NCBI GenBank assembly: GCA_031290475.1
Contig: JAITNM010000181.1
Location: 1-49,531 of the forward strand
Source of the DNA: Treponema sp.
GTDB lineage: Bacteria; Spirochaetota; Spirochaetia; Treponematales; Breznakiellaceae
Direction: 5' to 3'
DNA: 49,531 nucleotides
A program made the translations under genes and the position numbers. Of this stretch, positions 1 through 49,531 are shown piece after piece. Under the pieces are notes generated by a model. It ran no database searches, was not told the origin of the DNA, and was given only the letters and a program-made list of their open reading frames with translations. The stretch's first letter is position 1, and every line of letters starts with the position of its first letter.

Positions 1-827
1 TTTATGCCATGACCGGAGGGGTTCCTTCGTACCTCATCCGCTTTGCCGGAAAAGGGCCGCTCAAGGAAAAGATCACCGCCGGTTTTTTAAACCCCCAGGG
101 CTTCTTCTTTGAGGAGCCGGGAAAACTCTTGAAGCAGGAGCTGCGGGAAATGGGGAACTACAATGCCTTGCTCAGGGGGATAGCCACCGGGGCGGAGCGG
201 ATTTCCGGCCTGGCTTATAAAACCGGCCTGGAAACCGGTCTTATAAGCCACCTTTTGAAGGTCCTTTTAAAAATGGGGATTGTGGAGCGGGAGACGCCGG
301 TTTACGAAACAGACCAGGCCGGAAAGAAACCGGTGTACGCCATTACGGATAATCTCTTTGCCTTCTGGTACCGGTTCATTCCCCCTTTACTTGAGCTTAT
401 CCAGCGCCGCAATTCAGAAAAAGCCTGGGAATATCTAAAAGATGAATTCGGCTTGTACATGGAAAACGTCTTTGGGGAAGTATGCCTCCAGTACCTGGTA
501 CGGGAAAACGCCGCAGGAAAACTACCCTTCTTTTTTCAGAAAGCCGGCCGCCTTTGGGGCAGCGATCCCCGCGCAGGATCCTCCGGGAAAGAACTTATTG
601 CCCTAAGGGACAAAACCCACGGGCTTTTCTGTGGATGCTTATGGAAAAACGAGGGCAAAGACGCGGATGTTCTCAATTCCCTCATTGCCAGGGCAGGGGA
701 GTTCCGTTTTGCCCGTACCTGGTTTATGCTCTTTTCCAAGAACCCCTTCAGCGGGAGCTGTAAAAAACTGGCTGCCCGACGGAAAGATGTCGTTCTCCTC
801 ACCTTTAAGGAGATGCGCTCTTGTTAG
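1..827 (+). CDS. Archaeal-type AAA ATPase, C-terminal part (cut by window edge)
   Basis: The reading frame is open to the window edge, so the true start lies upstream; the first full codons read YAMTGGVPSYL. This matches the sensor-like 'TGG-P-YL' segment after the nucleotide-binding core of archaeal-type ATPases (the AAA_14/DUF234 group). A winged-helix segment follows (ISGLAYKTGLETGLISHLLKV), then the hydrophobic-aromatic stretch 'YAITDNLFAFWYRFI', typical of the DUF234 C-terminal domain, and a degenerate nuclease-like tail. Walker A and B would be outside the window. Such ATPases are widespread in host-gut bacteria and poorly characterised; some are thought to act in toxin-antitoxin-like or defence contexts, which cannot be judged here. 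No convincing terminator follows; about 100 bp separate it from the next gene. Confidence 0.75.
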   Translation, partial: YAMTGGVPSYLIRFAGKGPLKEKITAGFLNPQGFFFEEPGKLLKQELREMGNYNALLRGIATGAERISGLAYKTGLETGLISHLLKVLLKMGIVERETPVYETDQAGKKPVYAITDNLFAFWYRFIPPLLELIQRRNSEKAWEYLKDEFGLYMENVFGEVCLQYLVRENAAGKLPFFFQKAGRLWGSDPRAGSSGKELIALRDKTHGLFCGCLWKNEGKDADVLNSLIARAGEFRFARTWFMLFSKNPFSGSCKKLAARRKDVVLLTFKEMRSC

Positions 828-932
828 TCCGCTTTTTTTATGCTAGACTGGTGTAACGGCGAAGTCAGGGAACTTTGTTCCCTCGTTCGGTTTAACATCG
901 CGGCCGTCTGGCTGTGTAAAATTAAGGTTATC

Positions 933-1391
933 ATGTCCAAACGGCCTTTTTACGCCCAAGGGCTTCGTTTTTCCTGCATCCGTTGTTCCTCCTGCTGCCG
1001 GTTTGATCCAGGTTTTGTGTTTCTTACCCAAACTGATCTTAACGCGCTCACGGCGGCATTAGGAATGGCAGAGGAAGCGTTTATTGCCGTCTATTGCCGT
1101 TGGGCGCCTCCTCCGGGCGCCGGTGTGTTCTCCCAGCTTTCGCTTAAAGAAAAGTCCAATTACGATTGCATATTCTGGAAGGATGGTTGTACCGTATACA
1201 ATACCCGGCCTGTTCAATGCAGGACCTTTCCCTTTTGGGCTTCTATTGTGGAGTCAAAAGATTCTTGGGAAAGTACCGCCCGTTCCTGTCCGGGGATTGG
1301 GAAAGGAACGCTTTTTGACGGGGAATACATACGGGCCGGCCTCAAAGAGCGGCATTCGGAGGCTGTAATTATGAAGGGCGCAGGGGTTTAG
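933..1391 (+). CDS. YkgJ-family cysteine cluster protein
   Basis: A protein of about 152 residues whose many Cys residues form the pattern of the CxxCxxCC (YkgJ) family: CIRCSSCC near the N-terminus, then DC, GC, QC and SC. Such clusters are expected to bind zinc or an iron-sulphur centre; the function is unknown. I start at ATG 933 because AAGG lies 6 nt upstream and the family similarity begins shortly after; an in-frame start at 840 would add 31 residues unlike the family. The stop codon TAG at 1389-1391 is formed by the left end of the MITE-like element, so the present C-terminus may result from that insertion. The gene may be its own unit; the next gene on the same strand is 150 bp away, across the element. 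Confidence 0.72.
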   Translation: MSKRPFYAQGLRFSCIRCSSCCRFDPGFVFLTQTDLNALTAALGMAEEAFIAVYCRWAPPPGAGVFSQLSLKEKSNYDCIFWKDGCTVYNTRPVQCRTFPFWASIVESKDSWESTARSCPGIGKGTLFDGEYIRAGLKERHSEAVIMKGAGV

Positions 1392-1532
1392 GAGCCTGTC
1401 GGACTGGTGGATTTTTGCGTTTTTAAACGCAAAAATCCCGATTTTCGGGGCTCCTTGGGAGTTTGCAAGGTAAAAAACGTGCTAAACGCACATTTTTGGG
1501 GTTGAAATGGGCTAAAGCCCGACAAGCTCCTA
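1389..1532. mobile_element. MITE-like element with imperfect terminal inverted repeats, flanked by TA
   Basis: The 144-bp stretch begins TAGGAGCCTGTCGG (1389-1402) and ends CCGACAAGCTCCTA (1519-1532). These are inverted repeats matching at 13 of 14 positions, and the outer TA on each side could be a TA target duplication. Inside are further hairpins: a perfect 14-bp stem with a TT loop at 1409-1438 (GGATTTTTGCGTTT and its complement), CCCGATTTTCGGGG at 1437-1450, a GTGC/GCAC stem near 1478-1491, and GGGCTAAAGCCC at 1509-1520. There is no ORF. The structure fits a small non-autonomous element of IS630/Tc1 type (TA target), which is inference; a structured intergenic RNA or terminator is the alternative. 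A 14-bp sequence resembling one end recurs at 19178-19191. Confidence 0.5.
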
Positions 1533-1541
1533 GGGGGAAGA

Positions 1542-2486
1542 ATGCATGTACAGTTCTGGGGTGTCCGCGGATCTCTTCCGGCGCCGTTCCTGTCTTCTCA
1601 AATGAAAAGCAGAATTTCCGCTATCCTGGAACGGGCAAGCCCTGGGGATCTTGCGGGCCCTGAAAGCCGGGAGCGGTTCTTGGCGGCTCTTCCCCCCTGG
1701 CTGTTTGGCATAGCGGGAGGAAACACTTCCTGTGTTTCAATCAGTTTTGAAGACTCCGGAGAAATCATGGTTTTCGACGCCGGTTCGGGGATTCGGGAGT
1801 TAGGGCTCTTTATGGAAAGGCAGCCCCAAAAACAAAGAAAATACCGGGTGTTTTTCTCCCACTTTCACTGGGATCACATTCAGGGACTGCCTTTTTTTAA
1901 TCCCGCCTACGATTCTGAGGTTTCCATCGATTTTTATTCACCCCTGGAAAAATGTGAAGCCATACTCAGCTCCCAGATGCGTTCCCCCTATTTTCCCGTA
2001 ACCATGGATTCCATGGCGGCAAAGAAAACCTTTCATCACCTTAAAGGTACCATTGCCTTTGGCGGAGGCGTATCGGTATCTTATAAAAAAATGAATCATC
2101 CGGGGGCTTCTTTTTCATATCTTATCCAGGATGGGGAACACCGGATAATTTATGCAACCGATACGGAACTGTCCGCAGAGGATTTTATTAAGAACGATGA
2201 AAATATAGGGTATTTCCGGAATGCGGACGTCATTATTCTGGATGCTCAATATACCTTGGGGGAGGCCATAGAAAAGTACAACTGGGGACACACCGCCTTT
2301 AGCATGGGGGTGGATTTTGCCATAAACTGGGGGATTAAACATCTGGTTCTTTTCCACCACGATCCCGCCTATGACGATAAAAAGTTGTTTGAAATACTCC
2401 AGGCAGGGCGGATGTATACCGAAAGGATGAATCACCGGGAGATTGAAATTACCCTTGCCATGGAAGGATCGGATATTGTGGTTTAA
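1542..2486 (+). CDS. Metallo-beta-lactamase-fold metal-dependent hydrolase
   Basis: A 314-residue protein starting MHVQFWGVRGS, a signature of a metallo-beta-lactamase subgroup annotated as MBL-fold or class-II cAMP-phosphodiesterase-like hydrolases. The metal motif HFHWDH (HxHxDH) is around residue 108. Later ligands fit: the His of MNHPG near 187, the Asp of 'YATDTE' near 208 and a late His in LVLFHHD near 269. A conserved GGNTSC stretch at about 59-64 fits the same group. A good Shine-Dalgarno (AGGGGGAAG) lies just upstream of ATG 1542, directly abutting the MITE-like element. The substrate is unknown; candidates are cyclic nucleotides or phosphodiester and phosphonate esters. The next gene starts 3 bp downstream, so they are probably cotranscribed. 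Confidence 0.82.
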   Translation: MHVQFWGVRGSLPAPFLSSQMKSRISAILERASPGDLAGPESRERFLAALPPWLFGIAGGNTSCVSISFEDSGEIMVFDAGSGIRELGLFMERQPQKQRKYRVFFSHFHWDHIQGLPFFNPAYDSEVSIDFYSPLEKCEAILSSQMRSPYFPVTMDSMAAKKTFHHLKGTIAFGGGVSVSYKKMNHPGASFSYLIQDGEHRIIYATDTELSAEDFIKNDENIGYFRNADVIILDAQYTLGEAIEKYNWGHTAFSMGVDFAINWGIKHLVLFHHDPAYDDKKLFEILQAGRMYTERMNHREIEITLAMEGSDIVV

Positions 2487-2489
2487 ACT

Positions 2490-2699
2490 ATGGGCAATGA
2501 AAAAGAATTGGGGCTTTTTTTTAAGGTAGAGGAGCTCAAAATTATTTTTAAACGGTTTAAATCCCTGGAACATGCCCTCAGCTCTGAAGAACGGGAAATT
2601 TTAAATCATATTGAACAGACTCTTTACGATACTTTGGCGGTAGATGAGATCGAAGCTCTGGTAAAGACGCGGGCCTTTGAGCGGGGCGGATTGGGATGA
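2490..2699 (+). CDS. Small conserved hypothetical protein
   Basis: A 69-residue, mainly helical, charged protein (FKVEELKIIFKRFKSLEHALSSEE and so on) with no recognised domain, signal peptide or membrane segment. It lies 3 bp after the MBL hydrolase and overlaps mltG by 4 bp (ATGA at 2696-2699), an arrangement that supports real translation and coupling. Function is not predictable; it could be a small regulatory or structural partner of one of its neighbours. Confidence 0.65.
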   Translation: MGNEKELGLFFKVEELKIIFKRFKSLEHALSSEEREILNHIEQTLYDTLAVDEIEALVKTRAFERGGLG

Positions 2700-3874
2700 A
2701 AAAAAACAGGGTTAAACCACCCCGTGACGCGCGCGTCCGGTCCAGGGGGAAAAAAGAGACAGGGGGGAAAAAACCCCGGAAAGAGGGGCCCAACAGGGTT
2801 ATTCGTTTTATTTGCCGTTTCCTCGCCTTTCTCATAGCCCTGGTATGTATCCCCGCGGGGATTGCCGCAGGGGTGCTTGTCTATCTTAATACCCCTCCTG
2901 CTTCCCCTTCGGAACTCCTCAAAACTTCTTCTCCCGGCGACACCATACAGATGACGGAAGACGGCTCCGTCCTGATTGAAATCCGGGAGGGGGAAAGTTC
3001 TTACTCGGTTGGCCAGCGTTTGGAAAAGGCCGGAATCATCCGGAGCAGGTATTTCTGGAATCTCCTCTCCCGGCTGGATAAGGAGTATATCAAAACCGGA
3101 ACGTATCGCCTCGAGTATCCCGCAACCCAGTTGGAGATCCGCTCTGTCCTTGTTTCCGGGAAACAACTCCTTACCCGGGTAACCATTCCTGAGGGGGTTA
3201 CCTTGAAAAAAACAGCCGCGCTTCTGGAGGAAGCCGGTATCTGCGGAAAGGAGGCTTTCCTGGAATCCGCCATAGATCCGGACATCCTCGCCGAGTACAG
3301 GATCCCCGGCCTTACCATGGAAGGCTACCTCTACCCGGATACCTACCTGTTTTCCGCCCCCTATCCCGCCCCGAAAGTGGTACGGACCTTGGCCGATACC
3401 TTTTTCAACCGTCTCTCCGCAATAGACGGGGACTACCATTCACTTTCCCCGGAGGCATTGCATGACAAGGTGATCCTGGCGTCCATTGTGGAACGGGAGT
3501 ACCGGGTGGATGAAGAGGCCCCCCTTATGGCGGGGGTCTTCTATAACCGCCTCGATATCGGTATGGCCCTCCAGTCCTGCGCCACCGTGGAGTATGTGAT
3601 CACCGAAATCCAGGGAAAGCCCCATCCCCGGGTGCTCTACGACCGGGATACCGCTATCCCTGATCCCTACAACACCTATGCGCGTCCGGGCCTGCCCCCG
3701 GGGCCGATTTCCGCTCCCGGCAAGGCTGCCCTGGACGCCGCTTTCCATCCCGCTGCAAGCGATTATCTCTACTTCCGGCTGGTAAACCCCGCCGAAGGAA
3801 AGCACTACTTTTCCAAGACCTTTGACGAACATATCCGGGCGGCAGGGCTCTATGTTAAGGGAGGCTCCTTTTAA
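2696..3874 (+). CDS. mltG: Endolytic murein transglycosylase MltG (YceG family)
   Basis: A 392-residue inner-membrane protein. Residues 1-35 are a strongly basic cytoplasmic tail, a transmembrane helix follows at about 38-66 (VIRFICRFLAFLIALVCIPA...), and the rest is periplasmic. The YceG/MltG domain contains a LysM-like segment and the catalytic region ASIVEREYRVDEEAPLMAGVFYNRL, with the catalytic Glu at about residue 266. The family cleaves nascent glycan strands and limits their length, working with PBPs in elongation; here it lies about 9 kb upstream of the rod-shape operon. It overlaps the small upstream ORF by 4 bp and dnaG by 1 bp (TAATG), so translational coupling is likely. Length is usual except for the extended basic N-terminus. 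Confidence 0.93.
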   Translation: MKKNRVKPPRDARVRSRGKKETGGKKPRKEGPNRVIRFICRFLAFLIALVCIPAGIAAGVLVYLNTPPASPSELLKTSSPGDTIQMTEDGSVLIEIREGESSYSVGQRLEKAGIIRSRYFWNLLSRLDKEYIKTGTYRLEYPATQLEIRSVLVSGKQLLTRVTIPEGVTLKKTAALLEEAGICGKEAFLESAIDPDILAEYRIPGLTMEGYLYPDTYLFSAPYPAPKVVRTLADTFFNRLSAIDGDYHSLSPEALHDKVILASIVEREYRVDEEAPLMAGVFYNRLDIGMALQSCATVEYVITEIQGKPHPRVLYDRDTAIPDPYNTYARPGLPPGPISAPGKAALDAAFHPAASDYLYFRLVNPAEGKHYFSKTFDEHIRAAGLYVKGGSF

Positions 3875-5835
3875 TGAGGATCGCCCCGGTTTCGGTTCAG
3901 GAAGTAAAAGACAGGCTGGATGCGGTCTCGGTAATGGGTGATTACGTTCAGCTGGAAAGGCGGAGCGGCGGCCAGTATTGGGGCTGCTGTCCCTTCCACC
4001 AGGAGAAAACCCCTTCCTTTAAGGTAGACCCGGAGTTGAAGCTCTACTATTGTTTCGGCTGTCACAAAGGAGGCTCGGTTATTGACTTTGTGATGGAGAT
4101 GGACAAGATCTCATACCCTGAAACCATCGAACTTTTGGCCAGGAAGTCCGGGGTAGAATTGGTCTATCAGGGGGGGGAAAACGTTGAAGCGGAAAGGGCG
4201 CTCAATACCCGGAATGACGATCTTTACGTGCTTTACGACAGGCTCGCGGGCAGTTTTCACCATTTGTTGATGGAAAAATCTGAAGGAAAGGAAGCTAAGG
4301 GATATATTACAGATCGGGGCGTTAGCGCGCAAATGATAGAACGATTTCGCCTGGGGTATTCCCCGGGGGATCGGTCATGGTTGTACGGCTTCCTTACCAA
4401 GAAAGGCTATTCTCCGGAACTCCTGGCAGCTTCGTTCTTGTTTTCCGCCGATTATCCCCGGTCGTCATTTTTTTCCGGAAGGCTGATGTTCCCCATTGCG
4501 GACTTTCGGGGAAGGACCGTGGCCTTTGGGGCGAGACTCCTAGGCGGTGAAGGGCCGAAATATATCAATTCTCGGGAATCGGAGATCTATAAAAAAGGCC
4601 AGACCTTGTTTGCCCTGGATTTGGCAAAAGAGGAGATCCGGCGCGCTAAGACGGTGTATATTGCCGAAGGTTATCTGGACGTAATCGCCCTGCACCAGGC
4701 GGGGATCGGCAACGCGGTAGCCCCCCTGGGGACCGCTTTTACCGATGATCAGGCCAAATTACTCAGGCGCTGGGCGGACAGGGTCTGTCTGATATTTGAC
4801 TCAGATGACCCGGGGCAGACCGCGGCGGTAAAGGCCATACTGACTTGCCGGAAAAACGGCCTGGACTGCGGGGTGGTTGTCCCCGGCCGGGCCGGGGAGG
4901 GGAATTTGCAGGGCGGGGAGCTTTCCGGACCGCCGCCCAAAGATCCGGCGGATATCTTAAAATATTATGGCCCGGAATTCTTGCAAAAAAGCGTCCAATG
5001 TATTATAAATGACTTTGAGTATTTAATGAGTCGCGCAAGCTCTCTCTTTGATATTTCCAAGTCCGAGGGTAAGGCAAGGGCCGCGGGGTTTCTTTTCTCC
5101 TATGCAGACCTTATGGATTCCGAGGTTTCCCGGGAGGTTTGTCTGGAAAACATCGCCGATGCCTTGGGCATAGAACGGCAATCGGTATTGGCCGATTTCA
5201 GGCAGTACCGTAAAGCCCCCCCCTCCCGGACGGCGGTTAGAGGGGAGCAGCAGAGGACCACGGCGTCTGTCCAAAACCGGACAGGTCCTGTTCCGGCGTT
5301 TTCCGGGAAGCCTGTCCCCGCGGGATCCGAAGGATCGAAGGTTCCCCTCTTGAACGATGAGCTTTTTTTGCTTGCCGCGGCGATAGTTAACCATAGGTTA
5401 TATATCAAACTGCGGGCGGCGCTGTCTATTGAGGAGCTGGAAGATCCCAGGGCAAAGGAACTTTTTATCGCCCTGGAAGAATGGTTTAGAAACAGTGAAA
5501 AGGAGATCGACGAAGCGGAAGCGGCAATTCCCCGGGAACTTTTATCCCGGATCAATGACGAAGGCTTGCGGAATTTTGTTGTAGAGCAGGCCGTGGGCGG
5601 GGCGTTTTCCCATGAACCGGAATCGTTGATAGATAAAAGCGTTAAGCAAATAAAACGGAAACGATTGGAGCGGAGACAACGGGAAATAACGACTGAGTTA
5701 CGTACCCAACAATACAATACCCGGACCCAGGATAGTTCAATGCAGGGTCAGGGAGGCGGTCGCAGTCTGGAGGATCTCCTGGCCGAGAAAGTATATATTG
5801 ACACAGAATTACACAGGCTCAAGGAAGCAAACTAA
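3874..5835 (+). CDS. dnaG: DNA primase DnaG
   Basis: A 653-residue primase that makes RNA primers at the replication fork. The N-terminal CHC2 zinc domain is intact (Cys39, His42, Cys60, Cys63 in CCPFHQEK...[10 protein letters not shown]). The TOPRIM catalytic core shows IAEGYLD (acidic Glu of the EGYxD motif) and IFDSDDPG (DxD). The C-terminal third (from about 480) is the helicase-interacting part, separated by a low-complexity Pro/Gly/Ser/Thr/Gln linker (about residues 445-488). The start ATG at 3874 overlaps the mltG stop by one base, and its own stop overlaps the rpoD start in the same way. This dnaG-rpoD order is the classical macromolecular-synthesis arrangement, here without rpsU. Confidence 0.96.
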
Positions 5836-7586
5836 TGACAGATTTATCTATAATCGAGACCTTGGATCCCGCTGTCCTGAAACTCATTGAATACGCCAAG
5901 GGAAAAAAGACCATATCAATTGACGAACTCTCCGATTTTTTACCGGCGGGTATTGCAAATTCCGATAAGATGGAGCAGGTATGGGGGCTGCTTCAGAAAA
6001 ACAATGTACAAATAATCGTCGAGGAAGATTCTTCCGCCGACGAAGCCGAATCTCCCAAGGCATCATCCGACGGCGAGAAGAAACGCCTGGTTTACAATGA
6101 TAAAGAGTCCTCGGTTGACGATCCGATAAGGCTCTACCTGAGGGAGATCGGTCAGGAAAACCTCCTTACCGCCGAAGAGGAGATAAAGTACTCCAAACAG
6201 ATGGAAGATGGGGAAAACATCATCAAGGGGGTGATAAAAAAATCCGGTATGATTATTCCGGAATTTTATCATATCGCCCAACGGGCCTTTTCAAAAAAAG
6301 ACCCCCGGGAACTTAATTTCTCCAATAAAAAAGAAATCACCGAGTACATGACCGAGCGCCGCAGGCTCAATCAGTTTTATAAAGAAACCCTCCGGATCAT
6401 CGGGGGGGACCTTAAAAATTATATTGAGAGTAAACGGCGGATCATCACCAGGGGCGGGGATATTTTTGAGGACAGGGAACTCAGCAACATACGCCGCCAG
6501 ATCCTGGAGGTAATAGAAATCGCGGAAATTCATCCTGAAGAAATAACCCGTTTCTCGGACAAATTTGTCCAGGCTGCGGATAAGATCAAACAGTACAAAA
6601 AAATCCAGGAACGGAAGGAAAAACGGCTCCAAGTAGCCTCCTTTAAAGAACTAAGGGCTTTGGGCCGCGGGCTTACCATTCGGGAGGAACGGGAACGGCT
6701 GGAACGGGAACTGGGCCTTTCCTCGGATGAAATAAAAGAGCAGATCCGGCAAATCCAGGTAACCGAAAAGCGGCTCCGCCAGTTGGAGTCGGAATTCGAG
6801 GAATCAATCGAGAGCATTAACCTTATGGCCGCGGAAATAGGCCGGGGCCGGAAGATGATGAAAGACGCCAAGGACAAGCTTATCAAGGCGAACCTCCGGC
6901 TCGTGGTTTCCATCGCGAAAAGGTACACCAATAGGGGGCTCCATTTCTTCGATCTGGTTCAGGAAGGAAACATCGGCCTTATCAAGGCGGTTGAGAAGTT
7001 CGAGTACCAGAAGGGTTTTAAATTCTCCACCTACGCCACGTGGTGGATACGCCAGGCTATTACCCGCTCTATTTCCGATCAGGCCAGGACCATCCGGGTG
7101 CCGGTGCACATGATCGAGCAGATCAACAAGGTGGCCCGGGAGTCCCGGCAGCTTATGCAGGTTTTGGGCAGGGAGCCCACAGATGAGGAAATTGCGGAGC
7201 GCCTGGGCTGGACCGCGCTGAGGGTTAAGAGCGTCAAGAACGTGGCCCGGGAGCCCATAAGCCTGGAAACCCCCATCGGAGAAGAGGAAGATTCCCTTTT
7301 AGGGGATTTTATCGAAGACAAGGACGTGGAGAACCCCGCGAATCAGACGGCGTTCACCCTGCTCCAGGAACAGCTTTCCGGAGTCCTGGCAACCTTGCCC
7401 AAGCGGGAACAGGAGGTGCTCAAAATGCGTTTCGGCCTGGAAGACGGGTATTCCCTCACCCTGGAAGAGGTGGGGCTCTACTTCAACGTCACCCGGGAAC
7501 GGATACGTCAAATCGAAGCAAAAGCGCTGCGCCGTCTTCGGCACCCCAAACGCAGCCGGAAACTGAAAGATTTTTTGGATCATTGA
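5835..7586 (+). CDS. rpoD: Primary RNA polymerase sigma factor (sigma-70, RpoD)
   Basis: A 583-residue housekeeping sigma factor. Region 1.1 is at residues about 1-60, then an acidic linker and region 1.2 ([14 protein letters not shown]). A sizeable non-conserved region sits between 1.2 and 2. Regions 2.1-2.4 read [16 protein letters not shown]...[42 protein letters not shown]. Region 3 follows ([12 protein letters not shown]), and region 4.2 ends the protein ([20 protein letters not shown]). The helix contacting the -10 element ([10 protein letters not shown]) is canonical, so conventional TTGACA/TATAAT promoters are expected, consistent with those found in this window. It starts with a TAATG overlap on dnaG. 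A 10-bp hairpin follows at 7618-7647. Confidence 0.97.
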
Positions 7587-7617
7587 GTTTTTCAAAATAA
7601 ATTCTGAAAAAATTCTT

Positions 7618-7647
7618 GGAAAATGCGATCTAAAGTCCGCATTTTCC
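7618..7647 (+). other. Perfect 10-bp inverted repeat downstream of rpoD
   Basis: GGAAAATGCG at 7618-7627 and CGCATTTTCC at 7638-7647 form a perfect stem with a 10-nt loop, 32 bp after the rpoD stop. It is not followed by a T-run (GTTAAATCC follows), so it is a poor intrinsic terminator; a T6 tract occurs only at 7685-7690. It could be an mRNA 3'-end stabiliser, a processing site or a protein-binding palindrome. Confidence 0.45.
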
Positions 7648-7745
7648 GTTAAATCCGGAAAAACAGGGCTTGTCCTACTGTACCTTTTTTGTAATATTCT
7701 GTATGTTTAAACTGGATTGATAGTCGAAATTACTCCAAAACGCAG

Positions 7746-7774
7746 TTGCTTTTTGAATTGACTCAGATTATAAG
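7746..7774 (+). promoter_or_regulatory. Candidate sigma-70 promoter for the zinc-ribbon gene
   Basis: TTGCTT (7746-7751), a 17-bp spacer, then TATAAG (7769-7774), ending 10 nt before ATG 7785. A Shine-Dalgarno-like AAGGGG overlaps the -10 and so would lie outside the transcript if this promoter is used. Either the mRNA is leaderless or a promoter further upstream is used. Confidence 0.4.
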
Positions 7775-7784
7775 GGGAAACTAC

Positions 7785-8627
7785 ATGGCGATGGAAGAAA
7801 TTTTTGAGAAATTACGGAGCCTTCAGGACATCCTTTCTCAAAAGATCTCATTAGAGCAGGATATTCAGGAAATTCCTAAGATACTGACTACCCAGGAAGA
7901 ACTCCTGGCCCGGCTCAAGCGATCCTTTATTGAAAAAAACCAGGAGTATGAGAAGGCCCGTATTGCGGAAACAGAGTTTCGGGAGCTCCTTGCAACGGCG
8001 GAGCAGAACCGGGAAAAGGCCGAAAAGAACATGGATTCCATCAGTACCCAGCGGGAATATGAGGCCCTGGACAAGGAGATCCGTGACGCTTCCGAAAAAG
8101 AAGCCCAATACCGGAAGGATCTCCAGAGGGAAGAACGGATTTTAGCTGATCTGGAAGAACAGATGAAGCAGAATACCAGCCTCATTGAGCAGCAGGAACA
8201 GGAACTTGAGGAACGCCGGTCGGGTATCGAAATTGAAGTTTCCGGGAAAAAGCAAAAGATCCAGGAACTGGAAACGGAAGAACGGGAACTAAGCAATGAT
8301 CTGGATCCGGAAGTATTCTTTAAGTTCGAACGGATCATTCGCAATAAAATGGGACGGGGCATTGTGGCCATAAAAAACGGGGTTTGTACCGGATGTCACA
8401 TGATCCTCCCGGTCCAGTTTGCCAATGTTATCCGTCTGGGAGAGGAAATTGTCTTCTGCCCCTATTGTTCCCGTATCCTCTTTTATGAGGAATCTGAAGA
8501 AGGTGTTGAAGATTACTTTAACGTGGAAGATTCGGGGAGTCTCTCCGATTTGGAAGATATAGAAGACGAAGGATTCGAAGAGGAAGAAGAGGAAGAAGAA
8601 AAGGTAAATATTGATTACGAAGAATAG
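7785..8627 (+). CDS. Zinc-ribbon coiled-coil protein (C4-type, CT398-like)
   Basis: A 280-residue protein. Residues about 1-185 form a long charged alpha-helical coiled coil rich in Glu, Gln and Arg. A C4 zinc ribbon follows (CTGCHMILP at about 204-212 and CPYCSRIL about 30 residues later). It ends in a very acidic tail (EEEEEEEEK). This is the architecture of the bacterial C4-type zinc-ribbon family (DUF164; chlamydial CT398 is a structurally known member reported to interact with sigma-54 and secretion components). I start at ATG 7785 because AAGGGG precedes it; the in-frame 7746 codon is less likely. Its stop codon is one base from the start of rnpB, so the two probably share a transcript. 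Confidence 0.85.
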   Translation: MAMEEIFEKLRSLQDILSQKISLEQDIQEIPKILTTQEELLARLKRSFIEKNQEYEKARIAETEFRELLATAEQNREKAEKNMDSISTQREYEALDKEIRDASEKEAQYRKDLQREERILADLEEQMKQNTSLIEQQEQELEERRSGIEIEVSGKKQKIQELETEERELSNDLDPEVFFKFERIIRNKMGRGIVAIKNGVCTGCHMILPVQFANVIRLGEEIVFCPYCSRILFYEESEEGVEDYFNVEDSGSLSDLEDIEDEGFEEEEEEEEKVNIDYEE

Positions 8628-8628
8628 C

Positions 8629-9034
<406 letters not shown>

Positions 9035-9112
9035 TTTTTTTTAAACAGTTTTTTTGAAAGGATACCTCAGCCCCTAGACTTTTTCTCAAATAAAGTATTA
9101 CATAAATGTAGA

Positions 9113-10084
9113 ATGTTGTTGAATAGACGGGCTCGATCCGATTATGGAATGCGGGTCCATAGAAAACAGACCATTCATGCGGCTGTAATCATAGTTTTGT
9201 TTCTCATCATTGTTATTTCCGGGTCGGTTGTTTTTATCGGGTGGAAAAATAAAATCAACAACGAAAGGAGAGAGCTTTTGCTTTTATGGGAGGAAGGCGC
9301 CTATGGGGAAGCCTATAGCCTAAGCCGGGAACGGCTTATCAATAAACCTATGGATTTTTTTTTGCTGACCCTCCACGGTTTTTCAGCGTATCAACTGGCT
9401 GTAGCTCAAATCAACGATTACGATACCAAAACCTATATTGATGAATCCATCTGGTCCCTCAGAAAAGCCCTGTTATGCACGGAAGGTCCCGAAGATTTCA
9501 GGATCCCCTATATCCTGGGAAAAGCTTATTATGCCAAAGGCTCGGGTTATGAGGATTTAGCCGTAAAATTCCTTGAAGCCGCCCGGGACGGGAATTATCA
9601 GGCCTCGGATTTGCCTGAATTTTTGGGGCTTGCATACGCTTCCGTCCATGATTACCGAAACAGCGTAGCCGCCTTTTCCCTGGCCCTGAACGCCGGGACT
9701 GAGGGGGCTTATGACGGTGGATCTTTCCCCTCAGATTTGCTTCTCCTTTCAATAGCCCGTTCTTATGTCGCCCTGGATGAAACGGAGTCCGCCAGAGCGT
9801 ACCTTATGCGTTGCTTAGAGACCTCCAGGGACTCAAAAACCACGATCGCCGCAAGGCTTCTTCTGGGAGAGATCTTTGTTAAAGAGGAGAATGCCGAAGG
9901 CGCTGAGGCTCAATACCTTACTATTTTGAAGGAGGACGGGGAGAACGCCGAGGCCCATTTTCAATTAGGAGAACTGTACGCCACAATCGGGGATCCCACC
10001 CGGGCACGGGCGGAGTGGCGGCGGGCAATACGGATTAACCCCGCCCATCGGCCTGCCCGTCAGCGGTTAAATAATGTGAACTGA
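9113..10084 (+). CDS. Membrane-anchored TPR repeat protein
   Basis: About 323 residues: a short basic N-terminus, one transmembrane helix (IHAAVIIVLFLIIVISGSVVFIGW), then helical tetratricopeptide repeats. The clearest are near the C-terminus (AEAQYLTILKEDGENAEAHFQLGELYATIGD, in pieces). The role is probably scaffolding at the inner membrane. It sits directly before mreB, where T. pallidum also has a TPR gene as I recall, so a link to cell shape is plausible but unproven. The start is uncertain: ATG 9113 or ATG 9149, neither with a strong Shine-Dalgarno. The frame is open back into rnpB, but starts there are excluded because that DNA encodes the RNA. About 70 bp between the rnpB T-run and ATG 9113 hold no clear promoter. 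Confidence 0.78.
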   Translation: MLLNRRARSDYGMRVHRKQTIHAAVIIVLFLIIVISGSVVFIGWKNKINNERRELLLLWEEGAYGEAYSLSRERLINKPMDFFLLTLHGFSAYQLAVAQINDYDTKTYIDESIWSLRKALLCTEGPEDFRIPYILGKAYYAKGSGYEDLAVKFLEAARDGNYQASDLPEFLGLAYASVHDYRNSVAAFSLALNAGTEGAYDGGSFPSDLLLLSIARSYVALDETESARAYLMRCLETSRDSKTTIAARLLLGEIFVKEENAEGAEAQYLTILKEDGENAEAHFQLGELYATIGDPTRARAEWRRAIRINPAHRPARQRLNNVN

Positions 10085-10190
10085 GTTGGTTTGGCTCATT
10101 TCCAGGAGAAGACCGGAATAGTGTTTTTTCCGATAAATTAGAAAGGTTTCGATCATTATAAGATGTTCTGAAACCCTGGGAGAAGGTATA

Positions 10191-11219
10191 ATGTTTGGAT
10201 TTAACACTTCAGACCTCGGAATTGATTTGGGAACCTGTAATACCCTTATTTATATACGCGGAAAGGGGATCGTTGTCAATGAGCCTTCGGTGGTGGCCGT
10301 TGAGCGGGGAACAAAAAAGGTTATGGCTGTGGGTGCGGAAGCAAAACGTATGCTCTGGAAAACCCCGGGGAATATAATCGCCATAAGACCCATGCGGGAT
10401 GGGGTTATCGCTGATCTTGAGTCTACCGAAAAGATGATCCGCTACTTTATTTCCCGGGTGCTTCCCCGGTACCGGTTCATAAAACCCCGGATGGTTATCG
10501 GCATCCCCTCCTGTATCACGGAAGTTGAACGCCGGGCGGTTGAGGAAAGCGCCTATAAGGCAGGCGCCCGGGAAGTGATAGTGATCGAAGAAAGCCTGGC
10601 CGCGGCCATAGGGGCGGATATCCCCATCTATGAGCCTGCGGGACATATGATATGCGATATCGGCGGCGGCACAACGGAGATTTCCGTTATATCCCTGGGC
10701 GGTATGGTAGTTACCAGCGCGATACGTCTGGGCGGGGATGCCTTTGACGAATCCATCATACGCCATGTTCGTAGTGTTCATAACCTTATCATTGGAGGAG
10801 GCGTGGCGGAACGGCTGAAGATAGAAATCGGTAACGCCTCTCCGGATAAAACTATTGAGAAGGTTGAAATAAAAGGCACTGACGCTATCACCGGGCTTCC
10901 CCGCAGGCTGGAGATTGATTCTGTGGAAGTCCGGGAAGCCCTGAAAGATCCTATCACCAAGATCGTGGATGAGATAAAAACCACCCTGGGCAAAACCCCG
11001 CCGGAATTGGCTGCCGATATCGTAGAACGGGGCATTGTGATGACCGGCGGCGGTTCCCTCCTCAAGGGACTTCCCAAGCTCATCTCCAAGGAAACCGGAG
11101 TGCCGGTGATCCTGGCGGAACGGCCCCTGGACTGCGTTGCCCTGGGCGCGGGAAAGTACTTTGAAAATTCAAAGCGGTTTGATAATTCTCTCAGTTCCTA
11201 CGATAATTTGAACGGTTAA
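10191..11219 (+). CDS. mreB: Rod-shape protein MreB (actin homologue)
   Basis: A 342-residue bacterial actin that polymerises under the inner membrane and guides lateral wall synthesis. Phosphate-1 loop: [19 protein letters not shown]; phosphate-2: [17 protein letters not shown]; adenosine-binding region: [14 protein letters not shown]. It is of full length for the family. A strong Shine-Dalgarno (GGGAGAAGG at 10178-10186) lies 4 nt before ATG. A possible -10, TATAAG at 10157-10162, lies upstream without a clear -35. It is the first gene of the mreB-mreC-mreD-mrdA-rodA unit; mreC starts 4 bp downstream. Confidence 0.97.
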
Positions 11220-11223
11220 GGCA

Positions 11224-12132
11224 ATGAAGATTGGGGGGAATCGGAAGCAGAAGAAAAGGTTAAACGCGGATATTTACGTCTTTGCCGCCCTGGCTCTTAT
11301 TTCTTTTATACTGCTTTTTTTTTCCACCCTGAGTTTTGTGGTAAACTTTAGAAATGTCGGGCTCTCCATGTTTTCAGGTATTAGGGGCGGTATTTACGGC
11401 GTGTCCTCCCAGATTGAAAGAACGGTCAATTCAATTCAGGAACTGGCGGTTTTGCAGCGGGAATACGTGGAACTCACCGCACGGATCACCCGGTATGAGC
11501 AGCTTGAGCGTACATCCGCGGAGATCAGACAGGAAAACTACCGCCTCCGGGAGCAGCTTGGTTTCTCCGAACAGATCCGCTACCGGCATATACCGGCGGA
11601 AATTATCGGAAGGGATCCTGATAATCTTTTTTCGTCCTTTGTGATCAATAAAGGGAAACGGAATGGTTTAAACTCCAATATGGCGGTGATTGCCTTTCAG
11701 GACGGCATTCAAGCCCTGGTGGGAAAAGTGGTTCAGTCGGGGCAGTTTGAGAGCCTCGTGATGCCGGTGTACGACGTAAGTTCCTTTGTTCCGGCCCGGT
11801 TCGCCTCTTCCAGGTATGATGGTCTTGTAGAAGGCCAGGGAAACAGCGAATATCCTCTGCTCATGCGGTTAATCAGCAAGCGGGCCAGGGATAAAATTAA
11901 TTTTGGAGATGTGGTAGTCTCAAGCGGTATTGGAAGTTCAGGAAGCAGCGGTATATATCCTCCGGAAATTAATATAGGCCGGGTAAGCCGGATTTTATAC
12001 AAGGAATATGAGACTTCCATGGAAGTTGAGCTTGAAAGCGCCATTGATTTTTCCCGTCTGGAATATGTCTTTGTAATTGATACGGTAAGGCTGGATACGG
12101 ATGCCGCCGCGGAAAATGAATCGGAGGATTAG
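11224..12132 (+). CDS. mreC: Rod-shape-determining protein MreC
   Basis: A 302-residue bitopic protein: a basic N-terminus, a transmembrane helix at about 16-40 (IYVFAALALISFILLFFSTL...), a coiled coil at about 60-100 (EYVELTARITRYEQLERTSAEIRQENYRLREQL, in pieces), and the periplasmic beta-domains with the family motif 'IPAEIIGRDPDNLFSSFVINKG'. It links MreB to PBP2 and RodA. It has usual length and lies 4 bp after mreB and 3 bp before mreD, in one operon. Confidence 0.95.
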   Translation: MKIGGNRKQKKRLNADIYVFAALALISFILLFFSTLSFVVNFRNVGLSMFSGIRGGIYGVSSQIERTVNSIQELAVLQREYVELTARITRYEQLERTSAEIRQENYRLREQLGFSEQIRYRHIPAEIIGRDPDNLFSSFVINKGKRNGLNSNMAVIAFQDGIQALVGKVVQSGQFESLVMPVYDVSSFVPARFASSRYDGLVEGQGNSEYPLLMRLISKRARDKINFGDVVVSSGIGSSGSSGIYPPEINIGRVSRILYKEYETSMEVELESAIDFSRLEYVFVIDTVRLDTDAAAENESED

Positions 12133-12135
12133 CCT

Positions 12136-12639
12136 GTGACTAAAAATGTTATATGGGCAACGGTTTTTTCCATTGTGGCAGGTCTTCTGCAATCAACGCT
12201 GCTTTCACGTCTTGCCCTGTATCACGCGGTGCCGGATCTTGCCCTGGGCATTCTTGTTTTTACCGCCTATTCCAACGGAACCATGACGGGCCAGCTTACC
12301 GGTTTTTCTTCCGGCCTGCTTTTGGATTTCCTTTCGGCTTCTCCCTTGGGGCTTAATGCCCTGGTTCGCACCCTGGTGGGGGCTGTTACGGGACTTTTGA
12401 ATGGTATTTTTATATTGGACGCGGTTTTTCTTCCCATGGTTCTCTGCGCCGGCGCCACAATAGCCAAGGCGATGCTGTATTTTGTACTTAATGTTATGTT
12501 TTCCGGGACTGTTCCCTCTTATGCTTTTTTTGAACCGACTCTCTGGGTAGAATTGCTTTTAAATACTATCTCTGCGCCATTTTTATTCGGCCTTTTAAAA
12601 CTTTTTAATACCCTCTTAATTAAAAGGAGAGAAAACTAA
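12136..12639 (+). CDS. mreD: Rod-shape-determining protein MreD
   Basis: A 167-residue, very hydrophobic protein with about five transmembrane helices, in the correct place between mreC and mrdA. The motif region PDLALGILVFTAYSNGTMTGQLTGFSSG (in pieces) fits the MreD family. It starts with GTG at 12136, 3 bp after mreC, and its stop overlaps the mrdA ATG by one base (TAATG). It is an integral-membrane component of the elongasome. Confidence 0.9.
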   Translation: MTKNVIWATVFSIVAGLLQSTLLSRLALYHAVPDLALGILVFTAYSNGTMTGQLTGFSSGLLLDFLSASPLGLNALVRTLVGAVTGLLNGIFILDAVFLPMVLCAGATIAKAMLYFVLNVMFSGTVPSYAFFEPTLWVELLLNTISAPFLFGLLKLFNTLLIKRREN

Positions 12640-14525
12640 TGGCTCTTTTTCTGCCAAACCACTCTCGGCCTGACGAAGAACGTCCGGATCTCCGCATCAA
12701 AATATTACAGATTATATTTATCCTGATTTTTGTCAGTTATGGGGTACATCTCTTTGGTATGCAGATTTTGAACGGAGAAATGTATGTAAGCCGGGCTCAG
12801 AACATAGTCCGCAGGACCACGGTCTTGCCCGCCCAGCGGGGGGAAATATACGACCGCAATTTTAAGGAACCTATGGCGTTCAATATCGATTCTTTTGCGA
12901 TAAACATTACCCCTGCGGAAGTTCAGGCAAGCAGGATCCCTGAGGTTATTACCCGCCTTTCCGGAATTCTCAATATGCCCAGGGAGCAGATTGAGCGAAA
13001 AGTACCTTCGCAGTATTACTATCTCTATAATCCGCTGGAAATAGCAACGAATGTATCTTTTAATACCGTAGCTTCTGTGGCGGAAAATGTAGATACCCTG
13101 CCCGGGGTTTCCTGGCAGTCAAAGCTGCTCAGAAACTATACCGACTTTGGAAGCCTTTCTCACATAATCGGCTATGTGGGAGATATCACGAGGGATGAAC
13201 TTACCATGCTTTATAACAAGGGATATCAGCAGGGAGATATGTTAGGGAAAGCGGGGATTGAACGGCAATACGACGAGCTCTTGCGGGGTAAAAAAGGACG
13301 GGAGACCCGCACTGTGGACGTGCGGGGAAGGCGGATTGTGGGGGATATCAACTATATCCGTGAGTCGCCTGAAATGGGAAAGAATCTGGTGCTCACCATT
13401 GACAGGTCAATACAAACACTGGCTGAAAACGCGCTGGGAAGGCGCATGGGGGCGGTAGTAGTTATGCGGCCAACCAATGGGGAAATTCTCGCCATGGTTT
13501 CTTATCCCTGGTATGATCCGAATATTTTCAGTCAAACAGATTTCAATTCCGAATATCAAACCTTTATCAACGATCCCAATAAACCATTTCTGAACAGGGC
13601 TATTCAGTCAAGCTATCCTCCCGCGTCTACTTTCAAGATCGTAATGACCACAGGGATCCTGGCGGAAAACGTATTTTCTTCAGAACAGACCGTGTCCTGC
13701 CAGGGAGAGCTTTCCTATGGAGAAAGGCTATGGCACTGTCATATTAAAAAGCCCGGCCACGGCAGGCTCAATCTGCAAAAGGCCATGGCCCAGTCCTGCG
13801 ATATTTTTTACTGGACCGTAGGCAGGGACTACTTAGGGGTGGAACGGATCGTAAACTATGCCCGGGAATACGGATACGGAGAAGCTACCGAAATTGACCT
13901 TCCCGGGGAAATCAGCGGGTTTATTCCAACACCCCAGTGGAAAGACAGACGGTTCCATGAACGCTGGCTCGGCGGTGATACTATGAATATGTCTATTGGT
14001 CAGGGCTATACCTTGGTTACCCCAATACAGATGGCTAATATGGCCGCCATGGTGGTAAATGACGGGGTAATATACAAGCCCCATATACTGAAAGAAGTCC
14101 GGGATCCCATGACCGGGGCGGTTGAGGTACATGTGGCGCCCGAGGTGCTCCACGAAAGTGACGTGGACAAGGAGGTTTTTGCCAGGGTCCGCCGGGATAT
14201 GCGAAGCGTTATCAGCGAAGGGACTGCCCGGTTTCCCCTCAACATTCAATCTGTGGAAATAGCGGGGAAAACCGGTACCGGCGAAGTCGGTCTCCAGAAT
14301 AAATGGCATTCCTGGTTCACCGCCTTTGCCCCTTACAGAACCGATAACCCGGAAGAACGGATCGTTGTTTCTATCATTGTTGAAGCGGTTAACGACTGGG
14401 AATGGTGGGCGCCCTATGCGTCGGCTATTATTTTCCAGGGAGTATTCGCCCATCAAAGCTACGAAGAAGCGGTACGGGCCCTGGGACTCCAGTACATTAT
14501 GCCCATATACGGACGACGGGAATAA
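12639..14525 (+). CDS. mrdA: Penicillin-binding protein 2 (elongasome transpeptidase)
   Basis: A 628-residue class B PBP. An N-terminal membrane anchor lies at about 22-45 (ILQIIFILIFVSYGVHLFG). The pedestal domain contains AQRGEIYDRN. The transpeptidase domain has the catalytic serine in PPASTFK (SxxK, about residue 330), SCD (SxN equivalent) and KTGT (about 544). It cross-links peptidoglycan of the lateral wall together with RodA. One-base overlaps with both mreD and rodA indicate tight coupling. Length and motifs are normal; nothing suggests loss of function. Confidence 0.95.
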   Translation: MALFLPNHSRPDEERPDLRIKILQIIFILIFVSYGVHLFGMQILNGEMYVSRAQNIVRRTTVLPAQRGEIYDRNFKEPMAFNIDSFAINITPAEVQASRIPEVITRLSGILNMPREQIERKVPSQYYYLYNPLEIATNVSFNTVASVAENVDTLPGVSWQSKLLRNYTDFGSLSHIIGYVGDITRDELTMLYNKGYQQGDMLGKAGIERQYDELLRGKKGRETRTVDVRGRRIVGDINYIRESPEMGKNLVLTIDRSIQTLAENALGRRMGAVVVMRPTNGEILAMVSYPWYDPNIFSQTDFNSEYQTFINDPNKPFLNRAIQSSYPPASTFKIVMTTGILAENVFSSEQTVSCQGELSYGERLWHCHIKKPGHGRLNLQKAMAQSCDIFYWTVGRDYLGVERIVNYAREYGYGEATEIDLPGEISGFIPTPQWKDRRFHERWLGGDTMNMSIGQGYTLVTPIQMANMAAMVVNDGVIYKPHILKEVRDPMTGAVEVHVAPEVLHESDVDKEVFARVRRDMRSVISEGTARFPLNIQSVEIAGKTGTGEVGLQNKWHSWFTAFAPYRTDNPEERIVVSIIVEAVNDWEWWAPYASAIIFQGVFAHQSYEEAVRALGLQYIMPIYGRRE

Positions 14526-15835
14526 TGAGAGTACGTGATTTTCTTGGAATAGATTATCTTCTTCTTTTTTCCGCCCTTACCCTTACGATATTCGGGATAC
14601 TGTTTATTTATTCTTCCGGCATTAACGCTGCGGGCGTGCAGGTTTCTCAAGAATACTTCCGGCAGATTATCTTTGCTTCTCTGGGTTTTATATTTGCCCT
14701 GGTACTTGCCATGGTGAATTACCGGCGTTTTTACGAACTGTCAATCTATCTATACCTGGCTACCCTGGCGCTCCTTGTCTATACCTGTTTATTTGGCAGA
14801 ATGGTCTCCGGCGCCCGGGCGTGGATCGGAATTGGTTCCTTTGGGATTCAACCTTCAGAATTTGCCAAGATCACAACTATTATTTTTCTTGCCCGGTATC
14901 TGGACTCTTCAAAGCGGAATCCAAATTCTTTTCCCCGGTTTGCAGTATCCTGTATTATCGTTTTTATACCCATGGGAATAATCCTGTTGCAGCCCGATTT
15001 TGGAACCGCCCTGGTGTTTTTACCTATACTGCTCGTGATGACATTTATTGCCGGAATTTCGATTAAGTACATTCTATTCTTTGTTTTCTGCATAGGGTTA
15101 ACCGGGGTGCTTATGGTACTGCCCCTCTGGGAGACTTATATCAAGAGGGATTCTCTTCCTGCTCTTACGATCCTGATGAATTTCCGGTTTATTGCGGTTT
15201 CCGTTCTCGCCCTGCTTATAATTTTTCTTATCGCGCTATTTGGATTTTTGCGCCATAAGAAAAGGTATTTTTACTGGATAGCATATGGCGTCGCAGTAGT
15301 AATGTTGTCATTAGGATTGTCATTTCTCTCGCATAAGGCGCTAAAAGATTATCAGATTATGCGGCTTATTGTTTTTCTGGATCCTAATGTTGATCCCCAG
15401 GCATCAGGCTGGAATATCATCCAGTCTATCACCGCCATAGGTTCCGGAGGATTCTTCGGAAAAGGATACCTTCAGGGCACCCAGAGCCACTATCGCTTTT
15501 TACCCCAGCAGAGTACCGATTTTATATTTTCCATATTTACCGAAGAATGGGGCTTTGCCGGAGGGTTCATCGCAATTGTACTTTTTCTGGTTATATGCCT
15601 CAGGCTGATACGGATTATAAAGAATTCCGCCGATTCTTTCGGCGCCTTTATCACTGCGGGACTTTCCGCCATGTATATATTTCACTTTCTTATTAATGTC
15701 GGTATGACCATGGGCATTATGCCCATTACCGGTATACCGCTTTTGTTTATGTCCTATGGCGGTTCCGCTATCATTTCCGCCATGACGGGCGTTGGTCTTG
15801 CCTTAAGCGTTTATATAAGAAGGTACGAACACTAA
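14525..15835 (+). CDS. rodA: Rod-shape peptidoglycan polymerase RodA (SEDS family)
   Basis: A 436-residue polytopic membrane protein of the SEDS family, which polymerises glycan strands from lipid II in partnership with PBP2. Recognisable parts include RAWIGIGSFGIQPSEFAKI, LLQPDFGTALVFLPI, FFGKGYLQGTQSHYRFLPQQSTDFIFS (in pieces) and MPITGIPLLFMSYGGSA. The start is ATG 14525, overlapping the mrdA stop by one base; an in-frame start 41 codons further upstream lies inside mrdA and gives residues unlike the family. Upstream and downstream spacing (3 bp to the radical SAM gene) suggest the operon continues. Confidence 0.95.
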   Translation: MRVRDFLGIDYLLLFSALTLTIFGILFIYSSGINAAGVQVSQEYFRQIIFASLGFIFALVLAMVNYRRFYELSIYLYLATLALLVYTCLFGRMVSGARAWIGIGSFGIQPSEFAKITTIIFLARYLDSSKRNPNSFPRFAVSCIIVFIPMGIILLQPDFGTALVFLPILLVMTFIAGISIKYILFFVFCIGLTGVLMVLPLWETYIKRDSLPALTILMNFRFIAVSVLALLIIFLIALFGFLRHKKRYFYWIAYGVAVVMLSLGLSFLSHKALKDYQIMRLIVFLDPNVDPQASGWNIIQSITAIGSGGFFGKGYLQGTQSHYRFLPQQSTDFIFSIFTEEWGFAGGFIAIVLFLVICLRLIRIIKNSADSFGAFITAGLSAMYIFHFLINVGMTMGIMPITGIPLLFMSYGGSAIISAMTGVGLALSVYIRRYEH

Positions 15836-15838
15836 CCC

Positions 15839-18322
15839 ATGGGAGATCGCTTTGTAGACCCGGTAAATGAGCTGGGGGAATTCCTTTTTACGGTGGAAAA
15901 GCCCGCCCGTTATACCGGCGGTGAATATGGGAGGCTTGCCCGGCGCTGCGCCGGTACGGACGGCGCCTTTTTATCCGGTCTTGATCCGTTAAAAATGACG
16001 ATATCTTTTCCTGATCTGTACGAAATAGGCATGTCAAACCAGGCTTTTAGGATTCTTTACAACCGCCTGAACCGCATAGAGGGGATTGTCTGCGATCGGG
16101 CCTTCGCCCCCGCTCCCGATTTTGAAAAACTGCTCCGGGAACGGAACCTGCCCCTTTACGGCCTTGATACGGGAATTTCGCTTAAAAACCTGGATGTCCT
16201 CTGTTTTACCCTGGGTTATGAGCTGGGGATAACCGGGATCCTTGCCATGCTTGACGTTTCCGCCATCCCTCTCCATTGGGAAGATCGAAAGAATGGCGAT
16301 CCGGTTGTCATTATGGGCGGCCCCTGTGTTTCCAATCCCCGGCCTTACGAAAAGTTTATCGACGCCTTTTGGATAGGTGAAGCCGAAGGGGGCTTTTTTG
16401 AACTTGCACAAAGGCTTTCGGCGGCGAAAAAGGCGGGGGAGGGGAGGGCTGCCTTCCTTTCCCTGCTCAATGACCATCCTTCGGTGTGGATGCCGGGAAA
16501 AGATCGGGCAGTACGGGCTATAGACAATGGTTTTTCGGAACGAAAAGCCGATGCGGCGGTTTTTCCTGTTTCAAGTATGAAAACTGTACAGCACCACGGG
16601 GCGGTAGAAATTATGCGGGGCTGTCCTAATGGATGCCGTTTCTGTCATGCGGGTTACTGGTACCGGCCTATGCGGCAAAAGGACGCCCGTACCGTTACCG
16701 CGGAAGCAAAGGCCTTTATCGAAAACGGAGGTTACCGGGAAATAAGCCTTTCTTCCCTTTCCTCAGGGGACTACCGGCGCCTGGAAAGCCTTTTGGAAAT
16801 TCTTACAAAAGAATATTCTTCCAGACATATATCATTTCAGCTTCCGTCCCTCAAGGTTTCCACTTTTTCTCTGCCTATACTGGAAAAGGTATCCCAGGTC
16901 CGGCGCAGCGGGCTTACCTTCGCGGTAGAAACCCCAAACGACGCCTGGCAGCTTTCAATAAACAAAATCGTGAGCAGAGATACTGTTGTCTCCATCATCA
17001 ACAAAGCGCGCAAACAGGGCTGGCGGGGGGTTAAATTTTATTTTATGATAGGTCTTCCTCCAGGTGCGGCTAAGGAAGACGGCCTGCGCACGGAGGAAGA
17101 AGAAATTGTGGATTTTGTTCTTGATGTGGCCCAAAGAACCCATACCCATTTTAATATCAATGTGGGCGCCTTTGTCCCCAAGCCCAAGACGCCGTATCAG
17201 TGGGAGGGCCAGATTGGTGAAGAGGCTGGACGGAAAAAATTAGATTACATCCGTTTTGCTCTTAAACAGGCGGGGCATAAGGTTAGTACCGCGGATCCCT
17301 TTACAGCGCTTATAGAAGGCGTTATAAGCCGGGGGGATGAGCGGGTAGGGGACATCATTGAAGAGGCCTATAGAAGAGGATGCCGCCTTGACGCGTGGGA
17401 TGAATTTTTTAAAAAAGACGTCTGGCGGGAAGTCTTTGCCGGACATGAAAAGACGGTACAGGAAATAGTACAAGGGGGAAAAAAGGGCGAGGCCCTTCCC
17501 TGGGATTGCATTGATTCCGGGTTCCCGGAGGCGTACCTCTTGGGGGAGGCGGAAAATTCCCGCCTGGCGAAGGCAACAGAATCCTGCGGGGCGCCGTGTC
17601 CTCATCCCTGCGGTATCTGTCCCGGTAAAAGTGTTTTAGTTGAAAACCGTAATACTTCTGTTTTGGAACAGCCTGCACCGTCTGAATTACAAACCCCAAA
17701 AACAGAGCGGAGCCAGGACGCGGCCACAAACCGGATCATCTTTTCTTTTTCCAAAGAAGGCCCCGGGGTATGGCTCTCCCACCTTTCGGTAATTGAAGTC
17801 TTTTCCATGGCCGCCCAGCGGGGAAACCTTCCCCTTGTTTTTACCCGGGGTTTTAATCCCCTGCCAAAAATTGACTTTGCGTCTCCTGTTTCTATCGGGA
17901 TAAACGCCGAGGGGGAAATTGCCTCCATGGATATGGAGATTCAGGTAAACGAAGAGGAGTTTATTGCCCGTCTTAATCCCCAGCTTCCTGAAGGTTTTAA
18001 GGTACAAGAAGCCCTTTCTGTTATCATCCCGTTGGGGATAAAGAAACAGTCCGCCGCGGCCTTGCTTTGGGGCTTTGCCTATAAAAAGCCGGCCATGGAC
18101 GATACCCCGGCCGCCGGTGACCGGGACGGCTTAGACTACGTACCGGCTAAAGAAGAGAAAGAGTACCGGAAGCGGCGTCTTGAAAACGGAACGGGTCTCT
18201 ACTATTTAAAACGAAAAGCCGTCCTGGCAAAAAGGCCGGGGAATGGAGAAGATCCGGCGTGGTGGGGCTCTTATTTTGCCGTTTACCGGGAACTTTATAA
18301 ACCAGGGACAACGGCCCCTTAA
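15839..18322 (+). CDS. Radical SAM protein (TIGR03960-like) fused to DUF2344 domain
   Basis: An 827-residue protein. The N-terminal part (about 1-230) has a B12-binding-like region found in this family. It is followed by a radical SAM core with CPNGCRFC (CxxxCxxC, about residues 262-269), which binds a 4Fe-4S cluster and SAM. A Cys-rich patch (CGAPCPHPCGICPG) lies near 581-594. A Ser/Thr/Pro/Glu linker leads to a C-terminal domain beginning FSFSKEGPGVWLSHLSVIEVF and containing FTRGFNPLPKIDFASP, the hallmark of DUF2344 (TIGR03936). In many bacteria the two parts are adjacent or fused and sit near ribonuclease G and L21 genes; neither is present here. The substrate is unknown; an RNA or ribosome-related target is often assumed. 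Start ATG 15839 lies 3 bp after rodA. Confidence 0.88.
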   Translation: MGDRFVDPVNELGEFLFTVEKPARYTGGEYGRLARRCAGTDGAFLSGLDPLKMTISFPDLYEIGMSNQAFRILYNRLNRIEGIVCDRAFAPAPDFEKLLRERNLPLYGLDTGISLKNLDVLCFTLGYELGITGILAMLDVSAIPLHWEDRKNGDPVVIMGGPCVSNPRPYEKFIDAFWIGEAEGGFFELAQRLSAAKKAGEGRAAFLSLLNDHPSVWMPGKDRAVRAIDNGFSERKADAAVFPVSSMKTVQHHGAVEIMRGCPNGCRFCHAGYWYRPMRQKDARTVTAEAKAFIENGGYREISLSSLSSGDYRRLESLLEILTKEYSSRHISFQLPSLKVSTFSLPILEKVSQVRRSGLTFAVETPNDAWQLSINKIVSRDTVVSIINKARKQGWRGVKFYFMIGLPPGAAKEDGLRTEEEEIVDFVLDVAQRTHTHFNINVGAFVPKPKTPYQWEGQIGEEAGRKKLDYIRFALKQAGHKVSTADPFTALIEGVISRGDERVGDIIEEAYRRGCRLDAWDEFFKKDVWREVFAGHEKTVQEIVQGGKKGEALPWDCIDSGFPEAYLLGEAENSRLAKATESCGAPCPHPCGICPGKSVLVENRNTSVLEQPAPSELQTPKTERSQDAATNRIIFSFSKEGPGVWLSHLSVIEVFSMAAQRGNLPLVFTRGFNPLPKIDFASPVSIGINAEGEIASMDMEIQVNEEEFIARLNPQLPEGFKVQEALSVIIPLGIKKQSAAALLWGFAYKKPAMDDTPAAGDRDGLDYVPAKEEKEYRKRRLENGTGLYYLKRKAVLAKRPGNGEDPAWWGSYFAVYRELYKPGTTAP

Positions 18323-18442
18323 TCCTGATAACGAAACCTCAAAGAAGTACCCCCATTTTCAAGTAGACAGAATATACATTATACGCAGTAAAGCCCGTCT
18401 TCACTTTCGCCCTCCTTCCTTCCCGGGAAATAGAGCTCTTTT

Positions 18443-19231
18443 TTAAAGATCAGGCAGAAGGAAGATCCCCACATGAGTAGGCCTGGAATATAAAACCGTA
18501 AAATTATTATCCCTCCCTGCCGCGGTAATATACATAGAAACGTAGGTATATATGCTATTTGAAGCGTCGTTTCTTGCCACATCGGCGTTTTTTAAAGGGA
18601 CAGCATTGGCGGTGGAATATAAATCTAACGTATTGTAAAAGAGACGGTTAGGTTCAGGGGTAAACGCGCCGTTTCCGGTTGACCGGTACAGGGTATACGT
18701 ATTACCGCCTATTTCCAGAGCAGGCGGTTTCCCCCGGGCAAAATCAATGGTTAGCTGCGCTCCCATGGAAGCAGCCGACAACACGTCATCAATATCGTCG
18801 GATTGTAAATTAAGGGCGTAATAACTACGGTTACTGAACTGGACGCCGATATTACCGGTAAGCGCGCTCGTATTATCGCTCGTGGGGTTAGTATAATAAT
18901 ACAACCCCGAATAATCGCTTGCCAAGGCGGAATTAATCGTTCTCAGTACCGTGGAAGATGTTTGTATTTGCTCCAGGACAATGTTGCTGACATATATGCG
19001 GTAGAAGATCGTAAATTGGGTAAAATAATAATATTCAGTGGTATTAAAATAAGGCAGTATTATGGTAGCCCGGGTGTTAAGGGTGGTTTGTATATTTCCT
19101 TCCGGTACAGGCTGAAGGTAAAGGTAGTCCTCAATTCCGCAGGAACCCAGGAATAATCCTGCCCCGCAGATGAGGGCTAGGAGCCTGTTGGATACGAGTG
19201 GGGCAAAAAGACGGGAGATAGGGGATTTCAT
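18443..19231 (-). CDS. Predicted lipoprotein, unknown function
   Basis: 262 residues with a lipoprotein signal: a basic N-terminus, hydrophobic LLALICGAGLF and lipobox LGSC, the Cys being at about residue 31. The mature part is rich in Ser, Thr, Asn and Tyr (TEYYYFTQFTIFYRIYVSN), suggesting beta structure in the periplasm or on the outer membrane. No family is recognised. It is the last gene of the scpA operon, 2 bp after the TPR gene. The 120 bp between its stop and the convergent radical SAM gene contain no convincing terminator, only GAGCTC followed by T6 at 18433-18444. The signal-peptide coding part contains the 14-bp sequence also found at the end of the MITE-like element. Confidence 0.7.
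   Translation of the reverse strand: MKSPISRLFAPLVSNRLLALICGAGLFLGSCGIEDYLYLQPVPEGNIQTTLNTRATIILPYFNTTEYYYFTQFTIFYRIYVSNIVLEQIQTSSTVLRTINSALASDYSGLYYYTNPTSDNTSALTGNIGVQFSNRSYYALNLQSDDIDDVLSAASMGAQLTIDFARGKPPALEIGGNTYTLYRSTGNGAFTPEPNRLFYNTLDLYSTANAVPLKNADVARNDASNSIYTYVSMYITAAGRDNNFTVLYSRPTHVGIFLLPDL
19178..19191 (+). repeat. Copy of the MITE-like end sequence
   Basis: TAGGAGCCTGTTGG differs at one position from the left end of the element at 1389-1402 (TAGGAGCCTGTCGG). No matching inverted end is seen within about 200 bp, and the sequence lies in a coding region (PLVSNRLLA of the lipoprotein). It could be a remnant or solo end that became coding, or chance. Confidence 0.3.
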
Positions 19232-19233
19232 TT

Positions 19234-19923
19234 TCAGGACCTCCGGTTAGACAGGACGATGATCCTATTATTGGCAAAATTAGCCCAGACCGGATCAGCG
19301 GGCCATTTTTCAATGACCGCTCTATAGGCTGAAAGCGCCGCATCCCGGTTATTTCGCCCCTCTTCCAGCCTGCCTATGGAGAACTGGGCCCTGGCCGCCA
19401 TGGGGAATATATCGGCGTATGTCAGTACCTTTGTATAACTTTCAATGGCCCCCTCAATATTGTCATACTCTTCCGCGGCGGATGCGGCATTAAAGAGGCA
19501 TACCGGCGTAAGATAGCTTTTGCCGCCCTTTCCGGCGGCGGCTTTCCATGCCTTCTCCGCATCTTCCCATTTTTTCTGATCCGCGTGAATCGACGCCGCC
19601 AAGGCATAAGAACGGGCGCTGGCGTAGCCAAAGGATTTTTCCGCATTGGCGTTAAGATCCTCAAGCAGGGCCTGTACATCCAGGGCCTTTTCGCTTTCAT
19701 TTATGTTGAATCTGATCTCTTCATACCGGTCGTTCAGCGATTCAACCCTGCTGATAGCCTTTTCGAGAACGGATTCCCGTATGCTTAGACCCGCAACAAA
19801 CCCTATAACCACCACTATGATTCCAATCAACGCTATAAAAAGAGACTTTCGGTTCTTCTGTATAAAATCTACCAGTACATCGCTTAACGACAGAGATTCT
19901 TTTTTTTCTTCATCATTCGCCAT
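19234..19923 (-). CDS. Membrane-anchored TPR protein, YfgM-like
   Basis: 229 residues: an acidic, Ser/Lys-rich cytoplasmic N-terminus of about 27 residues, a transmembrane helix (SLFIALIGIIVVVIGFVAGL), and periplasmic helical repeats with AEKAWKAAAGKGGKSYLTP and AIESYTKVLTYADIFPMAARAQFSIGRLEE. Topology and length resemble YfgM/TPR_21-type proteins, which help secreted proteins at the translocon; this is only a fold-level resemblance. It lies 2 bp after the sigma-54 activator gene and 2 bp before the lipoprotein gene. Confidence 0.75.
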   Translation of the reverse strand: MANDEEKKESLSLSDVLVDFIQKNRKSLFIALIGIIVVVIGFVAGLSIRESVLEKAISRVESLNDRYEEIRFNINESEKALDVQALLEDLNANAEKSFGYASARSYALAASIHADQKKWEDAEKAWKAAAGKGGKSYLTPVCLFNAASAAEEYDNIEGAIESYTKVLTYADIFPMAARAQFSIGRLEEGRNNRDAALSAYRAVIEKWPADPVWANFANNRIIVLSNRRS

Positions 19924-19925
19924 GA

Positions 19926-21473
19926 TTAATTCTCCTTACCGGCTGTAATGTGTAATTCTTTCAAAAGCCTTGAAAGATATGTCCGCTGTATATTTAAAAC
20001 TTTTGCCGTCTCAGTCTGATTCCCGTTATTCTCTTCCAGAATCTTACGGATAAAATGGGCTTTAAAAACATTTATGGCGCTTTTAAGATCCCGGCTCCCC
20101 TCCTCCGTCTGGACAAACCGGGAAACGCCCGAAACCGAAACGCCGGTATGGCTTCCCGTATCCAGAAAGAGGTCTTCCTGCTCTATCAGCTTGCCTTTTC
20201 CAATAATACAAGAGCGTTCCACACAGTTTTGCAATTCCCGGATATTTCCGGGCCAGGAGTAAGAAAGCATGGACTGTAGGGCATCGCTGGAGAAGCCTTC
20301 GATTTCTTTCTTTTGTTTTTTTATCGTATTTTTAAGAAAAAACAAAGCAAGTTCCGGAATATCTTCCGGGCGCTGCCTTAAAGGCGGAATAAAAAGGGGG
20401 AGAACATTCAGCCTGTAGTAAAGGTCTCTTCTGAATTCACCCTGCTCTACCAGCTTTTCAATATCCTTATTTGTGGCTGCCAGGATCCGTACATCAACGG
20501 TTACCGAAACATCGGACCCGACTTTTTCAAAGGTCTTCTGCTGGATAACCCTGAGCAGTTTCGCTTGCAGCGCCAGGGGTATATCTCCGATTTCGTCAAG
20601 AAAAATAGTACCGCTGTCGGCCATTTCAAACCGTCCGCGCCGGGTCTGTATGGCATTCGTAAAGGCCCCCTTTACATGGCCAAAAAGTTCACTTTCCAGG
20701 AGTCCTTCGGGAATGGCGGCGCAGTTCACCCGGATAAAGGGCTTTTGGCTTCGTGTACTGCGAAGGTGCAGTTGTTCCGCGAAAATCTCCTTCCCTACCC
20801 CGCTTTCTCCCAGGATAAGTACCGAGGAATCGGTTTTCGCAATGCGATCGATAATGGCAATTTTTTCTAAAATAACAGGACTCTTGGCGATAAAAGTATG
20901 GTACCCTTCGGCAACATTGATCTGATCCTGTAGAGACGCTATATGGTCCCTGACTTTTTCGAAACTCTTTGCGTTCTGGATAGTCAGCGCCGCCTGATTT
21001 GCGAAGATCTCAAGCCATTCAAGATCATCCTGGGTAAAAAACTTGCCGTCTTTTTTATTTAAAAGCTCAATTACCCCGATACATTCATCTTTGATCCGCA
21101 TAGGCACCGCGAGCATAGTCTTGGAAGCGTAGCCGATACGCTTGGAAAGCTGACGGTTATGGCGCCGATCGTTTTCCGCATCGTTTACTATGATGGATTT
21201 ATTGTGGGCGGCTACCCAGCCGGCGATGCCTTCTCCTAATTTTACCGTGTATTTTCTGGCTTCGTGACCCTTTACGCCAATGGCGATCTCAAAATAAAGT
21301 TCCCCCATATCCCGGTTCACCAGGAGCAGGCTTGAGGCCTCTCCCTCGCAAAGCCGGGTGGCGGATTCAATTATCCGGGTCAACAATGAATGAACGTCCG
21401 AGTAATTTGAATTAATAAGTGTGTTGATCTCAATCAGAGTATTAAATTTCTGGACGTCTATGGTTGACAGCAT
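19926..21473 (-). CDS. GAF-domain sigma-54-dependent transcriptional activator
   Basis: A 515-residue enhancer-binding protein. An N-terminal GAF sensory domain spans about 20-165 (LCEGEASSLLLVNRDMGELYFEI, in pieces). The AAA+ domain has Walker A GESGVGKE (222-229), the sigma-54 contact loop GAFTNA (269-274; consensus GAFTGA) and Walker B TIFLDEIGD (289-297). A Fis-type helix-turn-helix ends the protein (NQTETAKVLNIQRTYLSRLLKEL). It has no receiver domain, so control is probably by a ligand or redox signal at the GAF domain. It is cotranscribed 2 bp after cmk/rpsA. The G-to-N change in the loop occurs in some family members; its effect here is unknown. An RpoN gene is not in this window. Confidence 0.92.
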   Translation of the reverse strand: MLSTIDVQKFNTLIEINTLINSNYSDVHSLLTRIIESATRLCEGEASSLLLVNRDMGELYFEIAIGVKGHEARKYTVKLGEGIAGWVAAHNKSIIVNDAENDRRHNRQLSKRIGYASKTMLAVPMRIKDECIGVIELLNKKDGKFFTQDDLEWLEIFANQAALTIQNAKSFEKVRDHIASLQDQINVAEGYHTFIAKSPVILEKIAIIDRIAKTDSSVLILGESGVGKEIFAEQLHLRSTRSQKPFIRVNCAAIPEGLLESELFGHVKGAFTNAIQTRRGRFEMADSGTIFLDEIGDIPLALQAKLLRVIQQKTFEKVGSDVSVTVDVRILAATNKDIEKLVEQGEFRRDLYYRLNVLPLFIPPLRQRPEDIPELALFFLKNTIKKQKKEIEGFSSDALQSMLSYSWPGNIRELQNCVERSCIIGKGKLIEQEDLFLDTGSHTGVSVSGVSRFVQTEEGSRDLKSAINVFKAHFIRKILEENNGNQTETAKVLNIQRTYLSRLLKELHITAGKEN

Positions 21474-21475
21474 TG

Positions 21476-23977
21476 CTAGCTGGAAGACGAACTATCCTCT
21501 TCTGAGGAGGGACCCTGACTCCCAGCAGGAGTCTGACTTCCGGAAGAAGTCGGACTCCCGGAAGGAGTCTTTGATTTGAGAAAATCTCCCAAGGTAAAGG
21601 TGGAATCGCCGGATTCTTCCGCCGCCATATACCGGGAAATTTCATCCCGCTGCATCTTTTTCTGATAATCCTTGATAGAGAAAGCAACTTTCTGTTTGTC
21701 AAGCTGGAGTTCCAGTACAACCGCCTTGATTTTGTCCCCCACTTTGTACTTTTTAAGGGCATCGTCAGGATTTTCATCCCGGTTTTCAGGCAGGTTGGAT
21801 TTGTGAATAAGCCCCTCAATACCCCCGGGAACCCGGACAAAAAGACCGAAATCGGTGACGCTTGAAACTTCCCCCTCTACCAATGAACCGGGTTTATACG
21901 CTTCCGCAAAGCTCTTCCAGGGATCCGCTTCCAGCTGTTTGATTCCCAGCCGGATATTCCGGTTCTCCGGTTCCACGTCAATGACCATGACCTCAATTTC
22001 CTGACCAACTTCAAGTTCACTGCCGGGGTGCTTGATCTTCTTAGTCCAGGAAATATCGTCCCCGTGGAGGAAGCCGTCGATGCCCTCTTCCAGTTCGATA
22101 AAAGCGCCGGCGTTGGTAATTTTCGTTACTTTCCGGGTGAGCCTGCACCCTACCGGGTACTTTTCATTAATGTCGCTCCAGGGATTAGCGGTAACCTGTT
22201 TAAGACCTAGGGAAACACGGCCTACACCCAGATCATAGCCCAGGATCATGCACTCCACTTCGTCGCCAATGGAAAGCACCTTATCGGGCTTCTGGATCTT
22301 TTTAACCCAGGAAAATTCGGAAATATGGGCGAGTCCCTCGATACCTTCTTCAAGTTCAATAAAGGCGCCGAAATCGGTAAGCTTGGTAACCGTACCTTTA
22401 ACAATGTCATTTACGTGGTATTTATCTTCAAAATGGACCCAGGGATCGTCGGAGAAATGCTTTAAAGAAAGGTTGATCCGTTTTTCAACCGGATCAATAC
22501 GGATAACTTTAAGGTGGATCTCCTGTCCTTTTTTGACAAAATCCTTGGGCCGGGTAACATGACCCCAGCTCATGTCGTTGATATGCAGGAGGCCGTCAAA
22601 TCCCCCAAGATCGATAAAAGCCCCGAAGGAAGTGAAGCTCTTGACGGTACCGGTTACTTCCGTACCGATCAGGGTATTTTCGAAGAAAGCGTTCCGTTTT
22701 TGTTCTATTTCCTCTTCCAGCCATTTACGGCGGTTAACCACGATATTGACTTTGCCGTCGGAATAGAGCCGTTCTACATAGAACTGGGTTTTTAGGCCTA
22801 AGAATTTTTCCGGCTTATCAACTTTTTGGGCATCCGATTGACTTATGGGGAGGAAAGCATGAACACCGGCGCCCAAATTTACATCGTAGCCCCCCTTAAC
22901 GAGCTTTTCGATGGTTCCGTCCACCACGGTGTGATCCTGGAAGGCCTGCCGCAGATTTTTCCAGAAAAGCTTTACGTCAGCCTTCTGCTTGGAGACGATG
23001 ACCTCGCCGTATTTATTTTCTTTTGCTACGAGAATAACCGAAACCGTATCCCCCAATTTGGGAATTTCGGTAAATTCATCAATAGGAATTTTCCCTTCCG
23101 ATTTGTAACCTACATCAACAAATACCTGATCCTGGGTAACCTGAATAACAATACCGCTAATCAGTTGGCCCTCTTCCAGCTGCTCCAGGGTTTTAAGATA
23201 CTCTTCTTGTAATTGCGTTTGAATATTTTCGGCGCTTCCGGCCTTAAGACCTTCCGTTTCATCCGGCGGACTCCCGTTCGCTAAACCCTGGCTTGATACC
23301 TCTTCCTTCTGCCCCATGCTTCTTCCTTCTAACGTTATTTGCTCTAATAATTTGTCATAAACTTGGCTTATGGTCAAGTCCGAGGTATCCATATAAACCG
23401 CTCCGGAAGCGATTTTCAGACTCCCCTCCTCCTTGTTTTTATCTAACTCGTCCCGTTCCTCAATGGTTTTTCGGATTTCCTCCAGACTGAGCCCGGATAC
23501 CCCCTGATCATAACGCCGTTTTGCCCGGGATGCAACCGAGGCATCCAAATAAAAGCTGAATTCCGCGTGGGGGAAGACCACGGTGGTCATGTCCCTCCCC
23601 TCCACCACCACGTTTATCCCCTTGGCCGTCTTGCGGATGAGCGCGTTTACTACATGGCGTATAGGTACAATGGCCGAAAGAGGGGAAACAAACCGGTCAA
23701 TTTCATCGCTATGGAGAAAGGACGTTACATTTTCCCCGTCCAAGTATACATCCCCGTTCGGGCGGTATTCAATCCCGGCTTTTTGGGCGTAGTCCAGGGC
23801 CTCCTCGGCCTCTTCTATCTCGATCTTCGAACGGAGACAGCCCAGGGTAATGGCCCGGTAGAGGTTTCCCGAGTTGATATACGTAAAGGAGGCCCCCCTG
23901 ATACTGAACTTTTCCGCCAGCAGTTTTGCGATGGTGCTTTTCCCGGACCCCGCAGGTCCGTCAATTGCGATTACCAT
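21476..23977 (-). CDS. cmk/rpsA: Cytidylate kinase fused to ribosomal protein S1
   Basis: An 833-residue fusion. Residues about 1-215 are CMP/dCMP kinase, with P-loop IDGPAGSGKSTIAKLLAEKF and VVEGRDMTTVVFPHAEFSFYLDA. After an acidic linker come six S1 RNA-binding repeats (such as VDVGYKSEGKIP, TSFGAFIDLGGFDGLLHI, TDFGAFIELEEGIEGLAHIS and TDFGLFVRVPGGIEGLIHKS). A disordered Ser/Pro/Gly tail ends in poly-Ser. The same fusion is known in T. pallidum. It couples pyrimidine-nucleotide phosphorylation and mRNA recruitment in one polypeptide. I start at ATG 23977, not the in-frame ATG 23995, because AGGGGAGG lies 5 nt before 23977. The start overlaps the end of the upstream pseudouridine synthase gene by 17 bp. 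The tail carries an 18-bp tandem palindromic repeat. Confidence 0.94.
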   Translation of the reverse strand: MVIAIDGPAGSGKSTIAKLLAEKFSIRGASFTYINSGNLYRAITLGCLRSKIEIEEAEEALDYAQKAGIEYRPNGDVYLDGENVTSFLHSDEIDRFVSPLSAIVPIRHVVNALIRKTAKGINVVVEGRDMTTVVFPHAEFSFYLDASVASRAKRRYDQGVSGLSLEEIRKTIEERDELDKNKEEGSLKIASGAVYMDTSDLTISQVYDKLLEQITLEGRSMGQKEEVSSQGLANGSPPDETEGLKAGSAENIQTQLQEEYLKTLEQLEEGQLISGIVIQVTQDQVFVDVGYKSEGKIPIDEFTEIPKLGDTVSVILVAKENKYGEVIVSKQKADVKLFWKNLRQAFQDHTVVDGTIEKLVKGGYDVNLGAGVHAFLPISQSDAQKVDKPEKFLGLKTQFYVERLYSDGKVNIVVNRRKWLEEEIEQKRNAFFENTLIGTEVTGTVKSFTSFGAFIDLGGFDGLLHINDMSWGHVTRPKDFVKKGQEIHLKVIRIDPVEKRINLSLKHFSDDPWVHFEDKYHVNDIVKGTVTKLTDFGAFIELEEGIEGLAHISEFSWVKKIQKPDKVLSIGDEVECMILGYDLGVGRVSLGLKQVTANPWSDINEKYPVGCRLTRKVTKITNAGAFIELEEGIDGFLHGDDISWTKKIKHPGSELEVGQEIEVMVIDVEPENRNIRLGIKQLEADPWKSFAEAYKPGSLVEGEVSSVTDFGLFVRVPGGIEGLIHKSNLPENRDENPDDALKKYKVGDKIKAVVLELQLDKQKVAFSIKDYQKKMQRDEISRYMAAEESGDSTFTLGDFLKSKTPSGSPTSSGSQTPAGSQGPSSEEDSSSSS
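21517..21569 (-). repeat. Three tandem 18-bp palindromic repeats in the S1 tail coding sequence
   Basis: GACTCCCAGCAGGAGTC (21517-21533), GACTTCCGGAAGAAGTC (21535-21551) and GACTCCCGGAAGGAGTC (21553-21569) repeat at an exact 18-bp spacing. Each is an inverted repeat with 6-bp arms and a 5-nt loop. They encode six-residue units of the type TPSGSP/TSSGSQ/TPAGSQ in the disordered C-terminal tail. Confidence 0.85.
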
Positions 23978-24809
23978 GTTGCCTCCCCTTTCCATTGATC
24001 ATCGTCCGTAAGGTTGCCATTTCCTTTTCCGTAATAGGCCGGCTCTCGCCTTCAGGCAAGGTCCCAAGCAGGATCGGCCCAATTCGGATACGGATGAGCC
24101 GGTTTGGGTGGAGGTGAAAATGGGAAAACACCCTCCGTATTTCCCGGTTTTTCCCCTCAATCAAAACATTCCTGAGCCCGCGCCGGCCTTCCCGTATTAG
24201 ACTCTTTGCCTGGTACCGGATCCCCTCAATGGTCACCCCGCCGCTAAATGCGCTGATAAATTCATCCGAAATGGAACCTGCGGCTTCCACCAGGTATTCC
24301 TTTTCAATTCCCGTCCTGGGGTGTCCGACGAGCTCCGCAAAATCCCCGTCATTGGTGAAAAATACAAGGCCCGATGACTGGAAATCCAGGCGGCCGATGT
24401 TGTAAAGCCGTTCAGGTATGCCGGAGAGGAGATCCACCGCCAAAGGCCGTCCCTGGGGATCCGATGAACTGCAAAGGTATCCGGGCGGCTTATTAAGGGC
24501 GATGTACCGGAACCGGCTCTCGGCCTTTACCGGAAGACCGTCAAAGCGCACTTCATCCCCGGGGCCGACCTTTTCCCCCAGGGTGGTAACGGTCCTGCCG
24601 TTCACCTGTACCCGGCCATCCAGGATAAATTGTTCGCAAGAACGGCGGGAAGCCACCCCTCCATGGGCCAGAAACACCTGAAGCCGGAGATTTCCCGCTT
24701 CTCTTCCGGAGCTTCTCTCCGGAGGACCCTTGGTAACCAGGCGGCCTGACGCCCGATCTTCGGTTTTATTCCTGTCCGGTAAGTTCAAACCGGTCGGCCT
24801 CGCTTTCAC
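23961..24809 (-). CDS. RsuA/RluB-family pseudouridine synthase
   Basis: About 282 residues. After a poorly conserved 40-residue N-terminus comes an S4 RNA-binding domain (RLQVFLAHGGVASRRSCEQFILDGRV, in pieces). The catalytic domain has GRLDFQSSGLVFFTNDG, whose Asp is the catalytic residue of the family, and late motifs EKEYLV and GKNREIRRVF. It isomerises uridine in 16S or 23S rRNA; RluB (23S) is the usual one near scpB. The start is uncertain: GTG 24809, inside scpB by 44 bp, or TTG 24788. Its end overlaps cmk/rpsA by 17 bp and contains that gene's Shine-Dalgarno, so coupling is likely. Confidence 0.88.
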   Translation of the reverse strand: MKARPTGLNLPDRNKTEDRASGRLVTKGPPERSSGREAGNLRLQVFLAHGGVASRRSCEQFILDGRVQVNGRTVTTLGEKVGPGDEVRFDGLPVKAESRFRYIALNKPPGYLCSSSDPQGRPLAVDLLSGIPERLYNIGRLDFQSSGLVFFTNDGDFAELVGHPRTGIEKEYLVEAAGSISDEFISAFSGGVTIEGIRYQAKSLIREGRRGLRNVLIEGKNREIRRVFSHFHLHPNRLIRIRIGPILLGTLPEGESRPITEKEMATLRTMINGKGRQHGNRN

Positions 24810-25317
24810 TTAGTTTGGGAAGATCCGCGATACTCTCGAGGCGGAAGAATTTCAGGAATTCCCGGGTGGTACCGTACAGGACCGGTTTACCGGGAATGTC
24901 TTTTTTGCCTGTTTCCCGGATAAGCTGCTTTTCCAGGAGGAGACGGATCATGTTATCCGCCTGGACGCCCCGGATGCCCTCAATTTCGCTCCTGGTAATA
25001 GGCTGGGAATAGGCAATTATTGAAAGGGTTTCCAGGGCAGCTTTTGAAAGTTTAGAATCGTTCTTTTTTCCATACCGGTCCCTCAGGTTGTCCCAGTATT
25101 CTTTCTTCGGGGAGATTATCAAACCGCCGCCAATCCGGGCAAGCTCAAGACCCGAGTCTTCCCGGGCATAGCGTTCCCCCAGGGCTTCCAAAGCCCGATC
25201 CACCACTTCCCTTCCCAAGCCTGAGATACGGGAAATGGCGGCCTCATCCAGGAGGTCCCCTTCGAGGTACAGAATAGCTTCAACAAGGGCGGTTTCTTTC
25301 TCCAAGAAAATCTCCAT
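24766..25317 (-). CDS. scpB: Segregation and condensation protein ScpB
   Basis: 183 residues with the tandem winged-helix structure of ScpB: LVEAILYLEGDLLDEAAISRISG at the start and the conserved LSKAALETLSIIAYSQPITRSEIEGIRGVQ (in pieces). It forms the SMC-ScpAB condensin with ScpA. It lies 2 bp after scpA and overlaps the pseudouridine synthase gene. The smc gene is not in the window. Confidence 0.94.
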   Translation of the reverse strand: MEIFLEKETALVEAILYLEGDLLDEAAISRISGLGREVVDRALEALGERYAREDSGLELARIGGGLIISPKKEYWDNLRDRYGKKNDSKLSKAALETLSIIAYSQPITRSEIEGIRGVQADNMIRLLLEKQLIRETGKKDIPGKPVLYGTTREFLKFFRLESIADLPKLSESEADRFELTGQE

Positions 25318-25319
25318 AC

Positions 25320-26063
25320 TTAGGATGCCAGGGCGGCGCTTCCGTGGGGGCGTATTTTAATATCTCCGAACATACGGTTCTGAAAAATCGAGATCATTCG
25401 AATTTTGACCGCCTCCAGGATCGCGAGGAAGGCGCAGATAATATCCAGCACCGAGCCGTTCCGTACCACTAAATCGGTAAAATTACACTCACCCTGATTT
25501 TCGAGCAATTCTACAAGCAGGGTGATCTTTTCGTTTACCGAGACTTCCTCATAGATATCGATAATCCTCTCCTGGGTGAGATTAGACATAAGGCTGGAAA
25601 AAGTCTTTAATAGATCCCAGACATCCACTTCTTCCCAGAGGCCCTCGTCGGAAAAAGGCAGGGTTTGCTGCAATTTTTTCCGTTCAACCACCCACCCGGC
25701 CTCTTTTTCCTTTTCTTCCAGGAGTTCCGAGAGTTTTTTAAATTTCTGGTATTCGATGAGTTTTTCTACTAATTCCTGACGGGGATCTTCTATATCCTCA
25801 TCTATGAAAACTTCTACCGGGAGGAGCATCCGGGACTTAATATACAGCAACGTGGCGGCCAGGGAATGGAATTCCGTCAAATCGTCCAAATCAAGTTCCG
25901 TGGCATAGCTTAAATATTCAAGGTACTGCTCGGTAATCTGGGCTATGGGTATGTCGTAGATGTTAACTTCGTTTTTCTTTATTAAAAAGAGCAGAAGATC
26001 CAGGGGCCCTTCAAATTCTTTGACCCGAAAATTACGGGCAACGCTGTTATTTTGGGTTTCCAT
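25320..26063 (-). CDS. scpA: Segregation and condensation protein ScpA (kleisin)
   Basis: 247 residues with the kleisin N-terminal signature FEGPLDLLLFLIKKNEVNIYDIPIAQITEQYL (in pieces) and a C-terminal winged-helix segment. It bridges the SMC heads in chromosome condensation. ATG 26063 is chosen because residues begin matching the family directly after it; the frame extends 79 codons upstream through unrelated sequence and across the promoter. The gene leads the seven-gene minus-strand operon. There is no Shine-Dalgarno upstream, and the promoter sits so close that the mRNA may start at or just before the ATG. Confidence 0.94.
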   Translation of the reverse strand: METQNNSVARNFRVKEFEGPLDLLLFLIKKNEVNIYDIPIAQITEQYLEYLSYATELDLDDLTEFHSLAATLLYIKSRMLLPVEVFIDEDIEDPRQELVEKLIEYQKFKKLSELLEEKEKEAGWVVERKKLQQTLPFSDEGLWEEVDVWDLLKTFSSLMSNLTQERIIDIYEEVSVNEKITLLVELLENQGECNFTDLVVRNGSVLDIICAFLAILEAVKIRMISIFQNRMFGDIKIRPHGSAALAS

Positions 26064-26073
26064 GAGTGTAATA

Positions 26074-26102
26074 AGTATAACATATATGAAACATTTCGTA
26101 AA
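26074..26102 (-). promoter_or_regulatory. Sigma-70 promoter of the scpA operon
   Basis: On the minus strand TTTACG (26102-26097), a 17-bp spacer and TATACT (26079-26074), with 10 nt between the -10 and ATG 26063. The predicted start is about 26067, giving a leader of only a few nucleotides. No Shine-Dalgarno can fit. Confidence 0.65.
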
Positions 26103-26119
26103 GGCCTCTACGCGCAGGG

Positions 26120-26911
26120 TTAAGGAATTCTGTACGGTCTGGTTGCGCCTGTTACGGGATCGGGAAAGGAAATACGGCAGGCCAGTAATCCTAAAAAAGG
26201 ATAAGCCCCGTAGGGCGCGCCGCCGTAAACGCCGTCGTTCACCAGAGGAAAGCCCGTCCACGCAAGGTGGCAGCGTATCTGGTGGCGGAAACCCCGGCAA
26301 ATCCGCAGTGAAAACCGGACAAGGCCCTCCTCCGGGCTTTCCCAGGGAGAATCCGCCGGGACGCCCGCCGTGTCCCGGATCACGGACAGTATTTCTGTGC
26401 GGTAGGGCTTCCCCCGGTCAAGGGCGATTTCGCTTCCGCCCTTGGGGCCCCCGGGGCTTTTTGTCCCCCCCCCTTCTAAAAGTACCGGCCTCACCGCCTT
26501 TCTCCCCGGGCCGTAGGGTCTGAAAGCGCTTTCAATACAACCGGGAAGGGCCAAAGGACGGCGGGGAAAGCCCGGCAAGGCGGCAGGGGGGGAATCCCGT
26601 TCCCCTAAAGACAGGGCCTCGTATTCCTTCACAAACCGGCCTTCCCCCTGGGCCCTGCGGAGGGCGTTCATTGCGGCCTGGGTCCGGGCAATGAGGACAA
26701 GTCCCCCTGTTTCATAGTCCAGCCTGTGGAACATGCCGCCTTCCCGGGGATTCTGTCCGGTAATATCCAGTATTTCCGGAAAACGGTCCGCGGCCCATTG
26801 CAGGAGGGTTCCCTCCCCTCCCCCTTCCCGCAGCGGAACGGAATGAACCTTGGGGGGTTTATTAATCACGAGGTATGTTTCGGTAACATCGATCAAAATG
26901 GGCTCACCCAT
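26120..26911 (-). CDS. RluA-family pseudouridine synthase
   Basis: 263 residues. There is no S4 domain; it begins with the catalytic domain, YLVINKPPKVHSVPL, then HRLDYETGGLVLIART (catalytic Asp in HRLD; usual form HRLDxxTSG) and late motifs GFRHQIRCHLAWTGFPLVNDGVYGG (in pieces). The central region from about 125 to 195 is a long, Gly/Pro-rich insertion. It modifies rRNA or tRNA uridines; the target is not determinable. ATG 26911 has AGAAGG about 9 nt upstream; an in-frame start at 27010 would overlap the divergent gene. There are 56 bp between its stop and the scpA start, and these hold the scpA promoter. Confidence 0.86.
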   Translation of the reverse strand: MGEPILIDVTETYLVINKPPKVHSVPLREGGGEGTLLQWAADRFPEILDITGQNPREGGMFHRLDYETGGLVLIARTQAAMNALRRAQGEGRFVKEYEALSLGERDSPPAALPGFPRRPLALPGCIESAFRPYGPGRKAVRPVLLEGGGTKSPGGPKGGSEIALDRGKPYRTEILSVIRDTAGVPADSPWESPEEGLVRFSLRICRGFRHQIRCHLAWTGFPLVNDGVYGGAPYGAYPFLGLLACRISFPDPVTGATRPYRIP

Positions 26912-26939
26912 ACACAAAAACCTTCTAACGAAGTATAAT
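26911..26939 (+). promoter_or_regulatory. Divergent promoter of the YihY-CNBD gene
   Basis: TACACA (26911-26916), a 17-bp spacer and a perfect TATAAT (26934-26939). ATG 26946 follows after 6 nt, so transcription would begin at about the start codon. On the opposite strand TATACT (26937-26932) overlaps the same bases and could serve the divergent pseudouridine synthase, though its -35 is poor. Confidence 0.55.
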
Positions 26940-26945
26940 GATTTT

Positions 26946-28331
26946 ATGGTCAGGCAAAAAAGCCCTTTGGGCCTTTTAAAAAAGGCTGTTTCCCTTGCCG
27001 GATGCGTCACAAGACCGCTTTGGCTTGGGGCGGAATTTTTTGGCCGGCAGGGCCTGGCAAATCACGCCGCTGCCGGGGCTTACGGCTTCTTTCTCTCCGC
27101 CGCCCCGGCGCTCCTCATCGTCTCTTTTTTCATTTTCAGAACCATCCAGACGTCTCCGGAAGCCGTAGTGGAACTGGTTTCCCGCTCCGGCTTTTTTTCA
27201 AACACCTTCGATATTCCGGGTATTATTAAAACTTTTTTAGCGACTCAAAAACAGGGCATCCCGGGGTTCATCTCGGTGTTAAGCGTACTTTGGGCGGCAG
27301 TGGTCTTTTCCTCGGTGATGCGCCGGGGGCTTGAGATTGTCTTTATCCCGGCCAGGACTTCCGGTTTGGCGGGAAATTTCGAGCCGAAAAGCCGGGGACT
27401 CCTGGGTACTATCGGCGTCTCCCTGGGAATTGAAGCGGCGCTGATCCTCTTTACATTCGCGGCGGTGATGAATTCATACCTCATGATAAGGCTGTTTCAG
27501 TTTCTCGGGATTATTTCTCCAAGAATTCCAAGCTTCTTCCGGATTGGGGTATCCCTCATTCCCAACCTGGTAATGATTCTGCTCGTTTACTGCGCCTACT
27601 CCTTCATTCCTTCAAATCCCCCTAAACCTCCTGCCGCTCTGGGAGGAACCGCCGCCTGTCTTATCCTCTATGGCGCGGTATCTTTCCTGCTGCATTTTAT
27701 CCTGCTCCCGGGCAGGTACAATATTCTCTACGGAACCCTGGGAAGTCTCATTATCTTCATTATTAATGTGTACTTCTTTTTTTTATTTTTCTTTTTTGGC
27801 GCGGAACTAAGCTATGTTATTGATTCCTTTGATGTGCTCTATTTCAGCAAATTCAGGAAAATCCATTCCTCCCCGGCGCAGAAATACAATTTTTTTGAAA
27901 AGCATCTCTTCGCTTCTTTTGAAGGCCCTTTACATAAATACATACGCCGTTTTAAAAAGGGAGATGTTATCATGCGGAAAAATGATATAAACTGGGATGT
28001 TTATTACCTGGTTTCAGGAGAAGTGGGCATCTTTCTGGATTCCCCGCCTGAACATGAGGGCAAAGACCCCGGTCTTTACCCGGAGGAGAGCGGCATCGCC
28101 ATAGTCGGAGAGGGAAACTTTTTTGGAGAAATGGAATACCTTCTGGATGAGCCGAGGAGCGCCGGGGCGCGCGCCCTGAGGGACGCCGTTACCCTGGCCC
28201 TTCCGCCGGAATTTTTCTGGAAGCTCATAAACAACGATCCTGCCATAAATTACAGGCTGATAGAAATACTATCGGAGCGCTTAAAACACACAGATGAAAA
28301 ATTCACCGCCGCATCCCAAGAAGGCGGATAA
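26946..28331 (+). CDS. YihY/BrkB-type membrane protein fused to a cyclic-nucleotide-binding domain
   Basis: 461 residues. The first about 300 form a YihY/BrkB (UPF0761) integral-membrane domain with some six helices (NHAAAGAYGFFLSAAPALLIVSFF, in pieces; later LYGTLGSLIIFIINVYFFFLFFFFGAELSYV). After residue about 320 comes a soluble domain of the cyclic-nucleotide-binding fold: FKKGDVIMRKNDINWDVYYLVSGEVGIFL, then the phosphate-binding cassette FFGEMEYLLDEPRSAGARA, with the Glu and Arg that hold the cyclic phosphate present. YihY proteins were once called ribonuclease BN by error; their transport or channel role is unclear. The fusion suggests a membrane process gated by cAMP or cGMP (inference). 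Its 3' end overlaps the convergent rluD by 29 bp. It has no Shine-Dalgarno. Confidence 0.85.
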   Translation: MVRQKSPLGLLKKAVSLAGCVTRPLWLGAEFFGRQGLANHAAAGAYGFFLSAAPALLIVSFFIFRTIQTSPEAVVELVSRSGFFSNTFDIPGIIKTFLATQKQGIPGFISVLSVLWAAVVFSSVMRRGLEIVFIPARTSGLAGNFEPKSRGLLGTIGVSLGIEAALILFTFAAVMNSYLMIRLFQFLGIISPRIPSFFRIGVSLIPNLVMILLVYCAYSFIPSNPPKPPAALGGTAACLILYGAVSFLLHFILLPGRYNILYGTLGSLIIFIINVYFFFLFFFFGAELSYVIDSFDVLYFSKFRKIHSSPAQKYNFFEKHLFASFEGPLHKYIRRFKKGDVIMRKNDINWDVYYLVSGEVGIFLDSPPEHEGKDPGLYPEESGIAIVGEGNFFGEMEYLLDEPRSAGARALRDAVTLALPPEFFWKLINNDPAINYRLIEILSERLKHTDEKFTAASQEGG

Positions 28332-29235
28332 TTTTCCGGAACCGTTCCGGCAGGGGAATACTGAAACGCCGGGGAGAAGGAAGCGCGTTTTCCGCGGAAA
28401 AGGGCAGTTGTATGGAAAGGCTCTTTGCGTGGAGCATCAATGTTGCGTTTTTAAACTTCTTATCCTTCTGTCCGTTGTAAAGGGGATCCCCCAGAATGGG
28501 GCAGCCCAGGTGGAGGAGATGTACCCGTATCTGGTGGGTCCTTCCGGTATAAGGACGGAGCAGGAGCAGGGAGTATCCCTCCCAGCGGCGTATTACCCGG
28601 TAGGCGGTTACGGCCGGTTTCCCCGTGGTTTCTGAAACCGTAAACTTCTTTCGATCCCGTTTGTCCCGGGTGATTCTTGTTTCCACCTTGCCCCGGTTTT
28701 CGGCCGGCCCTCCCCGGACTATGGCGGCGTAAATCTTCCGCACGCTCCGTTCTTTGAATTGGGAGGAAAGAAACGCCAGGGCTTCGTCATCATAGGCGGC
28801 GATAATCACCCCTGAGGTGTCCTTGTCAAGGCGGTGCACGATACCGGGCCTAAAGCCCTCCCCTGCCCCGCCGAGGTTCCGCCGCCGCCAAAGCAGGGCG
28901 TTTGCCAGGGTACCCCGGTGATTTCCCGCACCGGGATGAACTACCATGCCCTGCTCTTTATTGATCACGACCACCCGCCCGTCCTCGTACATAATATCCA
29001 GGGGAAGGTCTTCAGGAATAAGATCCGGAGGTTCGCGGTCGTTCCAGAAAAGCTCAAGGAAGTCCCCCGCTTTTAAGAGCCTGGAAATTTTTACTTCTTT
29101 TCCATTCACTTTAGCTTTAAGATTTTTTGCCTTGATCTGGGACCGTGAAAGAAGCTTGAGGTACAGGGCCGCGTACCGATCAAGCCTGAGCCTGGACGGA
29201 ATTTCGCCCGCCACATATCCGGAATAAGCGGGCAA
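28303..29235 (-). CDS. rluD: RluD-like large-subunit pseudouridine synthase
   Basis: 310 residues: an S4 domain at about 15-75 (PSRLRLDRYAALYLKLLSRSQIKAKNLKAKVNGKEVK, in pieces), then the RluA-type catalytic domain with HRLDKDTSGVIIAAYDD (catalytic Asp) and GRTHQIRVHLLHLGCPILGDPLYN. RluD forms pseudouridines in helix 69 of 23S rRNA. It appears to start with TTG at 29235, directly after the stop codon of the upstream gene; a GTG at 29214 is possible. It is the last gene of the pilZ operon and overlaps the convergent membrane gene by 29 bp. Confidence 0.9.
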   Translation of the reverse strand: MPAYSGYVAGEIPSRLRLDRYAALYLKLLSRSQIKAKNLKAKVNGKEVKISRLLKAGDFLELFWNDREPPDLIPEDLPLDIMYEDGRVVVINKEQGMVVHPGAGNHRGTLANALLWRRRNLGGAGEGFRPGIVHRLDKDTSGVIIAAYDDEALAFLSSQFKERSVRKIYAAIVRGGPAENRGKVETRITRDKRDRKKFTVSETTGKPAVTAYRVIRRWEGYSLLLLRPYTGRTHQIRVHLLHLGCPILGDPLYNGQKDKKFKNATLMLHAKSLSIQLPFSAENALPSPRRFSIPLPERFRKIIRLLGMRR

Positions 29236-29799
29236 TCAGGGAACTCCGGCCTCTTCGGGGACGGCCGTTTCAACCCCTGTCGGAGCGCCCTCACGGGCGC
29301 CGCTTTCATCCTGCCCGTCTTCCGCTTCGGGGGGCGCCTGTTCCTGGGGCCAGGGACTGCGCCTGATAATAGCTTCGCCGGGGGGTAATTCAGCCAGCTC
29401 ACGGCGAAGCTTGGTCTGCTTATACTGGACGACACAATAATCCACTATGGCGACGAAAACCGAAATCCCGGCCGCCGCGCCAATGGCGAGGGTGTAATCC
29501 TCCTTGGTCATAGCCACCGCGCCGGAGGATTTCATGGGCCAGGGAGCGTAACGGGTATCCCAATTGTTATTGGACCACCGGGAAAAATCCACCAGCTCGG
29601 AAGCAAGAAAATAGGCAAAGGGAAAGGCGCCGAACATGATGATTTCAAAGCGGCGCAGATCCTTGGCCCACTGGGGAAAGTCCTTCTTTTCCGGGGCCGG
29701 GGGTTCTATAAAAACAGTCCCGGTATCGGCCTCCGCAAAAAGCGGAATATCTGAAAAAAAAATAAAAAGACAGAAAAGAAGCATTACCTGTTTTTTCAT
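29236..29799 (-). CDS. Exported or membrane protein of unknown function
   Basis: 187 residues: a signal peptide or first helix (VMLLFCLFIFFSDIPLFAEA), a short periplasmic stretch with aromatic residues, two hydrophobic segments (FEIIMFGAFPFAYFLASELV and LAIGAAAGISVFVAIVDYCV), and a Pro/Glu/Gly-rich acidic tail. No family is recognised. It overlaps yggS by 4 bp and is followed directly by rluD. Proteins of this shape recur in treponemal genomes as far as I recall, but the role is unknown. Confidence 0.72.
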   Translation of the reverse strand: MKKQVMLLFCLFIFFSDIPLFAEADTGTVFIEPPAPEKKDFPQWAKDLRRFEIIMFGAFPFAYFLASELVDFSRWSNNNWDTRYAPWPMKSSGAVAMTKEDYTLAIGAAAGISVFVAIVDYCVVQYKQTKLRRELAELPPGEAIIRRSPWPQEQAPPEAEDGQDESGAREGAPTGVETAVPEEAGVP

Positions 29800-30509
29800 A
29801 ACCGCCTCTCCCCAAAAATCGCGGTTCCTATCCGCACCAGGGAGGAACCTTCTTCGATGGCAATTTCAAAATCCCCGGACATCCCCATGGAAAGGCAGGA
29901 CCAATCCGCTTGGGGAAAACGCTTCCGCAATTCATTTCCGGCATGTACCAGGGAACGAAAAGCCCTGCGGATACGCAGTTCCTCACCGGTCAGAGGCGCC
30001 ATGATCATGAGCCCCCGGGGAAGAAGTCCCGGATAGGATAACACTTTCTCGGCGCCTCTGAAAAGCTCCCCCTCTCCGGGAAAACCGGATTTTGAAGCCT
30101 CCCCGGCGTTTATTTCCAGGAGAAGGCCCAGGGGCGATTCCCTGTCCCTGCATTGCTTTCCCAGTTCATCAATGAGCTCATCCCGGTCCACCGATTCAAT
30201 GCAATCAACGAGGCTTACCGCGGTCTTAACCTTGTTCCGCTGAAGGCTTCCTATCAGGTGAATCTCCGCCCCCGGGTGTTTTTCCTGCCAATGCCCTCCG
30301 GCGCCGAATTTTCCCGCCGCTTCCTGGACCCGGTTTTCCCCGAAAAGGCCGATTCCCGCGTCCCAAGCCTCCTCGATCTTTTCAAGACAATGAAACTTGG
30401 AAACAGCCATAAGCGCAACATCACTGATTTTCCTTCCGGAACGGATACAGGCCGCCTCGATTCGTTCCCGGATTGCCTCAATGTTCCGCCCTGTCGCCGT
30501 ATCAGCCAT
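29796..30509 (-). CDS. yggS: YggS-family PLP homeostasis protein
   Basis: 237 residues of the PLP-binding barrel fold: RIEAACIRSGRKISDVALMAVSKFHCLEKIEEAWDAGIGLFGENRVQEAAGKF (in pieces), where the Lys in AVSK carries pyridoxal phosphate; later IHLIGSLQRNKVKTAVSLVDCIESVDR and LSMGMSGDFEIAIEEGSSLVRIGTAIFG. It buffers PLP and affects amino-acid metabolism; no reaction is known. I choose ATG 30509, preceded by GGGGGAA; it overlaps the rsmA stop by 8 bp. The enzyme is of normal length. Confidence 0.92.
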   Translation of the reverse strand: MADTATGRNIEAIRERIEAACIRSGRKISDVALMAVSKFHCLEKIEEAWDAGIGLFGENRVQEAAGKFGAGGHWQEKHPGAEIHLIGSLQRNKVKTAVSLVDCIESVDRDELIDELGKQCRDRESPLGLLLEINAGEASKSGFPGEGELFRGAEKVLSYPGLLPRGLMIMAPLTGEELRIRRAFRSLVHAGNELRKRFPQADWSCLSMGMSGDFEIAIEEGSSLVRIGTAIFGERRL

Positions 30510-31416
30510 GTATTCCCCCATTTTCAAGAACCCGTTCAAGGGCGCCGGCCAGCGCGCAAAATTCTCCGATCCCAAGCCGTTCCGCCCGCTCTGTACCGGC
30601 TATCCCCGTATCGGCAAGAAGGGCCGCGGTAATTTCCCGCGCATCCGTAGTATTACTGTTTTCAGTTCCATGTCCTATTATTGAAGATACAAATGTTTTA
30701 AGGTTATTCTGAATAGTTTTTCTGCGGGAAGAAAAGAGAGAACGGACAATGGGCTTAAAATACTGAGGGTAAGAAGCAGGATCAATATCGTCCCGCTTTT
30801 CCAGGAGGACCCCCTGGGAATCCACCCTGGGTTCCGGATAGAAGGCGGCCCCCTTGATCCCCGAAAGGAGTTTTATTTTATATGCCGAAGCGCAGAGTAC
30901 CGAAAAGGAAGAGTAATCTTCCGTACCAGGCAAGGCGGCCATGCGCCGGGCTACTTCCCTCTGTACTGTTACTACCATCCGCTTAAAAAACCTTTTTTTC
31001 TCAATAAAGTCCGCCAGCAATGCGGCGCCTATATTATAGGGCAAATTGCTTAAGAGGTAATCCCCCAAGGAAGCCGTCTTGGGCCATGTTTTCATCACAT
31101 TCCCGCTTACCAGGGTAAAACCCTCCACCCCTCCGAAAAATTCCTCCAGTACCGCGATAAACCCCTTGTCTATTTCAAAGGCGGTTACCCCTACCCCCTT
31201 TTCCAGGAGTCCTGCCGTCATAGCCCCCAAACCGGGACCAATCTCCCAGACCAGGCTGCCTTTTTCAGCCTTCAGGGCGTCAAGAAGGGCTTTCCGGATG
31301 ACGGCATTGACCAGAAAATTCTGGCCGTACATCTTCCGCATCCCCAGACCCCGGCTGTCCAGAAAACACCTGATTTCCCGGGGAGAATCGTAATTAACCG
31401 GCGTTAAAAGGGGCAA
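30502..31416 (-). CDS. rsmA: 16S rRNA dimethyladenosine transferase RsmA (KsgA)
   Basis: 304 residues. It dimethylates the two adjacent adenines in the 3' hairpin of 16S rRNA. Conserved parts: KMYGQNFLVN, SAM-binding EIGPGLGAMTAGLLEKG, FEIDKGF, catalytic NLPYN (IV motif), and VQREVARRMAALPGTEDYSSFSVL. It apparently starts with TTG 31416 inside comEC (23-bp overlap), because residues before the next Met (YDSPREIRCFLDSRGL) already fit the family. A GGAG lies about 9 nt before that TTG. It is coupled to yggS downstream. Confidence 0.94.
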   Translation of the reverse strand: MPLLTPVNYDSPREIRCFLDSRGLGMRKMYGQNFLVNAVIRKALLDALKAEKGSLVWEIGPGLGAMTAGLLEKGVGVTAFEIDKGFIAVLEEFFGGVEGFTLVSGNVMKTWPKTASLGDYLLSNLPYNIGAALLADFIEKKRFFKRMVVTVQREVARRMAALPGTEDYSSFSVLCASAYKIKLLSGIKGAAFYPEPRVDSQGVLLEKRDDIDPASYPQYFKPIVRSLFSSRRKTIQNNLKTFVSSIIGHGTENSNTTDAREITAALLADTGIAGTERAERLGIGEFCALAGALERVLENGGIHG

Positions 31417-32890
31417 GGCTTTTACTCCGGAAATTCTCCCGGTAATGAATAAAAAGGATCAGCGCCGAAAGACCCAGGGAAACGAGCAGCACTGCCTGCC
31501 AGCGGGAGGCCGGCGGGGAAGGGACCAGTGAAGCGGCGGCAACGATTTTTTCCAGGATCTGGTAAAGCAGGGAGAGCATAAAATCCGCCGCGCGTCCCAG
31601 GGGCGGGACAAGAGCAGAGAGTACGGGGGCGGCCATGGCGGCAATCATGAACAGGGTAGTGAGGGGAACGACGATAAGCCCCGCCAGAATGCCCACGGGC
31701 TGTACCATCCCGAAAAAGGCGGCCGTTACCGGGGCAGTGGCAATAAAGGCCCCCACCGACGCGGAAAAGGGCCGCAGGATAATTTCAGGCGCCTTGCCCC
31801 GCAAGAGGAAGTGAAACGCTTCCCCCAGGACGAGTATACCCCCCAGGGCAAGGTAGGAGAGCATAAATGAAAGAGAATTCCCCGAAGAAGGCCAAAGGGC
31901 AAGCTGAATAAGAAAGGCCAGGGCCAGAAGCAGGGAGGGCCTTTTAGGCAGGGACCCAAGGACGGCCAGGGCTCCCAGGAGGTACATGATGGCGGCACGA
32001 ACCAGGGAAGGCTGGAGACCGATGAGAAACACGTAGGCCGCAATGAACCCGCCCCCGGCAATTGCGGCGGCCCGGAGACCCAGGGGCTTCTTAAGGAAAA
32101 AAGCCAGAAGTCCTGAAACTATGGCCAGGTGCATCCCCGAAAGGGCAAGCACGTGGGAACAGCCTGCGGATTTATAGGAAGAGGCAAGATCGGTATCCAG
32201 GTTGTCCCTGATGCCTAAGAGCAGGGCCAGGGCCAGTCCCCCCCAATCGTAAGGGGCAAAGCGCCCCATGAGGCGAAGTCTTATGGAAGTACGGAAATTT
32301 TCCAAAGCCGGAGCGGGCCTGGTTACATGTACCGACCGGGCGCGGAAGAGGGAAGCTTTTCCGGTCCTGTCCCGCGCAAGCTCCCCTTCTAAAAAGAGAG
32401 AGCTCCCCCGCCCAAAAGCGCGGAGGCGGGAAATTTCCCCTTCCGGAAAGAAGACCGTTACTTCCCCCCGGGCGGATACCCTTATTCCCCCCTTTCCCGC
32501 GGCGCCCTCCAGCTTCAAAAGGCCCAAACCCCGGCCCCCGGCGGTAAGCCGGGGATCCTCTTTCAATACGCCGGAAATAGCCGTTACCGCCCCGTCTTCA
32601 AGACCGAAGCTTCGCGGTTTTTCAACAGCCATCCTGGCGCCAAAGCCCAGGAAAAGGCCTATGCCCAGGGCGCAAAGCCCGGCCGCGGAGATACGGTAAG
32701 GGCGGCGGCAGGAAGCGGCCGAAGCAGGCAGGTTCGCCAGTACCCAAAAAAAAGAGAGGGAAAGAAAAAGTACGGCGGCCATGAAGAACAGAGAACTGAG
32801 GGGAGCGAAGTAGTAAGAAACCGCCGCCCCCGGGAGGGCAAAATAGACCGGAGGGGTTTTAAAAAACTTTGTTATAAAAAGCTTTACCAT
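31394..32890 (-). CDS. comEC: ComEC/Rec2-type membrane protein lacking the metallo-beta-lactamase domain
   Basis: 498 residues. N-terminal helices and an OB-like DUF4131 segment are followed by the Competence domain, with YKSAGCSHVLALSGMHLAIVSGLLAFF as its signature and some eight to ten transmembrane helices. ComEC forms the inner-membrane channel for single-stranded DNA in natural transformation and in most bacteria carries a C-terminal beta-lactamase-like nuclease domain (total 700-800 residues). Here the protein stops after the helices, and rsmA follows at once. It overlaps the upstream HEAT gene by 7 bp. DNA uptake is suggested by the family but not shown; no other competence gene is seen in the window. 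Confidence 0.88.
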   Translation of the reverse strand: MVKLFITKFFKTPPVYFALPGAAVSYYFAPLSSLFFMAAVLFLSLSFFWVLANLPASAASCRRPYRISAAGLCALGIGLFLGFGARMAVEKPRSFGLEDGAVTAISGVLKEDPRLTAGGRGLGLLKLEGAAGKGGIRVSARGEVTVFFPEGEISRLRAFGRGSSLFLEGELARDRTGKASLFRARSVHVTRPAPALENFRTSIRLRLMGRFAPYDWGGLALALLLGIRDNLDTDLASSYKSAGCSHVLALSGMHLAIVSGLLAFFLKKPLGLRAAAIAGGGFIAAYVFLIGLQPSLVRAAIMYLLGALAVLGSLPKRPSLLLALAFLIQLALWPSSGNSLSFMLSYLALGGILVLGEAFHFLLRGKAPEIILRPFSASVGAFIATAPVTAAFFGMVQPVGILAGLIVVPLTTLFMIAAMAAPVLSALVPPLGRAADFMLSLLYQILEKIVAAASLVPSPPASRWQAVLLVSLGLSALILFIHYRENFRSKSLAPFNAG

Positions 32891-34107
32891 TTGATCCCTT
32901 TGAGCGCTTCCAGAGCCTCGTGCTTAATAGTTTGAGGATAGGGCAAAGAACCGGTGTAAAGCAGGGTATCGTAGGTATTCCAGTCTCCCAGCCTTCCCAG
33001 GGCCTTTACCGTTTCCAGGGTAATTTCCTCATCGTATTTTCTGTTCTGTTCCATCTCTAAATTTAAGTACCCCAACTGGATCCCCAGAACCGCTCCGGTT
33101 TTATCGTTTTTCAGGGCGCCAAGGCAGGCGATAGCTTCAAGGTAACGGGCCTTGGGAACCGAGTTTTTAGTATACCCGTCTTTAACCTGATGATAATGAC
33201 GAATCGCCAGGGGCGCGGCCCTTTCCCATTTTATTTTCCCGATTACATTAACCGCCTCGTAGCCCATGGAAGCAATTTCAGCATTCTCCGATTCAAGGTA
33301 TGCCTCTAACGCCGCTTCCGCTATTTCACCCTTGTTATAGGCGCTCAATACCCTGTTGTTGATCCCTATCCTGAAAGCAGCCAGCTTTTCCCCGTCCCCT
33401 TTCCGGCGTATCACTTCCAGCAAATACCCGTTATCATCCGGAAGGGCTTCCAGCGCCTCTTCGGTTATTGGGCCGATGGGATCCGGGTATTCTGTCATGA
33501 GCACGCCGAAGAGGATCTGGAAGGAAAGGCCGTCGCCGGTTTCGGCGAGGGCTTCAATGCAGGCCGCAAGTACCCGGTAATCTACGGGGGTATTGGAACT
33601 GTGAAGCTCATGCCGGGTTTCCACAAAGCTGTTCAGATTTTGAGTGATCCATGCGGCGTGGAGGGGACTCTTCTTCCCCAATGAAACCAGGGACTTCACC
33701 GTTTCTACCCGTATATCCGTATTCCGGAAGGATCCGAATACCGTCCACAGGGTGTTCACCCCCATCAGATATTCTGTGTTTCCCATCCCCTGGACAGCAA
33801 GAACGGTAAGCCGTATAAAATCAGGATCATCCCGGAGGGTATCCGCGTTGTCGATGGAATATTCCAGAACAAAATCGTAAAACTGCCCGATGAAATCCGC
33901 CGCTCCCTTATCCCTTGCGGCCACCCGGAGCACTTCGGCCTTGTCAGCGGCGCGGAGAAAATTCTCTATATACACGGGAAGCAAATCCGGCGGATCGGCC
34001 GCCTGGTTTCCAAGGGGCCTGTCTGAACCCTGGGCCGCAAGGCTGAACGGAGAGGGAACGCCGAACGCCAGGACAAAAGATAGAAAGCAGAGCGCTCTAT
34101 AACACAT
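32884..34107 (-). CDS. Exported HEAT-like repeat protein
   Basis: About 407 residues: a signal peptide (CYRALCFLSFVLAFGVPSPFSLAAQ) and then a long series of two-helix repeats with the HEAT-type rhythm (IRVETVKSLVSLGK, ITEEALEALPDDNGYLLEVIRR, ASMGYEAVNVIGK, ETVKALGRLGDWNTYDTL, HEALEALKGIKW). It is probably a periplasmic scaffold. I start at ATG 34107, overlapping the pilZ end by 11 bp; the frame continues upstream but would not give a signal peptide at the N-terminus. It sits between pilZ and comEC in an operon, so it may act in an envelope process under c-di-GMP control (inference). Confidence 0.78.
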   Translation of the reverse strand: MCYRALCFLSFVLAFGVPSPFSLAAQGSDRPLGNQAADPPDLLPVYIENFLRAADKAEVLRVAARDKGAADFIGQFYDFVLEYSIDNADTLRDDPDFIRLTVLAVQGMGNTEYLMGVNTLWTVFGSFRNTDIRVETVKSLVSLGKKSPLHAAWITQNLNSFVETRHELHSSNTPVDYRVLAACIEALAETGDGLSFQILFGVLMTEYPDPIGPITEEALEALPDDNGYLLEVIRRKGDGEKLAAFRIGINNRVLSAYNKGEIAEAALEAYLESENAEIASMGYEAVNVIGKIKWERAAPLAIRHYHQVKDGYTKNSVPKARYLEAIACLGALKNDKTGAVLGIQLGYLNLEMEQNRKYDEEITLETVKALGRLGDWNTYDTLLYTGSLPYPQTIKHEALEALKGIKW

Positions 34108-35239
34108 CGGTAAATTCAGGGCTTTCACTCGCCGCTCTGGCCCGTTCCGCTCCCGGCAATTGTTCAAGTTCTTTTTCAACCTTTTCAGCCTCTTCATTCA
34201 TGATCCTCAGGGGCAGGGAATCTTCATCTTCCACCATCCCGAATACTTGAGCCAGGATATGATTCCTGGTTGCCAGGGGCAGATCATCAGCCTCTATATG
34301 GAGTAAGGACTTGTTGTCCTTTTCCTTGTAATCCACCGAACGCACCGTTCCTGTCATGATCAGAGGGTCCCCGTCCAGAACAAACTGGACCTTGACCCGG
34401 AGACCCGGAGCGGTCTTCCCCCCGATGGCCAGGGCGCAGCCTCCGTCGGAAAGGTCCTCGATAACGCACTTGAGCCCGGCCTTGGTTTCAACCTGATCCG
34501 AAGTTTCGGTTTCCTCAAGAAGGTACAAAAAAGCCGAAAGCTGGGTTTTTATCCGTACCGATTTTCTTTTCTGGGTCCTGAACACCGAAGTTGAATGGGT
34601 TATTTGCAGGGCTTCAAGTCCCTTGGAGTAGACCTCATCGGTAACATCGGTATCAAAAACATACCCCGCATCCCCATCCCGCCAGAAATAGATTGAAAGA
34701 TGGGCGCCCTTTAAGCCTAAGCTCTGGGGCAGATTCGGACCTGTAGGCCGGGCTATGGTCATGTAGTCCCTGGTATTTTTGATGATATAGGAACCGAATA
34801 CCCCGGTCCCGCTTAAGAGAACCCGGACCCGTTGTTCCTCCCTAAGCTGATGGGTGTCCGTAAGGCCGTGAAGGGCCTTGGGTTTTTCCAACTCCAGCTT
34901 TTTCCGGTAGTCATATAATTTTGAGAGAAATTCCTGGATCTCCTTTTCATCACTGTCATCGGCCAATTTGGACTGCTTGACCATTAACTTGATGCACTGA
35001 TCCAGTTGTTGTTGGGACCAGAACAGGGCGGTGGGATCCTCCAGGCTGGACTTAACTGCCAGACGCCTTAAGAGTTCCAGTTCCCTGAAACTGAAGCCCG
35101 AATCCTTCCCCCGGGCATAGAACTGTATCCAGTCCCCGCTAACGCCGCCGAAGCCTCCTCCCATATCACCCCGGGATTTGGCGTTAAAGAAAACTAACAG
35201 CCCTCCTCCAGCTATGATTAATATGATAAGAAAAAGCAT
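34097..35239 (-). CDS. PilZ-domain c-di-GMP receptor, membrane-anchored
   Basis: 380 residues: a transmembrane helix at residues 1-20 (LFLIILIIAGGGLLVFFNA), a helical cytoplasmic region at about 50-130, a YcgR-N-like region at about 135-215 (QRVRVLLSGTGVFGSYI), then PilZ with the c-di-GMP motifs Arg225-x3-Arg229 (RKSVR) and Asp262-x-Ser264-x2-Gly267 (DLSDGG). Both motifs are intact, so c-di-GMP binding is expected. In treponemes PilZ proteins influence motility and virulence. It leads the operon pilZ-HEAT-comEC-rsmA-yggS-membrane protein-rluD. There is a clear promoter upstream (35268-35296) and a Shine-Dalgarno GGGAG. Confidence 0.9.
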   Translation of the reverse strand: MLFLIILIIAGGGLLVFFNAKSRGDMGGGFGGVSGDWIQFYARGKDSGFSFRELELLRRLAVKSSLEDPTALFWSQQQLDQCIKLMVKQSKLADDSDEKEIQEFLSKLYDYRKKLELEKPKALHGLTDTHQLREEQRVRVLLSGTGVFGSYIIKNTRDYMTIARPTGPNLPQSLGLKGAHLSIYFWRDGDAGYVFDTDVTDEVYSKGLEALQITHSTSVFRTQKRKSVRIKTQLSAFLYLLEETETSDQVETKAGLKCVIEDLSDGGCALAIGGKTAPGLRVKVQFVLDGDPLIMTGTVRSVDYKEKDNKSLLHIEADDLPLATRNHILAQVFGMVEDEDSLPLRIMNEEAEKVEKELEQLPGAERARAASESPEFTDVL

Positions 35240-35267
35240 GTCTACGCTCCCTTTTTAGCCTATAATA

Positions 35268-35296
35268 AGTATATCGTGATCCAGCGGGACTTTCAA
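35268..35296 (-). promoter_or_regulatory. Sigma-70 promoter of the pilZ operon
   Basis: On the minus strand TTGAAA (35296-35291), a 17-bp spacer and TATACT (35273-35268), about 28 bp before the pilZ ATG, with a GGGAG Shine-Dalgarno in the predicted leader of about 21 nt. It overlaps the start region of the divergent CPBP gene, whose -10 (TATAAT, 35261-35266) adjoins it. Confidence 0.65.
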
Positions 35297-35965
35297 AAGA
35301 GATGGGGAAGTATTTCGGTTATCGAACCGCTTATTGTTTACGCGGTTCTCTTTTTTCCGGACCTCGCATCCCTTGGGGCTGCCGGTGGCGCCGTTTCCGG
35401 TATAGAGACCGGGAAAGTCATCTTTTTTTCTTCCCGCCGGGAAATAACCCGTATAGTGGGGTATGATTTTCCGGCCCTCCTGCTCCTATGGTACCTTGCT
35501 TTTATGCGGGGACGCAAGCTCTTTCCCCTGAAAATTCGCGCCGGAGACGTTCAGTCCCTGGCCATTGCCCTGCCGGGGCTTTTGGGCATAGGGCTGGCAG
35601 TTTCCGTACTGGCCCCCCTGGTTTACCCCTCGGCGGAAGGGTTCTCCGTGGAAGCTCCCCGGGGCGTTATCCCCTGTCTTGTAATGCTCCTCTCCTGCCT
35701 AAGCACGGGTTATCTGGAGGAGACCTATTTTCGCCATTACCTCTTAAGCCGTTTTGAAGAGACCGGCGCCAATACCATTTTGGGCATCGCCATTTCGGTG
35801 GCCCTCTTCTCCCTCAGCCATTTCTACGAAGGCTTTTGGGGAATGATCAACGCGGTCCTGGCAGGACTTCTCCTTTCCCTGATTTACCGCCGTTACGGCG
35901 TCCTCCATGGCATTGCCTGGGCCCACGGCCTCTACAATGCCTTTATCTACGCCACAGGAATATAA
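35276..35965 (+). CDS. CPBP-family intramembrane metalloprotease
   Basis: 229 residues with about six transmembrane helices and the CPBP/Abi motifs: EETYFRHYL (EExxxR), SLSHFYEG (FxxxH-like) and WAHGLYN (HxxxN). Members process prenylated or membrane-embedded peptides; the substrate is unknown. It starts with GTG at 35276, with TATAAT at 35261-35266 only 9 nt upstream and no Shine-Dalgarno, so a leaderless mRNA is possible. It is divergent from pilZ with 36 bp between start codons. The alpha/beta hydrolase gene follows after 25 bp. Confidence 0.82.
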   Translation: MIQRDFQKRWGSISVIEPLIVYAVLFFPDLASLGAAGGAVSGIETGKVIFFSSRREITRIVGYDFPALLLLWYLAFMRGRKLFPLKIRAGDVQSLAIALPGLLGIGLAVSVLAPLVYPSAEGFSVEAPRGVIPCLVMLLSCLSTGYLEETYFRHYLLSRFEETGANTILGIAISVALFSLSHFYEGFWGMINAVLAGLLLSLIYRRYGVLHGIAWAHGLYNAFIYATGI

Positions 35966-35990
35966 CTTTAATTGACAGAAGGTAGTATTA

Positions 35991-37097
35991 ATGCAAAAAT
36001 GTACTATGAAAAATTTAATAAAACCGCTTTCAGCTTTTTTAGCCTGTATTTTTATAGCTTTTCTGTCCCTGGGGATCGCTTCCCTTATTCAGACCGGTTT
36101 CGGCAGGGTTTCGGTGAGTTCGGGCTTTCTGGAGGTCCCCGGGGGGGCCGGCCCTCTGGCGTATAAGCTCTACGTACCTGAGGGTGTGGATGCCTCCCGC
36201 CCGGCCCCGGCGGCGCTTGTCATGCACGGTTACCAGAACGACCGGGAAACTTCGGCGGCCTACAGCATAGAGCTTGCCCGGCGGGGCATTGTGGCCCTTT
36301 CGGTGGATCTCTACGGCCACGGCTTTACGCCCCTGGGGATGAGGGGCCGGGGCTGGGGAGATCATCCCACTAAAAACCCTTCCAGGCCCAATTCAGGCCC
36401 CGGCCGTTTCCGCATTTTTATGAGCTTCAGTTCCCTTAATTTCTTTAAAAGCGAGCTCAGTAGCGGCCTTAAGGACAGCTCTATGGGCGGCATTGACGCG
36501 TACAGCTACCTCCAATCCCTGCCCTTTGTGGACGCCTCCCGTATCGCCATTACCGGCCATTCCATGGGCACCTGGGCTGCCTGGAGCGTCGCCGCGGCCC
36601 ACCCGGATCATAAGGCCGTTGTGCTCCAGTGCGGCGAGCCGCTCCGGCCGGAAAATTACGACTCAAGCCGTTATCACTTTAACAACCTGCTCTTAATCCA
36701 GGCCCGCTGGGATGAATTCGATTATTTCCGGGATTTCCAGAAAAACGTCATAGGGCTTGAAAAGACCCCCCTGAGGTACCACGATTTAATGAACCAGGAA
36801 AGCCCGGTGGAATGGGACAGGACCTACGGTTCCTTTGAGGACGGCAGCGCCCGGCGCATGGAACTTATCCAGACAAACCACCGCCTTACCACCCACGACA
36901 GCCATGCCCTGAGCACCGCTATGGACTGGTTTACCGGCGCATTGGAAGTCAAGACGGACCTCCCCGGTACAAATCTTGTCTTTATGATAAAGGAAGTATT
37001 GGCCCTCATTGCCATGATTGCCGCCCTCGTTTCCATGCTTCCCGGTTTTCTCCTCCTCAAGAGCCTCCCCTTCTTGCCTCCCTCGCGCAGGGCCTGA
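35991..37097 (+). CDS. Membrane-associated alpha/beta hydrolase
   Basis: 368 residues: an N-terminal helix (PLSAFLACIFIAFLSLGIASLI), a periplasmic alpha/beta-hydrolase domain and a C-terminal helix near 330-355. Catalytic features: nucleophile elbow GHSMGTWAA (Ser), oxyanion segment MHGYQND, DLYGHG, a late Asp/Glu region, and His in HDSHA. It resembles dienelactone hydrolase-like esterases. ATG 35991 has AGAAGG 8 nt upstream; ATG 36006 is a possible alternative lying just after TTGACA-17-AAAAAT. Its end and the next gene may be parts of one longer polypeptide, since the +1 frame reads in register into the next ORF from about 37064. Confidence 0.82.
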   Translation: MQKCTMKNLIKPLSAFLACIFIAFLSLGIASLIQTGFGRVSVSSGFLEVPGGAGPLAYKLYVPEGVDASRPAPAALVMHGYQNDRETSAAYSIELARRGIVALSVDLYGHGFTPLGMRGRGWGDHPTKNPSRPNSGPGRFRIFMSFSSLNFFKSELSSGLKDSSMGGIDAYSYLQSLPFVDASRIAITGHSMGTWAAWSVAAAHPDHKAVVLQCGEPLRPENYDSSRYHFNNLLLIQARWDEFDYFRDFQKNVIGLEKTPLRYHDLMNQESPVEWDRTYGSFEDGSARRMELIQTNHRLTTHDSHALSTAMDWFTGALEVKTDLPGTNLVFMIKEVLALIAMIAALVSMLPGFLLLKSLPFLPPSRRA

Positions 37098-37114
37098 AAA
37101 GGGAACAGGGCAAA

Positions 37115-37945
37115 ATGTTGCCCCCTAAATCGCGGTTTAAAACTTCCCTCATCGCAATCCTTATAAGCGGCTTTACCTTCCCTTTTTTGGGGCAGCTGGG
37201 ACACGGCCTTTTGCCCGTCCCGGAAAATATTTTCCGCATGACCATAGGCACCGGCTTTATCACCTGGCTCAGCTTCCTCATGGTAGTATCCCTTTTCATG
37301 CTGATCTTCTGGTACAAAAAAGGGGAAGGCAAAAGAATGGGCATTACCCTCTACGATTTAGGCCTGGGCAGCAGGGATCGTCCCCGTAAATTCGACGGGC
37401 CGGTGATTTTTAAATCCGCCCTGGCGGCATTTATCCTGACAGGTTTTGTGTATATCATGACCCTGCTCGCAAGCGGCGTCTTTCAGCTTGATTTCCGTTT
37501 TATCTGGCCCTTCTTTAAGCCCTTTACCGCCCCGCGTTTTTTTCAGTTCCTGGTGTATCTGCCCTTCTACGCCGCCTTCTTTACCGTCAACGCCGGCGCC
37601 CGGCTCTACGGACAGCTTGCCCAGAGCGAAAAGCGGAATCCCGCAAGCACCCAGCTCTCATGGTGGGCTTACAGTGTGCTTGTTATGCTGGGCGGCGTCT
37701 TTATCATCGTACTTATCGAGTATATCCCCTTCTTTTTGGGAATGGGGCCCGGCGTGGATTTACTGTTTTCCAGTCTCTTCGGCGGCCCCTTCATGTCGGT
37801 AATGATACTGCTCATTCCCCAGTTCGCGTTTTTCTTTTTTCTCTCCACCTGGCTTTTCCGCCACAGCGGCCGTGTGTGGACCGGGTCGTTTATTGTAGCC
37901 ATACTGGCAAGCTGGGTTTTGGCCGGCGGTTCGGCTATGTTCTAA
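37115..37945 (+). CDS. Polytopic membrane protein, possible detached C-terminal half of the hydrolase
   Basis: 276 residues with about seven hydrophobic segments and no recognised family motif. ATG 37115 is 17 bp after the hydrolase stop, with a weak AGGGC upstream. The same frame is open upstream to at least 37064 (PPLLASLAQGLKREQGKM), giving plausible protein sequence in front of the ATG. Larger single proteins with a hydrolase followed by several membrane helices exist in other bacteria as I recall, so this may be the second half of a frameshifted or split gene. Function unknown. Confidence 0.68.
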   Translation: MLPPKSRFKTSLIAILISGFTFPFLGQLGHGLLPVPENIFRMTIGTGFITWLSFLMVVSLFMLIFWYKKGEGKRMGITLYDLGLGSRDRPRKFDGPVIFKSALAAFILTGFVYIMTLLASGVFQLDFRFIWPFFKPFTAPRFFQFLVYLPFYAAFFTVNAGARLYGQLAQSEKRNPASTQLSWWAYSVLVMLGGVFIIVLIEYIPFFLGMGPGVDLLFSSLFGGPFMSVMILLIPQFAFFFFLSTWLFRHSGRVWTGSFIVAILASWVLAGGSAMF

Positions 37946-37994
37946 AAAAAACCGTTCCTTGAATTTTGACGCCCCCTTGATCTTTTTTTCTCCC

Positions 37995-38042
37995 CGGTGT
38001 AATGTGTTTTTGTCCGGCGCTTGGCGCCGGTTTATCACACCG
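37995..38042 (+). other. Nested hairpin directly upstream of the TPP riboswitch
   Basis: CGGTGT (37995-38000) pairs with ACACCG (38037-38042), enclosing a strong stem CCGGCGC-TTG-GCGCCGG centred near 38022. TTTATC follows the inner stem, a poor T-run. It may be the terminator of the preceding gene, part of the leader, or a domain that packs against the riboswitch. Confidence 0.5.
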
Positions 38043-38141
38043 ATTTCGGGGTGGTTTGACGAAATAAATATTCCGTCTTGCCTGAGATTATACCCGCTGA
38101 ACCTGATCCGGATAATGCCGGCGTAGGGAACCATCCGATTT
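38043..38141 (+). promoter_or_regulatory. TPP riboswitch (THI element) upstream of thiB
   Basis: The thiamine pyrophosphate aptamer is recognisable from CGGGGTGG, CTGAGATTATACCCG, CTGAACCTGATCCGG, ATAATGCCGGCGTAGGGA in order, which are the conserved pyrimidine- and pyrophosphate-sensing helices. P3 is GACG/CGTC. P1 is approximate (GATTTC with GAACCATC). It controls thiBPQ according to TPP level. The downstream 85 nt contain ACCGGG/CCCGGT pairing without a T-run, and a Shine-Dalgarno AGAGGAG at 38213-38219, so control of translation is more likely than termination, though not shown. Confidence 0.93.
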
Positions 38142-38227
38142 GGCCAGAGCGCGTAATGGTTAAACCGGGGCAACAGTGACAAAGTCTTGGAAAACCTATC
38201 CCGGTCAGTTTAAAGAGGAGTTTCTTC

Positions 38228-39277
38228 ATGAAACAAGTTTCTTCAACTTATGAGACCGGCCTATGTACGGCGAGTAAGGTCCTGGTCCTTGTCCTGGGGG
38301 GCATACTTATGCTCGGTACCGTGGTTTTTGCCGGAGGCCGTAAGGAAACGGGTCCGGCAAACAGGGTGGTCATCTGGACCTACGATTCCTTTAATTCAGA
38401 ATGGGGCCCGGGGCCAACGGTAAGCGCGGATTTTAAAGAAAAAACAGGGATTGAAATTGTCTGGGTGAACCACGGAGACGCGGGAGAAGTGCTGTCCCGT
38501 CTGCTCCTGGAAGGGAAAAATGCCGGGGCGGACATAATTCTGGGACTGGATCAGAACATGGCGGACCGGGCCCTTGCCTCAGGACTGCTTGAGGCGTACA
38601 AGCCCGCCGGGGCGGGGGCGGTGTTTCCCGAACTCGTGATTGATCCCTCCTACCGGCTCATCCCCTTCGATTACAGTTATTTTGCTATATGCTACGATTC
38701 GGAAAAGATTGCCAATCCTCCGTTGAGCCTTGAGGATCTGACCAAAGCCGAATACCGGGGAAAGCTCATCCTCATGGATCCCCGCACCTCTTCGCCGGGA
38801 CTGGGTTTTTTCTCCTGGACCCAGGCGGTGTACGCCGGCAGGTGGCCCGAATACTGGCAGCGGCTCCAGCCCTCGATTCTCACTATTTCCGACGGCTGGA
38901 GTTCCGGGTACGGCCTCTTTACCGAAGGCGAGGCGCCCCTGGTTTCTTCTTACACCACAAGCCCTGCCTATCACCTTGAGTACGAAGAAACCGAACGTTT
39001 TAAGGCGGCCATCTTTGCCGAAGGGCACCCCATACAGATTGAGGCGGCGGGACTGCTTTTGGCCGGGAAAAACAAAGAAAACGCGAAAAAATTTTTGGAT
39101 TATATGCTGAGTGACGGTTTTCAGGGACTTATCCCCCTCACCAACTGGATGTACCCCGTAACTCCCGCGGCCCTGCCCGAATCATTTAAGAAGAGTCCCA
39201 AAAGCGATAAGGCCCTCTTTCCCAGAGCTCCGGAGGAATCCGACCTTGACCGCTGGGCCGCTCTTTTCCGGAAATAG
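38228..39277 (+). CDS. thiB: Thiamine ABC transporter, substrate-binding protein ThiB
   Basis: 349 residues: a signal sequence (VLVLVLGGILMLGTVVFAGG), then a periplasmic binding protein fold with VIWTYDSFNSEWGPGPTVSADFKEKTGIEIVWVNHGDAGEVLSRLLLEG (in pieces) as in ThiB/FbpA-type proteins, and LPFDYSYFAICYDSEKI-like segments. It captures thiamine or its phosphates for import. It follows the TPP riboswitch and is 5 bp upstream of thiP. Shine-Dalgarno AGAGGAG precedes ATG 38228. The mature part begins GRKETGPAN, and a lipobox Cys is absent, so it should be periplasmic and soluble. Confidence 0.93.
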   Translation: MKQVSSTYETGLCTASKVLVLVLGGILMLGTVVFAGGRKETGPANRVVIWTYDSFNSEWGPGPTVSADFKEKTGIEIVWVNHGDAGEVLSRLLLEGKNAGADIILGLDQNMADRALASGLLEAYKPAGAGAVFPELVIDPSYRLIPFDYSYFAICYDSEKIANPPLSLEDLTKAEYRGKLILMDPRTSSPGLGFFSWTQAVYAGRWPEYWQRLQPSILTISDGWSSGYGLFTEGEAPLVSSYTTSPAYHLEYEETERFKAAIFAEGHPIQIEAAGLLLAGKNKENAKKFLDYMLSDGFQGLIPLTNWMYPVTPAALPESFKKSPKSDKALFPRAPEESDLDRWAALFRK

Positions 39278-39282
39278 CCTGA

Positions 39283-41037
39283 ATGAATAAAAGTGAACGA
39301 GTTTTCCCCTGGATATTGGCGGCGCCGGTCCTGGTTTCGGCCCTGTGCTTCTTCATACTGCCCTACATCTCCGCCCTTTCCGCGCCTTTCAGGGGCGCCT
39401 TCTCCGGCGGCGGCCGGGGCGGCGTTCCCAAGGCGCTGGAAAATCCGGCCCTGTTCGGGGTGACCCTGTTCACCCTGAAGCAGGCCCTCCTCTCCACCCT
39501 GGCGGCCCTTGCCCTGGGACTCCCCGGGGCCTGGCTTTTGGGGGGGCTCACGGACAGCCCCTCCCGGGCAAAGCGCGGTTTTGCCCTCCTTATCCGTACC
39601 CTTACGGGAATTCCCTTTGCCATGCCCCCAATCCTCGTGGTGCTTGCCTTTGTGCTCTTCTTCGGCAACAACGGATGGGCCAACCGGCTTATCATGGCCG
39701 CCGCCGGCGTCCCGGAAGGCCCCCTGCGTATTTTGTACAAACCTTCCGCGGTGATCCTGGCCCACAGTTTCTACAACTTCCCCCTGGTTATACGCGTGGC
39801 AGGGGACGGTATAGCCCAGGCGAGGCGGGCATACGCCCCGGCGGCGGCAAGCCTGGGGGCCTCCCCTTTCATCACCGCGGTAACCGTAATTCTACCCATT
39901 TGCCTCCCGTCGATTATGGCCGCGTCTTTACTGGCGTTCCTCTACTGTTTTACGAGCTTCGCCGTAGTCCTCGTCCTGGGGGGAGGCCCCGCGGTCACCA
40001 CACTGGCGGTGGAGATCTACCGCTATGCCCGCCTTTCCCTCGATTTCCAAAGCGCCGGCGTCCTGGCCCTGATAGAAACCCTGATCGCCCTCACCGTCTT
40101 CCTGGCCTATGTGTTTTTTAACCGGGGCGGAAAATTTTCCAACCGGCAGGGGCCGAAGGGCCCTGGGGACGCCTGGGCCGCAGTTTCCCAGGATCCGAAA
40201 GAATTCCCCATGGAAGGCAAAGAACATTCCCGTCTTGGCGCCGGGGTAATTTTTATTTATGGGGCAGTGTTACTGTTTTTTGTACTGGGCCCGCTCTTTT
40301 CCATACCGGCGGAATCCCTCCTGTCAAGGTCCACGTGGAGCGCCCTGCCCCGCCTCTCCCTCCGCCACTGGCTCAGCCTGGGTGAAAGGGTACTCCCCGC
40401 CCTGGGCCGTTCCCTCATCCTGGCCTCCCTCTCCGCCACCCTGGCGAGTTTTCTCGCGATCCTGGCCGCTTCTTCGGCGCGCATCGCCTCTCCCGCCTCC
40501 CCCTTGGGGAACATACTCCGCCTTGCGAGCCTCTCCCCCCTGGCGTCGTCCGGAATCGTCCTGGCCTTAGGCTGGCTTTCCCTCTACGGCCGCGGCGAAG
40601 ACGGCGCCGGTAATTCCCGGTCCCTCCTGGCGGTAGTAATACTCCACGCCGTCATTGCCCTGCCCTTCGCCTTTAACTCAGTTTCCCAGGGACTGCGGAG
40701 CATACCCCCCAATACGGCTAACGCCGCGTCGGTTTTGGGGGCCGGGCCTTTTCTGCGTATCCTGACGGTGGAAATCCCCATTTCTTTAAGGCGGCTCCGT
40801 TCAGCCTGGGCCTTTTCCGCGGTCATAAGCCTTGGGGAACTCAATGCCATACTCATGCTGGGCATGGATCAGTGGGAGACCCTCCCCCTTCTGATATACC
40901 GGGCGGTGGGGTCCTACCGCTACGGCCCGGCCTGCGCAGCAGGAACCCTGCTCCTGCTTGCAAGCGCCGCCGCTTTCCTGGTCTCGGAAATATCCGGCCC
41001 CGGTACAAAAACTGCCGGAGCTTTCCATGGGAATTGA
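39283..41037 (+). CDS. thiP: Thiamine ABC transporter, permease ThiP
   Basis: 584 residues made of two homologous permease halves with about twelve transmembrane helices, each with an EAA-like loop (AAASLGASPFITAVTVILP near residue 190; AASVLGAGPFLRILTVEIP near 488). This double-length form is usual for ThiP/FbpB. It starts with ATG 39283, 5 bp after thiB, and overlaps thiQ by 11 bp. A central charged linker (residues about 285-325) separates the halves. Confidence 0.94.
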   Translation: MNKSERVFPWILAAPVLVSALCFFILPYISALSAPFRGAFSGGGRGGVPKALENPALFGVTLFTLKQALLSTLAALALGLPGAWLLGGLTDSPSRAKRGFALLIRTLTGIPFAMPPILVVLAFVLFFGNNGWANRLIMAAAGVPEGPLRILYKPSAVILAHSFYNFPLVIRVAGDGIAQARRAYAPAAASLGASPFITAVTVILPICLPSIMAASLLAFLYCFTSFAVVLVLGGGPAVTTLAVEIYRYARLSLDFQSAGVLALIETLIALTVFLAYVFFNRGGKFSNRQGPKGPGDAWAAVSQDPKEFPMEGKEHSRLGAGVIFIYGAVLLFFVLGPLFSIPAESLLSRSTWSALPRLSLRHWLSLGERVLPALGRSLILASLSATLASFLAILAASSARIASPASPLGNILRLASLSPLASSGIVLALGWLSLYGRGEDGAGNSRSLLAVVILHAVIALPFAFNSVSQGLRSIPPNTANAASVLGAGPFLRILTVEIPISLRRLRSAWAFSAVISLGELNAILMLGMDQWETLPLLIYRAVGSYRYGPACAAGTLLLLASAAAFLVSEISGPGTKTAGAFHGN

Positions 41038-42067
41038 ACTGCGGGGAATAACCAAAACCTACGGAGACTTTTCCCTCTCCGTTGATCTCAGGGTGGAAGA
41101 CGCGGAGATCCTCGCCCTGGTAGGACCTTCGGGCTGCGGAAAAACTACGGTTTTAAATATCATTGCGGGACTCACTGAACCGGACGAGGGTGAAATTATC
41201 GTTAACGGCAATATCGTAAATGCCGTTTCACCGTGGAAAAGAAATATTTCTGTGGTTTTTCAGGATTTATCGTTATTCCCCCATCTTAATGTGGGAAGCA
41301 ATATCGCCTATGGACCGTTTATCCATGGGATTCCCAAAAATGAGCGGCTCGCGCTCGTAAAGGAAAAATTAGCCCTTGTGGGGCTTGAGGGCTACGAAAA
41401 AAGGCCTGTTTACACCCTTTCAGGAGGCGAGCGCCAGCGGGCGGCTATTGCCCGGGCCCTGGCGGCTTCTCCTGACGCCCTGCTTTTGGATGAGCCTTTT
41501 TCGAGCCTGGACGCCCCTTTAAGGCGGCGTCTCCGCCTGGAATTCCTTGATATCAGGCGGGGAAAGGGGGGGAACGATCCTTCGCCGCCCACCCCCTCAA
41601 AGACGCGCTGTCCCTGTATCTTTGTAACCCATGACCGGGAAGAGGCGGCCGTTATCGCCGGCCGTATCGCCCTCATGAAAGACGGCCGCATCCTGGAAAC
41701 AGGGGCGGCGAGGGAAATTTTCCAAAAGCCCAAGACGCCCTTCGGCGCCGGTTTTTTCGGCAGGGGCTCAGTCCTCCCCTGCGGCCTTTTTATCCCCAAA
41801 GACGCCGTTTCACTTAACAGTAATACTGTTGATAGTAATACTGTTGATAGTAATACTGTTCCATTGCGCGCCGTGGTTCACAGCAGCGTTTTCGAAGGCG
41901 ACAGAATTGCTGTCGAGTTTGAGGTTCCCCTGCCCGGCAGGACCAAAGGGGCAATCCTCTCCGCCGAACTAAGCGGCCGTGCGGAACCCCCCGTCCCCGG
42001 AAACGAAGTTACCGTTCATATCCGCCGGGACCTGGTATATATGCTGACCCCCCCTAACCCCGCATGA
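41027..42067 (+). CDS. thiQ: Thiamine ABC transporter, ATP-binding protein ThiQ
   Basis: 346 residues. Walker A GPSGCGKTT, Q-loop VVFQDLSLFPHLNVG, signature LSGGERQRAAIARALAA, Walker B LLLDEPFSSLDAP and switch His in IFVTHDREEA. The C-terminal about 90 residues form a TOBE-like regulatory domain, preceded by a repeated linker SNTVDSNTVDSNTV encoded by a 15-bp tandem repeat. ATG 41027 is inside the end of thiP (11-bp overlap); a longer upstream start is not needed. The stop overlaps the convergent DUF445 gene by 14 bp. Confidence 0.93.
   Translation: MGIELRGITKTYGDFSLSVDLRVEDAEILALVGPSGCGKTTVLNIIAGLTEPDEGEIIVNGNIVNAVSPWKRNISVVFQDLSLFPHLNVGSNIAYGPFIHGIPKNERLALVKEKLALVGLEGYEKRPVYTLSGGERQRAAIARALAASPDALLLDEPFSSLDAPLRRRLRLEFLDIRRGKGGNDPSPPTPSKTRCPCIFVTHDREEAAVIAGRIALMKDGRILETGAAREIFQKPKTPFGAGFFGRGSVLPCGLFIPKDAVSLNSNTVDSNTVDSNTVPLRAVVHSSVFEGDRIAVEFEVPLPGRTKGAILSAELSGRAEPPVPGNEVTVHIRRDLVYMLTPPNPA
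41819..41860 (+). repeat. 15-bp tandem repeat in the thiQ linker
   Basis: AGTAATACTGTTGAT repeats 2.8 times (41819, 41834, 41849) with no mismatch, in frame with thiQ. With the preceding bases, AACAGTAATACTGTT (41816-41830) is a near-perfect palindrome. It encodes the variable SNTVD repeats. Confidence 0.85.
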
Positions 42068-43499
42068 TTGCGGAAAATACCGCCTGGAAAAAGCCGATTA
42101 ACGCCCCCAGGAGCCCTCCAAAGAGGTTGATCCATTTAAGCTCCCCGGCCATCACATCAAGCACAATCCGCTCCACCTTGATCATCTCCAGCGCGTCGAT
42201 CCTGTCGGATACCATGGTCCGCACATCTATGGTGCTGAGGAGTCTTACCATTTCTTCATCCGCCAGGGAAAGGATTTTTTCCCCTATCAGCGCGTCCAGC
42301 CGGTCTTTTTTATCCTGATCGAAAGATAGCAATTCCGCCGTTTTCATGTCCCGGTTTTCTTCCAGAAACCGGATCACCCCCTTCTTAAAGGCGGATACCA
42401 TGCCGGGGGCGCTTAAAAAACCCCGGATCCCCGCCGGAAGGGCCCGGGGGTCTGTAATGCCAAAGGCGCTCAGGATTTCTCCCAAGGGCCTGTCCACAGA
42501 GGAAAGGAGCGCCTCCGAAAGAAATTCCACCAGCTTCTGATACGATTCCGGCCTGGAAGCCATGGTCAAGGCGGTATCCAGTAAAAAAGAAATAATCCGT
42601 TCCCGGTGCGCCGGATCCAGGAGGAAACCTTCCAGCTGGGTTAAGAGGTCATCAATAATCTCTCCCATCCTGTCGCTTAAGGTGCGGTCGTACTGGCCTG
42701 CGGAAATAAAGAAACGCTGGAAGACCGATAATTTTAAGATGGCGTTGTTCAGAAACACCTTGCCCTGGATCTCCATTTCCCGGTGTATCTCCTCTTTTCG
42801 CAGGAAATGTAACAGCCTTTCCACCCCGGCTTTATAAGAGCCCTCCAGAAAGGAACGGAGGTTCACGGGGATTGCGGATGTTTTGCCGTTCAGCGTTTCC
42901 CGGATAAAGGCCTCCCCCTTTTTCCGGAGTAATGCTATTTTTTCGCCGCCCAGGAGCGTACGGGGGCTTAAGTCAAAAACAGATTTACTATCGGAACCGG
43001 CGTCATTTGCGCGCCGGCGCACGTACTTTTCCAAGGCGGATTTTATGAGCGCGTCAAGTAATTTACCGAAATTTTCAGAACGGAGGAAATCGCCTGCCAA
43101 TTCCGCCGGGAAGGAGCTTTTACCCCCGGCGGGGGTTTCCGGCCCGGGAAGGGCCGGGAGAAAACTGCCTGCGGGGAGGGCAAGAAACTTTGCCGTATAG
43201 GACGCGACAGCGCGGCCGATCCCGTCCCGTACCGGTTCCCGGCGGAGCCTCTCCCGCAGCAATTCGGGCGTAAGAAGCTCCCGCTCCACCATGGCGCCTA
43301 TGCTCAGGGCAAGCTTGTGCCGTTCCCGGGGGAGGATGCCCGGGGTAAAGGGGAGCCGTACACCGGCCAGCCGTCCCCCGCGGAAAAGGCGCACTTCCTT
43401 TAGCGGGCGGAAGAGCATCTTGATGGCCACCGCGTTTGTTATGTACCCAATTACCGCCCCAACAGCGGGGGGTACAAGCCAATAGAGGGCTTCTCTCAT
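42054..43499 (-). CDS. DUF445-family membrane protein
   Basis: 481 residues with an N-terminal hydrophobic segment (ALYWLVPPAVGAVIGYITNAVAIKMLFRP), the family hallmark GYITNxxAIKMLFRP, a long helical middle with FTPGILPRERHKLALSIG, and a C-terminal membrane segment (GGLLGALIGFFQAVFSAIM). It is of usual length for DUF445/YheB. The function is unknown, possibly membrane-bound scaffolding. It overlaps the SH3 lipoprotein gene by 4 bp (ATGA) and the convergent thiQ gene by 14 bp. Confidence 0.85.
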   Translation of the reverse strand: MREALYWLVPPAVGAVIGYITNAVAIKMLFRPLKEVRLFRGGRLAGVRLPFTPGILPRERHKLALSIGAMVERELLTPELLRERLRREPVRDGIGRAVASYTAKFLALPAGSFLPALPGPETPAGGKSSFPAELAGDFLRSENFGKLLDALIKSALEKYVRRRANDAGSDSKSVFDLSPRTLLGGEKIALLRKKGEAFIRETLNGKTSAIPVNLRSFLEGSYKAGVERLLHFLRKEEIHREMEIQGKVFLNNAILKLSVFQRFFISAGQYDRTLSDRMGEIIDDLLTQLEGFLLDPAHRERIISFLLDTALTMASRPESYQKLVEFLSEALLSSVDRPLGEILSAFGITDPRALPAGIRGFLSAPGMVSAFKKGVIRFLEENRDMKTAELLSFDQDKKDRLDALIGEKILSLADEEMVRLLSTIDVRTMVSDRIDALEMIKVERIVLDVMAGELKWINLFGGLLGALIGFFQAVFSAIMRG

Positions 43500-43915
43500 T
43501 TAGTCATGGAAGCCGAGGCGGTTTGAGCTTGGGCGGGATTATCGTAGACCTGGATTACATCCTCCTTAAGCCATCCCTGGTAAATCCCCGATACAAAAAC
43601 CCAGGATTCCACTATTCCCCCATGGGTCACCTGCCTCCGTTCCAGTACCTCCACAACGGAACCTTTTCTGAGATACCCCAGGGAAAACCCCGCCTGGTTT
43701 GGTTCGGCCACCACGTGGGTATAGGAGACGTCGATTACCCCGTATCCGATGAAGGGCCGGGAAAGGGGCGGCGTCGGGGGCGGTATCATGGGGGTTTCGC
43801 CGGCGCCGGGATCTGAAAAAAAACGGTTACAGGATGCCAAAACCAGGAATAAGAGTAACAGGGAACCGGGAAAGACAGCCCCTTGACGGTGATAAACAAA
43901 AGATTTAAAACTCAT
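43496..43915 (-). CDS. SH3-like domain lipoprotein
   Basis: 139 residues: a basic N-terminus, hydrophobic core LLLLFLVLAS and lipobox LASC (Cys about residue 29), then a Pro-rich spacer (IPPPTPPLSRP) and a small beta domain with features of bacterial SH3 (VVAEPNQAGFSLGYLRKGSVVEVLERR, then WVFVSGIYQGWLKEDVI). It is probably a wall- or envelope-binding lipoprotein. It starts at ATG 43915, 3 bp from the ATG of the divergent omptin gene, and overlaps DUF445 by 4 bp, with which it is likely cotranscribed. Confidence 0.78.
   Translation of the reverse strand: MSFKSFVYHRQGAVFPGSLLLLFLVLASCNRFFSDPGAGETPMIPPPTPPLSRPFIGYGVIDVSYTHVVAEPNQAGFSLGYLRKGSVVEVLERRQVTHGGIVESWVFVSGIYQGWLKEDVIQVYDNPAQAQTASASMTK
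43883..43911 (+). promoter_or_regulatory. Candidate promoter of the omptin gene, inside the lipoprotein gene
   Basis: TTGACG (43883-43888), a 17-bp spacer and TAAAAC (43906-43911), 7 nt before ATG 43919. The predicted start is at or beside the ATG. The -35 and -10 lie inside the opposite-strand SH3 lipoprotein coding sequence. Confidence 0.45.
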
Positions 43916-43918
43916 TAT

Positions 43919-44923
43919 ATGAAAACTATATCCTTATTCGGGGTTTTCGTCATCAGTTTCTCTTTTTTATTTACCGTTTCTAATGCTTTTGGCCAGGTTT
44001 CGTCTTCCGGCGAGACAGAGCAGGATCTCGAAGTAGGGAAAGTCTCCTTTGTTATTTCCGCCGAAGCAAAAGCCGGATTCATCTACGGGCAGGGGGAAGA
44101 ATTAGTCTACTACGGAACGACGGATACGGTTCTGAGCCAGCTGCTCTGGGATATGAAGCCCCTTTGGTATGTAGGGGGGGATCTTGCCCTGTCCCTGGGG
44201 CATTCCCGCTGGCCTTTTAACCTGAAGGTCTTTGATTTTTCAGTAAAGGGCTGCTTACCCCTTGCAAGCGGAAAGATGGAAGACCGGGACTGGTTGTACC
44301 GCCCCTACGACAATTCCCCGACCCTTTTTTCAAGTCATGATAACTTCACGAGCAGCGCTATTTTTCTGGACGTTGATTTCTTAGACTTTTCCTTTCCTTT
44401 CTCTTTTTCTTCAGTTACATTGAGCGGGGATTTCTTTTTCCGGTACTCCTATATGGATCTGACATGGACCGCCCGGGACGGGTATATGGATTACACAAAA
44501 ACAGGCGGGAGTAAATATGACCATGAGGGACTTGCGATTGATTATACCCAAACCTGGAATCTTTTCGCGCTCGGCGTTGGGACGGGTATATCCGTGAAGG
44601 ATATTTTTTTCGCCGATGTTTCCTTTGCCATAACGCCCCTTATTTTCGTTACGGCTGAGGATCATCATCATATAACGCACATGCAATATCAGGATAAACC
44701 TGAAGGCGGCCTATACCTGGAACCTAAAATCACCCTGGGTCTTTCGACCAATAAACACTTTCGCTTCTCGGTGTACTTTTCCTACCGGCATATCAGCGGT
44801 TCCAAAGGGGAGAGTTCTTCACGCGTTGCAGGCAGCGGCGATTATATTAAGATATCCGGAAGTACGGGCGGGGCGGCGTACCGGGCAATGGATTCAGGGA
44901 TTGCGATTAAAGTAATTTTTTAA
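43919..44923 (+). CDS. Omptin-family outer-membrane protease
   Basis: 334 residues with a signal peptide (MKTISLFGVFVISFSFLF...NAFGQ) and alternating beta strands ending in a C-terminal aromatic (IAIKVIF), the form of an outer-membrane beta-barrel. Omptin marks: SQLLWDMKPLWYVGGDL, then MEDRDW with the Asp pair Asp122/Asp124 (OmpT Asp83/Asp85 in MVDQDW), and EDHHH with Asp248/His250 (OmpT Asp210/His212). All four catalytic residues are present, so an active surface protease is plausible. Omptins are best known in Gammaproteobacteria. The gene is monocistronic by position; it overlaps the convergent Nudix gene by 30 bp. No Shine-Dalgarno precedes ATG 43919. Confidence 0.8.
   Translation: MKTISLFGVFVISFSFLFTVSNAFGQVSSSGETEQDLEVGKVSFVISAEAKAGFIYGQGEELVYYGTTDTVLSQLLWDMKPLWYVGGDLALSLGHSRWPFNLKVFDFSVKGCLPLASGKMEDRDWLYRPYDNSPTLFSSHDNFTSSAIFLDVDFLDFSFPFSFSSVTLSGDFFFRYSYMDLTWTARDGYMDYTKTGGSKYDHEGLAIDYTQTWNLFALGVGTGISVKDIFFADVSFAITPLIFVTAEDHHHITHMQYQDKPEGGLYLEPKITLGLSTNKHFRFSVYFSYRHISGSKGESSSRVAGSGDYIKISGSTGGAAYRAMDSGIAIKVIF
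43925..43953 (-). promoter_or_regulatory. Candidate promoter of the SH3 lipoprotein gene, inside the omptin gene
   Basis: On the minus strand ATGACG (43953-43948), a 17-bp spacer and TATAGT (43930-43925), 9 nt before ATG 43915. It lies in the signal-peptide coding part of the omptin gene. No usable Shine-Dalgarno: AAGGA lies 15 nt before the ATG, upstream of the predicted transcript start. Confidence 0.42.
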
Positions 44924-45298
44924 AGCGGGAAAGAGTTTTCGGTCCGATTCGGCAAACGCAAGTTTTTCGATTTCTTCAAATGAAGCCCAGGCCCACTCGG
45001 TGTGTTCCGCCAGGGTAAACTCATGGGCCGTAAAGGCCACCCGGTAGGCTTTGAGGCGGCGGCTTATGCCCCGGTGCTCAAATACCGCGGAAGCGAGAAA
45101 AGCGCCTACCCGTATCCCGGTATTGAATTCCTCCCTGAATTCCCGAATCAGGGCTTCCTCATCCCCCTCCCCTTTTTCAGCTTTACCCCCGGGGAATTCC
45201 CATTTTTCACCCAGATCGCCTCCGGGGATACGGCGGGCTATGAAGAGCTTCCCCCCCTCAAAGGCGATGCCGGCAACGGAAATTTTTGGATCGTCCAT
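44894..45298 (-). CDS. Nudix hydrolase, MutT-like
   Basis: 134 residues. The Nudix box GGKAEKGEGDEEALIREFREEF (GX5EX7REUXEE) is intact at about residues 37-58. The start VAGIAFEGGKLFIARR and WEFPGG are typical of MutT/8-oxo-dGTP diphosphatase-like enzymes that clean oxidised nucleotides. The actual substrate is not determinable. ATG 45298 overlaps the stop of the upstream membrane gene by one base. The end overlaps the omptin gene by 30 bp. Confidence 0.85.
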   Translation of the reverse strand: MDDPKISVAGIAFEGGKLFIARRIPGGDLGEKWEFPGGKAEKGEGDEEALIREFREEFNTGIRVGAFLASAVFEHRGISRRLKAYRVAFTAHEFTLAEHTEWAWASFEEIEKLAFAESDRKLFPALKNYFNRNP

Positions 45299-45732
45299 TA
45301 GAGGAGCAGCACTCCGGGGAATAAAAAGTGCAGCGCCGAGGCGGCAATGGCGGCAAAACCGACCCAGCGCCTATGATTGATTAAGAATAAGGTGAAAGAA
45401 GCGCCCGCGTCTTCCACGGTGGCGCGGTCGTGATAGAATTCCAGGATCAGCGTAAAACCTGAGGCAAGACCCGTAAGCGCGGGAACCAGGTCCCCGATTA
45501 CCGGCAGATCCCCCTCGGTGGCGGACAGGAGCTTCAAGAGCCCGGTAACCATGGTAAGGACCCCCAGAATAAGGCGGAAAGATTCGTTCTTTAAAAAACC
45601 GGGCGCCCGGAAAGAATAGCCGCTTCCCCCAATTTCCCCGTCATCAAGGCGGTTTTCCAAACTATTTTCAGAAACCAGAACGTAGCCCGCTATCCCGTTG
45701 AGCAAGATAGATAAAAAGTAAAACTGCATCAT
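45298..45732 (-). CDS. Small membrane protein, unknown
   Basis: 144 residues with four hydrophobic segments: an N-terminal one (FYFLSILLNGIAGYVLV), LILGVLTMVTGLLKLL, a middle one (LVPALTGLASGFTLI) and a C-terminal one (WVGFAAIAASALHFLFPGVLLL). No family is recognised. The start is ATG 45732 or the adjoining ATG 45729. A promoter candidate lies upstream; a one-base overlap links it with the Nudix gene. Confidence 0.68.
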   Translation of the reverse strand: MMQFYFLSILLNGIAGYVLVSENSLENRLDDGEIGGSGYSFRAPGFLKNESFRLILGVLTMVTGLLKLLSATEGDLPVIGDLVPALTGLASGFTLILEFYHDRATVEDAGASFTLFLINHRRWVGFAAIAASALHFLFPGVLLL

Positions 45733-45753
45733 ATATTGTAAAATATAGAATAT

Positions 45754-45782
45754 TATTAAGGATAATGAAAGGACCCCGTCAA
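45754..45782 (-). promoter_or_regulatory. Candidate promoter for the small membrane protein/Nudix pair
   Basis: On the minus strand TTGACG (45782-45777), a 17-bp spacer and TTAATA (45759-45754). The predicted leader is about 15 nt and AT-rich with no clear Shine-Dalgarno. The 69 bp between the flanking genes also hold TATATT-like alternatives. Confidence 0.4.
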
Positions 45783-45801
45783 TAAATTCACCAAAATAGC
45801 G

Positions 45802-46392
45802 CTACTTTGTGATCTTGCATTGCAGAACCGTTAACAGTTCCCCGGCCTGGATAACCACCAGTAATTCCGGCGCCTCAAAGGGCAGGGAAAGGGGGAATTC
45901 CTCTTCCCCAGCCAGGGTAAAGAAGATACTGCGGTTCACAATAGGCGCCTCTTCTCCGGGGGGGAGCTTCTTCACCGGGACCGATATGGCAAGATCCACG
46001 GGCCCTGAATAAAAATTAGTACCCCGGGCTTTTTTCCTGACCAGCAAATAAGTCACACCGGAGTAGGCCCGGCCTGAAAGGGATATTTCATTCCCCCCCA
46101 GGTCTGTTCCGCCTTTTCCGCCCTGTATCTGATACATAAAAAAAATGAATACCGACATGATGACGATGGTAATAAAGAGAATCGTTCCTGATTTCGTTGC
46201 CGTCAGCGTGCGGATAAGCCCCTGGGGTTTAGGCGGCGGGGAGCGGTTTAAATCCTGTACCTGCTGGGAAGCCCGTTCAAGCCGGTGTTCCCGGGAATAG
46301 TAAAACACCGGATCCTGGTTTAGGGAATGCCGGTTAGGCCCCTCCCTTTTCCCGCTTTCCGGCCCTTCTTCGCCCTTTTGTTCTTCTGCCAT
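45802..46392 (-). CDS. Single-pass membrane protein, unknown
   Basis: 196 residues: an acidic cytoplasmic N-terminus (about 1-75), a transmembrane helix (SGTILFITIVIMSVFIFFMYQIQG), and a periplasmic beta-rich domain (LSGRAYSGVTYLLVRKKARG...). No family is recognised. ATG 46392 is chosen because GGAAGG lies 7 nt upstream; the in-frame start 12 codons further up lies inside the NAD(P)HX gene. It follows that gene by 13 bp, probably in the same operon. Confidence 0.72.
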   Translation of the reverse strand: MAEEQKGEEGPESGKREGPNRHSLNQDPVFYYSREHRLERASQQVQDLNRSPPPKPQGLIRTLTATKSGTILFITIVIMSVFIFFMYQIQGGKGGTDLGGNEISLSGRAYSGVTYLLVRKKARGTNFYSGPVDLAISVPVKKLPPGEEAPIVNRSIFFTLAGEEEFPLSLPFEAPELLVVIQAGELLTVLQCKITK

Positions 46393-46405
46393 ACTCAATC
46401 CTTCC

Positions 46406-47995
46406 CTATAACCAGGCCTTTCCCGCAAGGGCGGCTGCCGGGGGGACCAGCTCCAGGGGGTCTACAAACGAGGCTTCAATGGATTTCCCCGCAGCCATGA
46501 ACAGAGCCGCCCCGGCCGCCGCGCAGGTATAGCCGTCAAAATCCGCTCCCCCTCCTCGCAATGCCATCGCCCGCATCCGGGCCGCGATGCCGGTACAAAG
46601 CCCTGCCAAAAGATCCCCCGAACCCCCCGCGGCAAGGAGGGGGTTCATGCCGTCCACTACCCCGACGCGGCCCAGAGGATCGGCAATGTAGATCACCGCC
46701 CCCTTGTACATAATGGTGACCCCCAGTTCCCGGGCGACGCGGCGGAGAACAGGAGCGGGATCCGCCAGGGTTTCTTCCCGGGGGATACCGGTAAAGGCGG
46801 CAAATTCCCCCGGATGAGGGGTAAGGATGACGTTCCGGTGAAGGGCCATCCCCCGGGCAAGGGCAATAGCGTCGGCGTCCAGGATGAGGGGCGTCCCCTC
46901 CCCTTCGCCGCAAGGGCGGCAGCGTTCCAGAACCCCTTCCAGCACCGTTTTCCGCCCGGCGCTTTTTCCCCAGCCCGGGCCCAAGAGTACGGCATCAGGG
47001 CGGAACCTTTCGGGATCATCAGCGGCGCTCCCCGCCTCCCCCACCATGATTCCTCCGGCGGAGGCGGCCAGTATGGGGTACAGTTCCCGGTCGGTCAAGA
47101 GCCTGACTATTCCCGCCCCGGCAGCCTGGGCGCCTTTACCGGCGATCCACGGGGCGCCGCTTGAACCCGGAGCGCCTGCCCGTATCTCCGCCACCCCCCG
47201 CACGTATTTGTGGGCATCGGGGGGCGCCGGGGGTATCCGCTTTTGCGCCACCTCCCAGCTCAGGAGTTCAATTGAATCATGCCCGTATTTTTTGATCAGT
47301 TCCCCAGGGAAAATACCCCCCACGGGAATTAGGTTCCCCCCAAAGCGCCGGGCAAGGGGCTTGAATAACGACGCCTTGAGGGGCTCTATTGCCAGGGTAT
47401 AGTCCGCTTCCGCTATGGGCATTCCGCCCTTCCACGCGTCAAAGTTCCCCGAAGGCACGTCTATTGCAGCCACCAGAGGGCCTGCAAGGCTGTTCAAAGC
47501 CTGAACCATGGCAAGGGGGATGTCCCGCAGGGGCCCTGAAAGCCCGGTCCCGGCAATCCCGTCAATAATGAGATCCGCTTCTCCGATCAGCGTTTCCGCG
47601 CCCCTTTCCCAAAGCCGCACCCCTACCCCCATGGCCCTAAGGGCCTTTACCGCTTCAGCGCGGGGACCCGTCTCTCCCGTATTTCCGTCCCGGCTCAGAA
47701 AAGCCGTTGCCAGGGATGGGGGAAGGCCGTGTTCCAGGATCAGGGCGCGGAGCATAACCAGGGCATCCGCGCCGTTATTGCCGGAACCGGCCAGGGCAAT
47801 GACCGGGCCGGGCCGGGGGGTTCCCAAAAGGCCGGGCAACAAGGCGGCGAGGCGCCGGGCGCAGGCCCTGCCGGCCGCCTCAACCAGAGCAAAAGGAGAA
47901 AGCCCCCAGTCCCGGGAAGCTTCACGGTCAAGCGCCCCGGCGGCCTCGGCGCTCAAAAGCAGCCCCGCGCCGGGAAGCGCCGTAAGCCGGTTCAC
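46406..47995 (-). CDS. nnrD: Bifunctional NAD(P)HX epimerase/dehydratase
   Basis: 529 residues: an N-terminal NnrE/YjeF_N epimerase domain (ALAGSGNNGADALVMLRAL, DLIIDGIAGTGLSGPL, AIDVPSGNFDA) and a C-terminal ADP-dependent dehydratase domain (ILDADAIALARG, ILTPHPGEFAAFTG, NPLLAAGGSGDLLAGLCTGIAA). It repairs hydrated NADH and NADPH. The start is GTG 47995, forming a GTGA overlap with the upstream lipoprotein stop; a start at 48031 would overlap by 40 bp. The fusion and length are normal. Confidence 0.93.
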   Translation of the reverse strand: MNRLTALPGAGLLLSAEAAGALDREASRDWGLSPFALVEAAGRACARRLAALLPGLLGTPRPGPVIALAGSGNNGADALVMLRALILEHGLPPSLATAFLSRDGNTGETGPRAEAVKALRAMGVGVRLWERGAETLIGEADLIIDGIAGTGLSGPLRDIPLAMVQALNSLAGPLVAAIDVPSGNFDAWKGGMPIAEADYTLAIEPLKASLFKPLARRFGGNLIPVGGIFPGELIKKYGHDSIELLSWEVAQKRIPPAPPDAHKYVRGVAEIRAGAPGSSGAPWIAGKGAQAAGAGIVRLLTDRELYPILAASAGGIMVGEAGSAADDPERFRPDAVLLGPGWGKSAGRKTVLEGVLERCRPCGEGEGTPLILDADAIALARGMALHRNVILTPHPGEFAAFTGIPREETLADPAPVLRRVARELGVTIMYKGAVIYIADPLGRVGVVDGMNPLLAAGGSGDLLAGLCTGIAARMRAMALRGGGADFDGYTCAAAGAALFMAAGKSIEASFVDPLELVPPAAALAGKAWL

Positions 47996-49206
47996 GGCGT
48001 AACCTCCCCGGCGATACGGTCCGTGCGCCACCAGACCAGCTTGGCCTCCCAGTTCGAGGCAAGGAGGGCCGAGACTATCCCGTCTTCGGAAACGTTAAAC
48101 GCGTTGAATTGCAGTTCTTCATTGTCCACCCGGATAAACCCCCGGCGCTGTTCATCACGGCCCGATACGCCGGAAGAACCCAGGATTAAGAGCGAATAGC
48201 CTTCGTTTACCGGGAAGGACAGGAAAACCCAGCCGCCCCGGATAACTCCCATCATAGAATAGAACATCTTTTCCGATTCCCGCCGGTTTTGTCCGGCGCT
48301 TACTTCGAAAAAGGGTACTTCCGCGGTATCAACATAGGAACCGCTCTCCACATCCATGACCCAGATAACGGAGCTGTCGGGCTCCATACCGGAACCGGTA
48401 TTGGTAGACTCATCGAAGACAGGACGGTAGTAATCCACCTTTATGAACAACTGCCGCTTGTCCGGAGCGGCTATGATAGTTTCCAAAGCGGGGAGCGCGT
48501 CGGCGCGATCCGGAGGAACAGGAATAGTATCGTTTCTGATGGGGATAACGTAAAGCAGCATCCCGCTGCCGTCAAACCAGTAAATATTCCACCCCGACGG
48601 AAGACGGCATACCACCGCGATTTCATCCTGCACCGAAGCGTAAAGCCCGTTGATCAGGGGAAAGGGAGTGCCGCCGATTCCCTCCTGGCCTAAGTATTCC
48701 ACAAAACGGCCGGCCTCGTCAAAGTGGAGTACCAGGCCGTCAAGGAGCGCCTTGTTTTCTCCGTCGTAACCGTACCGTTCGTAGGGCAGCCGGTCCCCGG
48801 CGTAAATATGTTTCCGGGAATCTATCGTAATAACCCCGGGAGAAAGCAGGGGGTATGTAGAGGCCCAGCGGGTTACTACCCGGTCATCTTTTATGTCGTT
48901 ACTGAGGGTCAAAGGCTGGGGATTGGTTTCTTTATTATAAATCATAAAGAGGAGATCCCCATAGGAGGTATAGCGGACTATCTTCTGCCCGCTCCCATTG
49001 GAAATGTAGAAAAGCCCGTCCCGCATTGCCAGGGCGGTTTTTGCCGTATTTCCCCTTCCTTCAAGGTTGAAGAGGTCAATCTGATCTTCAAGCCGGCCGA
49101 TTTCCAGGGAAAAGAGATCTTCCCGGGCCACCGAAGGGACCTCTTCTCCGGCGCAGGCAAGAAAAAAAACCAGGGGAAAAAAAAGAAAAGGGCCGAAAGG
49201 TTTCAT
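47992..49206 (-). CDS. Predicted lipoprotein with beta-propeller-like sequence
   Basis: 404 residues. The signal (KPFGPFLFFPLVFFLACAG) has a lipobox LACA with Cys at about residue 18. The mature part has recurring short strands with Asp/Gly turns (YISNGSGQKIVRYTSYGDLLFMIYNKE; ITIDSRKHIYAGDR; VLHFDEAGRFVEYLG), typical of NHL-like beta-propeller proteins. The family appears spirochaete-type; function unknown. ATG 49206 is chosen for the signal peptide and promoter; the in-frame 49242 start lies in the promoter. It begins the five-gene minus-strand operon to the Nudix gene. Confidence 0.75.
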   Translation of the reverse strand: MKPFGPFLFFPLVFFLACAGEEVPSVAREDLFSLEIGRLEDQIDLFNLEGRGNTAKTALAMRDGLFYISNGSGQKIVRYTSYGDLLFMIYNKETNPQPLTLSNDIKDDRVVTRWASTYPLLSPGVITIDSRKHIYAGDRLPYERYGYDGENKALLDGLVLHFDEAGRFVEYLGQEGIGGTPFPLINGLYASVQDEIAVVCRLPSGWNIYWFDGSGMLLYVIPIRNDTIPVPPDRADALPALETIIAAPDKRQLFIKVDYYRPVFDESTNTGSGMEPDSSVIWVMDVESGSYVDTAEVPFFEVSAGQNRRESEKMFYSMMGVIRGGWVFLSFPVNEGYSLLILGSSGVSGRDEQRRGFIRVDNEELQFNAFNVSEDGIVSALLASNWEAKLVWWRTDRIAGEVTP

Positions 49207-49213
49207 GGTTAAA

Positions 49214-49242
49214 ACCTTAGACAGCCCGGTAAGGCTTGTCAA
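49214..49242 (-). promoter_or_regulatory. Promoter of the lipoprotein/nnrD operon
   Basis: On the minus strand a perfect TTGACA (49242-49237), a 17-bp spacer and TAAGGT (49219-49214; 3 of 6 matches to TATAAT). ATG 49206 follows after 7 nt. The AAGG could instead act as a Shine-Dalgarno if a promoter further up is used. Confidence 0.45.
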
Positions 49243-49300
49243 GGGAAGGTAACCCCCGGAACAGGGTTCCCATAACCGGCCCCGCCGTCATTTTCGTGGA

Positions 49301-49387
49301 AAGCCGCCACTCCGTACATATACGCTGTTCCGCCGGATGAAACGCATAAGCCCGGAATTGGCAACCCCTGGGGGGGTGTGGCGGCTT
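49301..49387. repeat. 10-bp inverted repeat in an intergenic stretch
   Basis: AAGCCGCCAC at 49301-49310 and GTGGCGGCTT at 49378-49387 are exact complements, 67 bp apart. The 184-bp intergenic stretch 49207-49390 contains otherwise only the lipoprotein promoter and a short GGAAC/GTTCC stem near 49259-49271. The larger pair abuts the 3' end of the last gene and could be the stem of a transcript end or a remnant of an element. Confidence 0.35.
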
Positions 49388-49390
49388 ACT

Positions 49391-49531
49391 TTACCACTCC
49401 CGCGGCTTAAAGCCCTCCGGAACGCTTATCTTCATGGTATCGCCGCTCTGCTCAATGACGTAGAGGCCCGCCTCGATGACGGCTTCCTTGAGGCTGCTGG
49501 GGAAAACCGCCCCGGCGATTGCGCCGAGGAT
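49391..49531 (-). CDS. 3' end of a minus-strand gene, C-terminal tail
   Basis: The minus strand from the window edge reads 46 residues to a TAA at 49393-49391: ILGAIAGAVFPSSLKEAVIEA, then GLYVIEQSGDTMKISV and PEGFKPREW. From memory this kind of 'YVIEQSGDT-K---PEGFxPREW' tail closes a family of treponemal and gut-bacterial coiled-coil/nuclease-like proteins (DUF3782 type). I cannot verify that without a search. Start and most of the gene lie outside the window. Confidence 0.6.
   Translation of the reverse strand: MLGAIAGAVFPSSLKEAVIEAGLYVIEQSGDTMKISVPEGFKPREW

Follow-up and report, generated by a model that had tools for sequence, protein, structure and literature searches.

We find that the gene at positions 26946-28331 (forward strand) of the stretch of DNA analysed here (49,531 nucleotides of a Treponema sp. 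contig, hereafter the window) encodes a protein of 461 aa in which a YihY/BrkB membrane domain is followed by a cyclic-nucleotide-binding domain (CNBD). This architecture is not a lone oddity, as it is shared by a whole clade and typical of the order to which the window belongs. The presence of a built-in CNBD suggests, as far as sequences can tell, that the activity of YihY is switched by a cyclic nucleotide in this order.

The gene is an unbroken open reading frame of 461 residues plus stop, and the remaining five frames over the same interval contain 12 to 32 stops each. Both halves were detected with Pfam above the cut-offs. The profile Virul_fac_BrkB (PF03631) matches residues 35-293 (27048-27824, forward strand) with E 2.9e-22 and 80 bits against a cut-off of 33.7, covering profile positions 3-256 of 259. 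The profile cNMP_binding (PF00027) matches residues 334-431 (27945-28238, forward strand) with E 1.3e-15 and 57.6 bits against a cut-off of 27.5, covering positions 2-89 of 89. The fusion of these two domains had been proposed from the letters of the sequence, and it is borne out by both matches lying in one reading frame; the C-terminal part is however shorter than the 140 residues given in the original prediction, with 128 residues from residue 334 to the end. We considered a gene-call artefact or a chance match, which the unbroken frame together with both Pfam matches excludes. An AlphaFold model (P0001 and L001) had a mean pLDDT of 38.9 and was not usable. Upstream of the gene, a weak promoter-like site, TACACA-17-TATAAT, is found at 26911-26939 on the forward strand; two sites of this type occur in 1.8 kb, where 1.4 are expected by chance. 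As the TATAAT ends 6 bases ahead of the ATG (26911-26946), the message might be leaderless, which is a weak indication.

To describe the spread of the fusion, we surveyed 392 genomes of the phylum for PF03631 at E 0.001 and obtained 276 positive genomes; a second match in G173 (20.2 bits) was below the threshold and was left out. The window's order, which appears to be that of Treponema judging from the lineage of locus L001, includes 84 BrkB-positive genomes: seven from the window's family (f1), 65 from f2, 11 from f3 and one from f4. L001 is a relative of the window locus in a Treponema MAG and was found among the matches listed in genome contigs. We extracted 85 proteins, comprising those of 83 of the 84 genomes, L001 and a gene from family f17 (L022). 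BrkB is detected in all 85 and PF00027 in 83 of them (E 0.01). The two proteins without PF00027 should be L038 and L098, where the CNBD columns are absent and the frames run to contig ends. For G247, the 84th genome of the order, the CNBD was read by eye in the ORF. The CNBD is present in the same ORF in 82 of the 84 BrkB-positive genomes of the order, and the remaining two genes are truncated where their contigs end. Outside the order, the f17 gene L022 (genome G329) is the single fused case. Within the window's family, the protein is dispensable, since 10 of 17 genomes have no BrkB match. No related locus was found in viral contigs, and among 135 plasmid records that matched, none covers more than 80% of the query; in the 20 that were listed, the match is confined to the CNBD part.

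We then inferred a tree from the membrane domain alone, based on 64 rows and 288 columns, where f2 was thinned to one in five and L098, L107 and the split or divergent L119-L127 were left out. The 34 fused rows form one side of a branch with a support of 100/98, and the distribution of the fusion needs one change, with 0/500 shuffles as low. The addition of nine rows, including f8, f11 and f16, results in a support of 100/100 for the fused-side branch; the trees are unrooted, and the tree program warned of long branches outside the fused rows. The sequence from f17 is placed inside f3. A single recent fusion in one MAG can be rejected, as nearly all genomes of the order share the fusion and the tree needs one change.

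When sampling YihY outside of the fused clade, we find that the C-terminal position is occupied differently. The sample contains one YihY gene each from 40 genomes and from 19 further genomes, including f8, f11 and f16, which belong to the same class, and covers 59 of the 191 other BrkB-positive genomes. In the first 40 (E 0.01), BrkB was matched by 40/40, PF00027 by 0/40, Rrf2 by seven and MarR_2 by two, with one protein matching both of the latter. In the further 19, BrkB was matched by 19/19, PF00027 by 0/19 and the tail profile described below by 10/19, where the fetched stretch ends ahead of the C-terminus in 7/19. The expectation that most YihY proteins lack a CNBD is thus borne out in the other spirochaete proteins checked, where 0/59 have one, yet within the order of the window nearly every YihY protein carries it (82 of 84). 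A tail of at least 90 residues is present in 29/40 outside-clade YihY, a count in which L126 was entered as short-tailed, though it matches Rrf2. A profile of 17 such tails matches 12/12 further tails (E 5.6e-6 or better) and 0/85 fused-clade tails at E 10. Furthermore, the profile of all 40 outside YihY matches solved Rrf2 regulators (4cic, E 1.7e-9). For most tails, the term Rrf2-like rests on this shared profile, as most of them have no Pfam match of their own. In f8, f11 and f16, Pfam and the tail profile detected neither a CNBD nor a winged-helix-like tail. The C-terminal position of YihY thus seems to host exchangeable regulatory domains, because many other spirochaete YihY carry a different domain there, which is Rrf2-like where it could be named.

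A further insertion was observed within the membrane domain itself. In L119-L123, a PSII_BNR/YCF48 beta-propeller-like stretch (E 9.8e-8 to 1e-28) interrupts BrkB after the third span, in a loop that is predicted to lie outside. The interrupted genes are found at L119:438-2765, L120:377-2665, L121:346-2730, L122:1595-3178 and L123:1529-3814 and encode 762-795 aa (L122 is cut). The break spans 314-346 residues in the four uncut proteins, and the winged-helix tail profile recognizes each of the five. PSII_BNR is also matched by 10/19 of the further outside-clade YihY.

Within its family, the window protein represents a divergent branch of PF03631 that lies outside the narrower subfamily model TIGR00765 (yihY_not_rbn), since it reaches 16.6 bits where the cut-off is 73.15. 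YihY/BrkB is widespread and was detected in 10/14 control genomes. RNase BN is an old name for this family, and an RNase BN function finds no support in the present analysis. Averaging over the 85 homologues reveals six hydrophobic stretches (residues 46-65, 106-118, 159-183, 203-214, 236-246 and 267-291), where segments split by the threshold were joined by hand. The mean number of positive residues per loop alternates along these homologues (6.0, 2.8, 6.8, 1.5, 3.0, 1.2 and 3.8), as expected for a protein with both termini inside. With this predicted topology, the CNBD would sit in the cytosol. Searches of solved structures with the profiles of 85 and 40 relatives showed no chain matching the membrane part among the best 60 of 241 matches and all 25 matches, respectively; in both sets, the best stretch is the C-terminal domain.

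Some residues of the membrane domain are shared with the wider family, and others are particular to the fused clade. P54 and G263 are present in 31/31 other aligned YihY and Y262 in 28/31; P54 is also invariant in the fused clade. E163, located in the third hydrophobic segment (27432-27434, forward strand), is a glutamate in 85/85 fused-clade rows and in 0/31 other YihY, which makes it a candidate for ion coupling. F278 and F279 are likewise invariant in the fused clade and occur in two and one of the 31 other YihY, respectively, where position 279 is W in 23/31. Compared to YihY/BrkB proteins such as E. coli YihY (PF03631, UPF0761), the window protein thus has the same membrane domain including P54 and G263 and adds the CNBD, E163, F278 and F279.

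An intact phosphate-binding cassette of a CNBD follows the motif G-E ... R-[ST]-A. In the window protein, the cassette FFGEMEYLLDEPRSAGARA (residues 392-410; 28119-28175, forward strand) contains G394, E395, R404, S405 and A406 and aligns with E. coli CRP, R-S-A included, so that the intact cassette noted earlier is found here. A loose form of the motif occurs in 95 of 200,000 residue shuffles of the window protein, and the PF00027 E-value is the stronger evidence. By sequence, 22 solved relatives were detected, every one matching in the CNBD; these include the CRP-family regulator 4ev0 (E 9.4e-8), SthK and regulatory subunits of PKA. We scored a cassette as complete if it contains G394, E395, R404, [STAC]405 and [AG]406, with L038, L098 and L139 outside the counts. 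Outside family f2, complete cassettes are found in 19/20 proteins, window included (f1 6/7, L001 1/1, f3 10/10, f4 1/1, f17 1/1), compared to 6/63 within f2. When alanine alone is permitted at position 406, these numbers are 18/20 and 1/63. In f2, G, E and R are found together in 47/63, R is lost in 10 and E in 12. The exception outside f2 is L016 (genome G310), the tree neighbour of the window (support 91/80), which keeps G-E, has lost the cassette arginine and contains a small insertion in this region.

The CNBDs of the 20 members outside f2 share a mean pairwise identity of 0.35, whereas G394, E395 and L400 are identical in all of them (1.0) and R404 and A406 reach 0.9. The identity of these residues in 20/20 despite the low overall identity points to selection for ligand binding. 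As the frequency of complete cassettes differs strongly between f2 and the remaining members, nucleotide sensing looks, at the level of sequence, to be kept in some lineages and eroded in f2, where the CNBD has probably lost or changed its ligand. An intact cassette is therefore not a general rule of the fused clade, given f2 and L016. A loss of cyclases does not explain the erosion, since f2 genomes have cyclases. Furthermore, 57/63 f2 members keep the domain despite an incomplete cassette, so that the CNBD may have a ligand-free role there. T449, which aligns with a threonine of CRP that we take to be the adenine contact, is T in just 6/20 members outside f2. The linker that connects the last span to the CNBD (residues 294-333; 27825-27944, forward strand) is largely conserved in length, as the spacing between A286 and G339 is 50-56 residues in 73/83 proteins (range 43-84).

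The genome of the window (G000; 3.2 Mb, 306 contigs, 87% complete) contains one BrkB gene, ten CNBD stretches and four class III cyclases; a look for cyclase genes had been suggested as a check of the prediction, and such genes are present. At least one class III cyclase is found in 85/85 BrkB-positive genomes of the order and f17, compared to 13 of the 48 genomes with BrkB that belong to other families of this class. This association is confounded by descent, because all 10 f1 genomes without a BrkB match have class III cyclases too. The nucleotide-binding stretches of the four cyclases read KMDYT (twice), KMNYT and SMKYN and thus leave cAMP versus cGMP undecided. A search for LpxC, without which lipid A cannot be made, was negative in the window's genome and positive in 4/14 control genomes; at 87% completeness, the absence of LpxC is likely and not proved.

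The window gene is solitary; its neighbours are divergent on one side (26120-27010) and convergent on the other (28303-29235), and both are presumably pseudouridine synthases. We compared 30 loci in total (L001, L016-L044), with flanks of about 1.5 kb, some of them cut. The neighbours of the window gene were matched beside 5/7 other f1-type loci (L001, L016, L017, L019 and L020; not L018 and L031), and they were matched at none of the other 23 loci. Across these 30 loci, we saw no partner gene beside the YihY-CNBD gene that is conserved over the order, and the neighbourhood gives no clue to function. Elsewhere, the window contains a class A RNase P RNA (8627-9039) and a TPP riboswitch (38037-38147) upstream of genes 38228-42067, which we read as a substrate-binding protein, a permease and an ATPase, probably for thiamine uptake.

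Based on these observations, we propose that the window protein is a cyclic-nucleotide-regulated membrane protein, where a nucleotide from the cell's own class III cyclases would switch the YihY activity, most likely transport; we regard this complete reading as evenly balanced between right and wrong. The cyclases would make a cyclic nucleotide, most likely cAMP, which would dock in the cassette at G394, E395, R404 and S405. The C-terminal helices of the CNBD would move or close upon binding, and the linker of near-constant length would relay this movement to the spans, whereby the activity of the YihY domain would be switched. The switched activity would most likely be transport, perhaps of a lipid or another amphiphile. 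The steps differ in their strength. That the window CNBD binds a cyclic nucleotide is likely and well supported by its sequence, and the ligand is probably cAMP, a guess from the CRP-like cassette. That binding changes the activity of the membrane domain is somewhat favoured, by analogy with cyclic-nucleotide-gated channels. The activity itself is the weakest step, and a lipid as the substrate is a tentative suggestion. The sequences show the fusion, its conservation, its grouping on one branch, the intact cassette and the presence of cyclases; the cytosolic placement, cAMP as the ligand, the coupling, transport and the lipid substrate are inferred from them and from known systems. The earlier suggestion that cAMP or cGMP may gate the membrane domain is thus supported in part.

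Transport is proposed for the YihY domain because the related E. coli YhjD is reported in LPS transport, where it reportedly co-purifies with LptB and binds core-lipid A (PMC3219608). A suppressor in either YhjD or MsbA is furthermore named in the title of a reference in PMC4404585. The idea of a lipid substrate comes from this one distant relative. The YhjD model, TIGR00766, matches several other YihY in our sample (e.g. E 1.3e-10), and it is absent among the matches of the window protein up to E 1. If the genome really has no LpxC, LPS cannot be the substrate; another lipid would then probably be the substrate, because no lipid A gene was found with the one family tried. That the window protein itself works like YhjD in LPS transport, as this relationship might suggest, is thus very improbable, and LPS transport is disfavoured by the negative search for LpxC.

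Other readings of the CNBD were weighed against the proposed switch. In KCNH-type channels, a CNBD works without a cyclic nucleotide, and the domain of the fused clade could similarly be a structural or oligomerising part that holds membrane domains together, with the cassette as a relic. The 57/63 f2 members that keep both domain and linker with an incomplete cassette fit this explanation, as does the tree neighbour L016 without the cassette arginine. However, G394, E395 and L400 are identical in 20/20 proteins outside f2 over a deep divergence, and R-[ST]-A is found in 19/20 (allowing the glycine of L024) or 18/20; such exact conservation would hardly be expected of a relic, and we consider a purely structural role unlikely. 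CRP-fold domains are also known to bind other ligands, and the drift of the cassette in f2 would agree with a small ligand other than a 3',5'-cyclic mononucleotide. The window cassette is CRP-like, however, and class III cyclases occur in all BrkB-positive genomes of the order and f17, so that we give such a ligand little credence.

It is also conceivable that the CNBD senses the nucleotide without gating, with the membrane domain merely tethering the sensor, whose target would be a partner protein. Many spirochaete YihY carry a winged-helix-like tail at the same place, and such a fold usually acts on DNA or partners, which agrees with a tether. Against this, P54, Y262, G263 and E163 are invariant in the membrane domain, which suggests more than an anchor, and the 30 loci contain no partner gene conserved over the order. 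We thus judge a tethered sensor to be rather improbable and retain the cyclic-nucleotide-regulated YihY domain as our working model.

The window protein can be compared to several known systems. Cyclic-nucleotide-gated channels combine a membrane domain, a linker and a C-terminal CNBD. SthK is such a channel and shares this layout, and among the solved matches its CNBD ranks second (E 1.3e-4), whereas the membrane domain of the window protein is BrkB. Membership among potassium channels was rejected, as the protein has no potassium filter motif and matches none of the Pfam channel families at E values up to 1. The CRP/FNR regulators contain a CNBD whose R-S-A cassette is like that of E. coli CRP; in contrast, the window protein is attached to the membrane, and no DNA-binding domain was matched with Pfam. 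A C-terminal domain at the same place is found in PRK04214 (NF003256, 'ribonuclease BN/unknown domain fusion protein') and in the Rrf2-like spirochaete fusions, but theirs is winged-helix-like. The PRK04214 model reaches 16.8 bits on the window protein against a cut-off of 500, matching residues 206-295 alone, and none of ten outside YihY proteins that were checked reaches the cut-off. Thus, both halves are known families, and a YihY with a C-terminal domain is already known as PRK04214. In the open-licence literature, we found no paper in which a cyclic-nucleotide-binding domain is linked to YihY, BrkB or ribonuclease BN; the combination may well be listed in domain databases.

More broadly, YihY could be a transporter platform with an exchanged C-terminal module, which would be an Rrf2-like winged helix in many spirochaetes and, in the order of the window, a nucleotide sensor. 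In that case, the fused clade would consist of cAMP-gated membrane (lipid) transporters, a possibility that we put forward as speculative. To our knowledge, no bacterial cAMP-gated membrane (lipid) transporter has been described. If the clade does consist of such transporters, their dependence on cAMP would allow the activity of the YihY family to be assayed directly. The hope that the fusion provides a handle on YihY function is reasonable, though the architecture characterizes a whole clade and not a single oddity. A natural fusion to a domain of known ligand class offers a switch for probing YihY activity. If the proposed regulation is true, a cyclic nucleotide would act directly on a membrane protein that is not an ion channel in this order of spirochaetes.
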